Source: Crocinitomix algicola (GTDB lineage: Bacteria > Bacteroidota > Bacteroidia > Flavobacteriales_D > Crocinitomicaceae). From it: a stretch of 64,000 nt of DNA. Positions 1-64,000 of this stretch are shown here, piece by piece. Location of the stretch: NCBI RefSeq assembly GCF_001661595.2, contig NZ_LYPF02000021.1, positions 1 to 64,000 on the forward strand, written 5' to 3'. The notes under the pieces are model-generated. The model saw nothing but the letters and a program-made list of their open reading frames with translations. It was not told where the DNA came from and did not search any database. Every line of letters begins with the position of its first letter. Positions within the stretch are counted from its first letter, which is position 1. Both the position numbers and the translations under genes were made by a program.

Positions 1-63
1 AGAGTAGTAGTGAATGTGAAGTTGAACACTTCGCGTTAGGGATTGGAGCAATTGTTTGAGCTC

Positions 64-86
64 TCCGTCCGTCTGAGACGGACGGA
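64..86. repeat. Perfect 11-bp palindrome
   Basis: Arms TCCGTCCGTCT (64-74) and AGACGGACGGA (76-86) are separated by a single G. The arms are GC-rich in an AT-rich genome. No T-run follows on the + strand, so it is not a classical intrinsic terminator. A stem-loop repeat or transcription-factor site is possible. Confidence 0.6.
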
Positions 87-197
87 AGCGAGTGTGAAAA
101 GCCCGCCACCCACAGTTGCAAACTGTTGGAGTGGAACGCCCAAAATAAATTCTTTAAATCAGACCAGAGTAATGATGGATTTTATGTGATTTCCTCG

Positions 198-205
198 TAA
201 ATTTG
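198..205 (+). promoter_or_regulatory. Bacteroidota -7 box (TAAATTTG) ahead of DUF2480 gene
   Basis: TAAATTTG matches the Bacteroidota -7 consensus TAnnTTTG exactly. The ATG of the downstream gene begins only 5 bases later, so transcription would start at or next to the start codon, giving a leaderless or near-leaderless mRNA. No clear -33 TTTG is present at the right distance. Confidence 0.4.
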
Positions 206-209
206 TACT

Positions 210-713
210 ATGGAAGGAGAAATAGTAAACAAAGTTGCGAAGGCTGGAATTGAGCAGATTGATTTGGGAGATTTTGTTTCAAAAGAACAACTCATAAGTA
301 TTGATTTGAAGGACCTACTTTGGAACGAATTGGTTTTACGCGAAAAAGAGTTTAGAACATGGGTAAAGGAACATGACTGGAGTGTATACGAAAATAAAAA
401 TGTTCATTTGTTTTGCTCAAACGATGCCATTGTTCCCTCTTGGGCCTATATGCTTTTAACAACTCAATTAAGTGAAGCAAAGGATATTTTCTACGGTGAA
501 TTGGAAACAATAAAGGAGGATTTATTCTTTAAAAACCTAACAAACTGGGATATTTCGCATTTAACTGATAAGAGGGTAATGGTAAAAGGCTGTTCTACCA
601 TTCCAAATCCTAACAAAGCTTTTGTAGTTTTAACTAAACGACTAATTCCAGTTGTTAAAAATTTAATGTTTGGTGAACCTTGTTCAGCAGTACCGGTTTA
701 TAAAAAGAAGTAG
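210..713 (+). CDS. DUF2480 family protein
   Basis: A 167-residue cytoplasmic protein with no signal peptide or membrane segment. It resembles the DUF2480 family, found almost only in Bacteroidota and of unknown function. Visible traits are an acidic N-terminal half, a Trp-rich patch near residues 38-57, and a C-terminal half with a single Cys in VKGCSTIP followed by a Val/Leu-rich helix. Family members usually begin much like this one, which supports the chosen ATG although it sits 5 bases after a promoter -7 box. It is monocistronic and faces the epimerase gene, with only 6 bases between the stop codons. The family call is from recognition of the sequence; no function can be given. Confidence 0.75.
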   Translation: MEGEIVNKVAKAGIEQIDLGDFVSKEQLISIDLKDLLWNELVLREKEFRTWVKEHDWSVYENKNVHLFCSNDAIVPSWAYMLLTTQLSEAKDIFYGELETIKEDLFFKNLTNWDISHLTDKRVMVKGCSTIPNPNKAFVVLTKRLIPVVKNLMFGEPCSAVPVYKKK

Positions 714-719
714 TAGTTT

Positions 720-1730
720 TTAAAGATTTTTAGATTTAAAGTAATTTACGATTTGTTGAATCGATATCTGAATTGGTATAAACTCAAAACCAAGCGCTTT
801 TCTAACTTTATCATTTGAGTACTTAGTGATTGACATGCTGCTATGGGCGGTTTCTTTGGTAATATTTTGCTTTTTACCGAATAAAAAGGCTAAAACACCT
901 TCAATTCGCCAAACAATTTGCGCCATCCAAGGTTTAGCCTCAATAGTTGGTCCTTTGATCCCAAACTCGCGCGCAATCATCTTAAACAAATCTTTAAAAG
1001 CAATATTCTCAGAAATAGTTAGATAACGTTCGTTAATTAAGTTTTTTTCATCCAACTCACAAAAAACAAACGCTACATCACGGGCATCAACGAATGCGTT
1101 CATACCTTGTGTATAAAACTTTAGTCCTTTTCGTACCTCTTTAAATATGGTCAACGAACTCTCATTCCAATCCCCTATGCCGAGAATAACGGAAGGATTA
1201 ATAATTACGACTTCCAAACCTTCTTCTTTACCTCGCCAAACTTCATTTTCGGCGCTGTATTTACTTATAGCATAATTTGAGTTATCCGCAGCGGTAACCC
1301 ATTTATTACTTTCCGTATAAAATTCCTTGGATGTTCTACCTAATGCCGCAGTTGAACTGACATGACAGAATCTTTTGACTCCATTTTCAAGTGCCATATT
1401 AACAACATTTGCAGTACCTTCTTTGTTTATTTTCATTAAACGTTTGAAGTCTTTTTTACGAAATGAAACCAGTGCTGCGCAGTGGTAAACTGTTTCAATT
1501 CCATCCATCGCATTATCCAACGACTGGACATCAAGAATATCACCATTCACCCATTCGATCTTATCAAGTAATTTAGGAGCTTTTTCACCCAGGTAATAAT
1601 GAAAAACAGTTTCAACTTGTTTAAGCGAACTTGTTGGTCTTTTTAATGCACGAATAACTTTGTCTCTTTTGACTAATTCTAGGAGAATGTGACTCCCCAA
1701 TAAACCTGTTCCGCCTGTTATAAAAACCAT
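720..1730 (-). CDS. NAD(P)-dependent epimerase/dehydratase (extended SDR)
   Basis: A 336-residue extended short-chain dehydrogenase. The Rossmann nucleotide-binding motif GGTGLLG lies at residues 6-12, an acidic Asp-Ile near 64 would contact the adenine, Ser125/Ser126 are in the catalytic strand, and the catalytic pair is Tyr153-x3-Lys157 (YAISK). The family includes dihydroflavonol-4-reductase-like and sugar-nucleotide-modifying enzymes; in Bacteroidota such proteins are usually annotated only as NAD-dependent epimerase. The substrate cannot be told from sequence, and the neighbours (DUF2480, a prolyl isomerase) do not help. It is transcribed alone. Confidence 0.85.
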   Translation of the reverse strand: MVFITGGTGLLGSHILLELVKRDKVIRALKRPTSSLKQVETVFHYYLGEKAPKLLDKIEWVNGDILDVQSLDNAMDGIETVYHCAALVSFRKKDFKRLMKINKEGTANVVNMALENGVKRFCHVSSTAALGRTSKEFYTESNKWVTAADNSNYAISKYSAENEVWRGKEEGLEVVIINPSVILGIGDWNESSLTIFKEVRKGLKFYTQGMNAFVDARDVAFVFCELDEKNLINERYLTISENIAFKDLFKMIAREFGIKGPTIEAKPWMAQIVWRIEGVLAFLFGKKQNITKETAHSSMSITKYSNDKVRKALGFEFIPIQISIQQIVNYFKSKNL

Positions 1731-1847
1731 GTTTTACAAAGTTAATTTATTTCTTATTTCTGCCATCTGTTGAAGGTAATTAAGGTGAATAAAACTTAAA
1801 ATAATGGCATAGTAAGAACAAGGAACTAAAAAGGAATGCATTTTGTT

Positions 1848-1855
1848 TATATTTG
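1848..1855 (+). promoter_or_regulatory. -7 box (TATATTTG) for the prolyl isomerase gene
   Basis: TATATTTG matches TAnnTTTG and lies 24 bases before the ATG at 1880. No good -33 TTG is seen about 20 bases upstream, so this is a half-site call. Confidence 0.4.
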
Positions 1856-1879
1856 TGAGGATTAGAAAAAAACAAATTC

Positions 1880-2884
1880 ATGAAATTTTTAAACATCACA
1901 TTTGCATTATTATTCAGCATCGGATTATTCGCCCAAGACATGGGGGAAGGAATTTACGCTAAAATAAAAACGGATAAGGGAGATATATTAATTCAGTTAG
2001 CCTATGAAAAAGCACCTATGACCGTTGCAAATTTTGTTGCTTTGGCCGAAGGAAAGTTAAAATATGATACCGTAAAGATTACTACTCCTTATTTTGATGG
2101 GGTATCATTTCACCGGGTTGTAAAGAATTTTGTAATTCAAGGTGGTGACCCGACAGGAACAGGATCTGGTAACCCAGGGTACTTGTTCCCTGATGAGTTT
2201 GATTCGACGCTCACACATAACAGGGCGGGTACATTATCCATGGCAAATTCTGGACCAAACACAAACGGAAGTCAATTTTTTATTACCCATAAAAACACGC
2301 CACATTTAGACAATCGTCACTCTGTATTTGGATATGTAATAAACGGCCAGGAAGTGGTTGACAAAATTGAACAAGGAGATAAGATGAACAGTGTAGAAAT
2401 TATTAGAATTGGAAAGGCGGCGAAAAAATTCAAAGCACATAAAGTATTTGTGAAGCAAGTTGAAGCACGTAATAAAGCAATTGAGGATAAGTTAAAGGCG
2501 CGAAACAAAGCATTTTATGATGAGGTAGTTGAAAAATTTCCGAATGCAAAACAAACTGAGTCTGGGTTAATGTATCAAATCATTCAAACTGGCGAAGGGG
2601 ATCAAATAACATCAAACAATAGTGTTGACGTACATTATGCAGGCACTTTTATGGATGGAAGTAAATTTGATTCATCATACGACAGAGGACAACCTTTCAA
2701 TGTCATTGTGGATAGAAGTTCAGTAATTAAAGGGTGGCACGAAGGTCTAAAACTTGGTCAATATGGTGGAAAAGTTAAATTAATAATCCCTTATTGGTTG
2801 GCATACGGTACGCACGGTAGAGGTAAAATTCCACCAAAAGCTACTTTGGTGTTTGATTTAGAATTAATTCAACCAAATAAGTAG
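1880..2884 (+). CDS. Exported cyclophilin-FKBP fusion prolyl isomerase
   Basis: A 334-residue exported peptidyl-prolyl cis-trans isomerase that joins two unrelated PPIase folds. Residues 1-18 form a signal peptide ending in FAQ. Residues about 27-170 are a cyclophilin domain, with FHRVVKNFVIQGGDP and the ANSGPNTNGSQFF active-site segment. After a charged helical linker (about 180-220), residues about 235-332 form an FKBP domain (VHYAGTFMDGSKFDSS, then GWHEGL and IPPKATLVFD). Both active-site cores look intact. It probably acts in the periplasm or at the outer membrane on folding of exported proteins. It is a single-gene unit with its own terminator. Confidence 0.9.
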   Translation: MKFLNITFALLFSIGLFAQDMGEGIYAKIKTDKGDILIQLAYEKAPMTVANFVALAEGKLKYDTVKITTPYFDGVSFHRVVKNFVIQGGDPTGTGSGNPGYLFPDEFDSTLTHNRAGTLSMANSGPNTNGSQFFITHKNTPHLDNRHSVFGYVINGQEVVDKIEQGDKMNSVEIIRIGKAAKKFKAHKVFVKQVEARNKAIEDKLKARNKAFYDEVVEKFPNAKQTESGLMYQIIQTGEGDQITSNNSVDVHYAGTFMDGSKFDSSYDRGQPFNVIVDRSSVIKGWHEGLKLGQYGGKVKLIIPYWLAYGTHGRGKIPPKATLVFDLELIQPNK

Positions 2885-2903
2885 AAATTAAATAGAAGAA
2901 ATT

Positions 2904-2938
2904 AAAAAACCGAATCGCAAAAGTGATTCGGTTTTTTT
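2904..2938. terminator. Intrinsic terminator, usable from both sides
   Basis: Stem AAAAAACCGAATC / GATTCGGTTTTTTT with loop pairs closing on AAAA. A run of seven T follows on the + strand and the A-run gives U's on the - strand, so it can end both the PPIase gene and the convergent gene at 3001. Confidence 0.9.
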
Positions 2939-3000
2939 AATACTTTATTTTAAAATAAGAAGTTTTCTTCTTTTTAAGTGACTGACTTTTTTGTGTATCC

Positions 3001-3381
3001 TTAAGCCAAAACAGAACCTAACTTCTCTAGATAATCAGAGAAACGTTGACTTTCGGTAATTTTTTCATCACCAACAAAAAGAACACTTACAGGCTTATTA
3101 TTTTCGAGCCAAAATCTAAGTGAAGCCACGGAGGCATTCATTGTTGCGTTCACATCAATTTGGTGTGTTGGTTTGTGAATTTTTTCTACTGCGTCACGTA
3201 AATCTTTCGTCTCACGCGTAACATTATGGTCTTCTTGGATAATAACCAAGGAATCTATTACATCAAATAAACTTGCTTTACCGTCAAAAGTTTCTACATC
3301 AATTTTAAGTTTAGTTGCCCAATCGTTAATTGCGCTTGCAAATTGATCATTATTCCGTAAAACTATCTTCTTTAACAACAT
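3001..3381 (-). CDS. Conserved hypothetical protein
   Basis: A 126-residue cytoplasmic protein that I do not recognise. It is mixed alpha/beta in pattern, with a hydrophobic strand DSLVIIQED near the middle, a strand VSVLFVGDE near 103-111 and no cysteines. There is no signal peptide or membrane helix. A 132-base gap separates it from the heme A synthase gene that lies upstream on the same strand. The length, clean start and convergent terminator suggest a real gene; no function is proposed. Confidence 0.6.
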   Translation of the reverse strand: MLLKKIVLRNNDQFASAINDWATKLKIDVETFDGKASLFDVIDSLVIIQEDHNVTRETKDLRDAVEKIHKPTHQIDVNATMNASVASLRFWLENNKPVSVLFVGDEKITESQRFSDYLEKLGSVLA

Positions 3382-3513
3382 ATTTCCTTCACTATAAAGA
3401 GGGCAACAAAAGTAGTGCTTTTTTGATTTCCCTAGTTAAAATATAACATTTATTTTACCAACATTTTTATTAATTGCGCTATATCAAGCTTTTCAGCCAA
3501 TATAGATTGCTTT

Positions 3514-4533
3514 TTATCGTATTGCAGAAGACGACCTATACTTAAAGTAATCCAATGCATAAAACTGAATGCCCAACATTAGGGCTGCAACAAACAAATG
3601 AATGGGTTGAATAATAGCAGGCATTCCTGCGTAAGAAAACAAGACACCTGTTAAAAACAATACAACAACCAACCCAACAATCCATTTTAAAGTCTGAATT
3701 CCATAATTCTGTTTACTATTCCACCATAACAATCCCAAGTTAACAATTAGCAACAGCCATGAAAATGACCGATGGAAAAGGAAATCGCCTTCCATTCCTG
3801 CAATCCACTCACCGCGATCTACACCATCCATTACCATAAAATCAATTTCTTGTCGCACTTGAGCACCTAAAATGATTTGAACAAAAGTTAGGCCAATTGA
3901 AAAATAAAAGAGCCATTTAAAGCCAGGTGACAAGTTTAATTGAAAAGAACGATTTTTAGCAATGCGTATGATTTTGATTTGGACACCAATAATTACCAGG
4001 GCAAAAAACATGTGGAGGGTAATTGTCCAAGGCACTAAATTAGTTGCAACCACAATAGATCCAAGCCAAGCTTCAAATCCCATAAAAATGAGATTTAAAA
4101 ATGTAAGCCCCAATAATAGACGATTTGATCGGTAGCGAATAATTGTCCATATTAATAGAATGAGCACAGCATTTCCTGCCAAAAACCCTACTAATCTATT
4201 TCCGTACTCCGTCCATGTTTTGGCCGCGTTAAAATCTTGTTCTATTAATAACGATTTATCGTGTCTTAATTTTTCGGCTGTTTCATCAAATCCTATACGC
4301 TCGAGTAGATTTGTAAATTTTACAATTTTCTTATGTCGGTATGCGGCATAGGTGTCTTTATAACCTTGTGGCAATTGATCAGCCGATGTTGGAGGAATAA
4401 TTTGATCAAAGCATTTAGGCCAATCTGGACACCCCATACCCGACCCTGTAGTACGAACAATACTGCCTGCCAATGTAACTGCAAAAATTAAGATTAATGT
4501 TATCCAAGAAAAACGAATATACCCCTTTGACAT
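3514..4533 (-). CDS. ctaA: Heme A synthase (CtaA/Cox15)
   Basis: A polytopic membrane protein that hydroxylates the C8 methyl of heme O twice to give heme A for aa3-type cytochrome oxidases. The N-terminus has the family hallmark AGSIVRTTGSGMGCPDWPKC right after the first membrane helix, followed by the long first loop typical of Bacteroidota members. About eight membrane helices follow, with His residues for heme ligation (for example LHMFFA and LFHRSFSW). I prefer the Met at 4533 (MSKGYIRFSW), since family members start there; an in-frame Met at 4554 would add seven residues. Heme O synthase and the oxidase genes are not in the window. Confidence 0.92.
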   Translation of the reverse strand: MSKGYIRFSWITLILIFAVTLAGSIVRTTGSGMGCPDWPKCFDQIIPPTSADQLPQGYKDTYAAYRHKKIVKFTNLLERIGFDETAEKLRHDKSLLIEQDFNAAKTWTEYGNRLVGFLAGNAVLILLIWTIIRYRSNRLLLGLTFLNLIFMGFEAWLGSIVVATNLVPWTITLHMFFALVIIGVQIKIIRIAKNRSFQLNLSPGFKWLFYFSIGLTFVQIILGAQVRQEIDFMVMDGVDRGEWIAGMEGDFLFHRSFSWLLLIVNLGLLWWNSKQNYGIQTLKWIVGLVVVLFLTGVLFSYAGMPAIIQPIHLFVAALMLGIQFYALDYFKYRSSSAIR

Positions 4534-4553
4534 AATTGAAAATTTGGTGTGCA

Positions 4554-5052
4554 AAAATACCTCGAATTGCGTTTCTAACCTAATATATTGTACAAGTAAT
4601 CAAGAAAACAAGCATGATTTTTATCATCGCCATTAATCTATTTTAATGCCTTTTACTAATTCTATTAAGTTCAAAATTTGCCGCCTATCCTGTTAATTTA
4701 CATCTTATCTATTTAAACCATTTTATTTCTACCATTCATACCATATAACATCACTCGCTTAATCCAATCGTGTAGTTTTATACCGAAGGTTAATAAGCGT
4801 GAACCTTTTTCATGGTGAATCAGAGGGTTAAATAGTCGTACGCCAAGACGGTTTTTTTGCCTCTGATTCCTTTTTCTACCATTAAACTTCAGTAGTCTTA
4901 ACCAGTTTTAATTCCTTACAAATTCATTGAGAATATTATATCCATACCTTTAAATTTACCGCTTCTTTATTGATTAATGTTTAATTTATCACCGATATTG
5001 GGATACTATAATTATTTTGCACTCGTTTTATATACAGTTAGAACCATAATCA
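4554..5052. other. 498-bp intergenic region between ctaA and the barrel genes
   Basis: A divergent, AT-rich spacer with no credible ORF. Its only notable content is the hairpin cluster at 4785-4869 described separately. The rest, 4870-5052, is featureless apart from general promoter-like AT richness. Confidence 0.6.
4785..4875. ncRNA. Candidate structured RNA (two consecutive hairpins)
   Basis: First hairpin: AAGGTT (4786-4791) pairs with AACCTT (4802-4807), followed by T's. Second: GAATCAGAGG (4817-4826) pairs perfectly with CCTCTGATTC (4860-4869) across a 33-base loop that holds a smaller CGT/ACG stem and a run of seven T; CTTTTTC follows the outer stem. A small RNA, a leader for the downstream barrel genes, or on the other strand a ctaA leader are all possible. 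I cannot match it to a known Rfam family by eye, and strand is undecided. Confidence 0.35.
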
Positions 5053-5694
5053 ATGAAAAAAGTTCTTGGAATTTGCTTTTTTATTTTACTGAGCTCTACC
5101 AAGTCGTTTGGACAAAACGATCAATATTTGGAGAAAGGACATCTCACGCTAGGGGTGAGAACAACGACTAGTCTCTTTGATCATGATAATATTCCAGGTT
5201 TAGGTTCAGGAGGACAATTCCGTTTACAATTATTTGATTTTTTAAGTACAGAAGGGTTTGCCGATTGGATTACACAAGATTTAAAAGGCGCAGGAACAAG
5301 GAAAAACGCCCATATCGGTTGGTCGGTTCTTTTTTACCCTAAAAAATTCAATCGAATAACACCTTACGTCAGCGTTGGTCATTGTTTTGATTTCACCCAA
5401 GTTAGACCACTGAGCACACCCTTTGAAAATCGATCAGGGGAAACACTTCAACAATGGAGTTCTGCAGCTCAAATTGGAGTGGGAAGTCATTTTTTTATTA
5501 GTCAACGCTTTAACCTTTCTTTATCCGCCCAATATATGCTTCATTTTGGTGGTCAATTAGGGTATGAATTAAATGAAGTTTCAGAAGGTGAATACTTTTT
5601 AAAAGTAGGACCACAACTGCAAGGAGAAAAAAACACAGAAGGCCATTTACTGTTGTCGGTTAGTTTAAATTACAGAATTGGAGATTTATGGTAA
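5053..5694 (+). CDS. Outer-membrane beta-barrel protein
   Basis: A 213-residue exported protein with a signal peptide ending near SFGQ (residue 21). The mature part shows alternating hydrophobic/polar strands (RLQLFDFLSTEGFADW, ITPYVSVGHCF, LSLSAQYMLHFGG) and ends in LSVSLNYRIGDLW, a typical outer-membrane barrel pattern of about eight strands. No ligand or enzyme motif is visible. Its stop overlaps the next barrel gene by 7 bases, so the two are translated as a pair and may work together or be related copies. The specific function is unknown. Confidence 0.7.
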   Translation: MKKVLGICFFILLSSTKSFGQNDQYLEKGHLTLGVRTTTSLFDHDNIPGLGSGGQFRLQLFDFLSTEGFADWITQDLKGAGTRKNAHIGWSVLFYPKKFNRITPYVSVGHCFDFTQVRPLSTPFENRSGETLQQWSSAAQIGVGSHFFISQRFNLSLSAQYMLHFGGQLGYELNEVSEGEYFLKVGPQLQGEKNTEGHLLLSVSLNYRIGDLW

Positions 5695-6257
5695 GAAATA
5701 TGGTTCAAATCGTATTAATTCTTTCGCTATTTTTAGTTGGACTCAGTGCTTTTACGCAAACTGATATTAATTCACGCATTAAAACATCAGCTTCCTATGC
5801 TGTAGGATGGCAAACTGAGGCAACTAAAGAATATTTTGTTCATGGTTCGTTTGGGTTTAGACCAAAAGAAACAAAAATTGAATTGCGCGGTGATGGTTTT
5901 TATTTTTTGAATGCAAAAGGAAATCGACCGCGTTTCAGCGTAAATCATCAATTATTTGCAGGTGCCTTTTACCGTTTTAGCAATAAAAATTTTCAACCTT
6001 ATTTAGGTTTTCAGCCGGGAATTGCATTTTCACAATCTTCTGAATATGGTGTACAAAACTCAGAAACCGGTGAATTGGAGTTTGAAACGACAATTAACCC
6101 TGTAGGCTCATTTGCTGGAGGACTAGAGCTTTTTGGAAAGGAAATTTTTTATGCCTTTGTTGAGGCGCGCTATATTTTCGGTAAACACACTTCCCATTCT
6201 TACCCTATCTACCTGGATGAGTTCCGTTTATCATTTGGTTTAGGATTCCATTTTTAG
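5688..6257 (+). CDS. Outer-membrane beta-barrel protein, second of a pair
   Basis: A 189-residue exported protein. The signal peptide runs to about residue 24 (ends FTQ); a second in-frame Met at 5700 would give a tighter signal and is an alternative start. Strand-like segments (GSFGFRPKETKIELRGDGFYF, LFAGAFYRFSNKNFQPYLGF, YAFVEARYIFG) end in LSFGLGFHF with a terminal Phe, the usual signature for barrel insertion. It overlaps the preceding barrel gene by 7 bases and shares its operon. Function is unknown. Confidence 0.7.
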   Translation: MVRNMVQIVLILSLFLVGLSAFTQTDINSRIKTSASYAVGWQTEATKEYFVHGSFGFRPKETKIELRGDGFYFLNAKGNRPRFSVNHQLFAGAFYRFSNKNFQPYLGFQPGIAFSQSSEYGVQNSETGELEFETTINPVGSFAGGLELFGKEIFYAFVEARYIFGKHTSHSYPIYLDEFRLSFGLGFHF

Positions 6258-6347
6258 AAAAAAATAATTGTACAATTAGCAAACCGCCTTACAAGTTATT
6301 CGTTAGTCAATAAAATATACATTGAATCAACAATTACTACCCTTGCC

Positions 6348-8570
6348 TTGTTTAACAATAAATTGTATATTTTTTTATTTAAATTAGACAATGCTTTGAG
6401 AAACCTTATAACCACCATATTAGCCCTCATCATTCATCAAAGTGTGAGTGCTTCTCACATTGTTGGGGGCGATATGTATTATGAGTGTCTCGGTGGCAAT
6501 GAATACAAAATTACTGTTCGGATTTATCGGGATTGCTTGTCTGATGGCGCAGACTTTGACCCTGTATTACCCATTACAGTATTTAACGGTTTAAACGCGC
6601 AAATTGACCATTTCACCATCAATGTACCTCCAAGTACTTTATTGGATGTTGTTGCCGATAACCCTTGTATAACTTTGCCAGGCGATGTCTGTATAGAAGA
6701 AGCTATCTACGAAAAAACGGTTACTTTACCTGCTTCTCCAACGGGTTATATTTTAGCCTACCAACGTTGTTGTAGAGGACCAGAAGTACTCAATCTATTT
6801 GACCCAGGGGAACAAGGATTAACGTTACAAGCAATTATTCCTCCACCGAGTGATGCTGTTTGTAATAGCAGCGCACGTTTTACCAATTACCCACCAATGA
6901 TTCTATGTGCGGGTCAGGACCTTATATTTGATCATTCTGCAACCGATCCAGACGGGGATGAACTTGTTTATGAACTTTGCACACCATTTCATGGAGGCAC
7001 AAGTTTTTTTCCAGCTCCTGATCCGGCAACCGCCCCTCCATATGATCCTATTGTGTGGGCTGCTGGATATTTTGCAGACGACCCTTTTGGAGATGGCGAA
7101 TTAACGATTGATCCTGTTACAGGAAGCTTAGAAGGCGTTCCAAACGTCCCTGGTTTGTATGTTGTCGGCGTTTGTGTCAATGAATTTAGAGATGGTGTCT
7201 TAATTAGTACAACCCGACGTGATTTTTTATTCACCGTTTTAGACTGTGAAATTGAATTAGAAGCTGATATCACACCCCAAATAGACCTATCTACTTTTGA
7301 ATCGTATTGCCAAGGTTTAGAAGTTCATTTTGAAAATGATAGTTACGGAGGTGACTCTTATAAATGGGATTTTGGGGTATCGGGGATTGACACTGATGTA
7401 AGCAGCGAATTTGAACCAACCTACACTTTTCCTGAACCAGGAACGTATACTGTCACTTTAATTGTTAACCCCGGACAACCTTGTACCGATACCGCTACTC
7501 AAATTTTTACCGTAGAAAATGAACTGACATCTTCTTTCCTTCCTCCTGAAGCGCAATGCATCATTGATAATTCATTTGATTTTTTCGGTGATGGTTTATA
7601 CCCTCCAACTGAAGAGGGAACAGTTTTTGAATGGGATTTTGGTGAATTTGCCATTCCGACCATGTCCGATGAAGAAAATCCAAGTAATGTGGTATTTACT
7701 GCTCCGGGAACGCATGAGGTAAGTTTTACGGTAAATTATGAAATATGCTCAGAAACACATACCGAAGAAATAATTGTTTATCCTGTACCAACAATTAATT
7801 TTACCGTAGCTGATGAACTGAAATGTGCTCCTTATACAGCAGAGTTTATTGACCTTTCAACCGCTGGAACAACAATCTATTACGAATGGGATTTTGGTGA
7901 TGGTATTGGAACATCTACAGAGCAATTCCCGGTTTACATCTACGAAGAAATTGGTGTTTATGACGTTACACTGACAATTAGAACCGACGCAGGTTGTATC
8001 GACACATTAACCCTTACTCGCGAAAATTTAATTGAAATATTTCCTCGTCCAACAGCAGGATTTACAGTCAGTCCAGCAATACAAGATGAATACCATGCTG
8101 ACTTCTTCTTTACGGATCATTCAGTTGATGGTGTAGAACACTGGTTTTACTTTGCAGATGGATTTTCTTCGCAAGAAGATGAAGTATGGCATAATTACAA
8201 AGAACCAGGTGTTTTTTACCCTTATCAGATTGTTGTTAACGAATTTGGATGTAAAGATCGGGCGCAAGAAAAAATAACAATTGTACCCGTTATACCTGTT
8301 ATGGTTCCAAATGCCTTTACACCAGACGGTGACAATTTTAACAATATTTTCCAACCTGTTTTTTACGAAAGTCAGGTATTTCAATTGTATATTTACAACC
8401 GCTGGGGAGAACTAATACACTCGGTCTATGAACTGGATGCTTTTTGGGATGGCACAGTTGGCAATGGTGAATTTGCAGCTGACGGTGTATACATCTGGAA
8501 AATCATTTACACGGATTATCAAACAGGGTTACCTGTTGAAATCAGTGGACATGTTACACTCCTTAGGTAG
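6348..8570 (+). CDS. PKD-repeat surface protein with T9SS type B sorting domain
   Basis: A 740-residue exported adhesin-like protein. After the signal peptide the mature protein starts at SHIVGGDMYYEC, a common opening in this family. PKD-type repeats carry WDFG-like cores near residues 339, 428, 513 and a divergent one near 601. The last 90 residues (from NAFTPDGDNFN, about 655) form the gliding-motility/CHU_C domain, the type B signal for T9SS export. No ATG fits: the frame opens with TTG at 6348, and a second TTG at 6396 would give a compact signal peptide (MRNLITTILALII...). I give the longer form; the true start could be 6396. Confidence 0.85.
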   Translation: MFNNKLYIFLFKLDNALRNLITTILALIIHQSVSASHIVGGDMYYECLGGNEYKITVRIYRDCLSDGADFDPVLPITVFNGLNAQIDHFTINVPPSTLLDVVADNPCITLPGDVCIEEAIYEKTVTLPASPTGYILAYQRCCRGPEVLNLFDPGEQGLTLQAIIPPPSDAVCNSSARFTNYPPMILCAGQDLIFDHSATDPDGDELVYELCTPFHGGTSFFPAPDPATAPPYDPIVWAAGYFADDPFGDGELTIDPVTGSLEGVPNVPGLYVVGVCVNEFRDGVLISTTRRDFLFTVLDCEIELEADITPQIDLSTFESYCQGLEVHFENDSYGGDSYKWDFGVSGIDTDVSSEFEPTYTFPEPGTYTVTLIVNPGQPCTDTATQIFTVENELTSSFLPPEAQCIIDNSFDFFGDGLYPPTEEGTVFEWDFGEFAIPTMSDEENPSNVVFTAPGTHEVSFTVNYEICSETHTEEIIVYPVPTINFTVADELKCAPYTAEFIDLSTAGTTIYYEWDFGDGIGTSTEQFPVYIYEEIGVYDVTLTIRTDAGCIDTLTLTRENLIEIFPRPTAGFTVSPAIQDEYHADFFFTDHSVDGVEHWFYFADGFSSQEDEVWHNYKEPGVFYPYQIVVNEFGCKDRAQEKITIVPVIPVMVPNAFTPDGDNFNNIFQPVFYESQVFQLYIYNRWGELIHSVYELDAFWDGTVGNGEFAADGVYIWKIIYTDYQTGLPVEISGHVTLLR

Positions 8571-8880
8571 GTGAAAAATAATTTAGATCGACCCTTATCG
8601 GTCTATTTTAAATTCCAATTTTTTAGTTTTTGGTAGAATTAAAAAATGGAAAATAATAAGAGTCACTGTTGTTAACACTTTGTATAATTCAAGGTTAATC
8701 GATTCTTTTTTCCATCATATTTTTAGCACTTATTCAGTCCGTAAATAGTTTATGGATTAGATCGTGTGATTTGTATTTTGCTTTGGTAGAAGAAAGACAA
8801 AAAACAAGACCTTTTATAGGTTGCAGTTTTAAACTTGGTAGAAGTTATATAAACCAATTGTATAACTTAAATAAAACAAC
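8571..8880. other. 310-bp spacer before dinB
   Basis: No ORF is supported. A hairpin at 8584-8605 followed by TTTT may end the preceding gene. The remainder is AT-rich and should hold the dinB promoter, but I see no clear TAnnTTTG box or SOS-type operator. Confidence 0.5.
8584..8609 (+). terminator. Possible weak terminator after the PKD protein
   Basis: TAGATCGA pairs with TCGGTCTA (one G-T wobble) around a six-base loop, followed by TTTT. The stem is short and the T-run brief, so termination would be partial. Confidence 0.4.
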
Positions 8881-10089
8881 ATGCAACGTTCTATCGTGCA
8901 CTTGGACTTGGATACTTTCTTTGTTTCTTGTGAACGTTTAATCGACAGTCGATTAAAGGGAAAACCGGTATTAATTGGAGGAACATCTGAAAGAGGAGTT
9001 GTAGCTTCTTGTTCGTACGAGGCCCGAAAATTTGGTGTCCATTCTGCTATGCCCATGCGCATGGCGAAACAACTTTGCCCCGAAGCAATTATATTGCGCG
9101 GAAATTCGGGCATTTACACTAAATATTCACAGTTGGTGACCGACATCATAAAATCTGAAGTCCCTTTGTATGAAAAGTCTTCAATTGATGAATTTTATGT
9201 AGACTTAACTGGGATGGACCAGTTTTTTGGATGTCAAAAAATTGCTTCTAATCTTCGCGCCAAAATAATTTCTGAATCTGGACTCCCAATCTCTTTTGGT
9301 ATGTCACTCAATAAAACAGTATCTAAAATTGCTACCGGAGAAGCAAAACCAAACAACGAAATTACAATTTTAAAAGGTCAAGAAATTCCATTCTTAGCCC
9401 CTTTATCGGTTCGTAAAATCCCTTCTGTTGGAGAGAAAACATACCGCATGCTTTGTGATTTAGGTGTAAAAAATATTGCTGCCCTACAAGCCATGCCAAT
9501 GGAGATAATGCAAAAAGTCTTTGGGAAAAATGGGATAAGTATCTGGAAAAAAGCAAATGGTATCGATTTAAGTCCTGTTGTTCCCTACCGCGAACGAAAA
9601 TCGATTTCAACCGAACGCACTTTTGACAAAGACACAATTGACATCAAAAAATTAGAAGGTTTGATGGTCGCGATGGCTGAAAACCTGGTCTATCAATTAC
9701 GGCGAGGTAATAAATTAACGGCTTGTATTACTGTAAAAATTCGTTATTCAGACTTTCAAACATATACACTTCAGAAAAAAATTGCTTACACAGCATCTGA
9801 TCATACTGTTATACCAATTGTCTTGGAGCTTTTTCGAAAACTTTATGGACGAAGACTCCTAGTTCGTTTAATTGGAGTTAGATTCAGTCATCTAGTCGAA
9901 GGTGGACATCAAATTAATTTATTTGACAATCCTACCACCATTAAATTATACCAAGCAATGGACCATATTCGTGAACGTTATGGAGACCGTGCCATCATGC
10001 GTGCATCCGGTTTTGAAGCCAAAAGTATTAGTCGTTGGAATCCGTTTACGGGCGAGCCTCCTCCCCTTCTTGCTAATCGTAGAAGATAA
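8881..10089 (+). CDS. dinB: DNA polymerase IV (Y family)
   Basis: A 402-residue translesion polymerase that copies past damaged bases at low fidelity. Catalytic metal residues are Asp9 (HLDLDTFF) and Asp103-Glu104 (SSIDEFYVD). The palm and fingers fill residues 1-165, the thumb with helix-hairpin-helix (VRKIPSVGEKT) follows, and the little-finger domain begins near 240. It ends with the basic tail RWNPFTGEPPPLLANRRR; I see no beta-clamp motif of the classic QLxLF kind there, though INLFDNP near residue 345 could play that role. It is transcribed alone; nothing shows an SOS box. Confidence 0.95.
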   Translation: MQRSIVHLDLDTFFVSCERLIDSRLKGKPVLIGGTSERGVVASCSYEARKFGVHSAMPMRMAKQLCPEAIILRGNSGIYTKYSQLVTDIIKSEVPLYEKSSIDEFYVDLTGMDQFFGCQKIASNLRAKIISESGLPISFGMSLNKTVSKIATGEAKPNNEITILKGQEIPFLAPLSVRKIPSVGEKTYRMLCDLGVKNIAALQAMPMEIMQKVFGKNGISIWKKANGIDLSPVVPYRERKSISTERTFDKDTIDIKKLEGLMVAMAENLVYQLRRGNKLTACITVKIRYSDFQTYTLQKKIAYTASDHTVIPIVLELFRKLYGRRLLVRLIGVRFSHLVEGGHQINLFDNPTTIKLYQAMDHIRERYGDRAIMRASGFEAKSISRWNPFTGEPPPLLANRRR

Positions 10090-10139
10090 TTTTTAAAATA
10101 TCTTATTATCTTAATACTAAATATTTAAATCGAAACAAC

Positions 10140-10670
10140 ATGAAAAGAAGTAGACTATTTTTGCTCACCCTTTCATTATTTGCAGGATTAAACGCTTTCA
10201 ATCAAACAACTGAAAGTTCTAGCTACAAATACCATTTAGAATATATTATGGGGCCCTATTTATTTGTAGATCATATTCCTTATGATGCTGTTTTCATGAA
10301 TGGATGTCGGTTGGGATTTAAAATGAATCCCCACTTTGATTTTAATATTGAATATGTAGTAGGTCAAAACCACGACGACCAACACACTTTAGGAATGACG
10401 CACAATGTAAACGGACAATTTGCATATTATCCTTTGGTAAATTCTGCTCCCTTTAAACCCTACCTATTTGCTGGAGGAGGTTTTTTCGAATTTAAGGCAT
10501 TCACGAGTGATGTATATGGTGTGTCCTTCCATGGTGGAGGGGGAACACTAGTAAATTTCACTTCGCGAATAAGCGGATTGTTCGAGGCACGTTACCTAAA
10601 CCTTTCTCAAATGAAACTAGGCGGAGAACACGAACTAGCCGTATTTTGGGGTGCGCGAATAGCGTTTTAA
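10140..10670 (+). CDS. Small outer-membrane beta-barrel protein
   Basis: A 176-residue exported protein with a signal peptide ending near AFNQ (residue 22). The mature part consists of amphipathic strands (FDFNIEYVVGQN, KPYLFAGGGFFEFKAF, ISGLFEARYLNLSQ) and ends in AVFWGARIAF, with a terminal Phe as in OmpX/OmpW-sized barrels. No specific family can be named. Its stop lies 5 bases from the convergent stop of the alpha-2-macroglobulin gene, leaving no room for a terminator between them. Confidence 0.7.
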   Translation: MKRSRLFLLTLSLFAGLNAFNQTTESSSYKYHLEYIMGPYLFVDHIPYDAVFMNGCRLGFKMNPHFDFNIEYVVGQNHDDQHTLGMTHNVNGQFAYYPLVNSAPFKPYLFAGGGFFEFKAFTSDVYGVSFHGGGGTLVNFTSRISGLFEARYLNLSQMKLGGEHELAVFWGARIAF

Positions 10671-10675
10671 CGTCA

Positions 10676-13600
10676 TTAATCTACAACATTAATTCGAACT
10701 CCATCAGAGTGTGCAATAAACTCAGGAGCATACATGCATTGAATTGTCGCATAACCATTCGAGAATTCACCTTTATGTTGTACCCTAAGATCATATTCAA
10801 AGACATAAGTTCCTTTTGGAATAAAATCAAAAAAGAAGTGCGTCGCCACATCTTTGGTAGATTGATAATAACCTAAACCGTCTTGATATTTGTAGCGGCT
10901 AATCACATTAAGTGGTTCTAATCCAGCACCTCTCATATCCTTCATATGAACGTATTCTAAATTTCTATCCGTTCGTAATTCAATACGTACACGAACTTTA
11001 TCCCCTACTTCTAATTTGTTATCATTATCCACAGGCATTAATTCTTCCCCATTTTCAGATAAAAACACTTCATAAATATCCTTTTTAAGTTTCAAATTAG
11101 ATTCTGCAAAGGTTATTTTATCTAAATCCTCAAAATATTGCCAATAAGCAGCTCCCCAAGCTACCCCCGTAGATTGTTTTGAAACATTAATTTTACCCAT
11201 ATCTGCCTTAACGTCATCTCCTTTCCAGGCCGTTTTAAAATAACCTGTTCCCGCTTCAGTATTCACTTGATATGGATTTTCACTTTGTCCATCTGTCAAA
11301 TACTCAATTCTTTGACCACCGACCGTAATGTTTACCAATTCGTCCGATGCTAATAGGTCAGTTCCTTTCAATAATAAGGCATACACTGCCTCAGCCGTCT
11401 GTTTGGTAGTTTTCCAATTTGTTGTTTGCTTTTGCTTAAGTAGCCATATTTTCAGTTCCTCAACTGATTGCTGATCATTCGCTACTTCATCAAACAATTC
11501 AATCATCAAAGCTTGCGTTTCAATTGGCGCCTGATACCAATAATAACCGGTTTGAAAATCCTTCCAATACATGCCAAATTCATCATGTTGAATTGCACGA
11601 TCTTTTAATGACTTAACAATATCATTTGCCAAATCTTTAAGTTCAAATCGATGGGCCGCAAGCGCAATCATTCCTTCAGCATAAATATTAAAATCCAACC
11701 AATATTTTTTAGCCTGCTCGGTAAAATAATCAACGGCAATTTTAGTTGAATTATCCATACGAACATCAGGAAAGTAAGATCTTGCGTACAAATATTGTAT
11801 TTGATTGTACGATAAATGGCGATTATTTTCGAAATTTTCGTCGTAACGTTTTGCCAATTTATAATCACTTACGATTTGATCATCCATAAACTTAATTGCA
11901 CTTTTAACCATTTTCCAAACCCTAAAATCGGACCGTACTGTTGTTATCCCCAAATTATCTAAATGTCCCATGCCGGTTAAAATATGTTGTGAGATATATC
12001 TACTTTCCGGCATTCCTGGAAACCATGACCATCCGCCATTAGAACTTTGCGCCTTTTCAATTTTCTGAAGTGCAATGTTCAATTCGTTCGACATTCGATT
12101 CATATCCAATAAAATCGCCAAATTTCTTTTACTAGCGGACTCATTCTGCGCATCTAACACCCATGGTGTTTCCTCTAGAATGACAGCCTTTAATTCTTGA
12201 TTTTTATTCAAATTAGACAAAAATACCTCTGGACTTTCTTCTTTCCATCGATTTACAACTTCTTTAACCTTTGGATTTGAGTTCATGACATGCGTCGCTA
12301 TAGCATTTGAATAATACCGCGTAAAAACCTGTTCAGCACATTCGTGCGGATACTCCATCATATATGGCATAGCCTGAATGGCATACCACGCGGGATTTGA
12401 GGTAAACTCCAAAGTAAATTGATGATGTTTTAAAGATTTACTCTTTGTAGAATTAAGCAATTTATCAAAAGAAAAATCCTTCGTTTCATTGCCTCTAATC
12501 GGCATTGGCATTGATTCTGTTACCAATTGGCGATTTGATAAAATAGGTAAGACATTCTCTTCTCCATCAGAAAATTCACCGGCTTGCGCAACAATTTTGT
12601 ACTTTACTGTACTCAAATCGTAAGGTACATTTACCTTCCATGCAACGGTTGTGCTCTGCCCTTGGTCTACACTAAAAGTCTTTTGTTTTTGATCTAGCTT
12701 AAAGTTATTGCTAACCGGCAACTCTGTTATTGGATCAATTAGAAACAATTCTACTGCCCCATTAAGCGGCTTATCAGATACATTAGAAATCTTAGTGGCT
12801 AAATTTATAACATCACCTTCCCTTAAAAAACGAGGCATATTGGGTACCACCATTAATTCCTTTTGAGTAATGATTTCTTCCGTTAAGGTTCCAATTTTTA
12901 AATCTTGAGTGTGCGCTAAACCGAGAAATTTCCACTTCGTAAGCGATTCTGGTATGGTGAAGTTAATTTTAATTTCACCATTTTTATTAGTTGTTAATTG
13001 TGGATAGAAAAAGGCCGTTTCATTAAAATTAGATCTTGCACTCACATTAGATAAGTCAACTTGTTCCGTTGGCTCTTCAAGAGAAAGGTTGTCTTCTTTA
13101 TCTTGTTCTACCATTTCAGATGAACCAACATCAAAACTTGCATCATCCATAGCCATCTCATTTTTAGATTTTTTCAGAGCCCTGCTTCTTTCAGCTTGTA
13201 TTTCCATGGTCTCTTCTAGCTCGTGTTGTTTATAAGCACCATCTCCGTTGGCTGCACCAGCAAAATTGAACATGTAATCGCGTCTTGGATAATAATAACT
13301 GGACCATCCAAAATAATTTAAGCTTGCAAAATTTCTACTTGGCGAATTGATGTGCTTATTCCAATAATAGTTCTTATTACCAGCTGATTTGGTTGAAATT
13401 CCATGAGGCGAATTCCATGCAAAATTAGAGTAGAACTTTGGATAGATATCCATCATAAAACTATTTGGCGTATTTAAAGCATCTAAACTAGCATCGTAAA
13501 GTGTTGCTAACAATTCTGCATTCACTCCCAATTCAGTTTTATCTTTGATAATTAAAGACCATTCTTCATCAGTACCCGGAAGCAATTTATTTCTAAAAGT

Positions 13601-16600
13601 CGAAAATTTAACCTCCAATTCTTTATTCGTATATGGAACATTAATGGTCACCGTTTGCGAAAAATGTCTATCGTGCAATACTGCATTAAAATGGACAATG
13701 AGATTACCTCTATGTTTTTCTTCGACCTTTAATTTGATTAATTTTTGTTCATTTGAAAGCGAAATTATTTCGCTTCTTAACAATTCATTACCCGCTTCAA
13801 CATCATAACGTACCGAAATATTTTTAGCGGCTGAAGAAACCAACAAATCGATCACCTCACCTGGTTCCGCAGTTAGTTGATTTGCTTTCACCCATAACAC
13901 CTCATTATTTGCAAGTTTATTCGAGTTGGGATTAAAGCCATCGAAATAATGTACATCTATTACTTCTACGCCATTTTTATCAATTGATTTTGCCGTGTAG
14001 CGATATTTACCCGGTTTCCAATCTCTTATTGTTTCAATAGAAATTTCAGTTTGATCTTCCGTTTCAAATTCGTCTTGATAAACCACAGTTTCAATGGGCC
14101 AATTTTCAACTAAATTTTCATCTTTATAAGCCTCCAATGGGAATTGATTTTTAAACTCTTCCTTAGTCCATGCTTGCTGATCAGGTTGAGGCCATAATCT
14201 TGGAATAAAAATCTGTTTTGGTGTCTTCAGTTTAACAATTTCAATACTCCCGGATGACTTTACATTTTTACCATTTAAATTTTGATTCTTAATGTTGAAC
14301 GTTAAACCCTTTTGGAGATTGACTTCATTCGCTATATTATTGGATAAAAATAGGCTTTGATATCCTACTTGGACATTGGTAGAAGTAGAACGAGTTTCAC
14401 CATTAATATCCGTAACGTCGACGTATAGCGTATAAGTGAAAATTGGAAAATTATCAGCTTTAGCTTCTAAATCAGGCGTTGCCTCAAAAGAAATTTTAAA
14501 TTCACCTAAATTATTAGTTGTCAAAAATCCATTCGCGATTTCTTTTGGCGGAATCGATGGTCGCCATCCCCAATAATAAAACCACTGTCTATAAGCTGTT
14601 GAACGCACTACACGATATTTCACGGAAGCCCCATCAATAAAGTTTCCTGCATAAGCCTTAGCAGTACCAGTCACACGAATAGAATCATTCACGCTAAACT
14701 CTCCATCAACAGGGGACATTTCTACTTGGAATTTCGGTCTTTTATATTCCTCGACATTAAAAAAAGTGCTACCAAATGAATCTGAAATCTGCATCCTTCC
14801 ATTTAAAACACCTACCGGCGCAATGAACTCACCTTCAAACGACCCAAATTTATTTGACTTCACTTTTTGCTTACCTATTACTTGATGATTTACATCGTAG
14901 AATACGACTTCTGTTTCCAGATCGGGAACAATAGACCTATTTTTATCTTCAGCATTCACCATTATTCCTTTAAAATAAATGGTTTGTCCGGGACGATATA
15001 TTTTTCTGTCCGTAAAGAAATACGTAGTAATTTGTGGTTTTACATTAGAACGAAAGCCACGGGCATACATCGCCCTATCCGATACATATTCATCATTGTC
15101 TAAAGTAAGTGAGACAAAGTACGAACGTGATTGGACATTGGGAAATGCTATTCGCCCATTTTTATCTGATTTAAAAGTGCCTATTTTCTTATTTTTATAT
15201 CGACGTTGGTTATAATTATATTCCTTGTACGCCACTTCAACATTTGCCCCTTTTACTGGTTTACCATTCTCTCTATTTAAAACGATAATTTCTTGATCGT
15301 TATGCTTAGAACGGTGTTGATAAGTTAAATTTGAAACCCAAAAAGGCAAAAAAGTATATCCTTCATTCACGATTTCAAATTTTGCATTTGATCCTACTAG
15401 TATATAATAATGACCTAAATCCAATTCAGGCAATTCAATCTCTCTGCCATGTAAATTAAAATCTTCAATGCCATTTAATTCGTAGGCTGACTCAAATACA
15501 GGTTTTAATTTTTTTAAACGTTCTAAAATTTCTTCGCCAGAATAACCATAAAATGCATCATATTTTGTTTTCACCACCTTAACATAGGCCTTACTCACAT
15601 TTCTGTATTCCAATAAATATTTTTGTTTTCTGTTAGGTTGAATAACATCTTCAATCTTTAATTCAAAATTTTTACTTTTTAATTGAGCCAACAAAACTTG
15701 ACATTGACGTGCACCATACGAATTTGGGTATTCCTCAATAATTTCTTCAGCAATATCCGCAGCCATTCTATTTCTATCCTTATTGGATTGATCTCCATGA
15801 TAAGAGAAAGATCGACCTGCTTCTGCGTGAAATTCCGCAATTAAATATGCTGCTTCAGCTGCGTATTCTTCCTTTTTATTATTCTCAAACAATAGTTTAA
15901 GTCCTTTGAGGTATAGTTTCTCTTTATTTGGGACAACCGCATGAGTTCTCATAAAAGTCAACCGGTCAAGCGTATTATAAAACAACGGTTCTTTATTTCC
16001 CTTTTCTGAGTTAAACGCGGTTAAAGCATACAAAATTTTAGTTGCAATAAATCGGGTATTTAGCGAATCTTTAGTCGCAGGATTAAGATTTAAAAATTGA
16101 CTGTTCGTACCAAAATAATTTATGTCATCCAAAACAAAAGCTTTGGCCGAACCAGGCAACTGAAAAACTTGTCCTTTAAAGAAATCAAATGCACGGTTAC
16201 CTAAAAAATCATAAAGCGTTGGACGAATTGTTGCCGTATTATAACCTCCACTCATGATAGCATCATAGTCCTTTGTAAGCGTATTCTGTAGAATATTTGA
16301 TTCCGTTAGCGATTTTATATAATGCCATCTGATCTTTGTTGCGATTCGTTTTAAATCCCAAGTTCTTACATCTTTTAAATCAATATTGACCGTACTTGTT
16401 CGATTGGAAAATTTCCAAATGTTTGATGAATAATACCCCCAATAAACCTCTGCCAACAAGGAATGAAAAATTTGTTTACTTGGAGAAGGAACGTTAGGAA
16501 TGAGACTTTCAAGTTGATAAATTCCCATAACATAATCATCTTCTTCAAGATAACTATTATAACGAAGTTCGAACAATACAGATTTTATCACTTGTTGATG

Positions 16601-16813
16601 TTGTCGCTCATCCACTGCATTTAAAAAAATATTTTTCACCTCTTTTAAAGCAAGACGATAGAGCCCCTTTTGCTCGAGTGAATCCACTTTCTTCCAATGT
16701 TTGTGATAATCATCGTCTCCATTAAACATATTTTCATTTATTTCCGCAATAGCGTTTCCGGATAATATCAAGAAAAAAATTGATAAGACTAGTTGGGTTA
16801 AATTAACCTTCAT
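10676..16813 (-). CDS. Large exported alpha-2-macroglobulin family protein
   Basis: At 2045 residues this is the largest gene here. Bacterial alpha-2-macroglobulins are thought to trap foreign proteases in the periplasm or at the surface. A signal peptide ends near AIA (about residue 23) with no lipobox, so unlike E. coli YfhM it is not a lipoprotein. A helical N-terminal region is followed by the MG2-type domain (DRKIYRPGQTIYFKG, about 605), more macroglobulin folds, an acidic low-complexity linker near 1180-1260, and the A2M core. The thioester motif Cys1492-Ala-Glu-Gln1495 is intact. The C-terminus (YAPEFIAHSDG) is the usual receptor-binding-like end. No penicillin-binding protein partner (pbpC) lies next to it. 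Confidence 0.9.
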   Translation of the reverse strand: MKVNLTQLVLSIFFLILSGNAIAEINENMFNGDDDYHKHWKKVDSLEQKGLYRLALKEVKNIFLNAVDERQHQQVIKSVLFELRYNSYLEEDDYVMGIYQLESLIPNVPSPSKQIFHSLLAEVYWGYYSSNIWKFSNRTSTVNIDLKDVRTWDLKRIATKIRWHYIKSLTESNILQNTLTKDYDAIMSGGYNTATIRPTLYDFLGNRAFDFFKGQVFQLPGSAKAFVLDDINYFGTNSQFLNLNPATKDSLNTRFIATKILYALTAFNSEKGNKEPLFYNTLDRLTFMRTHAVVPNKEKLYLKGLKLLFENNKKEEYAAEAAYLIAEFHAEAGRSFSYHGDQSNKDRNRMAADIAEEIIEEYPNSYGARQCQVLLAQLKSKNFELKIEDVIQPNRKQKYLLEYRNVSKAYVKVVKTKYDAFYGYSGEEILERLKKLKPVFESAYELNGIEDFNLHGREIELPELDLGHYYILVGSNAKFEIVNEGYTFLPFWVSNLTYQHRSKHNDQEIIVLNRENGKPVKGANVEVAYKEYNYNQRRYKNKKIGTFKSDKNGRIAFPNVQSRSYFVSLTLDNDEYVSDRAMYARGFRSNVKPQITTYFFTDRKIYRPGQTIYFKGIMVNAEDKNRSIVPDLETEVVFYDVNHQVIGKQKVKSNKFGSFEGEFIAPVGVLNGRMQISDSFGSTFFNVEEYKRPKFQVEMSPVDGEFSVNDSIRVTGTAKAYAGNFIDGASVKYRVVRSTAYRQWFYYWGWRPSIPPKEIANGFLTTNNLGEFKISFEATPDLEAKADNFPIFTYTLYVDVTDINGETRSTSTNVQVGYQSLFLSNNIANEVNLQKGLTFNIKNQNLNGKNVKSSGSIEIVKLKTPKQIFIPRLWPQPDQQAWTKEEFKNQFPLEAYKDENLVENWPIETVVYQDEFETEDQTEISIETIRDWKPGKYRYTAKSIDKNGVEVIDVHYFDGFNPNSNKLANNEVLWVKANQLTAEPGEVIDLLVSSAAKNISVRYDVEAGNELLRSEIISLSNEQKLIKLKVEEKHRGNLIVHFNAVLHDRHFSQTVTINVPYTNKELEVKFSTFRNKLLPGTDEEWSLIIKDKTELGVNAELLATLYDASLDALNTPNSFMMDIYPKFYSNFAWNSPHGISTKSAGNKNYYWNKHINSPSRNFASLNYFGWSSYYYPRRDYMFNFAGAANGDGAYKQHELEETMEIQAERSRALKKSKNEMAMDDASFDVGSSEMVEQDKEDNLSLEEPTEQVDLSNVSARSNFNETAFFYPQLTTNKNGEIKINFTIPESLTKWKFLGLAHTQDLKIGTLTEEIITQKELMVVPNMPRFLREGDVINLATKISNVSDKPLNGAVELFLIDPITELPVSNNFKLDQKQKTFSVDQGQSTTVAWKVNVPYDLSTVKYKIVAQAGEFSDGEENVLPILSNRQLVTESMPMPIRGNETKDFSFDKLLNSTKSKSLKHHQFTLEFTSNPAWYAIQAMPYMMEYPHECAEQVFTRYYSNAIATHVMNSNPKVKEVVNRWKEESPEVFLSNLNKNQELKAVILEETPWVLDAQNESASKRNLAILLDMNRMSNELNIALQKIEKAQSSNGGWSWFPGMPESRYISQHILTGMGHLDNLGITTVRSDFRVWKMVKSAIKFMDDQIVSDYKLAKRYDENFENNRHLSYNQIQYLYARSYFPDVRMDNSTKIAVDYFTEQAKKYWLDFNIYAEGMIALAAHRFELKDLANDIVKSLKDRAIQHDEFGMYWKDFQTGYYWYQAPIETQALMIELFDEVANDQQSVEELKIWLLKQKQTTNWKTTKQTAEAVYALLLKGTDLLASDELVNITVGGQRIEYLTDGQSENPYQVNTEAGTGYFKTAWKGDDVKADMGKINVSKQSTGVAWGAAYWQYFEDLDKITFAESNLKLKKDIYEVFLSENGEELMPVDNDNKLEVGDKVRVRIELRTDRNLEYVHMKDMRGAGLEPLNVISRYKYQDGLGYYQSTKDVATHFFFDFIPKGTYVFEYDLRVQHKGEFSNGYATIQCMYAPEFIAHSDGVRINVVD

Positions 16814-16898
16814 TTGTGTTCGTTTATGTTCGTATAAAAGTACAAATTAGTTTAAGAAAGGTTCAAAAAAATCGAGTGCTACGTCTTTTAGCTGATTT

Positions 16899-16925
16899 TT
16901 TGCCTATTGTGTTTTCATAACTTTG
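16899..16925 (+). promoter_or_regulatory. Promoter for the 84-residue protein gene
   Basis: TAACTTTG at 16918-16925 matches the -7 consensus TAnnTTTG, with TTTG at 16899-16902 upstream. The 15-base spacing is shorter than the usual 17-23, so the upstream box is tentative. The ATG follows at 16954. Confidence 0.45.
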
Positions 16926-16953
16926 TAGTCCTCAAAAAGCAAAAACGTATAAA

Positions 16954-17208
16954 ATGGAAATTCAAACAGACCAAATAGCTGAAACAATCAACGATTTACG
17001 CGATAAGTATTTTGAGAATATTCCACTATCGCATGAAGAAAAACAAGCATTATCTAATTTTGACCAATACAGAATATTAAAATTAAATAATGTTCAATCC
17101 GATTCAGAATACAAAAATCAATACCTAAAGCTACAGGCCATGGCAAATTTAGCCTCTTACAAAAAATTTTTAGATATTTCAGTAACAAGCGCTCTAAAAA
17201 ACTCATAA
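16954..17208 (+). CDS. Small conserved hypothetical protein
   Basis: An 84-residue soluble protein, predicted all-helical, with Tyr-, Asn- and Gln-rich segments and no Cys. I do not recognise the family. A good promoter -7 box 28 bases upstream and normal codon use support it as a real gene. It stands alone between the divergent alpha-2-macroglobulin gene and a long gene-free stretch. Confidence 0.55.
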   Translation: MEIQTDQIAETINDLRDKYFENIPLSHEEKQALSNFDQYRILKLNNVQSDSEYKNQYLKLQAMANLASYKKFLDISVTSALKNS

Positions 17209-17531
17209 TAAGCGATATAAATACTATCGACTAACCCTACAAGCTTTTTACATTCTTAGTGTATTTTACACATTCTTTAAGTGGGATAATTATTCCTAAA
17301 ACCAAGGTTTAGAACGACAAAACCGTTTAGTTTTATCAAAACAGTTGATCAAAAGGCTTCAACTAATGGTCGATAGATTGGAGTATTCACTTAGAGACAG
17401 GAACATGTGTTAATCAAAATCGTAATGTTTACTGACACTTAATTGCAATCATCAAAATCACCTCCGAATTGGTATTAAAACGTCTTTAACAGGTACTATC
17501 AAGATTAACATGGATAGGTTAAGGGCTAAAT
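17209..17531. other. Gene-free stretch, nothing identified
   Basis: AT-rich sequence without a credible ORF, strong hairpin or recognisable RNA. The only structured element nearby is the - strand terminator at 17532-17564. Confidence 0.5.
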
Positions 17532-17564
17532 AAAAAACCCCACTTTGCTATTTGCAAAATGGGG
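17532..17564 (-). terminator. Intrinsic terminator of the T9SS type A gene
   Basis: CCCCACTTTGC (17538-17548) pairs with GCAAAATGGGG (17554-17564) with one mismatch. On the - strand the stem is followed by a run of U's (A-run at 17532-17537). It lies about 40 bases past the stop codon of the gene starting at 19489. Confidence 0.9.
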
Positions 17565-17605
17565 CTTAACTATAAATTAAGTAAGGTTAATCCTAAGTAT
17601 AAAGA

Positions 17606-19489
17606 TTACTTAGTAATTACCATGCTTTTAGTAACTTTTTCAGCACCAACTACGAAAGTGTAATAGTATACTCCTTCAGCAAAGTCATTAGCATCTAGGT
17701 TTAATGTATAAGCACCAGCTGCTTGAGTACCTTGGTTGATTGACTTAACAAGTTTACCAGTAACGTCTACGATTTCAACAGAAACATTAGCAGCTTCATT
17801 TAATTCGTAATTAATTACTGAAGTATTGTTAAAAGGATTTGGCATGTTTTGTCCAATAGCAAAATTATTTGCAACTTCATCCTCAATACCTACAAAACTC
17901 TGAGTAACTGCAGTTACCATAATTGCATTTGGCTCTAATAATCTGAATGGATCAGTAGCACCAGAAGTATATCCATACACAGTGAAATCATCAACAGCTT
18001 GTGCATAGCTAAACTCTACTTCATCACTACCACCGTAGTGACCAGCCATGATTAACATTGTTTGACCTTCATCTAAAACTACAGGATCTTCGAATAATAA
18101 ACGAATCGTTCCTCCTACTTCATCAGCAGTAATTGTATGGTCACCAGTTTGATCATAATATTCAAATGCACTTCCGTCAGCATTTAACACGTTGATTTGA
18201 GCGAAAATTAACTGATCTTCATTCGTCTCAGCATCAGTAATCGTAATATCAACAGCACCTATTTCAGTTCCATCAGCAAAGATATCCATGATGTTACCAA
18301 TTAATAATGGAGCACCAGTATTTGAAGTTACGTTTGAAATTGACCCAGTTGCAACACCATTATGTCTAGCGAAAAGATTCGCATCATTAACTTCGAATTG
18401 ATCCATTAACTCATCATTCTCAGTATATGTATCTTCATCGTCTCCTTCGAAGCTCCAAACCACAGAATAAACTCCTTCATCCATTGGATTGAAAGAAGCA
18501 GTAGTTGAAAGTGAATCCGTTGCACCAGGTGCTACAGTAACGTTATCAGAAGTACCAGTAAATACAGTTCCTCCATCTCTTTCAACAACAGCTTGTAAAT
18601 GTAAACCAGTTAATGCTGACCCACCTTGGTTAATCAACTCACCAGAAAACTCGTAATTCAAATTAGCCGCTTGAGCAACAGGAATTTGGTAGTAATCTAA
18701 ACCATAAGTTGCAGATCCACCAACATTTGCTCTGAAGTAACCCGTTTGTATTTCAGCATCAAAAGAATGACCTTCTACAATTCTGATATTATCAACAAAC
18801 CATCCGTACTCAATATAGTTCATATCAGCACCATTCATTGCACCATCCCACATTAATCTGATCATTACGTCAGAAGGATCATCTGCAATTGAAGTAGTTA
18901 AGTTGAATCTTCTTGTTTCTGGTTGAGCATAAATTGCTCCACCACCAGCAGTTAAAGGATCGATATCATTGTTATCACCAGCTAACACCCAAGTAGTACC
19001 ACCATCAGTACTTACTTCAACACCTTGTAAAGTAATGAAACGAGCACCATATTGCTCAAACTCCACATGAGGTGCTGGAACACCAGATAAGTCAATAGAC
19101 ATATTATACGTCAAGGTGAATGGTCCGTTTTCAATTGGATCATCTCCTCCACCTGTTGGATCACCGTTAACGAATCTAGCGAAATTACCAGAAGTACCCA
19201 TATCATCATCTTCTCCAAAATACCATCCTGTTGTAGAAGCTCCTATAGACCAACCACTAACTAAATAATCTCCAGAAGGACCTTCAGCTGTCCATTCTCC
19301 AGCATCTTCGAAGCCATTTTCCCAGATAACTGCATCAGCTTCTCTATCCGCTCCTACTGCATTAAACCTACGCTCATTTTCAGAAGGCGCAGTTCTCAAC
19401 TCCGCTTTTGATGAAGCAGTTGTTACTTGCGCATTTGCCGCACCAACTGTCAAAAGCAAACCTGAAACTAATAAGTAAACCTTTTTCAT
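17606..19489 (-). CDS. T9SS type A secreted protein
   Basis: A 627-residue exported protein. A signal peptide ends at ANAQ (residue 21). The region around 55-235 has a jelly-roll feel (ENGFEDAGEW, WYFGEDDD, then WFVDNIRIVEG), as in carbohydrate-binding or MAM-like modules. A middle part resembles CARDB/Ig-like folds. Residues from about 545 form the Por-type C-terminal sorting domain (NMPNPFNNTSVINYEL through KVTKSMVITK), cleaved on T9SS export. No catalytic motif is visible, so it may be a binding or surface-layer protein. It is a single-gene unit with a strong terminator, as expected for a well-expressed product. Confidence 0.85.
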   Translation of the reverse strand: MKKVYLLVSGLLLTVGAANAQVTTASSKAELRTAPSENERRFNAVGADREADAVIWENGFEDAGEWTAEGPSGDYLVSGWSIGASTTGWYFGEDDDMGTSGNFARFVNGDPTGGGDDPIENGPFTLTYNMSIDLSGVPAPHVEFEQYGARFITLQGVEVSTDGGTTWVLAGDNNDIDPLTAGGGAIYAQPETRRFNLTTSIADDPSDVMIRLMWDGAMNGADMNYIEYGWFVDNIRIVEGHSFDAEIQTGYFRANVGGSATYGLDYYQIPVAQAANLNYEFSGELINQGGSALTGLHLQAVVERDGGTVFTGTSDNVTVAPGATDSLSTTASFNPMDEGVYSVVWSFEGDDEDTYTENDELMDQFEVNDANLFARHNGVATGSISNVTSNTGAPLLIGNIMDIFADGTEIGAVDITITDAETNEDQLIFAQINVLNADGSAFEYYDQTGDHTITADEVGGTIRLLFEDPVVLDEGQTMLIMAGHYGGSDEVEFSYAQAVDDFTVYGYTSGATDPFRLLEPNAIMVTAVTQSFVGIEDEVANNFAIGQNMPNPFNNTSVINYELNEAANVSVEIVDVTGKLVKSINQGTQAAGAYTLNLDANDFAEGVYYYTFVVGAEKVTKSMVITK

Positions 19490-19829
19490 TTTTTTTTAAT
19501 TTTAATTTGAATTGTAAATATACAAAAAAACTACTTATTCAGTTAACAATTACTTGACAAAGCGAGTTTCATTGTATATTAATTTAACTATTATTTCAAT
19601 CCTATAAAAAATAGAATTAACACTAAGGTAACGAAGATTTTCAATTTAGAGTTGGGTTTATCTCAAAATGCGAATAACCCTAAATAAAAATGACACATCA
19701 ACAGCGTTTATCAAAATAAATAACTCTAAATAATTACATAACAGTCCTTTACAAGAACTAATATAAACCAATCAACGAATGTAAGAATGTAAAACGTTAA
19801 CACGAATAAAAGTGAATGGTTGAATTTGG
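19490..19829. other. 340-bp gene-free spacer
   Basis: No ORF or RNA gene is supported. The part next to 19490 should hold the promoter of the T9SS protein gene on the - strand (a TATATTTA near 19517 is one base off the -7 consensus). The remainder shows nothing definite. Confidence 0.45.
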
Positions 19830-20654
19830 TTATTCTTCTGTGTATTTGATTGTTTTATCGGTTATGAAAAAATCGTCGGAATCCTTAAACGCAGGAAAGT
19901 GCTCACGGATATTATCTAACATTGAAAACTTCAATTCTATGATTGCTATATCTAATGCATGTTGTTGACTTTGGTAAATTGTATTACCCCAAGGGTCAAT
20001 TGCCAAAGAATCTCCACTATAAGAAATCGAATTTGCATCTTCACCAACACGATTCACCCCGACACAAAATGCCTGGTTTTCAATCGCCCTAGCATGAAGT
20101 AAAGTTTGCCAAACTGCAGATCGTTTTTCGGGCCAATTCGCTGTATAAATAACCAAATCATACTCAGGATTACCATTTTTTAGACGATTACGCGCAAATA
20201 CTGGAAATCTTAAATCGTAACAAACTTGCAGTAAAATCTTCCATCCAAACAACTCGAAAACAACACGCTTAGAGCCAGGATCATAAGTATCATGTTCGTT
20301 TGCCATTCTAAACAAATGCCGTTTATCATAAAAACTCACCACCCCCTCCTCGTTAGTTACTATAAAACGATTATAAAACTTTCCATTTTCCTGAATAATA
20401 ACAGAACCACCAATATGACAACTCAAATCATTAGCGATTTTCCTCATCCACATCACCGTCTCTCCTTGCATATCTTCTGCCAAGTTTTCTGGATTCATTG
20501 AAAATCCAGTTGTAAACATTTCAGGCAAAATCAACAAGTCTATTGTTTGATTCTTAAGTCGATCCAATAATAAATCGGACAAGTACGTTCTATTCGTGTC
20601 TTTATCCTCCCAAAAAAGGGGTGTTTGAACCAGAACAACGTTTAAATTTTGCAT
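19830..20654 (-). CDS. Nitrilase-superfamily omega-amidase
   Basis: A 274-residue carbon-nitrogen hydrolase. The catalytic triad is visible as Glu45 (ILPEMF), Lys111 (YDKRHLF) and Cys145 (QVCYDLRFP). It resembles the YafV/Nit2-type omega-amidases that hydrolyse alpha-ketoglutaramate or alpha-ketosuccinamate. The start overlaps the end of the aminotransferase gene by 13 bases, so the two are translationally coupled. This fits a known pathway: a glutamine- or methionine-linked transaminase makes alpha-ketoglutaramate and the omega-amidase removes it, pulling the reaction forward. Substrate assignment rests on family and context. Confidence 0.85.
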   Translation of the reverse strand: MQNLNVVLVQTPLFWEDKDTNRTYLSDLLLDRLKNQTIDLLILPEMFTTGFSMNPENLAEDMQGETVMWMRKIANDLSCHIGGSVIIQENGKFYNRFIVTNEEGVVSFYDKRHLFRMANEHDTYDPGSKRVVFELFGWKILLQVCYDLRFPVFARNRLKNGNPEYDLVIYTANWPEKRSAVWQTLLHARAIENQAFCVGVNRVGEDANSISYSGDSLAIDPWGNTIYQSQQHALDIAIIELKFSMLDNIREHFPAFKDSDDFFITDKTIKYTEE

Positions 20655-21787
20655 AATAATTTGCTTGCTTTTATTAACGTCTCGTCTTCTTTAGCGAAAC
20701 AAATTCTAATTCTTTTATCATCCCTTCCATCCTCATAAAACACAGAAATAGGAATGCTTGCGACACCATATTTTGTAGTCATCAACTTGGCAAATTCCAC
20801 ATCAGACAAGTCGCTAATTTCACTATAATCCAATAAGACAAAATATGTACCTTCGCATACCAATGGTTTAAAACGCGAATTTTCAATTCCTTTCAAAAAT
20901 AAATCCCGTTTTTTTAAATATATCGCTGCAATTTGGCTTAGATCTGGTCCATTAACTAGATATTTGGCAACGCCATACTGCATGGTATTGTTCGCACAAA
21001 AAACGAGGTACTGATGAATTTTACGAAATTCCTTGGTTAATTCTTTCGGAGCTATCACATATCCAAGCTTCCAACCTGTCACATGCAAAGACTTGCCAAA
21101 ACTTGATGCAACAAAAGTTCTTGTTCTAATAAGATCATCTTGTAAAAGTGATTGATGTTGATTCTTAAAAGTGATATACTCGTATACCTCATCACTGAGC
21201 ACAAAAAGCTGTGGATGTTTGCTCAATAATTTACGCAATTCCAGCATGTCGTTTTCATTCCAAACAGCCCCTGACGGATTATGTGGATTGTTTACAATTA
21301 TCAATTTAGTTTTATCCGACACCTTTTCATTCAGTTCATTCCAATTAATTGAAAAATCCTCTGAATTTAAATTGATATGTACAGGTATTCCTTTGTGAAC
21401 ACGTATAGCCGGATCATAACAATCATAAGCTGGGTCAAATACAATCACCTCATCTCCTTCATTCACGAGTGCAGCAATGGTTGTATAAATACCCTGAGTA
21501 GCACCTGCAACAACCGTTATTTCCTCTTTTGGATTAACAACGACATTATAATTAACATGTATCGAATTAGCAATTGCAATTCTTAAATCTAACCTTCCCG
21601 CTGCCGGGGCATATTGAACTTGGTTTTCGTTCATTGCTTCTACAATATACGTTTTCAATAATGGGTCAATTTCAAAATCTGGAAAGCCTTGAGAAAGATT
21701 GATAGCATTATGTTCTTGAGCCAACTGAGACATAACAGAAAAAATAGTTGAACCCACATTAGGCAATTTCGTATTAATTATGCTCAT
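20642..21787 (-). CDS. Methionine/glutamine-type aminotransferase (class I)
   Basis: A 381-residue PLP-dependent fold-type I aminotransferase. The PLP lysine is Lys232 (SSFGKSLHVTGWK); other hallmarks are INLSQGFPDF near the start, NNPHNPSG and the terminal substrate-carboxylate Arg region (RIRICFAK). The sequence is closest to the YbdL/kynurenine-aminotransferase group, which transaminates methionine, glutamine and aromatic acids. Overlap with the omega-amidase gene supports a role in methionine salvage (transamination of 4-methylthio-2-oxobutanoate with glutamine). It follows the HerA-like gene by 7 bases in the same operon. Confidence 0.9.
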   Translation of the reverse strand: MSIINTKLPNVGSTIFSVMSQLAQEHNAINLSQGFPDFEIDPLLKTYIVEAMNENQVQYAPAAGRLDLRIAIANSIHVNYNVVVNPKEEITVVAGATQGIYTTIAALVNEGDEVIVFDPAYDCYDPAIRVHKGIPVHINLNSEDFSINWNELNEKVSDKTKLIIVNNPHNPSGAVWNENDMLELRKLLSKHPQLFVLSDEVYEYITFKNQHQSLLQDDLIRTRTFVASSFGKSLHVTGWKLGYVIAPKELTKEFRKIHQYLVFCANNTMQYGVAKYLVNGPDLSQIAAIYLKKRDLFLKGIENSRFKPLVCEGTYFVLLDYSEISDLSDVEFAKLMTTKYGVASIPISVFYEDGRDDKRIRICFAKEDETLIKASKLLCKI

Positions 21788-21794
21788 TTACAAT

Positions 21795-23363
21795 TTATTT
21801 TTTCATTCCTAAAATTCCGAATAATCCTCGTGTCAACTCTCTGATTAGGGTTTCTCCTAAATCTTGACTTGACGTTTTATGTGTTCTTCTACTTGTTTGA
21901 GACGATGATCGTTTTTTCCGAGAAGTGGATCTTCGTAACTCTTTTTCTTTTATTTTTTTTTCTTTTTTTTCAGCCTCACGAATTTCATCTTGCCTTTCCT
22001 TAGCTTTTGCTTTTCCTATTTTTTCTGTCAAAATTTCATATGCACTTTTCCGATCAATTTCTTTATTATATTTTTCAGTTAAGGCAGAATAATCAACAAT
22101 TTCATTAATTTCTTTAGCTGATAAAATATCCATCCTTGTAGCCGGTCCACGCATCAAAGTCGCTGCCAGTGGGGTAGGAATTCCATCTTCGTTTAGACCC
22201 GTAATTAACGCCTCACCAATTCCCAAAGCAGTAATCAATTCATCTGTTTTGTAAAAGTCACTTAACGGATAATTTTCTGCCGTTTGTTTAATTGCCCTTC
22301 GATCTTTAGCCGTAAACGCACGTAACGCATGCTGTATTTTCAGTCCTAATTGACTCAAAACGACATCTGGAACATCTGTTGGTAACTGTGTACAAAAATA
22401 AATCCCAACTCCTTTAGAACGAATCAACTTAATAATTACCTCGATTTGATCCAATAATTCATCCGTAGCTTGATCAAAAACAAGGTGAGCTTCATCAATG
22501 AACAAACACAATTTCGGTTTATCATCATCTCCAGCTTCAGGTAAGGTTTCATACAATTCAGCAAGTAAGCTAAGCATGAATGTTGAAAATAACTTTGGCT
22601 TGCTTTGAATGTCGGTTAAACGAAGAATAGAAATTTGACCTAATCCTTGGCTATTTGTAAAAATTAAATCCTTGACATCAAAAGAGCGTTCCCCGAAGAA
22701 TAATTCACCACCTTGCTGCTCCAATTCTATTATTTTTCGCATTATCGTATTTACGGAAGCCGATGAAACCCGACCATATTCTTGGGTTATCTCCTCCTTT
22801 CCTTCACCGATAATATACTGAAGGCTTTTTCTTAAATCTTTTAAATCGAGCAGTGGCAAATCGTTATCATCACAATATTTAAAAAGAATTGCCAAAATTC
22901 CAGATTGTGTCTCGTTCAGTCCAAATATCTTAGCCAATAAGGTAGGTCCAAACTCTGAAACTGTCGCTTTCATTCGTGTACCTTTACCTTCGGAGATAGA
23001 AAACAACTCTACCAATAACTGCTCAGCTTGATAGGGAATTCCCATAGCTGCAGCCCGTTTTTCAATATGCTTGTTTGTTTCTCCAGGTTTAGCCAATCCA
23101 GACAAATCCCCTTTTAAATCCATTAGCAAAGAAGGAATTCCTTTTAATGCCATTTGTTCTGCAAGCACCTGTAAGGACTTTGTTTTACCTGTACCTGTTG
23201 CACCAGCAATCAATCCATGCCGATTTAATGTGCTTAGCGGAATTTTAACGTTTGCATCTCCAACTGGCTCACCATCAAGCATTGATGCTCCAAGCACAAT
23301 TGAATCACCTTCAAAAGAATAACCGTTCTTGATATGCTGAATGAAATCTGATGTTTTGCTCAT
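21795..23363 (-). CDS. HerA-like/DUF853 (YjgR-type) ATPase
   Basis: A 522-residue AAA-type P-loop ATPase of the DUF853 group, related to HerA/FtsK helicases. Walker A is GATGTGKT at residues 54-61; Walker B is LCLFIDEAH with Asp290-Glu291. The C-terminal quarter is strongly basic and charged (about 430-505, many Lys, Arg and Ser), which could bind nucleic acid. The role of YjgR-like proteins is poorly known. Linkage to a metabolic aminotransferase and amidase looks like operon convenience rather than function; there is no nuclease, Sir2 or DUF4297 partner as in HerA defence systems. Confidence 0.85.
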   Translation of the reverse strand: MSKTSDFIQHIKNGYSFEGDSIVLGASMLDGEPVGDANVKIPLSTLNRHGLIAGATGTGKTKSLQVLAEQMALKGIPSLLMDLKGDLSGLAKPGETNKHIEKRAAAMGIPYQAEQLLVELFSISEGKGTRMKATVSEFGPTLLAKIFGLNETQSGILAILFKYCDDNDLPLLDLKDLRKSLQYIIGEGKEEITQEYGRVSSASVNTIMRKIIELEQQGGELFFGERSFDVKDLIFTNSQGLGQISILRLTDIQSKPKLFSTFMLSLLAELYETLPEAGDDDKPKLCLFIDEAHLVFDQATDELLDQIEVIIKLIRSKGVGIYFCTQLPTDVPDVVLSQLGLKIQHALRAFTAKDRRAIKQTAENYPLSDFYKTDELITALGIGEALITGLNEDGIPTPLAATLMRGPATRMDILSAKEINEIVDYSALTEKYNKEIDRKSAYEILTEKIGKAKAKERQDEIREAEKKEKKIKEKELRRSTSRKKRSSSQTSRRTHKTSSQDLGETLIRELTRGLFGILGMKK

Positions 23364-23483
23364 TTACCCTAATTTTTATCTATAATTCTTCGAAAAGATA
23401 GAAGTTATGCTCGAATAACGAAGTATTTATTCATTTAAATAATTGAAATATTCCGTACTGTTTAGAACAAGTCTAAATAATAA

Positions 23484-23513
23484 TTGTTTATACAAGTAAT
23501 CTCACTAAATTTG
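23484..23513 (+). promoter_or_regulatory. Promoter of the sufS operon
   Basis: TTG at 23484-23486 and TAAATTTG at 23506-23513 are separated by 19 bases, an excellent match to the Bacteroidota -33/-7 pattern. The ATG of sufS lies 22 bases past the -7 box. Confidence 0.6.
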
Positions 23514-23535
23514 CAGAAGAAGAGAAAAAGAAAGT

Positions 23536-24753
23536 ATGACTTTAGATATTTCAGCAATTCGCAAGGAATTTCCTATACTCAAAACCAGCATAGGAAAGTA
23601 TCCGCTTATATATTTTGACAATGGTGCCACTGCTCAAAAGCCCCAGGCTGTAATAGACTGTATAAATCAATATTACCAAGCTGAAAATGCAAACATACAC
23701 AGAGGAGTTCACCATTTAAGTCAATTAGCCACTGAAAAATATGAAGCTGCAAGAGGAGTAATTAAATCATATATTAACGCCGCTCATGATTACGAAGTAA
23801 TATTTACAAAAGGAACAACAGACGGCATTAACCTTGTTGCACAGAGTTTTGGTAAACTTTTGCAACCTGGAGATGAAATTTTAATCAGTCAAATGGAACA
23901 TCATTCAAACATAGTTCCATGGCAAATGATTGCAGAAGAAAGAGGTTTACAACTCCGTTATATTCCAATAAATGAGCGTGGAGAATTAGACCTAACGACA
24001 ATTGACGAATTGATAAACAACAATACAAAAATTGTTGCTATCACACACATATCAAATGCGTTAGGCACAATAAACCCGATCGAAGAAATAATTGAAAAGA
24101 GTCATAAAGTTGGTGCGAAAGTTCTCATTGATGCTGCCCAATCGTTGCAACACACAACGGTTGATGTTCAAAAAATAGATTGTGATTTTTTAGTTTTCTC
24201 TGGCCATAAAATATTTGGACCGACAGGAGTGGGAATATTATATGGTAAAGAGGATGTTTTAAATCAAATGCCACCTTATCAAGGAGGAGGAGACATGATA
24301 AAAACAGTCACGCTAGAAAAAACAACCTACAATAATTTGCCACATAAATTTGAAGCTGGTACTCCAAATATTGTGGGCGGAATTGGATTAGGCAAAGCTA
24401 TTGAATGGTTAAGTCAATTCGATCTTGAAGCAATTGCCCAATACGAACAAGAGCTATTGGACTACGCAACGGAAAAACTCCTAAAAATTGAAGGTCTTAA
24501 AATTTTTGGCACCAGTGCTAAGAAGTGTGCGACGATTTCATTTTTAATTGACAATACGCACCCTTATGACGTTGGTACGCTGCTCAACCAACAAGGGATT
24601 GCCGTAAGAACTGGTCATCACTGTACCCAACCAATAATGGACTTTTATAAAATTCCTGGAACAATAAGAGCATCTTTTAGCTTTTACAATACAAAAGAAG
24701 AGATTGATTTATTTATTGGCGCCTTAAATAAGGCCGTAATGATGTTAAAGTAA
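23536..24753 (+). CDS. sufS: Cysteine desulfurase SufS
   Basis: A 405-residue class V aminotransferase-fold enzyme that takes sulfur from cysteine as a persulfide for Fe-S cluster assembly. PLP lysine is Lys225 (FSGHKIFGP); the persulfide cysteine is Cys363 in RTGHHCTQP, the group II (SufS/CsdA) context with a short catalytic loop. The length is standard. It is followed after 3 bases by sufE, its sulfur acceptor. SufBCD are not in the window. Confidence 0.95.
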   Translation: MTLDISAIRKEFPILKTSIGKYPLIYFDNGATAQKPQAVIDCINQYYQAENANIHRGVHHLSQLATEKYEAARGVIKSYINAAHDYEVIFTKGTTDGINLVAQSFGKLLQPGDEILISQMEHHSNIVPWQMIAEERGLQLRYIPINERGELDLTTIDELINNNTKIVAITHISNALGTINPIEEIIEKSHKVGAKVLIDAAQSLQHTTVDVQKIDCDFLVFSGHKIFGPTGVGILYGKEDVLNQMPPYQGGGDMIKTVTLEKTTYNNLPHKFEAGTPNIVGGIGLGKAIEWLSQFDLEAIAQYEQELLDYATEKLLKIEGLKIFGTSAKKCATISFLIDNTHPYDVGTLLNQQGIAVRTGHHCTQPIMDFYKIPGTIRASFSFYNTKEEIDLFIGALNKAVMMLK

Positions 24754-24756
24754 ACT

Positions 24757-25173
24757 ATGACGATAACAGAAAAAGAACAAGGCTTAATCGACAGTTTTTC
24801 AATTTATGATGACTGGATGGATAAGTATGAATATATCATTGAATTAGGAAAAGACTTACCCTTAATTTCCGAAGATCAAAAAACAGATGAGAATATCATT
24901 AAGGGATGTCAATCTACTGTTTGGTTAGCTGCAGAGAAAAGAGAGGATAAAATCATATTCACTGCAGACGCTGATGCGATAATAGCGAAGGGAATAATTG
25001 CTATATTGATAGAAGTAATGTCTAATGAATCGCCTGATACGATAATAAATGCGAAGTTAGACTTTTTAAAAGAAATTGGATTGCAAGAACATTTATCACC
25101 TACAAGAAGTAATGGATTAGTTGCTATGGTAAAGCAAATGAAAATGTATGCACTCGCTTTAAAAATGAAATAA
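24757..25173 (+). CDS. sufE: Sulfur acceptor protein SufE
   Basis: A 138-residue SufE-family protein. The acceptor cysteine is Cys51 in IKGCQSTVW, the family signature. It takes persulfide from SufS and passes it to the SufBCD scaffold. It lies 3 bases after sufS, and its TAA overlaps the ATG of the next gene (TAATG), so all three are coupled. Confidence 0.93.
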   Translation: MTITEKEQGLIDSFSIYDDWMDKYEYIIELGKDLPLISEDQKTDENIIKGCQSTVWLAAEKREDKIIFTADADAIIAKGIIAILIEVMSNESPDTIINAKLDFLKEIGLQEHLSPTRSNGLVAMVKQMKMYALALKMK

Positions 25174-25517
25174 TGATAGTGTCGAAAGATGGAAATATGG
25201 ACAAAGCTGCCATAAAGGAAATGGAAAACAATATAATTGCGGGATTAAAAGAGATTTACGACCCTGAAATTCCTGTTGATATTTTTGAGTTAGGATTAAT
25301 TTATGAAGTAAAAATAAAGGCGGATGGATTTGTGGAGATTGACATGACGCTTACCTCTCCTAATTGCCCAGTTGCCGAAAGTTTACCCGTTGATGTAAAA
25401 AACAAAGTTGAGAGCGTTACAGGCGTTAAAGAAGCAAAAGTTAACATCGTTTTCGACCCACCTTGGGACAAAGACATGATGAGTGAAGAGGCTCAATTAG
25501 AACTTGGTTTTTTATAA
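25173..25517 (+). CDS. SufT/MIP18-type Fe-S assembly protein (DUF59)
   Basis: A 114-residue DUF59 protein. The core DPEIPVDIFELGLIYEV and the conserved cysteine in TSPNCPVAESLP are present, as is the terminal DPPWDKDMMSEEA typical of SUF-linked members. Such proteins help load or mature Fe-S clusters; the exact role varies. It is the third gene of the sufS operon, with the start inside the sufE stop. A Met at 25197 (MDKAAIKEM) is an alternative start. Its stop lies 2 bases from the convergent corA stop. Confidence 0.88.
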   Translation: MIVSKDGNMDKAAIKEMENNIIAGLKEIYDPEIPVDIFELGLIYEVKIKADGFVEIDMTLTSPNCPVAESLPVDVKNKVESVTGVKEAKVNIVFDPPWDKDMMSEEAQLELGFL

Positions 25518-25519
25518 AG

Positions 25520-26500
25520 TTAAAACCATTTTTTCCATTTAAAATACAAAATGAGAAAAATGGCCATTAAAATCATCACGCCCCAAACATAAAAGTAGCC
25601 ATATTGTGTATGAAGTTCAGGCATATTGTCAAAATTCATCCCATAAACACCAACAACAAAGGTTAAAGGAATGAATATTGCGGCGACAATAGTTAAGAAC
25701 TGCATAATATCATTACTGCGTTGCGATAATCGTGCAAAATACAAATTGGTTAACGACTCCAAATCACTTTTCGTCGATTCAAACTCATCAATATTATAGA
25801 GAATACTGTCTCGGATATCATTAAAAAACGGAACCGTTTCAGGCTTTATAAATTGGTGATTACTATTCACCAGTTTTGTAATTTGATCTCTAAAAGGATG
25901 AAATGCGCTTTTCATATCTCTCAACATTTCTTTCAAGTCTTCAATTGCAAGAAACAACTCCTCCTTTGCATTCTTTCTTAATTGCTCATTAATCGAAAGC
26001 AAATCATTATCAATCTGTTCTAATAATGTTTCATAGCCTGACAATGTTGCCTCGATGAGCAAATAAAGTAAATAATCCGCCCCTTTTTTTCGAACTATAC
26101 CTTGATTCGAACTAATTCGTTCTCGAATGTAATCAAATAAGTCTTCGTGTTTTTCTTGATAAGAAATTAGTGTGTTTCCGGTGAGAATAAAACTTAATTG
26201 TTCAGCAACTATTTGGTTTTTAGCATTCGCATAAATACTTTTAAGTGTGATATAGATATACGTTTCATACTCTTCAATTTTCGGTCGTTCTTCAAGCTTT
26301 AAGATGTCATCTCTTGTCAATTTATGAATGCCGAAATGATCAAATGATTGCTCAACCATTTCGGCATCTTGAAACCCATGAAAATTCAACCAACGCACAT
26401 CATTTTTAAAAGAATCAAGTTTTAGATCTTCTAGATTAAAATTCTCTTTTAGCGATACCTTATCTTTATTGTATTGATAAAACTGAATAGTTGAACTCAT
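25520..26500 (-). CDS. corA: CorA-family magnesium transporter
   Basis: A 326-residue divalent-cation channel. The long N-terminal cytoplasmic domain is mostly helical; two C-terminal membrane helices flank the hallmark pore motif YGMNF, and the protein ends in the basic tail KWKKWF. It transports Mg2+ (some members Co2+ or Zn2+). It is the last gene of the polyamine operon, 17 bases after the DHS-like gene. Mg2+ and polyamines both balance nucleic acid charge, so the linkage may be functional, but this is inference. Confidence 0.92.
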   Translation of the reverse strand: MSSTIQFYQYNKDKVSLKENFNLEDLKLDSFKNDVRWLNFHGFQDAEMVEQSFDHFGIHKLTRDDILKLEERPKIEEYETYIYITLKSIYANAKNQIVAEQLSFILTGNTLISYQEKHEDLFDYIRERISSNQGIVRKKGADYLLYLLIEATLSGYETLLEQIDNDLLSINEQLRKNAKEELFLAIEDLKEMLRDMKSAFHPFRDQITKLVNSNHQFIKPETVPFFNDIRDSILYNIDEFESTKSDLESLTNLYFARLSQRSNDIMQFLTIVAAIFIPLTFVVGVYGMNFDNMPELHTQYGYFYVWGVMILMAIFLILYFKWKKWF

Positions 26501-26517
26501 AAATAATACTGATCAAA

Positions 26518-27486
26518 TTATTGTCCGAGAAGATAAGCAAAAATAAGCGGAGCCACAATTGTTGCATCAGATTCAACGATGAATTTTGGTGTATCAATAT
26601 CCAATTTTCCCCATGTTATTTTCTCGTTAGGCACGGCACCCGAGTAAGAACCATAACTTGTTGTAGAGTCAGAGATCTGACAGAAATAACTCCAGAAAGG
26701 TGTATCTGTTCGTTCTAAATCCTGATATAACATAGGAACTACACAAATTGGAAAATCACCTGCTATTCCTCCACCAATTTGAAAAAAACCAATTCCATTT
26801 TCCGAATTCGCGGTATACCAATCTGCCAAAAAAGTCATGTATTCAATTCCGGATTTCATAGTAGATGCTTTTAATTCACCTTTCATCACATAGGAAGCAA
26901 ATATATTTCCCATTGTGCTGTCTTCCCATCCCGGTACAACGATAGGTAAATTTGCTTCAGCCGCTGCATACATCCAGCTATTTTTAAGATCAATTTCGTA
27001 ATACTCTTCTAAAACCCCAGACAGCAACATTTTATACATGAATTCATGCGGAAAGTAGCGCTCACCTTTCTCGTCAGCATCTTTCCAAATTTTAAAAATA
27101 TGTTTTTGTAAACGTCTAAAAGCCTCCTCTTCAGGGATACAGGTGTCAGTTACCCGATTTAGTCCTCTCTCTAGTAAATTCCATTCATCTTGTGGTGTTA
27201 AATCACGATAATGCGGCACTCGTTCGTAATGCGAATGTGCAACTAAATTCATGATATCCTCTTCGAGATTTGCACCTGTACAAGAAATAATTTGAACTTT
27301 ATTTTGGCGAATCATTTCAGCAAATATTTTACCTATTTCGGCAGTACTCATTGCACCTGCCAAAGAAACAAGCATTTTACCCCCATTTTCTAATTGTTTT
27401 TCATATCCTTTCGCTGCATCAACTAATGCTGCTGCATTGAAGTGTAAAAAGTGATTCTCAATAAAAGTTCTAATTGTGTTATTCAT
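26518..27486 (-). CDS. Deoxyhypusine synthase-like polyamine enzyme
   Basis: A 322-residue NAD-dependent enzyme of the deoxyhypusine synthase (DHS) family. Eukaryal and archaeal DHS moves an aminobutyl group from spermidine to a lysine of eIF5A. Bacteria lack that pathway, and bacterial homologues are thought to make free polyamines such as homospermidine. The Lys that carries the covalent intermediate is kept as Lys294 in ITWGKLD, aligning with WGK of human DHS; SCTGANLEED and QIGGGIAGDF line the NAD site. It sits 12 bases from a DUF155 gene in an operon with speA and speB. Flavobacteria often contain homospermidine, which fits. The product is not proved. Confidence 0.88.
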   Translation of the reverse strand: MNNTIRTFIENHFLHFNAAALVDAAKGYEKQLENGGKMLVSLAGAMSTAEIGKIFAEMIRQNKVQIISCTGANLEEDIMNLVAHSHYERVPHYRDLTPQDEWNLLERGLNRVTDTCIPEEEAFRRLQKHIFKIWKDADEKGERYFPHEFMYKMLLSGVLEEYYEIDLKNSWMYAAAEANLPIVVPGWEDSTMGNIFASYVMKGELKASTMKSGIEYMTFLADWYTANSENGIGFFQIGGGIAGDFPICVVPMLYQDLERTDTPFWSYFCQISDSTTSYGSYSGAVPNEKITWGKLDIDTPKFIVESDATIVAPLIFAYLLGQ

Positions 27487-27498
27487 TTTTTATTTTGA

Positions 27499-28287
27499 TT
27501 AAAAGAGTTTTGTAATTATTAAATCTGCAACTTCAAGTAAGATAAGAATAATAATTATCCATTCGAGCATGCTGCTGTGTTTATGTTCAAGAATATTTCG
27601 GTACAAATCGAGGTTTTCTTTTACGATATCTAATGAATATTGCAATCCGTGGTGCCGATTTACAACATCCAATTGATTTCTTAATTCTGTATCTAAATTT
27701 GATAATAATTCGTTCGACCAAGCTAAATCAGATGTTTCAAAAATCAATAAATTCTCTGCTATTCGATTTTTAAGAACCATTGTTCTTCCAACAAACTTCC
27801 TCAACCTTCTTCGCGGCACACCAATATCCCCTGTATGCTTCAGGTTATCCGAAATTTCTCGCGTTTGTTCTAGCAGCAGATTAGTACGGTTTTGATAATT
27901 CTCTAAAGCAACACTTTGTGATAAATTAAGCATAACTAAGTGCAAAATATCGATAGAAAACTCAGGTACCACCACTGTGTTAAACGCCACTTCGCTGTTT
28001 CTATTTGGTTCAATCTGCAGTTCATAATCTTCTGAAAATAAATTTTCAAAATCTACTTTTTTTCCGGCAATTTTAGAAATCCATTTTTCAATTTCTTTGG
28101 ATTGAAATCCGCAAAAAACAACACTTCCATACGACTTGATATAAAGGTATTTGCCTTCCGCTTTTTTGAAGAGTAAAAAAGAAGCTTCATCTTTAACAAT
28201 CTCAAACGGCACTAGGTTCAATACCTTTGCTAAATCAATCCTAGTTCCAATGTGATAGGCATTGATTAAGAACAAATTAGTTTCCAT
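27499..28287 (-). CDS. DUF155/RMD1-like membrane-anchored protein
   Basis: A 262-residue protein of the RMND1/Sif2/Sif3 (DUF155) family. The soluble part runs to about residue 240 and is alpha/beta then helical; a single C-terminal membrane helix (about 243-262) anchors it with the bulk in the cytoplasm. In eukaryotes RMND1 relatives act in mitochondria in support of translation; bacterial members have no assigned function. It lies between speB (11-base gap) and the DHS-like gene (12-base gap), so it is an integral member of the polyamine operon. The basic run VPRRRLRKFVGR near the middle is notable. Role unknown. Confidence 0.82.
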   Translation of the reverse strand: METNLFLINAYHIGTRIDLAKVLNLVPFEIVKDEASFLLFKKAEGKYLYIKSYGSVVFCGFQSKEIEKWISKIAGKKVDFENLFSEDYELQIEPNRNSEVAFNTVVVPEFSIDILHLVMLNLSQSVALENYQNRTNLLLEQTREISDNLKHTGDIGVPRRRLRKFVGRTMVLKNRIAENLLIFETSDLAWSNELLSNLDTELRNQLDVVNRHHGLQYSLDIVKENLDLYRNILEHKHSSMLEWIIIILILLEVADLIITKLF

Positions 28288-28298
28288 AGAAGGATGTA

Positions 28299-29156
28299 TT
28301 ATTCTTTACCTTGAAATTTATAGGACAACATCTTATAGTACAATTTTGCTGCGAGAAAATCAGAGGATTTATCGATTTCGTTTGGACACAGTTCAACTAT
28401 ATCAAATCCTACAACATTTTTTTCCTTGAACGTTTTTCTCAAGAATTCGAGTGTTTCATACCATAACAAGCCTCCAGGTTCTGGTGTTCCTGTTGAGCTA
28501 AGTATTGAAGGATCAAAACAATCTAAATCTATTGTAATAAATACATTTTCCGTCATTAAATCAACCGCCGCATCCATCCAATAAGGCTCTTCTTGAATTT
28601 CGTGTGCAAAAAACGTTTGTTCTTTGTTCATCCATTTCAATTCAGTTTGATCCATACTTCGAATTCCAACCTGTATCAAATTTGTATTCTTACTGGCCTC
28701 ATGCACGGCACAAGCATGATTACAAGATGAACCCTCATAAGACATTCTTAAATCTGCATGAGCATCTAATTGCAGCACGGTCAAATCCTCGAAACATTCG
28801 TTAAATGCGCGAATAGTACCTATTGAAACGGAATGCTCGCCGCCAAAAATTGTCACAAATTTATTTTTTGTTATGTACTTTTTTGTTTGGTTATACACCT
28901 CCTCAACCATCGCCTCTGGACTTGAATTTTGAATAACGGGATCTAAGAGATGAATCCCTTGCTTATAAACCTCTGTTCCAGTTTCAATATCGTACAATTC
29001 CATATTTTCTGAAGCATCCAAAAAAGCTTCAGGACCTTTATCTGCACCTTTTTGCCATGTACTTGTTCCATCGTAAGGTACTGGCAATAGAACTATTTTA
29101 GCTTGTTCTAATTTTCCATACTCAGCAGGAATACCTGCATATGTTTTATTTGTCAT
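28299..29156 (-). CDS. speB: Agmatinase (SpeB)
   Basis: A 285-residue ureohydrolase that converts agmatine to putrescine and urea. Mn2+ ligands are visible: His108 (GGEHSVS), Asp131, His133 and Asp135 (DAHAD), and Asp210 and Asp212 (IDLDCFDP). Overlap of its start with the end of the arginine decarboxylase gene (11 bases) supports agmatine rather than arginine as substrate. It is the second step of the polyamine operon. Confidence 0.92.
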   Translation of the reverse strand: MTNKTYAGIPAEYGKLEQAKIVLLPVPYDGTSTWQKGADKGPEAFLDASENMELYDIETGTEVYKQGIHLLDPVIQNSSPEAMVEEVYNQTKKYITKNKFVTIFGGEHSVSIGTIRAFNECFEDLTVLQLDAHADLRMSYEGSSCNHACAVHEASKNTNLIQVGIRSMDQTELKWMNKEQTFFAHEIQEEPYWMDAAVDLMTENVFITIDLDCFDPSILSSTGTPEPGGLLWYETLEFLRKTFKEKNVVGFDIVELCPNEIDKSSDFLAAKLYYKMLSYKFQGKE

Positions 29157-30549
29157 GATAACCTAATTTTTCTAAAAAATCATCTGCTGTTTGTTGTTCA
29201 CTAAACAGTTTAGTTGTTACATTTTTATTCTCGTCTTCCTGAATTAAGATATGCTTTGGGTTAGGAATTAAACAATGTTGTAATCCTCCAAACCCACCTA
29301 AAGACTCTTGATAAGCTCCAGTATTAAAAAAGCCTATATACAATGGTTTATTCGCATTAAATTTTGGCAAATAAATGGCATTAATATGCTGTTCTGAATT
29401 ATAATAATCATCACTATCACAGGTTAAACCACCCAATAAAACTCTCTCATATTCTTTATGCCATTGATTGATTGGCAACATTATAAAACGTTTATTTATT
29501 GCCCAAGCATCCGGTAAAGTTGTGATAAAAGAAGAATCAATCATATTCCACTTTTCACGATCATTTTGTTGCTTTTGATAAAGCACTTTGTATATCGCCC
29601 CTGCGCTTTCACCAACGGTATAAGATCCAAACTCGGTAAATATATTTGGCACAGGAACACCAGCTTCATCACAAACAGTTTTTATTTGATAGATTATTTC
29701 AGAAACCATGTATTCATAATCGTACTCAAATCCCAATGAAGTTTTAATTGGGAAACCTCCGCCTATATTTAACGAATCTAAGCTCGGACATACTTTTTTC
29801 AGAGCAACATAGACGTTTAAACACTTCCGTAACTCGTTCCAATAATAGGCATTATCGCGAATGCCAGTATTGATAAAGAAGTGCAGCATTTTCAATGTCA
29901 CTTTATCTTGACCTTTAATTTCCTTATTATAGAAAGGAACAATATTTTTATAACCAATTCCCAGACGACTGGTATAAAACTCAAATTTAGGCTCCTCCTC
30001 TGAAGCAATACGAATACCTATTTTATAATTCCCTTTGATTGCTTGATTTAATAAGCTCACCTCTTCATAATTATCGATAATAGGTATACAGTTATCATGA
30101 TTATCATTGATTAATTCAGCAATATTCTCGATGTATTTATCCCGTTTAAAGCCATTACACAACACATAAGTATCCGATTTAATCTTCCCTTCTTTTTTCA
30201 ACGCTTGAACAATATTTAGGTCAAAAGCAGAAGAAGTTTCGATATGAATGTCGTTTTTTAGAGCTTCATCAAGCACATGTTTAAAGTGCGAGCTTTTGGT
30301 GCAATAACAATAATTATATGAACCTTTATAATCATTTTCAATCATCGCTTTTTTAAACCATGATTTTGCTAACTGAATATTATGGGAAATCTTAGGTAAA
30401 TAACTAAATTTCAATGGCGTTCCATATTTTTCAATTAACTCCATAAGATCGATACCATGGAATTGTAATTCTTGTTTTTCAGTAACCTTAAATTCAGGTT
30501 GTGGGAAATCGAAAGTTTGTTCGATTAAATCAATGTATCTGTTTTTCAT
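29146..30549 (-). CDS. speA: Arginine decarboxylase, fold-type III PLP enzyme
   Basis: A 467-residue decarboxylase of the alanine-racemase-like PLP fold. The PLP lysine is Lys85 (YCYCTKSSHF); the glycine-rich phosphate loop is NIGGGFP; the substrate-binding Cys lies in GGLTCDSDDYY. It is shorter than the roughly 640-residue E. coli SpeA, as usual for this Bacteroidota type, and lacks the long inserted domain. It makes agmatine, which the overlapping speB product turns into putrescine. It opens the five-gene operon; its leader holds an inverted repeat. A carboxynorspermidine decarboxylase role is less likely given the agmatinase partner. Confidence 0.85.
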   Translation of the reverse strand: MKNRYIDLIEQTFDFPQPEFKVTEKQELQFHGIDLMELIEKYGTPLKFSYLPKISHNIQLAKSWFKKAMIENDYKGSYNYCYCTKSSHFKHVLDEALKNDIHIETSSAFDLNIVQALKKEGKIKSDTYVLCNGFKRDKYIENIAELINDNHDNCIPIIDNYEEVSLLNQAIKGNYKIGIRIASEEEPKFEFYTSRLGIGYKNIVPFYNKEIKGQDKVTLKMLHFFINTGIRDNAYYWNELRKCLNVYVALKKVCPSLDSLNIGGGFPIKTSLGFEYDYEYMVSEIIYQIKTVCDEAGVPVPNIFTEFGSYTVGESAGAIYKVLYQKQQNDREKWNMIDSSFITTLPDAWAINKRFIMLPINQWHKEYERVLLGGLTCDSDDYYNSEQHINAIYLPKFNANKPLYIGFFNTGAYQESLGGFGGLQHCLIPNPKHILIQEDENKNVTTKLFSEQQTADDFLEKLGYHDK

Positions 30550-30557
30550 TTTTTCTT

Positions 30558-30596
30558 CTATTTGGAGCCATTCATCATCGTTTAACTACTCCAAAT
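30558..30596 (-). promoter_or_regulatory. speA leader hairpin with mini-ORF
   Basis: ATTTGGAG (30560-30567) and CTCCAAAT (30589-30596) form a perfect 8-bp inverted repeat with a 21-base loop, just ahead of the speA start. On the speA strand the loop and arm also contain a six-codon frame (MMNGSK, 30578-30558) ending 8 bases before the speA ATG. A translational control element is possible but not shown. Confidence 0.35.
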
Positions 30597-30625
30597 GATT
30601 TAGTTGTTGTTGATAAAATAAATTT

Positions 30626-31075
30626 TTAAATGCTTTTTAACCTATAGCGATCAACGGCATTCATAATATACCGTTGTACCAATTCATTGGAAAGTTCCTT
30701 TTCGGCACCTCTTAACTTTTTTAATCCAGTACGAATTGGTGCCCAACCGATGAGTTCAAACTTATGTTTTTCTTTTAATTCAAACATCATATTCTTATGC
30801 CTTACTAAAAAGCAATATAGAAGAGTTGGTTTGTTATTGATCATCGTTTTACCTGACACGAAAGTTTTAAGGTCATCTGGAGTCAACACTATTCCAGCCT
30901 CTTCATAAGCTTCTCGAATTATAGCTTGCACGGGAGTTTCACTAGAATTAACGGTGCCTCCTATCAAGGTTAGTTTAGATTTATTTGTCGGTCTTAATAA
31001 TAATAGGTTTCCATTAAACTCAATTAAAACCTTCGCCTTTAATTTAACCTTTATTTCCTGATTTGATTTAATCAT
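30626..31075 (-). CDS. Nudix hydrolase
   Basis: A roughly 149-residue Nudix hydrolase. The Nudix box is complete: G-x5-E-x7-RE-x2-EE-x-G in GGTVNSSETP...REAYEEAG. Such enzymes cleave nucleoside diphosphates linked to another group; substrate unknown. I start at the ATG at 31075 (MIKSNQEIKVK), which overlaps the stop of the preceding gene as ATGATTAA; an in-frame Met at 31099 would overlap more and is less likely. It is the last of three short co-directional genes and is followed by a 76-base gap to speA. Confidence 0.88.
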   Translation of the reverse strand: MIKSNQEIKVKLKAKVLIEFNGNLLLLRPTNKSKLTLIGGTVNSSETPVQAIIREAYEEAGIVLTPDDLKTFVSGKTMINNKPTLLYCFLVRHKNMMFELKEKHKFELIGWAPIRTGLKKLRGAEKELSNELVQRYIMNAVDRYRLKSI

Positions 31076-31388
31076 AATCCTCATCGTCGAGTTTTTCATC
31101 AGAACCTACGTCATCTAATCCATCGAAATCATCATAATTGTTATCATTATCATCATCTTCTTCATTAACAACAATTTGTTTATGATAATCTCCTGCATTC
31201 CATTCAATCATGTAAGTAATATCCTCGTGGTCAAAGACTAAACCATCAAATAAATAGCCCTTGAAAACATTTTTCATTACGGTTAAATTGTCTTCAACAC
31301 CGTTGGGATACTTTTCCTTAATCGCTTTTTTAAGATTAGGATTAAGTTTTGAATAGGTTGTAATAATTCGCTTATTCATTGTACTCAA
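31068..31388 (-). CDS. Small conserved protein with acidic tail
   Basis: A 106-residue cytoplasmic protein. The N-terminal 65 residues (starting NKRIITTYSKLNPNLKKAI) resemble a short conserved Bacteroidota protein of unknown function; the last 35 residues are almost all Asp, Glu and Asn. It lies 10 bases after a 92-residue gene and overlaps the Nudix gene by 8 bases, so the three form one operon. The acidic tail could act as a nucleic acid mimic or just a solubility tail; function unknown. Confidence 0.65.
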   Translation of the reverse strand: MSTMNKRIITTYSKLNPNLKKAIKEKYPNGVEDNLTVMKNVFKGYLFDGLVFDHEDITYMIEWNAGDYHKQIVVNEEDDDNDNNYDDFDGLDDVGSDEKLDDEDYD

Positions 31389-31398
31389 TTTATGCTAA

Positions 31399-31677
31399 TT
31401 AAAATTCTATGGTTAAAATTCTTTTGGTTGGAATTTTAACGCCTTTTGATAAAATCACCTCTTGTTCGTTTATTGATTCTACCGTTGTTTCTATTGTTTT
31501 AACTCCTTCAATGTCTTGAAACAAAATAGTGGTTTTGCAATTTTTTTCATTCAATAATAACCTTACTTGTTTCAACTGTTCTGCTCTTAAAGCTTGCTCA
31601 TCTCTTGAAAACAAAACATCTTCTTTTGGAAAGTGCAACAAAAACACTTCGTCCCTATTAATTTTTACACTTTGCAT
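31399..31677 (-). CDS. Small conserved Bacteroidota protein
   Basis: A 92-residue soluble protein with a strand-rich second half (TTILFQDIEGVKTIETTVESI, then VILSKGVKIPTKRIL). Short relatives of this pattern are common in Flavobacteriales; none has a known function to my knowledge. It is the first gene of the trio ending in the Nudix gene and starts 118 bases after the histidine kinase gene's stop. Confidence 0.62.
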   Translation of the reverse strand: MQSVKINRDEVFLLHFPKEDVLFSRDEQALRAEQLKQVRLLLNEKNCKTTILFQDIEGVKTIETTVESINEQEVILSKGVKIPTKRILTIEF

Positions 31678-31795
31678 ATTTTGTCATTCACTTGTTCAAT
31701 AACATGAAACAAATGTCTAGAAAGAAATCTGAACAAATTCGGGAGGAATTTTGGAGAACTTTGGGAGAAAATCTGTAGAAATTCTGAACGGCTTT

Positions 31796-32782
31796 TTAAA
31801 ATTGAATACGAACGATATGTTCACCATTATTATGAGAATAGGATAATTGAATTCCTGACACCTCACAAATTCTGGAAATAATGGACAACCCGAGTCCAAT
31901 AGAATCCTCGTATCCACCAGCGACCTGAAAACGCTCAAACAACTGGTCAGTTGGCACATCTATATTTGGACCAGAATTTATAATTTCTATTCCAGAAGTA
32001 TTTTCAATTTTTCTTATGCGAATAAAACCATTTTCCACATTATGCATTACAGCATTTTTGATAATATTTTTGATTAAAATATAGGCCAAATTCTCATTCA
32101 TATGAAAAGAGATATCTTTCTGCAAATCTTTTCTAATATGCAGTTCATCTATTCTAATTTGATCCTCAAATAAGTTTAATGTTTCATCCAAGATATCGTT
32201 AAAGGATATTAAGCTTTTATCTTGATAATGATTGTAATCGATTTTAGATAATAAAACCAAAGCTTGATTAACACGAGTCAGTCGATCTAACTTTAGCATA
32301 ATTTGACTGATTAATTTAAAATCGGCCTTTTCAATATTTTCAGATTGAATGAGTAGTTCAAGCTTACCCCTAATAATTGAAATTGGAGTCATTAATTCGT
32401 GGCTCACATTTTCTATGTACCGTTTTTGTTCTTTGTAGTCAGACTGAATTTGACCAACCAGTTCCGATAATTCAACTTGGATATCCGTAATGTTTACAAA
32501 ATCGTATTTCTGAATAATTTCTTCTTCTTCACTTTCATAATTCCCCTGTTTAATTTGGCGAATAAAACGTCCAAAAGACAACTTAATTCTAGCAGTATTC
32601 AATTTTTCATACACCAAAAGCACGAATAATTCCAAAAACAGGCAAGTTATTGCTAAATATCCTTTGTTAGGCAAACGAGTTCCACTGGTAAAATCAATCA
32701 AAAAAAGCAATCCCCAAAAAAGTACCTGCGATACTAATAACAAGACTATTATAAGAACTATATTATACCTATTCAATTTCAC
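31796..32782 (-). CDS. Two-component sensor histidine kinase
   Basis: A 328-residue membrane kinase. Two membrane helices lie near residues 8-31 and 41-58 with almost no periplasmic loop, so it probably senses a membrane or cytoplasmic cue. The phosphoacceptor is His128 in ENVSHELMTP (Met replaces the common Arg or Lys after HEL). The ATPase domain has an N box (IIKNAVMHN), a reduced G1 box (INSGPNID), an F box (LFERFQVAG) and a G2 box (GLGLSII). Its start overlaps the response-regulator gene by 14 bases. Confidence 0.9.
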   Translation of the reverse strand: MKLNRYNIVLIIVLLLVSQVLFWGLLFLIDFTSGTRLPNKGYLAITCLFLELFVLLVYEKLNTARIKLSFGRFIRQIKQGNYESEEEEIIQKYDFVNITDIQVELSELVGQIQSDYKEQKRYIENVSHELMTPISIIRGKLELLIQSENIEKADFKLISQIMLKLDRLTRVNQALVLLSKIDYNHYQDKSLISFNDILDETLNLFEDQIRIDELHIRKDLQKDISFHMNENLAYILIKNIIKNAVMHNVENGFIRIRKIENTSGIEIINSGPNIDVPTDQLFERFQVAGGYEDSIGLGLSIISRICEVSGIQLSYSHNNGEHIVRIQF

Positions 32783-33455
32783 GTTCTGAGAATTTATAAC
32801 CTATCCCATAAATTGTTTGGATATAATCATTTCCTCCCTTTTCAAGTATTTTTTTTCTTAAATTTTTAAGGTGGGAGTAGATAAAATCATACGAATCCGA
32901 GCGATCGATAAAATCGCCCCAGATATGCTCGGAAATAGATTGTTTAGTAAGCACTCTATTTTTATTAATCAACAAATACAACAACAATTCGTATTCTTTT
33001 TTTGTAAGTCTCAGCGTTTTATCGTTTACGGTTACCTCTTGTGCAGCGGTATCAATTATAATTTCGTTGAAAGCTACCCGATTGTCCCCTTCATACATAT
33101 TTCTTCTTACAACTGATTTGATTCGCGCATTTAATTCAGAGAGGTGAAAAGGCTTTGTTAGATAATCGTCTGCTCCTATCTCTAGACCTGCAACTTTTGT
33201 TTCTAAGGAGCTATTTGCCGATAAGATTATTACTCCTGTTGATTTATTTTTCTCTTTTATTTTTGCCAATAAATCAATCCCATCCCCATCAGGAAGGTTT
33301 AAATCAAGAATTACGCAATCATAAGTATGCTCATTTATTTTAATTAAACCGTCCTTATAATTTTTTGCACGTTCAAGAACGTATCCGAATGCGTCAAAGT
33401 ACTTTAAGACAGTGCGTAATATTTCCAAATCATCTTCAACAATTAAGATTTTCAT
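32769..33455 (-). CDS. OmpR-family response regulator
   Basis: A 228-residue regulator. The receiver domain has the acidic pair Asp8-Asp9, the phosphoacceptor Asp51 (VILDLNLPDGDG) and Lys101 (YLTKPF). The winged-helix DNA-binding domain fills about 130-225 (LTKKEYELLLYLL, then IQTIYGIGYKF). It is coupled to the overlapping histidine kinase gene. The target is unknown; nothing in the neighbourhood points to copper, phosphate or antibiotic response. Confidence 0.92.
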   Translation of the reverse strand: MKILIVEDDLEILRTVLKYFDAFGYVLERAKNYKDGLIKINEHTYDCVILDLNLPDGDGIDLLAKIKEKNKSTGVIILSANSSLETKVAGLEIGADDYLTKPFHLSELNARIKSVVRRNMYEGDNRVAFNEIIIDTAAQEVTVNDKTLRLTKKEYELLLYLLINKNRVLTKQSISEHIWGDFIDRSDSYDFIYSHLKNLRKKILEKGGNDYIQTIYGIGYKFSEREIE

Positions 33456-33485
33456 AGAACTAAAGTAGAAAATTAAAAAACAAGA

Positions 33486-34256
33486 CTAACGCGTTAATAC
33501 AATATAATCCTGCAGTAGCGTTTTCAAGAAAGAAAGTTTTTTTTGCGGAACAGCATCTAATTTTAATTCACTTGCCGCTTTATCAGCTAGTTCACGAATG
33601 AGTTCTTTATGTGCATCATTTGGATATTTTTTAACACGAGTAATCGCATTTTTAATCAAAATCATGTCTTCATCCGTAAATTTTGATGCATTTAAATAAG
33701 TCGGTTCATGTTTCGATCGATCCTTAATATTTAGTATATCTCTTATCGAATACAACTGTTGGGGTTTATTCCTTACGACAGCGGTTTGTGCCAAAACATC
33801 ACCCAAACGTTGACCTTTTTCAGTTGTTGTAATAAAAAGCGCTCCAATTGCGCCAACCGAGAACCAAAAATCAATAATTTTAAATGACCATCTTAAAGCA
33901 TAGTCACCCAATGAAGCGTTTTCTCCATTAAGATTAACCACACGTATACCCATTGCCATTTTCCCTACAGTTTGTCCCTTACACAAATACTCCATTATAA
34001 GAGAATAAAACATCATTGGTAAGACAACTAGAATATTTATGAGGATTTCAAATAAATCCATTGTTCTAAACCCGAAACTCACAGAAGCCACCACAAGAAT
34101 CATGATTAAATAATAAACGAAAACAATCAATAAATCAATAAATAGGGCTATCCCTCTATTTAGTACGGAGGCGGCTTCGTAATCTATTGAAATATTATGC
34201 GATGTAAGAACATCAACGGTTTTCATTGAGGTAAAATTTGAGCCATGAAAATACAA
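33486..34256 (-). CDS. RDD family membrane protein
   Basis: A 256-residue inner-membrane protein. The RDD motif is present in the first helix region (SVLNRGIALFIDLL, with Arg and Asp spaced as usual). Three or four membrane helices fill residues about 30-150 and a helical soluble domain follows (about 175-256). RDD proteins are linked to transport or ion stress in a few cases; in Bacteroidota they are mostly uncharacterised. It starts 93 bases from the divergent gene at 34350 and ends 30 bases before the response-regulator gene. The first Met residues include alternatives (M11). Confidence 0.85.
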   Translation of the reverse strand: MYFHGSNFTSMKTVDVLTSHNISIDYEAASVLNRGIALFIDLLIVFVYYLIMILVVASVSFGFRTMDLFEILINILVVLPMMFYSLIMEYLCKGQTVGKMAMGIRVVNLNGENASLGDYALRWSFKIIDFWFSVGAIGALFITTTEKGQRLGDVLAQTAVVRNKPQQLYSIRDILNIKDRSKHEPTYLNASKFTDEDMILIKNAITRVKKYPNDAHKELIRELADKAASELKLDAVPQKKLSFLKTLLQDYIVLTR

Positions 34257-34349
34257 AATAATCTCTGTAAAAAACAGATTCGTAGAATTATTTCAATTGG
34301 ATAAAAGAGGATTTGATAAGAATAATTATTTTTGGGCAAAAATTAAAGC

Positions 34350-34709
34350 ATGGTACAAGAAGAATCAAACGTAAAAATAGATCAATTAATAAAATCTTTA
34401 GAGAAAGGATTTGACCAAGAAATGATTGTTAAGTCACTCATGGATTTACGTGAGGATGCCCTTAAAGATGAGGATCCACTTCTAGCAAAAGTACTACGAT
34501 TAGCTTCAGAATATATAACAGAAGAAGGTTGTTTTGACCACACGGTTGAAAAGGAAGAAGATGAAGAAGGAGAAGAGTTTTTAATTGAGCCTGGAACAGA
34601 CGCTGAAAACTTGACTTATTTCTTGCATTTATTGAAAAAAGCGGATAATAAATTCAACCGTGAAGAAATCAAAGAAATGCGTACTTTCTTGAAGCTAAAA
34701 CTGTACTAA
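34350..34709 (+). CDS. Small acidic conserved protein
   Basis: A 119-residue cytoplasmic helical protein with an acidic patch near residues 73-84. It has no signal, membrane segment or known motif. A -7-like TATTTTTG lies at 34327-34334, 16 bases before the start. It stands alone, divergent from the RDD gene. Real by start, promoter and codon pattern; function not recognised. Confidence 0.6.
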   Translation: MVQEESNVKIDQLIKSLEKGFDQEMIVKSLMDLREDALKDEDPLLAKVLRLASEYITEEGCFDHTVEKEEDEEGEEFLIEPGTDAENLTYFLHLLKKADNKFNREEIKEMRTFLKLKLY

Positions 34710-34710
34710 T

Positions 34711-34729
34711 CACGTTTAAAAACAACGTG
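34711..34729. other. Short hairpin between convergent genes
   Basis: CACGTT and AACGTG are separated by 7 bases in the 42-base gap between two convergent stops. There is no T-run, so any terminator role would be weak. Confidence 0.3.
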
Positions 34730-34751
34730 TTAATCGTTCTCAAATCAGTTG

Positions 34752-35327
34752 TTACGAATTTTTATTCATCAATGATTTGGCTGACCGAATTGTCATTACC
34801 ATGTCTTCGATGATTGGTTTTAAACCACCTTCATCTTGACTTTTAAGCACATAATTATAATCGCCAATTTTCACCTCTCCATAACAGTGGTATGATTTTG
34901 TACCTCCTTGGTCTTTGTGTAAAGTTCGGCGATACATTATAAGGTTTGGCTCATCTACAAGATATTCAACTACAAAAATATCACTCAAGTCGTCTAATCG
35001 ATCCTTTTCGTTTTTTACTTTGTCAAAGTCTTTACCAAAATCCTCAACAACTAAATTAAATCGAGGACCAATTGATAAATACCAAAGGTAATCCCCATCT
35101 TCATGATCCACAGTTGGGTCAATTGAATTTCCGGTTGAAGATTCTACCTGAGGCAGCAATACTTCGAGATCAAGCCCATAATCTTCAAAAGAAAAAGCTT
35201 TCATATCAGAAAAATCTAAAGACACGGTGTCAGTCTTAACATTTTCCTCAGTATGATCATCTGCAGCACCACCGCACGCGGAAAGCAAAATGGGAGTAAT
35301 TAAAAGTGCAAATACTGTATTTTTCAT
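34752..35327 (-). CDS. Predicted lipoprotein
   Basis: A lipoprotein of about 191 residues. I start at the Met at 35327 (MKNTVFALL), which puts the lipobox LLSAC at residues 14-18; an in-frame Met at 35354 would add nine residues. The mature part has a Gly/Ala/Asp-rich linker and an alpha/beta domain with no motif I recognise. It is transcribed alone and its role is unknown. Confidence 0.7.
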   Translation of the reverse strand: MKNTVFALLITPILLSACGGAADDHTEENVKTDTVSLDFSDMKAFSFEDYGLDLEVLLPQVESSTGNSIDPTVDHEDGDYLWYLSIGPRFNLVVEDFGKDFDKVKNEKDRLDDLSDIFVVEYLVDEPNLIMYRRTLHKDQGGTKSYHCYGEVKIGDYNYVLKSQDEGGLKPIIEDMVMTIRSAKSLMNKNS

Positions 35328-35517
35328 TCTTTTTTTAATGATCTCCAAAAACAAAAAGCATTTGGAACATGTTTACACACAAAGTAAACAAAAAAATTAT
35401 ACTATTCTCATTCTCGTCTACTTAATTACAAAAGTCAGAATGGAAATAGAAAATTAATTTGAGAGATGGGTGGAATCAAATTAAGCTTATTAACTTTATC
35501 ACGGAATAGACACAATT

Positions 35518-35928
35518 ATGAAAATATCTGTTTGTAGAAAAGCTCATTTTAACGCGGCACATCGTTTATATAACCCGAATTGGGATATGAAAAAAAATGA
35601 TGAAGTATTTGGTAAATGCAACAACCCAAATTATCACGGACATAATTATCAACTTGAAGTATGGGTGAAAGGAGATATTAATCCTGAAACAGGTATGGTT
35701 ATTGACTTGAAAATTTTAAAAGATCATATAAAATTAGAAATTGAAGAACGTTTTGACCATAAAAATTTGAACCTAGACACAGAAGAATTTAAAAATCTCA
35801 TTCCAACCGCAGAAAATATAGCCTTAGTAATTTGGAAGATTTTACGCGAAAAGATTGATGCTCACCTCAGTTTAAAAGTGGTATTATATGAAACGGACCG
35901 CAATGTTGTTGAATGCACGGGAGAATAA
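35518..35928 (+). CDS. queD: 6-carboxytetrahydropterin synthase (QueD/PTPS family)
   Basis: A 136-residue enzyme. Zinc ligands are His15 (NAAHRL), His40 and His42 (YHGHNY); Cys34 (FGKCNN) is the catalytic cysteine. The C-terminal VVLYETDRNVVECTG has the conserved Glu and Thr contacts for the pterin. The family makes the 6-carboxytetrahydropterin precursor of queuosine, or 6-pyruvoyltetrahydropterin. No other queuosine genes lie nearby, so the pathway call is by family. Its stop is 2 bases from the convergent YD-repeat gene. Confidence 0.88.
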   Translation: MKISVCRKAHFNAAHRLYNPNWDMKKNDEVFGKCNNPNYHGHNYQLEVWVKGDINPETGMVIDLKILKDHIKLEIEERFDHKNLNLDTEEFKNLIPTAENIALVIWKILREKIDAHLSLKVVLYETDRNVVECTGE

Positions 35929-35930
35929 GT

Positions 35931-36824
35931 TTACTCGTAAAACTCATATTCAGTAAATTGCAATATCGTCATAAAATCGGTACCTTCATCTCGGTATAAA
36001 AAGGCCTTTAACAGCAGTGATTCAGGCATATATACTATTTGAATTTCTTGTTTATATTCTCCGTCTTTATAATAATGCTGTGCTAAAACGTTCGAGTGTT
36101 CATCATACTGATATTCCCATTTCGATTTATAATTTCCCATTACCCGTTTTTCTACAATTTTTGATTGAACGCGTCCCATCTCATCATATTCATACGTTGT
36201 ACTCGTTAAACCTGAGCCCATTTTTAATCTGCCTTCCTCCTTTAGTAAATATCCATCTTCATTAAAATAATAAAACTCCTCTTTATACACCCTACCGCTA
36301 TTGTTATAATAAATCTTTTTATAATCTTGACCTGACAATTCTTCATAGCTATATTTCTCTATTGAAACACTATACGATTTGCTCAATTTAAATTTCAATC
36401 GATCGCCAACCTTATTAATGTCCTTTCGGAACTCTTTAGAAATAATTCGCCCTCGATTATCATAGGTATAATGGTAGGATTGAAAGCCGCTATTATCTGA
36501 TTTACGATGCGTTTTTAACAGACCGGCACTATCATATTCGTAGAGATTTATTAAAGTATCGCCATATTGCGTTCTGTAATCTTTAATTAATTGACCTAAA
36601 GCATTAAACTCGTAAAAATAAACATCATTTGATTTTTTAATATAGGCCATTTTAGCTTTAGAAGCGTAATTCCCTTTTATACTTTTCACTTTGTTACGTT
36701 TGATAAACGCTTCATTAAAAAATGGTATATCTCCAAAAGTCTTCCCCTCTGTATTATCAATAATTTGGCTATTAACAGCACCTATATATAGCAGGAATAA
36801 TATTAATAATTGTAGTTTTTTCAC
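35931..36824 (-). CDS. Exported YD-repeat-like protein
   Basis: A 297-residue exported protein with a signal peptide ending near VNSQ (residue 20). The mature part is a run of YD/RHS-like units (LYEYDSAGLLKTHRK, YTYDNRGRIISKEF, YEYDEMGRVQSKI, YQYDEHSNVLAQHYY), which form a beta structure. It has no toxin domain or repeat-capping motif, so it is not an RHS toxin. Single-gene unit; function unknown. Confidence 0.7.
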   Translation of the reverse strand: MKKLQLLILFLLYIGAVNSQIIDNTEGKTFGDIPFFNEAFIKRNKVKSIKGNYASKAKMAYIKKSNDVYFYEFNALGQLIKDYRTQYGDTLINLYEYDSAGLLKTHRKSDNSGFQSYHYTYDNRGRIISKEFRKDINKVGDRLKFKLSKSYSVSIEKYSYEELSGQDYKKIYYNNSGRVYKEEFYYFNEDGYLLKEEGRLKMGSGLTSTTYEYDEMGRVQSKIVEKRVMGNYKSKWEYQYDEHSNVLAQHYYKDGEYKQEIQIVYMPESLLLKAFLYRDEGTDFMTILQFTEYEFYE

Positions 36825-36954
36825 AAGACAAAAAAAGCGCTAAATTCAATTAAAAACGTGGTCAACTCAATTTTTTAGTCCACAATTAATTGATGAAAAC
36901 CAATAAAATTAGCGATATAGTACGTATTTTGGTGCAAAATTTAGACCCTGTGCT

Positions 36955-37908
36955 ATGACAATGAAGAATTTACTTTTTGGCGCCTTATTCCTATTAGTTT
37001 CAGTTCCTAGTTTGGCTGAATCAAAGTATAAAACTGAGAATGTAATTATACTTATAATGGATGGTCCTCGATGGACAGAAACATGGGGAGATCCTAGTCA
37101 TCAATACATACCTAGGATGGCAAATGATATGGCTCAGCATGGTGTCATTTATACACAATTCAGAAATAATGGTCCTACCTACACCTGTTCTGGCCACACC
37201 TCTTTAACCACAGGCATATACCAACGCGTGGAAAATTCGGGAAAAGAGCTCCCAAGACACCCTTCAATTTTTCAGTACTTTTTAAAACAGAGTGGGAAAG
37301 CAAAAAAATCAGCTTATGTGATTTCGAGTAAAGACAAGTTAGCCGTTTTAACTAACTGTAAAAAAAGACATTGGAAAGGTAAACACAGACCGTCAAGCGA
37401 TTGCGGAAATGATGGTTTAATGAGTGGATACCGATCAGATAAAGAAACACTAGAAAACAGTTTAGAAATCTTAAAAAATGATAAACCCAACTTAGCATTA
37501 ATCAATTTTAGGTTGCCAGATTCTTGGGGACATGCTGGGAATTGGGAAAAGTATTTACAAGGAATTAAAACTAACGATGAGTATATTTACCAAATATTCG
37601 AGTTTTTAAGAACGGATGCTCATTACCAGGGTAAAACTACTGTATTTGTGACCAATGATCATGGTAGACATTTGGATGGTCGAAAGGATGGATTTATTTC
37701 GCACGGTTGTAATTGCGAAGGTTGTCGGAGAATAAACTGCTTTGCTTATGGCCCCGATTTCAAGGAAGGTATTATCACAGACGTATCGCGCGAATTAATT
37801 GATATTACAGCGACAACCTGTGAACTAATGGGAATAACAATGGAGAAAACGAAAGGAAAAGTAATGCGCGAATTGTTTATCGATTGCAAAGCAGACGAAG
37901 GCAAATAA
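36955..37908 (+). CDS. Exported alkaline-phosphatase-superfamily enzyme
   Basis: A 317-residue exported hydrolase with a signal peptide ending at SLAES (about residue 21). It has the NPP/phosphodiesterase pattern: metal-binding Asp36 (IMDGPR), nucleophile Thr77 (PTYTCSGHTS), Asp189 and His193 (PDSWGH), Asp235-His236 (NDHGRH) and His250. It is shorter than most family members (400 or more). It carries nine Cys, including a cluster at 252, 254, 257 and 262 right beside metal ligand His250, which is unusual for an exported protein. It may hydrolyse phosphodiesters or phosphate esters. Its stop abuts the murF-alr stop with no bases between. Confidence 0.85.
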   Translation: MTMKNLLFGALFLLVSVPSLAESKYKTENVIILIMDGPRWTETWGDPSHQYIPRMANDMAQHGVIYTQFRNNGPTYTCSGHTSLTTGIYQRVENSGKELPRHPSIFQYFLKQSGKAKKSAYVISSKDKLAVLTNCKKRHWKGKHRPSSDCGNDGLMSGYRSDKETLENSLEILKNDKPNLALINFRLPDSWGHAGNWEKYLQGIKTNDEYIYQIFEFLRTDAHYQGKTTVFVTNDHGRHLDGRKDGFISHGCNCEGCRRINCFAYGPDFKEGIITDVSRELIDITATTCELMGITMEKTKGKVMRELFIDCKADEGK

Positions 37909-40272
37909 TTATTCTTCGAAATAAACCCGTTGTACTCGTGAAGAAATAGTACTTATTATTTCGTAAGGAATTGTATCAAGAATTCGAGCCATTTTAAATA
38001 TTGAATTCTCATTCCCAAAAATTTGAACAGCATCCCCAACCTCAAGCTTATCAGATTTAAGGTCAATCATACACATATCCATGCAAATTTTTCCAATTAT
38101 TGGATAAAACTGACCATTAATTACAACGGACCATTGATGATTGGATAATTGACGACGCAATCCATCCCCATATCCAATAGGAACGACTGCAATTCTCATT
38201 TCGTCACTAGCTATAAATGATCGACCATACCCTATGGACTCACCAGGATGCACGCTTCGAATCTGCGAAATTTCACTCGTTAATTCTAGTGCGTTTTGAA
38301 ATGGAAATTTGTTTTTTTCTGCTAATAATCCAAACATGCCAATCCCTAATCGCACCATATCAAAGTGCGCCTCCGGGAAATTTAATGCCCCTGCCGAATT
38401 CGCAATATGCCGTATTATTGGATAATCAATCTTAGTTTCGATCGTATTCGCCAGCTCACGAAATTTTGAGATTTGCTTTAGCGAATAAGCTCTCTCATTG
38501 AAATCGTCAGCCACCGCAAGATGCGAAAAACACGACTTCACAAAAACTTCCGGTTGAGCATTTAATAATGCAGTCAGTTCATTTAAGTCCTCCGACCTAA
38601 ACCCTAAACGATTCATACCAGTATCCAATTTGATATGAACAGGAAAACGTTGTTTTTCTTTTAGAATTAACTGATGAATAAAACTATTGAGTAAAGCATT
38701 AGAATAAATACTTGGTTCCAAATCAAAATCAATCATATCTCCGAAAGCGGCTTTTTCCGGATTCATAACAATTATAGGCAAATCGATGCCCGCCTTTCGT
38801 AAAGAAACTCCTTCATCTGCATAAGCCACCCCTAAATAGTTCACACCCTCATGAACTAAAAATCGCGCCATTTCAACGATACCTCCACCATAAGACTGGG
38901 CTTTTACCATCCCCAAAAGCATCACATCCTCCCCCACCACATTACGGTATATATTAAGGTTTTTTCGAATCGCGCTTAAATTGATTCGCAACTGCGTAAT
39001 ATGCTTTTTATCGGTATAAAAATTCACCACCCTTTCCAGCTTCCATGCTCTATTTCCGGTGAACAATGCAACCGCATTTTCCATCTTAAAAGGACTCTCA
39101 TAAAAAGCTGAAATTGTGGGATATATTAATGAAACAAAATCAAATTGATTACCCACTTCAGCACTACCGAAATAAACAACACTGTCAACCTTTAAATTCA
39201 ACCTATTTTCATCTACCAGATTCAGTAATGAATGTTCAACCTCAACATTTACAACCTCAGCAATAACCAACCAAGCTGTTCTATTTTTTGATTCTTCATT
39301 TAGGACCTGAAGACCAATTTCTAACGATTTAGCATCCAATGAATAAGCATCATTGATGAGCAAATTGCCATTAGTTCCATTCAATTTCTCCAAACGCATG
39401 GAAATTGGTGGTAAGTGCAATAATTGATGACTCAAAAAAGTCTTATCGACTCCTAAATTCAAGGCCAAGGCAAAAACTAATTTCGCATTAATTTGAGAAG
39501 CATGGTCTTTAAAAGCAATATTAACTGGATAATCTGAAAAATCGATCTCAGCAATTTTATTTTCAAGATGAATTTTAAAACTATTATCAATATATTCGAT
39601 TAAAATCTCGACATCCTCAAACAACTTATACTTCTCTTTCTTTTTAATTTCTAGAGGATTATTTTCTCCAAACCCATCGTTATGAGCGTCACCTAATCCT
39701 GTAAAAACACCTATAGTTGGTCGAATTATACGCGCAAGATTCTCCATTTCACCAACTGTTGAAATACCAGCCTCAAAAATGGCCAAATTGTGTGATTCAT
39801 TGATTTCAAGCACAGAAAGCGGAACCCCAATCTGACTATTATAGCTTTTAGGACTACGGACGATATTATACTTCGACTTTAAAACGTGGTATAACCATTC
39901 TTTTACAGTTGTTTTACCGTTACTTCCTGTAATTCCAACAACTGGAATTTTGAATTTATTCCGGTGATAAACCGCCAAATCTTGCAAGGCCTTTACCGGA
40001 TCTTTTACAATTATTTGCGCCAGACTACTTCCTTTAATTGGCGCATCTGAAAGAACGAGGTTTCCCCCTTTTCTTTTAAAATCATCAATAAAATTTTTAC
40101 CATGAGATTTATTCCCACTTAAAAGGATAAATAAAGTTAAATCCGAACAAATTGGAGAGCGGCTGTCAACCGTTAAATTTTGTATTATATACTGATCTGT
40201 AACTTGATTTGATTCAACAAAGCTTCCATCAATTATTGAGCAAATCTCTTTTACGGATAGATTTAATTTCAC
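37909..40272 (-). CDS. murF-alr: Bifunctional MurF ligase / alanine racemase
   Basis: A 787-residue fusion typical of Bacteroidota. The N-terminal half is UDP-MurNAc-tripeptide:D-Ala-D-Ala ligase, with the ATP loop GSNGKTT (Lys120). The C-terminal half is alanine racemase with PLP Lys457 (MVKAQSYGGG), the PLP-contact SIGYGRSF, and the CMDMCMIDL strand. It joins D-alanine supply to its use in peptidoglycan precursor synthesis. Its start overlaps the thymidine kinase gene by 4 bases (ATGA). The MurF half may have lost some activity, since C-terminal ligase motifs are hard to see by eye. Confidence 0.93.
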   Translation of the reverse strand: MKLNLSVKEICSIIDGSFVESNQVTDQYIIQNLTVDSRSPICSDLTLFILLSGNKSHGKNFIDDFKRKGGNLVLSDAPIKGSSLAQIIVKDPVKALQDLAVYHRNKFKIPVVGITGSNGKTTVKEWLYHVLKSKYNIVRSPKSYNSQIGVPLSVLEINESHNLAIFEAGISTVGEMENLARIIRPTIGVFTGLGDAHNDGFGENNPLEIKKKEKYKLFEDVEILIEYIDNSFKIHLENKIAEIDFSDYPVNIAFKDHASQINAKLVFALALNLGVDKTFLSHQLLHLPPISMRLEKLNGTNGNLLINDAYSLDAKSLEIGLQVLNEESKNRTAWLVIAEVVNVEVEHSLLNLVDENRLNLKVDSVVYFGSAEVGNQFDFVSLIYPTISAFYESPFKMENAVALFTGNRAWKLERVVNFYTDKKHITQLRINLSAIRKNLNIYRNVVGEDVMLLGMVKAQSYGGGIVEMARFLVHEGVNYLGVAYADEGVSLRKAGIDLPIIVMNPEKAAFGDMIDFDLEPSIYSNALLNSFIHQLILKEKQRFPVHIKLDTGMNRLGFRSEDLNELTALLNAQPEVFVKSCFSHLAVADDFNERAYSLKQISKFRELANTIETKIDYPIIRHIANSAGALNFPEAHFDMVRLGIGMFGLLAEKNKFPFQNALELTSEISQIRSVHPGESIGYGRSFIASDEMRIAVVPIGYGDGLRRQLSNHQWSVVINGQFYPIIGKICMDMCMIDLKSDKLEVGDAVQIFGNENSIFKMARILDTIPYEIISTISSRVQRVYFEE

Positions 40273-40877
40273 TTTTCTTTTAATTCGTTATAGCAGCTTC
40301 TGCACAGTGGGACATATTTATCCTTTTCACCTAGCACAACAAGTTGATCATCTTGTGAAATGCGATGTGAGAATCGAGCTTTTCCGGAACAAAAGGTACA
40401 AACAGAATTTAATTTTTTCACTTCATCCGCCATTGCCATTAGTAGGGGCATTTCACCAAATGGATTTGCTTTGTAATCCATATCCAAACCAGCAATTACA
40501 ATCGATTTTCCTTGATCGGCAATAATGCTGCAGACGTTGACAATAGTTGCATCAAAAAATTGAGCTTCATCTATAGCCACAACATCTGCATTATGAAAAA
40601 GGTCAAGCATCTCAGCAGGTCGAACAATATTAATCGCTGGCGTTTCATCTTTATCATGTGAAACTATATGATCATCACCATAACGATCATCCAATTGCGG
40701 TTTAAAAACGACTACTTTTTTTCCTTCCTTTTGATAATGGCTAATTGCAGCAATTAAATGCTTGGTTTTACCCGAAAACATTGGACCACAAATCACTTTT
40801 ATTCGACTATTACTCACCCTTGGACTAAAAGCGTAGCGACCAGAGATGTTAACATCATGTTTTTGAGAAATTTTCAA
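40269..40877 (-). CDS. tdk: Thymidine kinase (type II)
   Basis: A 202-residue thymidine kinase. The P-loop is GPMFSGKT at residues 31-38; the Walker-B-like site is AIDEAQFF; zinc cysteines lie in CTFCSGKA and CRSCYNEL. It phosphorylates thymidine to dTMP in salvage. A -7-like TATATTTG sits upstream on the same strand at 40904-40897. It overlaps the murF-alr gene. Confidence 0.95.
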   Translation of the reverse strand: MKISQKHDVNISGRYAFSPRVSNSRIKVICGPMFSGKTKHLIAAISHYQKEGKKVVVFKPQLDDRYGDDHIVSHDKDETPAINIVRPAEMLDLFHNADVVAIDEAQFFDATIVNVCSIIADQGKSIVIAGLDMDYKANPFGEMPLLMAMADEVKKLNSVCTFCSGKARFSHRISQDDQLVVLGEKDKYVPLCRSCYNELKEK

Positions 40878-40896
40878 TTTAATAACCTTTTGCTAT

Positions 40897-40904
40897 CAAA
40901 TATA
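40897..40904 (-). promoter_or_regulatory. -7 box (TATATTTG) for tdk
   Basis: On the - strand this matches TAnnTTTG, 20 bases ahead of the tdk start. The -33 box is not clear. Confidence 0.4.
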
Positions 40905-40951
40905 ACTTTAATTTTATCCGACACGAAAGAATTGTGAATAAGTTATAGGAA

Positions 40952-41716
40952 ATGGGCAAAACATCTTTTAAGAACACAAAAGATCTAATTGGAGAAATTA
41001 GTAAAGAAATCGAAAAACTAGAAAAAGGAGAATTAAACCTCAACGAACTGGACCAACTAGCATGTAAAGGGCAATCATTGTATGAACAATTAATAATTCT
41101 TAGATATAAAGCTTTTGACATTCATGGTGAACCAGGAACTACGGCAGAAGAAAAACCACAAGTAATTAAAACGATTGTGGATGAAAAAGTGATACCGGAC
41201 ACGCCCGAAGAAACACCTTTTGATTTCACAAACGTAAATGATAACGCCCCTGAAGTTGAAAGCCAGCCGAGTTTTGACTTTAGCATTGATGAACCTGTAT
41301 CAACAACTAAAATTGAAGAGGAAGAAATATCAAATGCAAAACCAAAGGACCCAGAACCTAAAAACGAACCCAAAGAACCTTCTTTTACGCTAAAACAAGA
41401 TAAAACAGAACAACATTCACTTAATGATGTTCTAAAACAAAGTGAAGATGATTTGTCACTTCGTAAAAAATTTCAAAACACACCAATCTCTGACATCAAA
41501 TCGAACATCTCAATCGCAAAAAAATTCGAATATATATCCACCATGTTTGATAATGATGCAGAAACATACGAACAAACAATTGATTTTTTAAATACGTGTG
41601 CTAGTGGAGATGATGCGAGAATGAAATTAAACGAACTCACCACAAAGTATAACTGGAATCTTGAAGACAAATCAATTATCAAATTTATAGAACTAGTAGA
41701 AAGAAGGTACTTATAA
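40952..41716 (+). CDS. Coiled-coil/linker protein with XseB-like N-terminus
   Basis: A 254-residue cytoplasmic protein in three parts. Residues about 10-55 look like the exonuclease VII small subunit (EIEKLEKGELNLNELDQL), residues about 60-160 are an acidic Pro/Glu/Lys-rich linker, and residues about 165-254 form a helical C-terminal domain (FEYISTMFDNDAETYEQTIDF). No catalytic motif is visible. It starts 74 bases from divergent tdk and is followed by an M28 peptidase gene 11 bases later. It is probably a Bacteroidota-specific protein of unknown role; XseB similarity is weak and may be only shared helix pattern. Confidence 0.65.
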   Translation: MGKTSFKNTKDLIGEISKEIEKLEKGELNLNELDQLACKGQSLYEQLIILRYKAFDIHGEPGTTAEEKPQVIKTIVDEKVIPDTPEETPFDFTNVNDNAPEVESQPSFDFSIDEPVSTTKIEEEEISNAKPKDPEPKNEPKEPSFTLKQDKTEQHSLNDVLKQSEDDLSLRKKFQNTPISDIKSNISIAKKFEYISTMFDNDAETYEQTIDFLNTCASGDDARMKLNELTTKYNWNLEDKSIIKFIELVERRYL

Positions 41717-41727
41717 AAGTAAGTACT

Positions 41728-42984
41728 ATGAAAACTTTAATCACCCCAATTCTATTTTTATTGACTGCCGTATCTTATGGTCAGAAAGAATATGCAAAAA
41801 TAATCTTAGACTCATTATGCAGCGATAGATACGACGGCAGAGGCTATGTAAATGACGGTGACAATCGTTCTGCCGATTTTATAATTAAAGAACTTAAAAA
41901 TATTGGTGTTAAACCTTTTAAAAAAAGAGGTTATGAACAGCACTATTTTCTCAATGTAAACACCTTTCCGTATCCTTTAGAAGTAATCAGTGATGGAGAC
42001 ACCTTGATTCCCGGTGTCGATTATCTTGTTGACCCAATATCGGGAAATGCTCAGGGGGAATTTGAGGTTATTGAAATCAATAGTCAAAACTACGCCAGCA
42101 TCTACAAAAATCAAGTTGACTTAAGCACTCAAAAACCGGCTCAGAAAATATTTGCTTTTAATTTTACAACGGTAAAAGATAAAGAAAAGCTCGAAAGAAT
42201 AAGGAAGATGGCGTATGCTGGGATGGATTACTTTCCTATAATTTGGGTAGAAAAAAATAAATTAACCTACCGTGTTGGGCGCACGCAAAAAAATTATCCG
42301 CTTATAATTCTTTCTGAATCACAATACAATCAACCTAAAAAGATTAATTTAAAAATTCATTCAACCTATAAACCTCAATATAAATCAAAAAATGTCATTG
42401 GCTATATACCTGGGAAACGGAAACGAAAATACATTGTATTTACCGCTCATTATGATCATTTAGGACGAATGGGGACTGATACTTACTTTCCTGGTGCAAA
42501 TGATAACGCGAGTGGCACTGCAATGTTGCTATCACTAGCTAAGCACTATATGCAACATCGACCAAAATATTCGATTGTTTTCTGCTTTTTTAGTGGAGAA
42601 GAAGCAGGATTAGAAGGGTCAAAGTATTTTGTTTCAAATCCATACTTTAAAACAAAACGCATAAAATTTGTTCTCAACATTGACATCATGGGCGCCGCTG
42701 ATAAAGGCATCACATTAGTTAATGCTACCGAACACCCTAATGATTTTGATACATTTACTCGCTTAAATAAAGAAAAAAATTACCTTAACAAGGTTGCTAA
42801 AAGAGGACCAACAGCTAACTCTGACCACTACTATTTTACAACGCTAGGTATTCCAGCCTTTTTTATATACTCGATGGGAAGTGTCAGCAATTATCACGAC
42901 ATCCATGATACAGCCGAAAATACACCCCTCAATAAATTTGATGAGGTGCAATCCCTTTTAATTGATTTTGTTTCAAGTAAATAA
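41728..42984 (+). CDS. Exported M28 family zinc aminopeptidase
   Basis: A 418-residue exported metallopeptidase; a signal peptide ends at SYGQ (about residue 19). Zinc ligands and catalytic Glu are His241 (FTAHYDHLG), Asp259 (GANDNASG), Glu291-Glu292 (GEEAGLEG), Asp319 (NIDIMG) and His367 (NSDHYYF). M28 enzymes remove N-terminal residues from peptides. A PA-like insert domain probably lies at 100-215. It shares an operon with the preceding gene. Confidence 0.9.
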   Translation: MKTLITPILFLLTAVSYGQKEYAKIILDSLCSDRYDGRGYVNDGDNRSADFIIKELKNIGVKPFKKRGYEQHYFLNVNTFPYPLEVISDGDTLIPGVDYLVDPISGNAQGEFEVIEINSQNYASIYKNQVDLSTQKPAQKIFAFNFTTVKDKEKLERIRKMAYAGMDYFPIIWVEKNKLTYRVGRTQKNYPLIILSESQYNQPKKINLKIHSTYKPQYKSKNVIGYIPGKRKRKYIVFTAHYDHLGRMGTDTYFPGANDNASGTAMLLSLAKHYMQHRPKYSIVFCFFSGEEAGLEGSKYFVSNPYFKTKRIKFVLNIDIMGAADKGITLVNATEHPNDFDTFTRLNKEKNYLNKVAKRGPTANSDHYYFTTLGIPAFFIYSMGSVSNYHDIHDTAENTPLNKFDEVQSLLIDFVSSK

Positions 42985-43249
42985 ATTTTAACAAGTACTC
43001 GTTAATACGTTAATTTTATTACCCATTAATTCAACTTGAGACACAAGTCTTGATAATTTAAATGCGTATTAAACATCTTTACTTTGCAGCAATCACAACG
43101 CCACACTACATTCATCCATCGGAACATTCCGTTCACTAAACTATAAAATTCAAGACTTTATCGAGTTTAAAGATTACCTAAACATCATCATAAATTTAAT
43201 AAACTGAATAATTTTTTGTAGTTTCATGGCAAATTTTTTTTTTGGAATT

Positions 43250-45592
43250 ATGAAACAATACTACAACTTGAAGAAATCCTGGCTTTTCGCATTTGCATTA
43301 GTTTCGGGCTTAGGTGCAAGCGCCCAGCTGTATGAATTCAGCGAGCACACCTTTACGAACGCTGGTGCCGAAGGAAAAGAAGGACCAACATTAATTGACT
43401 GTGTAGACGAATACACAGCCGACGGAGCAGCTTGGGCTGCAACATATCTAGACATGAGTACGCCAGGCATCCAAGAGTGGACTGTACCTGCCTCAGGATC
43501 CTATACTATAACTGCTGCTGGAGCAAAAGGTGGTTTTCACCCTTGGTCTGGTAATGACGGAGGATTCGGTGCACAAATGACCGGAACTTTTGATTTAGAA
43601 GAAGGAGATATTCTTTATATCCTAGTAGGGCAACAAGGTGGAGACGCGCTCAACTTTGATAATGCTGCACCAGGTGGTGGTGGTGGAACCTTTGTTTGGG
43701 ACCCAACTGATGATGCTGAGCCATTAATTGCTGCTGGTGGTGGTGGTGGCGGTGGAAGAGTCACTTATGACGATATCCACGCAACAGATGAAATAGATGG
43801 TCATGGTTCTTACAATAAAGCTAACGGTGGTGTTGGCGGAAATGGTGGACGAAACAATACCGGTGGTGGAAGTTACTGGGCTGGTGGTGGTGCTGGCTGG
43901 TTAACTAACGGTACAGGTGGTAACCAAGCCTCTGATTATGTTTACACTGGTTCTTATGCACAAGGTGGTCGTAGACCATTAGAAGGTGGAATTGGAGGAC
44001 AAAGATATAATGACGGATTTGATGAAGGTGGAGACGGAGGATTCGGCGGCGGCGGCGGCGGCGGATCTGACAATATGGGTACCGGCGGTGGCGGTGGCTA
44101 TTCTGGCGGTGGCGGTAACTGGGGTTCTAACTCTCACCCTGGTGGTGGCGGAGGATCATATAACTCTGGAGCTGATCAAATTAATATTGCTGGCGTGAAC
44201 GATGGAATGGGTTATGTTACTATCGTACTTAATTGTGTTCCTCTTGTACCAGATCATACGGACACAGGTGTATGTCATGGTGACCCTGTAACTTTATCTG
44301 CAGATTCAGAAACTGGTGGAACTATCTCATGGTCAGGTGGTATTTCTGATGGAACACCATTTATTCCTGCACCAGGAATGACAACTTTCGAGGCATTCAG
44401 CACAAGCCCAGATGATTGTGCTTATTCAATTGACGTATATTCAACTGCTGTTCCAGAAATCACAGCACACTCTAGTTTACCATCCGCTTGTGAAGGAGCA
44501 TTAATCACTTTATGGGGTGAAGGAGGAGATCATTACGAATGGACTGGTGATGGTGATATTGACCCAACTGATAGTGTCGCATTCCTAGCAGAAGCTGGAA
44601 CAAGAACGTATACTCTTATTGGTTCTGAACTTGGATGTGAAGCGCCTCCTGTTGAACTAGTATTAGAAGGAGCACCACAACCAGAAGTAATCGGAACTGC
44701 AACTCCATCCGAAGTATGTATGGGAGAATCATACACTATTAACGGAGGTGGTTCTGGCGCTGTTTCTTACTACTGGGGAGGTGGTTTAGCAGACGGAGGA
44801 ACAGTTACACCTGAGACTCCTGGAACTTTTGTTCATATGGTTGTTGGTGTATCAGAAGACGGATGTTATGATACAGCATTTGCTACTGTAAATGTAATTC
44901 CTGCACCTATGGTAGAAGCTGGTCCAGACAAAACTGTATGTGAAGGTCATGAAGTAACTTTATTAGGTTCAGGTGCTGAAACATATTCTTGGGATATGGG
45001 TGTTGAAAATGGAATTCCATTCGTTCCACCTGTTGGATCTACTGAATATACAGTAACTGGAACAAATGCGGCAGGATGTTCAGGAGAAGACATGGTAACT
45101 ATTAATGTTGTTGACCTTCCTGAAATCACAGATGTTGTAATTGAAGATGAATATTACGGTTATGATGGATCAATTGACATTACAGTAGGTGGTGGATCAG
45201 GAGATTATACTTTTGCATGGTCTCATGGACCAACTACAGAAGATGTTGATGGTTTAACAGACGGTGTATACACTGTAACAATTGATGACATCACTATTGA
45301 TCCAGGAAAATGTCCTGTAGAAGAGACATTTATCTTAACAAGCTACGTTGGAATTGAAGGTGAAGCTGCTCAATCAATTGAAATCTTCCCTAATCCAACT
45401 GCAGATCAATTAAACATTAAATTTGAAGGGTCATTTGATTATGAAGTAGTTTCTATTTCTGGTCAAATATTAATCAGTGGTGTTGCTGTTGATCAAGAAG
45501 TAATTTCTCTTGCTGATTTAGCTAACGGTACATACATCGTTAAAATCATGTCAGAGGAAGTAACTCATATATCGAATATTGTGAAGAACTAA
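43250..45592 (+). CDS. Glycine-rich T9SS type A secreted protein
   Basis: A 780-residue exported protein. I start at the Met at 43250 (MKQYYNLKKSWLF), which gives a normal signal peptide ending at ASAQ; an upstream in-frame Met at 43226 adds an odd 8-residue lead. Residues about 50-325 form a Gly-rich domain (many GGG, GGGGG), followed by Ig/PKD-like repeats with Cys pairs (for example VPLVPDHTDTGVCHG, PLSACEG-like units). The last 80 residues (IEIFPNPTADQLNIKF onward) are a T9SS type A sorting domain. A strong terminator follows. It may be a surface adhesin or matrix protein. Confidence 0.85.
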   Translation: MKQYYNLKKSWLFAFALVSGLGASAQLYEFSEHTFTNAGAEGKEGPTLIDCVDEYTADGAAWAATYLDMSTPGIQEWTVPASGSYTITAAGAKGGFHPWSGNDGGFGAQMTGTFDLEEGDILYILVGQQGGDALNFDNAAPGGGGGTFVWDPTDDAEPLIAAGGGGGGGRVTYDDIHATDEIDGHGSYNKANGGVGGNGGRNNTGGGSYWAGGGAGWLTNGTGGNQASDYVYTGSYAQGGRRPLEGGIGGQRYNDGFDEGGDGGFGGGGGGGSDNMGTGGGGGYSGGGGNWGSNSHPGGGGGSYNSGADQINIAGVNDGMGYVTIVLNCVPLVPDHTDTGVCHGDPVTLSADSETGGTISWSGGISDGTPFIPAPGMTTFEAFSTSPDDCAYSIDVYSTAVPEITAHSSLPSACEGALITLWGEGGDHYEWTGDGDIDPTDSVAFLAEAGTRTYTLIGSELGCEAPPVELVLEGAPQPEVIGTATPSEVCMGESYTINGGGSGAVSYYWGGGLADGGTVTPETPGTFVHMVVGVSEDGCYDTAFATVNVIPAPMVEAGPDKTVCEGHEVTLLGSGAETYSWDMGVENGIPFVPPVGSTEYTVTGTNAAGCSGEDMVTINVVDLPEITDVVIEDEYYGYDGSIDITVGGGSGDYTFAWSHGPTTEDVDGLTDGVYTVTIDDITIDPGKCPVEETFILTSYVGIEGEAAQSIEIFPNPTADQLNIKFEGSFDYEVVSISGQILISGVAVDQEVISLADLANGTYIVKIMSEEVTHISNIVKN
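44045..44062 (+). repeat. GGC triplet run in the Gly-rich gene
   Basis: Six GGC codons in a row encode Gly. Length changes by slippage would stay in frame. A further stretch of GGT repeats lies near 43736-43760. Confidence 0.7.
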
Positions 45593-45614
45593 ATTCACTT
45601 TCCTTATTAACATT

Positions 45615-45648
45615 AAAAAGGCTGTTTCAAATTTGAAACAGCCTTTTT
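45615..45648. terminator. Strong terminator, perfect palindrome
   Basis: AAAAAGGCTGTTTCAAA pairs with TTTGAAACAGCCTTTTT with no interruption. The T-run continues on the + strand to 45650. It can serve both convergent genes. Confidence 0.92.
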
Positions 45649-45731
45649 TTATAATTACTTCTTAGTATACCTCAAAGAGAGACAAATTAATTCAGTAATA
45701 TGTTATCTGACACGCTATAATACTGGATTTA

Positions 45732-48176
45732 TTAGCGTTGTCCCCCGCCATCACCATTTGTACGATTATTCTCATCTTCCAATCCGGTCTTCCGTTCCCG
45801 AATTTTTTTCATTTCGTTATTCCCGAAGTTATAGGTTAAATTAAAGGCTACACGTTGACTTTCGTATCCCCCTGAACCATCAAACCGGACATCTCCAAAA
45901 GTCGCTTTTGCCTTCCACCATGAGGTAAAAAATATATCAGAACCGGATAAACGCAAAGCCAAACGATCATTAAAAAACTTCTTTTCTAAAGCTGCATTAA
46001 AAGCACCCAAACTTTGTGTAACATAGGTACCGCCCCAAACTGATGGAGAACTAAACCATCCAGACAATTCAAGCTTAAAGCCCTTTGGCAATAAAAAAGT
46101 ATTTTGACCATATATACTAACCGTTTCTTGGGTTAATGGCGTGAATTTTTCATCATTAGCCAAATACGAAGTTGAATATGCATTCACTGATAAGTAAACA
46201 TTCCACCAACTTTTAACCTGTAGTGGCAAACTTAAACCTAAAGTTATCGTTCGCTGGTCGGCAACATTTAAGGTTGTTAAAAAAGATTTATCCGTACCCA
46301 ACGTATCTGTAATTTGAGCAAAATAATCTTCAACATAACTATAACTAACCGATGTTGTAAAACGGTACTTAAAGGTATGAGACAATCTTGTATTGTAGGC
46401 ATATTGTGGCTGTAAAAACGGATTCCCCTTCATAAACGATAGTTCGGAAGACTGATTAACAAAAGGATTTAAAGATTGATAATTTGGTCGTTGAATACGT
46501 CTACTAAAATTTAGAGCCCACATGTTATTCTGATTCTGATTGAATGTTAATCCCCCACTTGGAAAAAGATTGGTGTAGGATCTACGAACCGAATCTTCAG
46601 AATTAATTTGACTACTCTTTAACTCTCCAAAAGATTGAGTATGTTCAACCCGAACCCCTACCTGCAAATTCCATTTTTGATTTAACTTTTTAGCGTAATT
46701 AATGTAACCTGCTGCAATGTTTTCTGAATAAAGAAATTCATTCGAACGGCTATCATTTCGATAATCATTACCATCAACTACATCAAAAAATTCAAACACA
46801 TTATCCGTTTCGACCATTGACACTTTCATTCCAGCGCCTAATTTTCCACCTAAAAAATATTGGCCATAATCCAATTTTGCAGAATATATAGCGATTGAAG
46901 TTGGCGTTACCATACGGTAGTTATTTTCAAATAATGTATTCCCGTTGCTTCCATTTAAATATAAATTAGGTTGATAATTAGAGGACTCCCGATTATAGGC
47001 AGCATAGTCCAAATCCAGTGTTAACTCATGCCCTAAAGAATCTTGATAACGGTAATTTATATTACCAGCACCTTGTGAATTTGTACCATAACCAGTGTTT
47101 TCCGCTATTAACTTTTGTTGTGGCGTATTAGATTCAAAAGGAATAATTAAAGTACTTGTGTTACTTGAGTTTTCAGTGTCAAAATAATTTCCAGAAACCA
47201 AAATTCCTAGTGTATGATTATCATTTATAAACCAATCCGTACCAACTTTAGCGTTATGTGCCCCTGCATAATAACTATTATCTGTCTCAGAGCTATACAA
47301 ATAACCATATTGCCAACGATCCATGTCAAAAAATCCCCAGTTACGTCCATAGTTATTACTATACGAAGCATAAACATTACTCTTTTTATTTCTATGATTT
47401 ATTGATATAGAACTATTCGCATGATGATTTTTACCATAAGCATAACCCGCTGTAAACGTACCATTAGTACCCAAATTTTTATCACGTTTAAGTATAATAT
47501 TAATTATCCCAGCGTTACCAGCTGCATCGTATTTAGATGAAGGTTGTGTTATGATTTCTAACTTATCAATATCCGCGGCCTGCAGTGTTTTTAAATAATT
47601 AATTAAATCATCACCGGCTAAAATCGAAGGTTTATTATCAATATAAACTTGGACACCTGACTTTCCCTCAACAATAATATCATTATTATTATCGATTATA
47701 ACACCCGGTGCTTTACGTAACAAATCAAACCCATTAGATCCGGTAGCGTTAAGTGTTTTATCCACATTAAACACAGTTTTATCTGGCTCAACTTCAATTA
47801 TCGGACGTAATTGTAAGACCTGCACAGCTTCAAGTTCACTGTCCGAAATCATTTTTATAATTCCAATCTCTATTCCATCTCCAAAGAGTTCAAATTCTTC
47901 TGAAATATACTTTTCAAATCCGACAGAAGCAATTTGCAGAAAGTACTTTCCGTTAGCCACTCCATTTAAAACAAACTTACCCGTGGTATCTGAAACACCA
48001 AATTTAGAAACAGTACTATCTGTACTGTTCTTCAATAAAATATTAGCGAAAGGGATAGGTTCATTATCATTCAACAACTCACCTGTTACTCGGTTAGCTC
48101 CTTGCGAAAATGCAATTACGTTAAACTGAGTAAACAGTAGTAAACATGATAATTTTAAAAAATTCAACGTGCACAT
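45732..48176 (-). CDS. TonB-dependent receptor-like outer-membrane protein
   Basis: An 814-residue outer-membrane protein. The signal peptide ends near AFSQ (residue 25). Residues about 28-110 are a carboxypeptidase-like regulatory domain (VTGELLNDNEPIPFANILL), a plug domain follows (about 130-230, with GSNGFDLLRKAPGVII), then a long barrel with many aromatic strands. The C-terminus is RKTGLEDENNRTNGDGGGQR, a Gly/Asn tail instead of a final aromatic residue. The family is OMP_b-brl_3/TonB-dependent receptor; ligand unknown. No SusD-type lipoprotein is nearby, so it is not a classic PUL pair. Confidence 0.85.
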   Translation of the reverse strand: MCTLNFLKLSCLLLFTQFNVIAFSQGANRVTGELLNDNEPIPFANILLKNSTDSTVSKFGVSDTTGKFVLNGVANGKYFLQIASVGFEKYISEEFELFGDGIEIGIIKMISDSELEAVQVLQLRPIIEVEPDKTVFNVDKTLNATGSNGFDLLRKAPGVIIDNNNDIIVEGKSGVQVYIDNKPSILAGDDLINYLKTLQAADIDKLEIITQPSSKYDAAGNAGIINIILKRDKNLGTNGTFTAGYAYGKNHHANSSISINHRNKKSNVYASYSNNYGRNWGFFDMDRWQYGYLYSSETDNSYYAGAHNAKVGTDWFINDNHTLGILVSGNYFDTENSSNTSTLIIPFESNTPQQKLIAENTGYGTNSQGAGNINYRYQDSLGHELTLDLDYAAYNRESSNYQPNLYLNGSNGNTLFENNYRMVTPTSIAIYSAKLDYGQYFLGGKLGAGMKVSMVETDNVFEFFDVVDGNDYRNDSRSNEFLYSENIAAGYINYAKKLNQKWNLQVGVRVEHTQSFGELKSSQINSEDSVRRSYTNLFPSGGLTFNQNQNNMWALNFSRRIQRPNYQSLNPFVNQSSELSFMKGNPFLQPQYAYNTRLSHTFKYRFTTSVSYSYVEDYFAQITDTLGTDKSFLTTLNVADQRTITLGLSLPLQVKSWWNVYLSVNAYSTSYLANDEKFTPLTQETVSIYGQNTFLLPKGFKLELSGWFSSPSVWGGTYVTQSLGAFNAALEKKFFNDRLALRLSGSDIFFTSWWKAKATFGDVRFDGSGGYESQRVAFNLTYNFGNNEMKKIRERKTGLEDENNRTNGDGGGQR

Positions 48177-48301
48177 AATTATAATTTATATGTACAAAGT
48201 TCAATATACCATACCGAACAACAATTGGAAATGAAGATGAACAGTTACAAAATCTGTTCAACGTCATAGATTAAGGTTAAAAGGTATTTATTTTTACCCT
48301 T

Positions 48302-49279
48302 TTAATTCATTTTTTTGGATTCTTTATTCCAAAAACCATAAAATAATTGTTTCCAAAACGATTTAGGGAATTGCTCTACATCTTTAAATCCCAGACGAAT
48401 ATCTCTTCCAGAATACGGCACATAATTAGTTCTAAATATATAATCCCATAAACTTAAAGAAATTCCAAAATTAGCACCATATTGATGATCATCGGGTAGT
48501 TCGTAGGCATGATGCCAAATATGCATTCTAGGATTGTTAAAAACGTATTTTAATGGACCATAAGAAATATCAATATTGGCGTGATTAATGTGCCCTATTG
48601 CGATGGCTAAATAATGTGCAATAAACGCAGTTTCTAGTGTAAAGCCGCCAATAAAAAGCATCGCTAAATATTTCATTGGGGTATAAAAAACATTTTCCAT
48701 CCAATGATACCTTAAATGAGCAGCAAATCCCATTTGTTCTACTGAATGATGGACTTGATGGAAACGCCATAAAAAGTTGAACCGATGCAATAAAAAATGT
48801 GTAAACCACTGCACAAAATCTAACGCTAAAAAGAAAATAATAAATTGCAAAACCGGGTGAAGGCTGGATAGGTTGAACAACGAATAGGCTGACAAGTCTC
48901 CGCCTACAATATTTATAAAGCCCTGTTCAGTTATATTGGCAATAGCTGCAAATATTATCAAGCGGAAAAGAAAGAAGTTGAAAATCATATAAAAAGCATC
49001 CAACCAAAAATCCTTTCTAAAAACAGGCTGATTCTTGCGCCAAGGAAAAACTATTTCTAACAACCAAACCAAAAGCGATAATCCAATTAATAACCAAAAA
49101 TAATTGATATACCACGGCTCCGTTTGAAAGGTTATTTCACGCCATAGATATCCTCCATATCCGATGAATGAATCGATAAAAACATCAAAAAATGAAACTA
49201 TTGAACTTTCAGTTCCTTGCGAATAAGACACTCTACTCACAACAAGTCCAATAAATAAAAATACTACCCTTATGCCCAT
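48302..49279 (-). CDS. Sterol desaturase/fatty acid hydroxylase family protein
   Basis: A 325-residue membrane di-iron enzyme. Signal-like helix at the start, about five membrane helices, and the family His clusters are visible: HFLLHRFNFLWRFHQVHH, HYLAIAIGHINHANI and HIWHHA. Such enzymes hydroxylate or desaturate lipids; the substrate may be a fatty acid, a sterol-like lipid or a sphingolipid. It lies 125 bases from the TonB-type receptor gene and is separate from it. Confidence 0.85.
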   Translation of the reverse strand: MGIRVVFLFIGLVVSRVSYSQGTESSIVSFFDVFIDSFIGYGGYLWREITFQTEPWYINYFWLLIGLSLLVWLLEIVFPWRKNQPVFRKDFWLDAFYMIFNFFLFRLIIFAAIANITEQGFINIVGGDLSAYSLFNLSSLHPVLQFIIFFLALDFVQWFTHFLLHRFNFLWRFHQVHHSVEQMGFAAHLRYHWMENVFYTPMKYLAMLFIGGFTLETAFIAHYLAIAIGHINHANIDISYGPLKYVFNNPRMHIWHHAYELPDDHQYGANFGISLSLWDYIFRTNYVPYSGRDIRLGFKDVEQFPKSFWKQLFYGFWNKESKKMN

Positions 49280-49380
49280 AAAACGATTCTATTTTTCAAT
49301 TCTTTCTGTTTGATTAAAAACAGATAATCGACTTTTAGTATACAAACAAATTCTACGCTAAGTTAGTTCAATTGAATCAT

Positions 49381-49388
49381 TATCTTTG
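49381..49388 (+). promoter_or_regulatory. -7 box (TATCTTTG) for kbl
   Basis: An exact TAnnTTTG match. It would start transcription near 49394, after the in-frame Met at 49386, which supports the start at 49416. Confidence 0.5.
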
Positions 49389-49415
49389 TATCATATATTA
49401 CAAAGCACTGAAATT

Positions 49416-50606
49416 ATGATTGGAAAACTAGAAGAACAACTACAAAATGAATTAGCGGCAATTAAAGAAGCTGGTCTTTATAAAGAAGAGCGAATTATTG
49501 TTACACCCCAAGGTGCGGAAGTGACCGTGGATAGTGGTGACGATGTTGTAATCATGTGTGCTAATAATTACCTAGGTTTATCCAGTCATCCTAAAGTAAT
49601 TGAAGGAGCTAAGAAAGCACTTGACAGTCATGGTTTTGGTATGTCTTCTGTGAGATTCATATGCGGAACGCAAGATATTCACAAAACACTAGAGCGAAAA
49701 ATTTCTGAGTTTCTAGGAATGGAAGATACGATTTTATATGCTGCCGCTTTTGATGCCAATGGAGGTGTATTTGAACCACTCTTTGGTAAAGAAGATGCCA
49801 TAATTTCTGATGAGTTAAATCATGCTTCAATTATTGATGGCGTTCGTTTATGCAAAGCTGCACGTTACCGTTATAAAAACTCTGATATGGCAGATTTGGA
49901 GGAGCAATTGAAAGCCGCCCAAAGTCATAGGAATAGAATTATTGTAACTGACGGAGTATTTTCTATGGATGGTTACGTAGCTAAGTTAGATCAAATTTGT
50001 GATTTGGCAGAAAAATACGATGCACTTGTTATGGTTGACGATTGCCATGCTACAGGATTTATTGGTAAAACAGGACGCGGTACACACGAACACAACAATG
50101 TAATGGGACGTGTTGACATCATCACGGGCACACTTGGCAAAGCATTGGGTGGTGCCATGGGTGGATTCACAGCTGCGAAAAAAGAAATCATTGATATGTT
50201 GCGACAACGATCTAGACCTTATTTATTCTCAAATTCACTTGCCCCTTCTATAGTAGGTGCTTCTATCGCCGTATTTGATTTGTTAAGTGAATCAACTGAA
50301 TTGCGTGATCGTTTAGAAGAGAATGCAGCATACTTTAAAGCGGGAGTGAAAAAAGCTGGATTAGACGTCAGAGAAGGAGATTCCCCAATTGTTCCTGTTA
50401 TGCTTTATGACGCAAAAATTGCGCAAGAATTTGCGGCTAAATTATTAGATGAAGGTGTTTATGCCATTGGATTCTTTTACCCAGTTGTACCGAAAGAACA
50501 AGCAAGAATTCGTGTTCAATTGTCTGCTGCCCATACAAAAGCGCAACTTGACAAAGCTATTGCTGCGTTTGAAAAGGTTGGTAAAGAGCTGGGTGTAATT
50601 AAATAA
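49416..50606 (+). CDS. kbl: Glycine C-acetyltransferase (2-amino-3-ketobutyrate CoA ligase)
   Basis: A 396-residue PLP alpha-oxoamine synthase. PLP lysine is Lys242 (GTLGKALGG); the phosphate contact is [10 protein letters not shown]. The product cleaves 2-amino-3-ketobutyrate with CoA to glycine and acetyl-CoA, the second step of threonine breakdown. Length matches E. coli Kbl (398) when started at 49416 ([10 protein letters not shown]). Threonine dehydrogenase is not in the window. Confidence 0.9.
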
Positions 50607-50613
50607 AACGAAG

Positions 50614-51354
50614 ATGAAAAAAATTTGGTATATCGCATGCATCAGTCTTGTTATAAGCTGTCAAAATAGTACTAATGAGAATACTGAAGTAGACACAGGC
50701 ACTGTTCAAGAAATTGAACCGAATCAAAAAGAACTCGATGAAATTGCTTTACTTGAACAGCCTCAGCTAATACAGGACTTCTTTGCTATTGATGAAACTA
50801 TTTTAGGCGATGATTTTTGTTTTGACAAACAAGAAGTAAGTCAAGCAATTTTACACAATAATTCAGCTGTTGATTGGAAAAAATTTGAACTATCTGATCA
50901 TTATTTTACAATAAATGAGAGTAAATGTGGTGTCCTTTTAGAATTCATGACTTTTGAATTGGGTGAAAAGAAAGTCGCTTTTTTAAGTCAAATGAACGAA
51001 GGCAAACAACAATTCAATTATTTGATCTGGGACAATAAAAAAAATCAATGGAAAAATTCGAATGATTACCCTAAACCCGAGTTAACCGCCTATTTTTCTG
51101 ACTTAAACGAAGATGAAATAGAGAAAGTCAATGAATATGGTACAGATTTAGTGTATATTAATCCACAATATATTGGAGCAACTTTTGTGTTTTCCGAATG
51201 GGGTATGATGATGAATATGGGTGAAAAGCAAATGGATCAATTTACCTCACCTATTCGACATGAATTTGAACTAAAAGTCGTTGACAACCAACTCGTATTA
51301 GAACAAGTTGATTTAATTTTGGGCACTGAGAAGGATAGCGTTTTAGCCATTTAA
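50614..51354 (+). CDS. Predicted lipoprotein
   Basis: A 246-residue lipoprotein; lipobox VISC at residues 13-16. The mature part is acidic and Gln-rich with no motif I know. It lies 7 bases after kbl, so it may be co-transcribed with it. Function unknown. Confidence 0.7.
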   Translation: MKKIWYIACISLVISCQNSTNENTEVDTGTVQEIEPNQKELDEIALLEQPQLIQDFFAIDETILGDDFCFDKQEVSQAILHNNSAVDWKKFELSDHYFTINESKCGVLLEFMTFELGEKKVAFLSQMNEGKQQFNYLIWDNKKNQWKNSNDYPKPELTAYFSDLNEDEIEKVNEYGTDLVYINPQYIGATFVFSEWGMMMNMGEKQMDQFTSPIRHEFELKVVDNQLVLEQVDLILGTEKDSVLAI

Positions 51355-51420
51355 AAGAACGAATAAAACAATATCTCATTTCGTGTGTTTCTAGTACTGA
51401 ACAACCTTATAAATGAGGAT

Positions 51421-51864
51421 ATGATTTTATTTATTTCGATAATCGCTGCTTTTTTCTTTATGGAATTTATGGCTTGGTTTACCCATAAGTATATCATGCA
51501 TGGATTTTTGTGGAACCTACATGAAGACCATCATAAACCGACCGGTAAACTTTTCCAAAAAAACGATCTATTCTTCCTTATTTTTGCAATTCCCTCTTGG
51601 CTAACTATTATGTTTGGCTTCATCTATAACAACTCAATCTCAATAGGAATTGGTTTTGGCATCGCTCTCTACGGTTTAGCTTACTTTTTGATGCATGATG
51701 TCCTTATTCATCGTAGAAAAAAATGGTTCGATAAAACTGATAATCGCTATTTTAAAGCCGCAAGAAAAGCGCATAAAGTGCATCATAAAAACCAAGAAAA
51801 GGAAGACGGCAAATGCTTTGGCATGCTAATCTTCCCTTTCAAGTATTTTAAAGAAGCTAAATAA
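51421..51864 (+). CDS. crtZ: Carotenoid beta-ring hydroxylase (CrtZ family)
   Basis: A 147-residue membrane di-iron enzyme started at 51421 (MILFISIIAAFF); an upstream in-frame start at 51385 would add 12 residues. The His motifs HKYIMHG, HEDHH, HDVLIHRR and HKVHH are those of bacterial beta-carotene hydroxylase. It would add hydroxyl groups to beta-ring carotenoids to make zeaxanthin, a usual pigment of flavobacteria. Other carotenoid genes are not in the window. Its stop lies 2 bases from the convergent gene. Confidence 0.85.
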   Translation: MILFISIIAAFFFMEFMAWFTHKYIMHGFLWNLHEDHHKPTGKLFQKNDLFFLIFAIPSWLTIMFGFIYNNSISIGIGFGIALYGLAYFLMHDVLIHRRKKWFDKTDNRYFKAARKAHKVHHKNQEKEDGKCFGMLIFPFKYFKEAK

Positions 51865-51866
51865 AA

Positions 51867-52628
51867 CTACTTTAAACTAACATTTTTACCTAAGGCATAT
51901 CTTACTCCTACATTGCACATAACAGATCCATTAAATATATTTGGCGGCGTCTCAGGGTAATAATTCTTAGGGTCATTCCGATCACTCTCATTCAAATAAA
52001 TAGGCGTTCCAAAAATGCCCGCCAGTGATGCATGCACCATTAAATGGTTTGAAATAGGCACATCCAAATTAAGTGAAAGCCTTAAATCGGTATTCAAAAA
52101 ATGATAATTGACTTGTGCAAAATCATGCTCGCCTATGACTTGTTGATGACCATTACCTTGATCAGTAAAGTAGTCATAATTTTCCGGAGTAACAATCTCA
52201 GCAAATTCCCAGGTTCCATCCTCATTGATTGCATATCCAATATTTTGCCTTTGTAAAAACTGACTTCGATATGCAAGATTTAAATCTAAACCTAATGAAA
52301 ATCCAAATTTTAAATCGCGTTCTAAACCGAGCCTTAGATTAAATTGATTCCTTCTGCTCGTCTGACGTGTCATAAGAACAGTTGTGTCTGAAGCAGAATA
52401 GACAGATTCAGGGGAAAAATAGTTCCCTTGACCTCCAACTGTAAACCCAATTTTATAGCGATAGCTTTCACCGAAAGGATTTCGGAATTCTAAACCAAAT
52501 TTATTGAGTTGATCCGTGGAGAAAACCACTCCTAAATCCTTGTACCTTTCATTAGGTGAATCTTGTCCATACCCTAAAACTGAACTTGATAATCCAATAC
52601 CTAAACCAATAATTCTAAACCAATTCAT
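51867..52628 (-). CDS. Exported barrel-like protein of the sigma/TonB operon
   Basis: A roughly 253-residue exported protein. I start at the Met at 52628 (MNWFRIIGLGIG), which gives a signal peptide ending near LGYGQ; a Met at 52658 would add ten residues. The mature part shows outer-membrane barrel strands (NQFNLRLGLERDLKFGFSLGL, LSLNLDVPISNHLMVHA) and ends in VRYALGKNVSLK. It follows the TonB-like gene in the same orientation. Role unknown. Confidence 0.68.
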   Translation of the reverse strand: MNWFRIIGLGIGLSSSVLGYGQDSPNERYKDLGVVFSTDQLNKFGLEFRNPFGESYRYKIGFTVGGQGNYFSPESVYSASDTTVLMTRQTSRRNQFNLRLGLERDLKFGFSLGLDLNLAYRSQFLQRQNIGYAINEDGTWEFAEIVTPENYDYFTDQGNGHQQVIGEHDFAQVNYHFLNTDLRLSLNLDVPISNHLMVHASLAGIFGTPIYLNESDRNDPKNYYPETPPNIFNGSVMCNVGVRYALGKNVSLK

Positions 52629-52672
52629 AAGCGTTATTTTCACTTGTAAACGAGTCATTTAAGTAAATAGTA

Positions 52673-53497
52673 TCACTCAAACGAAAAATTTATTGGCAAG
52701 GTATAGTAGGCTGGCTTGGGTTGACCATTGACCATTGCCGGTATCCATTTTGGCATCAAACCCACCACCCTCAACGCTTCTTTATCGATTGATTTACTCA
52801 CCCCTTTCTCTACCCGGGTATTCTTAATGTTTCCCTCAATATCAATTGTAAAGCGAACATAAACAATTCCTTGATTTCCGTTTATTAATGCCTCTTTCGG
52901 GTAGTTGATGTTTTGGTTAATAAAGTTTGATAGTGCAGAAAATCCTCCAGGATATGTTGGTTCGACATTGATTTGAGTCTCATTGATTTCGCTATCATTG
53001 TCAATTGACCTTTTTTCTAATTCGTCCGAATTATTATTTTCTTCTAAATAAAATTCTTGCGAGCTGATTGTTGAATCGGAGCCTATAATTACCAATGCTG
53101 TATCTGTTTCCTCCAATTCTTCAATAAAAGAATCTTCAATTGCCTTATCTGAAACGCATGTTTCTAATTTCAATTTTCTTTGAGATGACACAAATTGAAC
53201 TAGGCTTGTTTCCTTATTTAGGTTGAAATACAAAAAGAATATAGATGTCATTGCAAATGCTATAAACAACCCTCGTAAGAACAACTTCCGAAAACGATAT
53301 TTGCGATAGGCAAGTTGCGCATCTTGCTTTAAGCCATATGCATTTAAACCTTCCTGAAACAATTGCTGAAACATTACTTTTTGATTAAAATCGGAATCCA
53401 ACTTTATTTTACGCTCAAACTCCCTGCCTTCCATTTCTGACAACTTTCCAGACAAATACAAGTCGATACGTTCCATTTCTTCTAATTCTCTTCTCAT
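52673..53497 (-). CDS. Anti-sigma-like / TonB C-terminal chimera
   Basis: A 274-residue single-pass membrane protein. Residues 1-70 are helical and charged like the cytosolic segment of anti-sigma proteins (LYLSGKLSEMEGREFERKI); a membrane helix lies at about 73-92; a Glu/Asn/Ser-rich periplasmic linker follows; and residues about 185-274 are a TonB C-terminal domain (YPGGFSALSNFINQN to PINFSFE). It overlaps the sigma factor gene by 4 bases (ATGA). Inference: it could bind the sigma factor inside and sense or drive an outer-membrane partner outside. Residues 1-70 lack a zinc-finger motif. Confidence 0.8.
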   Translation of the reverse strand: MRRELEEMERIDLYLSGKLSEMEGREFERKIKLDSDFNQKVMFQQLFQEGLNAYGLKQDAQLAYRKYRFRKLFLRGLFIAFAMTSIFFLYFNLNKETSLVQFVSSQRKLKLETCVSDKAIEDSFIEELEETDTALVIIGSDSTISSQEFYLEENNNSDELEKRSIDNDSEINETQINVEPTYPGGFSALSNFINQNINYPKEALINGNQGIVYVRFTIDIEGNIKNTRVEKGVSKSIDKEALRVVGLMPKWIPAMVNGQPKPAYYTLPINFSFE

Positions 53498-54060
53498 AAT
53501 TGATGATTTAAAGAATTAGCACCCCAATCAACAGCCATTTTGCGTGCTTTTTCCATGCACTTGTACTTTTTCGTTTTTGCCGTTTGAACTGATTTGTAAT
53601 TCAACTGCTTCGCAATTGATTCTAAGGAATGCTTTTTATAGTAAAATGATACTAAAACAGTACGACAAGTTTCACCTAGCTTTGAAATAATCTTTTCAAC
53701 GATTTTATAACGCAACTCTAGTAAGGTAAAATCTTCCAATTCAGATTGATCTTTAAGTTCAATTCCAATTGATTCATTCTTTTTATTTCGAACACGTTTC
53801 TTTTTAAGTTCATTCTTCCAAAGAAGTTTACACGTGTTGATTAAGAATCCTTCTACCTTAACTTCAGATTGATCAGAAAAAGCATTCACTTTATTGTACA
53901 GGACGATTAAGCCATCTTGAAAAACATCCAAGGCTTCACTTTTTGTGCCCGAATTAGATTTCACATAAGCTTCAACTTTGCTTAAATTTTTATAGAGGTA
54001 GCGGAATGCTTTTTCGTGCATTCCACACTTTAGTTGTTGGATTAACTTTTCATTTGTCAT
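53494..54060 (-). CDS. RNA polymerase sigma factor (ECF-like, sigma-70 family)
   Basis: A 188-residue sigma factor. Region 2 is visible near residues 20-90 (LDVFQDGLIVLYNK, like the ECF DxxQxxF pattern), region 4 near 115-175 with a helix-turn-helix (SLESIAKQLNYKSVQTAKTKKYKCMEKA). It drives transcription of a regulon, probably of surface functions. Its gene is followed at once by the anti-sigma/TonB chimera, the usual order for a sigma and its regulator. Confidence 0.88.
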   Translation of the reverse strand: MTNEKLIQQLKCGMHEKAFRYLYKNLSKVEAYVKSNSGTKSEALDVFQDGLIVLYNKVNAFSDQSEVKVEGFLINTCKLLWKNELKKKRVRNKKNESIGIELKDQSELEDFTLLELRYKIVEKIISKLGETCRTVLVSFYYKKHSLESIAKQLNYKSVQTAKTKKYKCMEKARKMAVDWGANSLNHQL

Positions 54061-54117
54061 TTAATCGGTATTTATCACCAATGTAATCAACTCGAAAAGG
54101 TAACCAGAAAATTCAAT

Positions 54118-54681
54118 TTATTTCGAAAATGCCTCAATACATGTTTCTCGAATAGTCCATATTTGATTAAGGTCTACTGCTAATTGAGTGGCATATTTTT
54201 TTATAAATTTCTTATGTAAATCTTGCTTGAAGCTATTGATTTGATCTGCATTAATTTCGATCGTCTTCAAGAACTTAAAATCAATTTTTTTTCGCTTTTC
54301 GTTTAGACCAGATACATCTACGAATTGTTCATTTATTTCTAAAAAACAATGGGCTTCGGGAATAAAAGCTAGTTCATTTTTCTGTAAAATAGGTTTCAAT
54401 CGAGAATCGAATTCCGCATCCATTAAAAAAAAACCTATGAACAGGTGTACATTATGCCAACCTTGTTCATGAGCTACTGCCTTTATCAGCGCATTTTTCG
54501 TGCTACATGTCCCTTTTTCTTCAGCTAAAACCAACGAATGATTACGGTGGGAGTTTCTACCATAAGGTAACTGTTCAACCCATTCTAATAAACTTTGAAG
54601 AGAAAAAATTCCATAATTGGCACACTCATTTGACAATGGTCCTAGCTGACCATCAATTAATAAATGAGCAAGTGGCTGCAT
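54118..54681 (-). CDS. Transglutaminase-like protein
   Basis: A 187-residue cytoplasmic protein with a Cys-His-Asp triad in the transglutaminase-like (papain-type) order: Cys59 (EKGTCSTKN), His111 (PEAHCFLEI) and Asp122 (FVDVSGL). The match is in pattern and spacing, so the fold is inferred. No signal peptide is seen. It lies 3 bases after the carboxylase subunit gene and 57 bases before the sigma factor gene on the same strand. Substrate unknown. Confidence 0.68.
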   Translation of the reverse strand: MQPLAHLLIDGQLGPLSNECANYGIFSLQSLLEWVEQLPYGRNSHRNHSLVLAEEKGTCSTKNALIKAVAHEQGWHNVHLFIGFFLMDAEFDSRLKPILQKNELAFIPEAHCFLEINEQFVDVSGLNEKRKKIDFKFLKTIEINADQINSFKQDLHKKFIKKYATQLAVDLNQIWTIRETCIEAFSK

Positions 54682-54684
54682 AAT

Positions 54685-56226
<1,542 letters not shown>

Positions 56227-56400
56227 GCTATAATTTTAGAATAGAAAACTAAGTTAATACAAATTTCTTAAGCGATGGAATTAAACCGCTGTTGAATCCA
56301 ATAAAACAACAAAAATAGAGCCTTAGATGTGAGCTTTAAATACAAGAAACTTTGGTATAATATCTGTAACCATAATCTTGTTTAAGTACTATATTTAGGC

Positions 56401-57855
56401 ATGCGAAATTTATTATTATTTATTTTTGTTTTGAGCTCGGTATTCAGTTATGGACAAATTGAAGCAAATCGAACTGCTTATGATTTTGGTGAACTCTATC
56501 CAAACGCTCAAACCTACATTGACATTGAATTTACAAATCACACCACTGATAAACATTTTTTATTGAATGTACAAAAGCCAAGGGATGTTTACTATATCTT
56601 CTCAAGTAAAGTTCTTTTACCGGATAGCTCTATCACCATTCGTTTAAAAATTAATGAAGGTAAAAAAGGAAAGTTTAACCACGATGTTGACATCTATTTT
56701 TCTGATCGTGATCAACCCATAACCATCCAATTAAAAGGAAACGTCAAAGAAGTCTCCCAAAATCCTTTAACCGCTTGTCCCGATTTTAATAGTAGTCCAC
56801 CATCTGGAGTTCAACGTTATAATTTCGCGCTAACCATAAAAGTTGTAGACTCTCTAACACGTGAACCTATTCATCGTGCAAAAGTTGCTCTAATACATAA
56901 CAATAAACAAGTAGGTTACTTTACAACCAATAGAGATGGAATAATTCGGAAAGAGGTACCCATTGGACTTTATTTACTTGCCACCCAAAAATCCAATTAC
57001 TCTAATAATTTTAAAGAATCATACGTAAATTTTCAACAGAATTATATCCTCATACAACTTCAACAACCAAGTGAGGAACCTGTTTATGAAGAAGAAGTTT
57101 ATGCTGAAGAACCTCAGATTGAAGAAGATGAAGGAAGTATAATAGAGATTGAGATTACTGAAACACCTCCAATTCAGGAAATTCCTGAAGAAACTACACC
57201 AATTTTAGAAGAGAATTCTGAAATGGTGGAAACACCGAATTATAATGATACGACAGACTTAAAGGACCTACCTGATAGTCTATTTGACGTTAACCACTTT
57301 AAGTTGAACAATATTACTTTTATCTTGGATGTTTCAAGTTCGATGAATGCCGTTGGGAAACTCGAACTTTTAAAATTATCAATGACAGAATTAGTAGATA
57401 TTTTAAGGGATGATGATTTAATCACCATCTTAAAATATTCATCAAGTGTTGATGTTGTTGTGGAAAGTTTAAGTGGTAAAGAAAAAGAAGAAATTATTTC
57501 AGGTGTTGCTGGATTAACCACGAGCAGTTCAACGGCTGGTGGCGACGCTATTGAAGAAGCCTACCGAATGAACAAACAAAATTATAACGATAAAAGAAAC
57601 AATATTGTCATCATGATAACAGATGGTGCATTTAATAAAGGCAGTAATACCTATTTAGAAACCATTGGCTCACATTACGAGAAACAAGGCATTATTTTTT
57701 CAGTTGTAGGAATAAAAACATCGAAATACATCACCAGTCATATGGAAAATGTAGTTTCAAAAGGCGGAGGAGATTTCATTGAAGTTCGGTCGGTTGAGGA
57801 TGCCGAAACGAAAATCATTTCTGAAATCAAAAGAACATCATTTAGAGGAAGATGA
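56401..57855 (+). CDS. Exported von Willebrand factor A protein
   Basis: A 484-residue exported protein. Signal peptide ends at SYGQ (about residue 19). Residues about 20-120 resemble a DUF1573-like Ig domain, about 145-220 a carboxypeptidase-like regulatory domain, and about 225-285 is a Glu/Pro/Thr-rich linker. The VWA domain starts at about 300; its MIDAS motif is complete as D310-x-S312-x-S314 (FILDVSSSMN). VWA domains bind partner proteins by Mg2+; batA/batB-like neighbours are not seen. Single-gene unit, function unknown. Confidence 0.85.
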   Translation: MRNLLLFIFVLSSVFSYGQIEANRTAYDFGELYPNAQTYIDIEFTNHTTDKHFLLNVQKPRDVYYIFSSKVLLPDSSITIRLKINEGKKGKFNHDVDIYFSDRDQPITIQLKGNVKEVSQNPLTACPDFNSSPPSGVQRYNFALTIKVVDSLTREPIHRAKVALIHNNKQVGYFTTNRDGIIRKEVPIGLYLLATQKSNYSNNFKESYVNFQQNYILIQLQQPSEEPVYEEEVYAEEPQIEEDEGSIIEIEITETPPIQEIPEETTPILEENSEMVETPNYNDTTDLKDLPDSLFDVNHFKLNNITFILDVSSSMNAVGKLELLKLSMTELVDILRDDDLITILKYSSSVDVVVESLSGKEKEEIISGVAGLTTSSSTAGGDAIEEAYRMNKQNYNDKRNNIVIMITDGAFNKGSNTYLETIGSHYEKQGIIFSVVGIKTSKYITSHMENVVSKGGGDFIEVRSVEDAETKIISEIKRTSFRGR

Positions 57856-58131
57856 TCTATACCTAGCAGCCAATTATTTTAATTCATTACAATTACTTTA
57901 AGGCAAGTGCTTAAAAGTCTAGCCTATTCATTTTACTTAAGCTAAAAAGCCAGAAGCAATAATGAATACAGCCAATAGCAATATCATTAATCTTGTACGC
58001 ATAGTTTTTTGTTTGTACTTTCAATAACGAGCAAATTGGGTTTGGGTGCCAGTGATTTTAAATGGAGTTACTCACAAGTTTTGAACAAAATCAGTAATCA
58101 TGCGGGATAAGGAAGAATAGAAACAAGTTAT
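57856..58131. other. Intergenic region with one candidate micro-ORF
   Basis: Nothing else is definite here. A hydrophobic 21-codon frame at 57937-58002 on the - strand is listed separately. Confidence 0.45.
57937..58002 (-). CDS. Candidate 21-residue hydrophobic peptide
   Basis: An ATG frame of 21 codons and a TAA stop. The peptide starts MRTRLMILLLAV and continues hydrophobic to GFLA, as one membrane helix with basic N-terminus. Small membrane peptides of this size are common in bacteria but need proof. No clear promoter box is seen. It may also be a chance frame in AT-rich DNA. Confidence 0.4.
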   Translation of the reverse strand: MRTRLMILLLAVFIIASGFLA

Positions 58132-59601
58132 CTACACACCTGTTTTCCAAATTTCTATATATTCATTCCGATTTCTAGGGTTAAGCCAACGTAATAAAGC
58201 ATCTACCAAGCTAGGTTCACAAACTTTAACAAGATGCATTTTCGGGTAAATGGTCTTGTATGCTGAAATTCGCTCTTCTAACATCTCATCGTCACAAAAG
58301 AGGATGTAATTATATTGATAGCCTTCGTGCACACTCAAGCTTTGTTCTTGATTTATTCGTGGGATAATTTTTAATTCCCAATTTGTAGAATAAAACTTAG
58401 GTAACATTGAAGGATCAGCTTTACCACTCGACTCCTGTAAAATCATCATTTCACGCGTATCAATATTCGCAAAATAATACATTGATTCTACACGTGACTT
58501 TTTAGTATAAGTTAAACTCGCAAAGATTAATAGCGGTATGTTCAAGATCCAAAATAGGCGCCACGACAAGCGCTTAAATTTTAGCACAAAATTCGTTTGT
58601 TTCAAAAGATCATAACCCATGACACCGAGCATAATAAAGAAGGGTAAAACCGGTAGAATAAAACGTTCTTGTTTACTCGGATAAATCGAATGAAAAATAA
58701 TAAAAAACAACACGGGAAGAAATAAAAGTAAATACTTTTTCCAGCTTCTAAAAAAGCCTATACCCAAGAGAATTCCTAATGGAAACAAAGTAGCTCCCAT
58801 CAAAACCAACAAATACATGAAATAATTATTATTTGGAATATAAGCAGTACCCTCATTTACATTATAGGTAGTATAACCAATAAATTCAGCAAAAGGATAA
58901 CCCCAGATCAAATAATCAACCAATCCTTGAGTTAAACCGATGCAAATAAAAATACCTATTGAAAACAATATAAAGCCACGCGATTTCTTTTCAACGAGCA
59001 ATACTAATCCCATTCCCAAGGCAAATACTGCAACTTGATAACGAAAAGAAACTGCCATTCCAATTAATAATCCTGCAAAAATAAATCGACTTCTATGATC
59101 AGATTTAATCAACACCCAAACACTCCATAGCATAAAAGGAATACAGGTTATTTCGACCAGATTACGAACGGATAAAAAAGGAAGAATCCATAGAATCGCC
59201 AATGTCCAACCCACCAAAACAGCTTGATGCTTATTACCCAGTTTTTCTGTAATCTTATATCCAAAATGAACAATGAGCAGCGAAAATGCGCCGTGAATAA
59301 GACGACTAATCAACATGAGTAATTTAGGATCCTGTAAACCTATTGATTTAAAAAATAAAAAGATAAAATAATTTAGACCAACGTAAGTAAAACTATGACC
59401 CTCGGGGCCATTATTCAATTCAGACCATGGCAACCAATTATTATAATCAAACCCATCAACCCAAGACGCGGAAGACTCAACAATCAAAAAATGATCATCA
59501 TGCATACCATAGCCCTGTGAAAAAATAGCAGCTATTAACCGAATGATAATAGCTGCTAATAAAATTGTTTTATACGATGTAAAGTCTAAATTTTTCGTCA
59601 T
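58132..59601 (-). CDS. GT22-like multi-pass mannosyltransferase-type protein
   Basis: A 489-residue membrane protein with about ten helices and an early luminal loop holding the acidic pair MHDDHF (residues near 33). The loop KQERFILPVLPFF resembles the HKEERFxLP motif of the GT22/Alg9/PIG-B mannosyltransferases, which use lipid-phosphate sugars. It probably adds a sugar to a lipid or polymer at the membrane outer face. Bacterial function is not known. It stands alone with the exported protein gene upstream on the same strand. Confidence 0.7.
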   Translation of the reverse strand: MTKNLDFTSYKTILLAAIIIRLIAAIFSQGYGMHDDHFLIVESSASWVDGFDYNNWLPWSELNNGPEGHSFTYVGLNYFIFLFFKSIGLQDPKLLMLISRLIHGAFSLLIVHFGYKITEKLGNKHQAVLVGWTLAILWILPFLSVRNLVEITCIPFMLWSVWVLIKSDHRSRFIFAGLLIGMAVSFRYQVAVFALGMGLVLLVEKKSRGFILFSIGIFICIGLTQGLVDYLIWGYPFAEFIGYTTYNVNEGTAYIPNNNYFMYLLVLMGATLFPLGILLGIGFFRSWKKYLLLFLPVLFFIIFHSIYPSKQERFILPVLPFFIMLGVMGYDLLKQTNFVLKFKRLSWRLFWILNIPLLIFASLTYTKKSRVESMYYFANIDTREMMILQESSGKADPSMLPKFYSTNWELKIIPRINQEQSLSVHEGYQYNYILFCDDEMLEERISAYKTIYPKMHLVKVCEPSLVDALLRWLNPRNRNEYIEIWKTGV

Positions 59602-59620
59602 TAATTAAGGGGGGAATAAT

Positions 59621-60331
59621 CTATTTAATGGCTGAAAGAATACGAACAAATTCTAGCTTATCCTTATCCGTATATGTTTCAGAGCGCACAGCACCTAATT
59701 CTTCAACCAACCAAGTTTTAGTCTTCGATTTTCTATTCATAAACATCATTTTGGTTTCTTGAGATTCGGTTAAAACCATTGCACTAAAAGTACCTGCTGG
59801 CGTCGTTATCTCTTCTATTCCTTCAACTTTTCGATCGGTAATATCAATATTCATGGTCATCATCACTGAACCGTTTGCCTTTATTTTCATTGTCAGATTA
59901 GCATCAGGTAAAGATTCCCCAACAGCGATTGAACTCGGAATTACTAATTCAGACTGTTCAATTTCCATCTCCATATCTTCATATGCCTCTAACATGTCTT
60001 GTTGTAGGTAAGACTTAAGGTCCATTTTAAAATTACCATCAACACAAGCGTATTCCATTTCTTGCTCTGATGTTAACTCCCCTTTTTTATCAAAAGTTTT
60101 TGCCAGAATTCCAATCTCAATGTTTTCGCCAACCTCTTTTATAGATTGAATGGTCATTTCATCCGATCCTGTAAGTTTTTCCTTACCATTAAAATTTTCA
60201 TACCGTAAAGTCACACCTTCCTCTAAAGGAATAAAGACTTTACATATATTCTCTCCAGCTGAAATTAACGAGGCTGAAAACGCAAAAAACGTGAAGATTA
60301 GAGCAGTACTTAAAAGAAATAATTTTTTCAT
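59621..60331 (-). CDS. Exported hypothetical protein (DUF3108-like)
   Basis: A 236-residue exported protein with a signal peptide near residues 1-25. The mature part is strand-rich (LRYENFNGKEKLTGSDEMTIQSI, TTPAGTFSAMVLTESQETKM), in line with DUF3108/TapB-like beta-barrel folds that bind ligands in the periplasm. The family match is by eye and weak. It lies 19 bases before the GT22-like gene and may share its operon. Confidence 0.6.
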   Translation of the reverse strand: MKKLFLLSTALIFTFFAFSASLISAGENICKVFIPLEEGVTLRYENFNGKEKLTGSDEMTIQSIKEVGENIEIGILAKTFDKKGELTSEQEMEYACVDGNFKMDLKSYLQQDMLEAYEDMEMEIEQSELVIPSSIAVGESLPDANLTMKIKANGSVMMTMNIDITDRKVEGIEEITTPAGTFSAMVLTESQETKMMFMNRKSKTKTWLVEELGAVRSETYTDKDKLEFVRILSAIK

Positions 60332-60461
60332 TTTGAATTGTATTTAATTTTCTCCTTTATGCCACGATTTAACATTAAAGTAACCGATTTTCGGTCTAAA
60401 ATTAATTAAATCCTGTAAATTCACTTCAAAAAATAAGAAAAACTAAGGAACAAACTAACCC

Positions 60462-60490
60462 TTTGTTTTACACAAAAATCCTTACTTTTG
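60462..60490 (+). promoter_or_regulatory. Promoter of the ALDH7 gene
   Basis: TTTG at 60462-60465 and TACTTTTG at 60483-60490 with 17 bases between fit the -33/-7 pattern well; the ATG lies at 60513. Confidence 0.6.
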
Positions 60491-60512
60491 TTAAGAATTT
60501 AAACAAGAAACT

Positions 60513-62069
60513 ATGGCTACAATGACAGTTGGGACCGAAATTAAAGAAGTTTTAGAACAACTCGGTTTAAAAGAAAATAATAATGGTGCATCAACCGGAA
60601 AAGGTTGGTTTTCATCTAACGGGGAAGAAATCAAATCATTCTCACCAGTAGATGGTACCTTAATTGGAAGTGTAAAAAGTGCAACACTCGCAGATTACGA
60701 AACAGCAATAACAAAAGGTCAGGCGGCATTTAAAGAATGGCGTGAAATTCCTGCTCCAAAACGAGGAGAAATTGTTCGACAATTGGGTGATAAACTGAGA
60801 GAATATAAAATTCCACTTGGTAAATTGGTATCATATGAAATGGGAAAATCATACCAAGAAGGATTGGGAGAAGTACAAGAGATGATTGATATCTGTGATT
60901 TTGCAGTTGGCTTATCGAGACAATTAAATGGATCAACTTTACATTCTGAGCGACCAGTTCATAGAATGTACGATCAATATCATCCACTTGGTGTTGTTGG
61001 TATTATATCGGCGTTTAATTTTCCAGTTGCAGTTTGGTGCTGGAACACAGCTTTAGCTTGGATTTGCGGCGATGTTTGCGTTTGGAAACCGTCTGAAAAA
61101 ACACCTTTAACTGCAATTGCATGCCAAAACATTACGCAAGAAGTTTTTGATGCGAACGATGTACCTGAAGGAGTATCAAGCGTATTAATTGGAGATGCTG
61201 AACTTGGAAAGGCTATGGCAAATGACAAACGTGTACCTTTAGTTTCGGCAACAGGATCAACAAGAATGGGAAAATCAGTTGGTGAAGCAGTTGGAAAACG
61301 TCTTGGAAAATCATTATTAGAATTAGGTGGAAATAATGCCATCATCATTACACCATCAGCAGATTTAGAATTAGTAATTCCAGGTGTGGTTTTCGGTGCA
61401 GTTGGAACAACGGGACAACGATGCACATCAACCCGCCGATTAATTATCCATGAATCAATCTACGATAAGGTAAAAGACATCCTCGTAAATGCTTATGGAC
61501 AAATCAAAATTGGTAATCCATTAGATGAATCTAATCATATGGGACCTTTGATTGACAAAGATTCAGTTGAAACCTATCTTGCTGCGATTGAAAAAGTGAA
61601 AGCAGAAGGCGGAAAAGTATTGGTAGAAGGTAAATCTTTAAGCGGTGAGGGATACGAGTCTGGATGCTATGTATCACCCTCTATTGCTGAGGTTGAAAAC
61701 AGTTATAGCATCGTTCAAGATGAAACATTTGCACCATTGCTCTATTTAATTAAGTATAGTGGAGATGTTAATAATGCCATTGAAATTCAAAACGACGTTA
61801 AACAAGGACTATCTTCTTCTATTTTCACAAATAATATTCGTGAGTCTGAGCGCTTTTTATCAGCTGGCGGATCAGATTGTGGAATTGCCAATGTAAATAT
61901 TGGAACATCTGGTGCTGAAATTGGTGGAGCCTTCGGTGGAGAAAAAGAAACCGGTGGTGGTCGTGAGTCAGGATCTGATGCTTGGAAAGTATATATGAGA
62001 AGACAAACGAATACGATTAACTATTCGTCTGAGCTACCTTTAGCACAAGGAATTAAATTTGATTTTTAA
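60513..62069 (+). CDS. ALDH7-type aldehyde dehydrogenase (antiquitin-like)
   Basis: A 518-residue NAD-dependent aldehyde dehydrogenase. Catalytic residues are Glu270 (LLELGGNNA) and Cys304 (TTGQRCTST). The C-terminus GGGRESGSDAWKVYMRRQ and LPLAQGIKF is strikingly like eukaryotic antiquitin, which oxidises alpha-aminoadipic semialdehyde (piperideine-6-carboxylate) in lysine breakdown. Bacterial homologues are known as AmaB/Pcd. It is a single-gene unit with its own promoter and terminator. Confidence 0.92.
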   Translation: MATMTVGTEIKEVLEQLGLKENNNGASTGKGWFSSNGEEIKSFSPVDGTLIGSVKSATLADYETAITKGQAAFKEWREIPAPKRGEIVRQLGDKLREYKIPLGKLVSYEMGKSYQEGLGEVQEMIDICDFAVGLSRQLNGSTLHSERPVHRMYDQYHPLGVVGIISAFNFPVAVWCWNTALAWICGDVCVWKPSEKTPLTAIACQNITQEVFDANDVPEGVSSVLIGDAELGKAMANDKRVPLVSATGSTRMGKSVGEAVGKRLGKSLLELGGNNAIIITPSADLELVIPGVVFGAVGTTGQRCTSTRRLIIHESIYDKVKDILVNAYGQIKIGNPLDESNHMGPLIDKDSVETYLAAIEKVKAEGGKVLVEGKSLSGEGYESGCYVSPSIAEVENSYSIVQDETFAPLLYLIKYSGDVNNAIEIQNDVKQGLSSSIFTNNIRESERFLSAGGSDCGIANVNIGTSGAEIGGAFGGEKETGGGRESGSDAWKVYMRRQTNTINYSSELPLAQGIKFDF

Positions 62070-62091
62070 GCTTCCTTTAGGTAAAAAATAT

Positions 62092-62127
62092 AAAACCTCC
62101 ATCAGTAAAGCTGTTGGAGGTTTTTTT
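62092..62127. terminator. Terminator between ALDH7 and the secreted protein gene
   Basis: AAAACCTCCATCAG pairs with CTGTTGGAGGTTTT (one mismatch) across TAAAG, followed by T's on the + strand and U's on the - strand. Confidence 0.9.
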
Positions 62128-62144
62128 ATTTAGAATAATTTATT

Positions 62145-64000
62145 TTATAGTTTAGAAATATCAATCAATCGCATAGCGCCATACCATTTGATAATTTTCT
62201 CTCCAACACCTGGTACTTCAATATGCACGATATACATTCCACTTGCAATCGGCACTCCCAAATGATTCTTTAAATTCCAATCCTGAAAAGTTAAATCATT
62301 TGCTTTGCTCAACTGCCTCACTACACCTCCATTCATATTAAATATAGTAATATTACACACTTCTGGAAGGTTTGTTATTTTGACACGATTATCTATCGAA
62401 TTGGTTTCATATTCGGAATAAGCGTAATACGGATTTGGAACAATTCTAATCTGATCTAAAGCTGAGGTAGCTGTGGATAGATCATTATATACAGATTGAA
62501 CTCCATCGGTTGTGAAACGATAAGCAGGTAGGCCATTATTAATTCCTGTAAATTCTTTAGTTTGATAAGGATGACTAACGCGCATCGACATACGAACATC
62601 TGTACTTAAAAACTCTTCACCTGGGACAAGTATCGGTTCAAAAACCCAAATACAGTTCTTCCAAGCATTGATATAATTCCCTGTTGTTTCGTTAGCCAAT
62701 TGATCGTACAACCAAGCCCCTTCATCATAAACTGGCATACCACTATCGTCTACATCTTCACCAAAAATGTAAACAAAGTGTCCTCCACCAATTATCGGAT
62801 CACCAGACAAAGCACTCCCTATTTCATCAGTTGGATTCCAAAGCATATCTGAACCATTAGACCCATGATACCATGAATTCTCACCGAAAGCCAAATTTAA
62901 TCTTTTACCACTTTCCACGTCAATCGCATAACCAGGAAACCAACTCATTCCAGTAGTTTCAAGCTCATTGCCATTAATATCTTTAGATTTTGAAGACCTC
63001 AATTTCATAATTGAAGAACCGCCTATCGCTTGATTTTTATTGTGCCCAGTTTCAATAACAGGACATTTTGACCATTTTGACTGATCAGACGTTATTACTA
63101 AATCTACGCCATGTATATCCGCAAAACTCACTTTAGATTGACTTATTCCTGGACTGTACCAAGAAGTTGGGTTACCATCGGCATTATAGACTACATCAGG
63201 ATAACCAATTGGCATGCCTACATATTCATTCCCTAAAAGATTAAATGGGCCAACAATCCCATTTAACAAATTTTCAAAGTTTTGCTCTACATCTTTATTC
63301 TTATCCCTATAGAAACATGGATTATTAGAAACCACACCAATACACTCATCGGCATCCGGAATGTTGATTCCTGATCGAATCCAATTCGTTGCGTTATAGA
63401 GATCAGAATCAGGACTACCAGTTAACCATCGTTTTGATGAATCTGCAAAAACGATTTGTCCGTCAATTGGATCAGTTTCATAAGCATAATAACCCGCCGT
63501 CCTATTCCTATATTTAGTTTGAATTATTTCAACTGAAATTCCCCACTCTGGTATTAATTGATCACCCGCAAAATCAATGGTTTGTTTTGCAAAAACTGTA
63601 TCATTCATTCCCTTATTCACAATATACCAGGATGCTGTATCCAAATCATCCGGATCATCGGCTGTAAAATACAATTCAAAGTCGGCATTTGGCAAATTCA
63701 ATGGGTCAATAACTTTTATTATAATCGGTCCTGCACCAGGTGCATATGTCAATTCATCTAAGGATTTATTCGTTAATATCTTTTCTTCTGACTTTGGGTC
63801 AAGCACCGTCCAATTCCCTCCATTACCCCAACCGTCAATTCGCGTAATGGGCAATTGATAGCCATATGGGACAGCTTGAATAGTTCCCCCACTTTCTGGG
63901 TTGGGCGAATGGGGAATTCCGAGATAAGACACTATTTCCCCAATTGCGGCTTTCCTGCTAGATAAGTAGGGTAATTTTTGTCCATCTATTAATGTTGGAT
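62145..64000 (-). CDS. Secreted protein, 5' end beyond the window
   Basis: A partial gene on the - strand. The frame stays open from 62145 to the right edge; a GTG at 63932 exists, but the codons above it (ending IDGQKLPYLSSRKAAIGEIV) read on without a stop, so the true start is outside. The 595-residue visible part holds a large beta-rich domain with polar Asp/Gly/Tyr loops. It ends with a T9SS-type sequence: RIVPNPYYAYSEYE, FNMNGGVVRQL, IPIASGMYIVHIEVPG, and GEKIIKWYGAMR, which differs from the standard Por tail. Such C-termini occur on Bacteroidota surface proteins. Function unknown. Confidence 0.75.
   Translation of the reverse strand, partial: PTLIDGQKLPYLSSRKAAIGEIVSYLGIPHSPNPESGGTIQAVPYGYQLPITRIDGWGNGGNWTVLDPKSEEKILTNKSLDELTYAPGAGPIIIKVIDPLNLPNADFELYFTADDPDDLDTASWYIVNKGMNDTVFAKQTIDFAGDQLIPEWGISVEIIQTKYRNRTAGYYAYETDPIDGQIVFADSSKRWLTGSPDSDLYNATNWIRSGINIPDADECIGVVSNNPCFYRDKNKDVEQNFENLLNGIVGPFNLLGNEYVGMPIGYPDVVYNADGNPTSWYSPGISQSKVSFADIHGVDLVITSDQSKWSKCPVIETGHNKNQAIGGSSIMKLRSSKSKDINGNELETTGMSWFPGYAIDVESGKRLNLAFGENSWYHGSNGSDMLWNPTDEIGSALSGDPIIGGGHFVYIFGEDVDDSGMPVYDEGAWLYDQLANETTGNYINAWKNCIWVFEPILVPGEEFLSTDVRMSMRVSHPYQTKEFTGINNGLPAYRFTTDGVQSVYNDLSTATSALDQIRIVPNPYYAYSEYETNSIDNRVKITNLPEVCNITIFNMNGGVVRQLSKANDLTFQDWNLKNHLGVPIASGMYIVHIEVPGVGEKIIKWYGAMRLIDISKL

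Follow-up and report, generated by a model that had tools for sequence, protein, structure and literature searches.

The window, a stretch of 64 kb from the genome of Crocinitomix algicola (3.72 Mb in 44 contigs), carries on its minus strand a gene for an ECF-type sigma factor, followed by a gene for a membrane protein with an anti-sigma-like N-terminus and a TonB_C domain at its C-terminus, and then by a gene for a barrel-like protein. The features of the locus, with the evidence on which each was assigned, are:

54081..54104, minus strand: predicted promoter for autoregulation, GTTACCTTTT-N9-TACAT, 20 nt upstream of the ATG start codon of sigma (upstream-motif analysis)
53494..54060, minus strand: ECF-type sigma factor gene, 188 aa (TIGR02937, Sigma70_r2)
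52673..53497, minus strand: gene for a membrane anti-sigma-like protein with C-terminal TonB_C, 274 aa (ORF, Pfam, hydropathy, AlphaFold2)
53288..53497, minus strand: N-terminal anti-sigma-like domain, residues 1-70, zinc-less (profile comparison, linkage, AlphaFold2 helices)
53228..53284, minus strand: single membrane helix, residues 72-90 (hydropathy; flanking charges fit N-in)
52913..53227, minus strand: periplasmic linker of ~105 residues, mostly predicted disordered (AlphaFold2 pLDDT)
52682..52912, minus strand: TonB_C domain, residues 196-272 (Pfam, AlphaFold2, Foldseek)
51867..52658, minus strand: gene for a barrel-like predicted outer-membrane protein, 263 aa (homologues in genomes G004, one, and G001, two)

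The sigma protein scored above the cut-off against both TIGR02937 (NCBIfam search, E 2.5e-15) and Sigma70_r2 (Pfam search, E 6.2e-6). Its gene shares the four bases ATGA, at 53494-53497, with the gene that follows, as the initial annotation had stated, and because a full-length relative from the same genus (genome G004) shows the identical 4-bp overlap, the arrangement of a sigma gene and a TonB_C protein is not a product of chance. The architecture described in that annotation, with a cytosolic N-terminus, one helix and a TonB C-terminal domain, was recovered by Pfam, hydropathy and AlphaFold2. The best hydrophobic stretch lies at residues 72-90, and the 15 residues before it include six K/R and one D/E, which fits an N-terminus on the inside. 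Elsewhere in the same genome, two genes which we take to be response-regulator-like and histidine-kinase-like are found directly upstream of a paralogous sigma/anti-sigma pair (contig C2, locus L009, 2065-3517).

A gap of 14 bp separates the anti-sigma gene from the barrel-like gene. The name barrel was read from the sequence, and searches of Pfam and NCBIfam with the protein, at E up to 1, found no family. Homologues with 29-33% identity are present at the G004 locus (one) and the G001 locus (two), where they are preceded by a YfbK-like vWA gene, which is missing from this position in the window; none was found in 14-15 kb of G007 and G012, or in the other, shorter loci, most of which span only a few kb. 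The neighbour remarked on earlier is thus found again in these two relatives, but the gene is not part of all loci, and a role as TonB-dependent receptor was rejected, there being no plug or receptor match.

The N-terminal segment: kinship and linkage to sigma genes

Residues 1-70 of the window protein matched no Pfam or NCBIfam family, and residues 1-100 gave none that was convincing. The same N-terminus is common to genes that stand after sigma genes, where it is mostly followed by a membrane helix and then by differing ends, and its consensus over 25 rows begins MRxELxxIExIExYLxGxLSxxEKxxFExxIxxDPxL. When 25 relatives were scanned with Pfam, only two touched zf-HC2, with a best E of 0.031, and in the C. 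algicola genome neither zf-HC2 nor DUF4880 gave a match at E up to 0.001. At the level of profiles, the segment aligned with zf-HC2 at 94.3% and 96.6% (hhalign, 49-50 columns) and with DUF4880, the FecR N-terminus, at 94.7% and 96.7% (hhalign), both families covering the same 48-50 columns of the segment, while sigma region 2 and TPR, used as helical controls in the profile comparison, reached 0.46% and 0.56%. The segment profile and zf-HC2 both matched one protein stretch of genome G111 (contig C26, near 88654-88740). The window protein has replaced the zinc ligands Hx3Cx2C, with K in place of H and with D and F in place of the two C in the zf-HC2 alignment; this motif is optional in the class I anti-sigma family, according to PMC7406223. 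A single protein of another locus (L161, 781-1641) has the zinc-less segment followed by an HxxxCxxC stretch, resembling tandem anti-sigma domains.

In the AlphaFold2 model of the whole protein, the N-terminal helices span residues 2-15, 21-33 and 35-53, with a long one from 57, and the block pLDDT is 74-90 up to residue 90. A single-sequence fold of the isolated segment placed helices at 2-21, 24-31, 35-54 and 60-70, and structure searches with this isolated model listed no anti-sigma factor, an absence that does not exclude one. A PDB sequence search gave a weak match to the anti-sigma factor RslA (3hug; E 0.91 and 0.63), which came second in a list of 4 and eleventh in one of 23, amid unrelated proteins that scored alike or better. 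Since the helix limits differ between the two models, and the PDB match is weak, the predicted N-terminal fold is compatible with an anti-sigma domain but does not prove one.

The association of segment and sigma gene was evaluated in two directions. A sigma-based search of 59 genomes, that of C. algicola included, detected a close sigma factor (E up to 1e-15) in 27 and gave 56 matches. The sigma-selected set of 52 loci includes two weaker matches from C. algicola, and five of the 56 matches lie outside it. The segment stands downstream in 51 of the 52 loci (46 in a complete downstream ORF, five at the expected position in an open frame, truncated or absent from the list of complete ORFs), the only exception being L011 of the C. 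algicola genome, a count that is not independent, as the segment model was built from many of those rows. The second search made no use of sigma and scanned 296 genomes of the phylum with 75 positions of the segment alone, giving matches in 95 genomes. Among these, the best match in each of 29 genomes other than C. algicola was examined, and a sigma ORF was found directly upstream of the segment in all 29 loci, with gaps of -58 to +74. Moreover, sigma and segment distances were correlated over 76 pairs (r 0.66, against a maximum of 0.13 in 1000 permutations), as expected for genes inherited together. Because of the upstream sigma gene in 29/29 loci and the profile matches with clean controls, we hold residues 1-70 to be, very probably, an anti-sigma domain, in line with the suggestion in the initial annotation that the N-terminus may hold the sigma factor, and an anti-sigma identity of the segment protein is well supported by linkage and homology.

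The periplasmic end and the question of a receptor

PF03544 (TonB_C) matched residues 196-272 with an E of 7.9e-18 and 65.1 bits, against a cut-off of 24.6. The AlphaFold2 pLDDT is 91-98 for residues 181-274, and the best Foldseek matches of this part were the TonB C-terminal domains 6sly and 6i97_D (TMt 0.74), the latter being the TonB chain in a FoxA complex; as modelled, the TonB_C domain is intact and has the TonB fold. The model extends the helix to residue 121, and the linker has a pLDDT of 42-54 in blocks 111-170.

The domain has wider use in this genome, where TonB_C is also carried by an M56-like membrane protein and by signal-peptide proteins, which are not TonBs, so that, judged by its occurrence, it is a general periplasmic module. 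The M56-like protein with TonB_C (contig C43, locus L088, 8545-10153) adjoins a BlaI-like repressor gene, both names being presumptive, and is probably a second regulator of this genome with a TonB_C outer end. The two TonB-like proteins of the genome (L086 and L089) have LExKRFxFFxxGL at the membrane helix, a motif that by inspection is absent from the N-terminus and helix of the window protein, and an identity as ordinary TonB was rejected because these parts differ. The genome has three ExbD matches; that the window gene does not adjoin one says little, because the L086 and L089 genes also lie off the ExbD contigs.

The segment is present in 76 of the 77 sigma/downstream pairs whose ORF is complete, and 63 of these 76 proteins have one hydrophobic segment. 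Their ends, labelled by local models and motifs, were TonB_C (12 proteins), TonB_C plus a large domain (5), the large domain alone (11), TPR (16), trypsin-like (3) and other (29), although cut or broken ORFs could explain some labels; within the last class, Pfam found Trypsin_2 in L111 and HEAT in L153. The TonB_C fusion, which the initial annotation had proposed to look for in other genomes, is thus present in 17 of the 76 proteins, from 15 genomes. Six of the seven scanned passed the Pfam cut-off for TonB_C (the window protein and those of G004, G012, G003, G007 and G049), and the C. algicola paralogue at L009 stayed below it (19.2 against 24.6 bits). Mapped on the sigma tree, where 30 of 73 inner branches are open, TonB_C presence requires 7 changes; the full set of end labels requires 17, compared with 41.8 in shuffles. 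The supported set of 12 rows around the window alone contains TonB_C (3), TonB_C plus the large domain (3), the large domain (5) and another end (1). The 7 changes on the sigma tree suggest repeated gain or loss of the TonB_C end next to an N-terminal segment that was kept. A tree of TonB_C itself (62 rows, 99 columns, 5 of 59 inner branches starred) gave no readable origin for the TonB_C of the window. From sequence comparison, then, these proteins make up a modular Bacteroidota family that keeps the N-terminal segment and changes the periplasmic end, and the window protein is one form of it, not a singular chimera.

Two other kinds of end were observed. A CxxCH motif occurs in the relatives L092 (the L056 protein), L096, L097, L100 and L108, of which L056 and L096 score above the Pfam Cytochrom_C cut-off, and some of the large-domain ends include a cytochrome c; an anti-sigma factor that carried haem would be a candidate sensor of haem or of redox state. 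In L114 (the same as L074), L144, L163 and L111, a trypsin-like protease end comes after the segment and helix, assigned by Pfam for L074 and L111 and by motif only for L144 and L163, and self-cleavage of such an anti-sigma factor is conceivable.

The initial annotation had also suggested that the protein may engage an outer-membrane receptor. Ten receptor loci of C. algicola were used as queries against 15 of the 17 TonB_C loci, each represented by 3.5-15 kb and the window by its 64 kb, and of these 15 only the G004 locus showed a clear TonB-dependent receptor as neighbour, in convergent orientation, so that this part of the annotation was not borne out. The scan also matched two YfbK-like proteins, of which that of G004 has a CarboxypepD_reg domain. 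A receptor-like ORF of the window (45732-48176), located ~5 kb away and separated from the anti-sigma gene by oppositely oriented genes, has a weak Plug match below the cut-off and no STN match. The scan missed this ORF, and for that reason is not fully sensitive and may have passed over distant receptors elsewhere. No closely linked receptor with an STN signalling domain was found in the window. The genome as a whole has 26 Plug matches, and its two FecR-domain matches each lie less than 4 kb from one of them. An outer-membrane protein is a plausible partner of the TonB_C domain.

The upstream motif and the predicted regulon

In the 12-row set that contains the window, GTTACCTTTT-N9-TACAT is located upstream of the sigma gene, exact in 11 of the 12 rows and with two mismatches in G004. 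Over 77 upstream regions (the 76 pairs and L094), the best match was exact in 12, one mismatch off in 5 and two off in 10, which makes 27/77 within two mismatches compared with 3/4000 simulated regions of the same dinucleotide make-up, counts that overstate the evidence somewhat because related genomes are not independent. The exact sites span several genera, and in a scan of 558 kb from 89 sources, each match with at most one mismatch was located at a sigma start, save for three C. algicola loci that had been picked by the motif. We consider GTTACCTTTT-N9-TACAT to be a probable autoregulated promoter.

The C. algicola genome contains two exact sites, the one at 54081-54104 and another that precedes an OmpA-family gene (contig C22, locus L225, 801-1481), whose product matches OmpA (E 3.9e-23) and CarboxypepD_reg. 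Two sites have one mismatch (L226 and L227), one of them without a close gene start and the other ~225 nt before a gene start, and a weaker site lies just before the paralogous sigma gene (C2:207313). When up to two mismatches were allowed genome-wide, the motif was not enriched (27 matches against 36 for the control pattern); the weaker genomic sites are therefore untrustworthy, and a regulon beyond the operon depends on the one exact site. As a whole, the motif speaks for autoregulation and, less strongly, for an envelope regulon. A different upstream pair, TGAACCTTT[CT]-N13-TACAG, is by eye common to the YfbK-like vWA genes (upstream of 6427 in L084, of 3978 in L092 and of 9040 in L093) and is perhaps the promoter of another sigma factor.

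A model for the locus and its place among known systems

The explanation that we favor, and hold to be probable as a whole, is that the locus is an autoregulated pair of ECF sigma factor and membrane anti-sigma factor, whose N-terminal domain is a zinc-less relative of the class I and FecR-type anti-sigma domains, and whose TonB_C domain is a sensing or tethering end. Judging from linkage and homology, the N-terminal 70 residues would keep the sigma factor at the inner membrane, one helix would cross the membrane, and the linker of ~105 residues would carry TonB_C into the periplasm, where it would bind a partner in the envelope. A change in this contact would free the sigma factor, with the anti-sigma factor either changing its conformation or being proteolysed, and free sigma would then transcribe its own operon (sigma, anti-sigma and barrel) from GTTACCTTTT-N9-TACAT and perhaps, as the second exact motif site suggests, the OmpA-family gene elsewhere in the genome. 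Envelope homeostasis would be the likely job of such a system.

Other explanations share parts of this model. RseA-type systems signal by regulated proteolysis of the anti-sigma factor. By analogy, the anti-sigma function could be real and TonB_C only a periplasmic binding or shielding module, with envelope damage exposing a cleavage site in the linker and no receptor involved. The long, low-confidence linker is consistent with this, as are the relatives that have TPR, trypsin-like or large-domain ends in place of TonB_C, the occurrence of TonB_C on signal-peptide proteins and the M56-like protein of this genome, and the OmpA-family envelope protein as the one predicted extra target; proteolytic control is, however, carried over from other systems, and we regard this explanation as a serious possibility that falls somewhat short of an even chance. 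Alternatively, TonB_C might dock on TonB-dependent receptors and report their loading, as one-protein cell-surface signalling. The intact fold, the close match to the TonB chain of the FoxA complex (6i97_D), the length of the linker (~105 aa) and the 26 Plug matches in the genome would suit such docking, and in Pseudomonas aeruginosa VreA of PUMA3 combines a TolA/TonB-like domain with the signalling domain of a receptor (PMC2729926). Nevertheless, the only clear receptor neighbour among the 15 TonB_C loci scanned was the convergent one of G004, and, whereas the FecR-domain matches of this genome lie less than 4 kb from a Plug match, the nearest one here is below the cut-off and ~5 kb off, making receptor docking unlikely. 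In an extended version of this idea, the TonB_C tip would read the TonB boxes of ligand-loaded TonB-dependent receptors in competition with the energising TonB and without a dedicated signalling receptor, and ECF signalling in Bacteroidota would combine the zinc-less domain with exchangeable sensors (TonB_C, cytochrome c, protease); we hold this to be improbable.

The two remaining alternatives concern what the protein does, rather than what it contacts. The N-terminal domain might be mainly an activator needed by the sigma factor, and not an inhibitor, in the manner of the FecR N-terminus, whose 59 residues are essential for ECF activity according to PMC7406223. The segment aligns with the FecR N-terminal family as well as it does with zf-HC2, but this argument is reversible, since the alignment with zf-HC2 is equally good, and an activator is in our judgement improbable. 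Finally, the TonB_C domain and the three ExbD matches of the genome would permit a working TonB energiser regulated by its N-terminus, or a bifunctional protein, but the window protein is without the LExKRFxFFxxGL of L086 and L089 and its gene is coupled to a sigma gene, and we consider this very improbable.

The favored pairing of an ECF sigma factor with a zinc-less anti-sigma domain bears on a gap described for this phylum. According to PMC7406223, a class I anti-sigma domain adjoins only 6% of the Bacteroidetes ECF sigma factors, compared with an average of 32%, and control of the remaining ones is left open. Since the domain stood beside a sigma gene in 29/29 loci examined from a search by the domain alone, a zinc-less domain that is invisible to Pfam could account for part of this gap. 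The exchangeable periplasmic ends suggest what each sigma factor listens to, and the TonB_C version would be a proposal that TonB-type contacts are used for signalling, not for energy. Our literature search listed no paper on a fusion of anti-sigma factor and TonB_C. An earlier description in a large ECF reclassification, reportedly from 2021, is possible.

Compared with FecI-FecR-FecA, the locus likewise has an ECF sigma factor and a single-pass regulator whose N-terminus profile-matches DUF4880, but TonB_C takes the place of FecR/FecR_C, and no closely linked STN receptor is present; a classical FecR was rejected, since the protein had no FecR or FecR_C match in Pfam at E up to 1. PUMA3 (VreA-VreI-VreR) of P. 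aeruginosa also brings a TonB/TolA-like C-terminal domain into ECF signalling; there, according to PMC2729926, it belongs not to the anti-sigma factor but to another protein, which is receptor-like and has an STN-like domain. The TonB energy transducers share TonB_C and a periplasmic linker with the window protein, but its N-terminus and helix differ from those of the TonB-like proteins of this genome, and it is coupled to a sigma factor. The M56-like protein at L088 similarly has TonB_C outside a membrane protein that adjoins a probable regulator gene, but makes up what is presumably a metallopeptidase/repressor pair and not a sigma/anti-sigma pair. Class I anti-sigma factors (ASDI; the zf-HC2/RskA/RseA type) resemble the window protein in the position of its gene directly after an ECF sigma gene, in a short cytosolic N-terminus, predicted to be helical, with usually one membrane helix and a variable C-terminal end, and in the profile match to zf-HC2 over 49-50 columns; the window protein differs in that its zinc ligands are replaced, Pfam does not recognise it, and its periplasmic end is TonB_C. 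We place the TonB_C protein among the membrane anti-sigma factors, as a variant form and not as a new kind of system.
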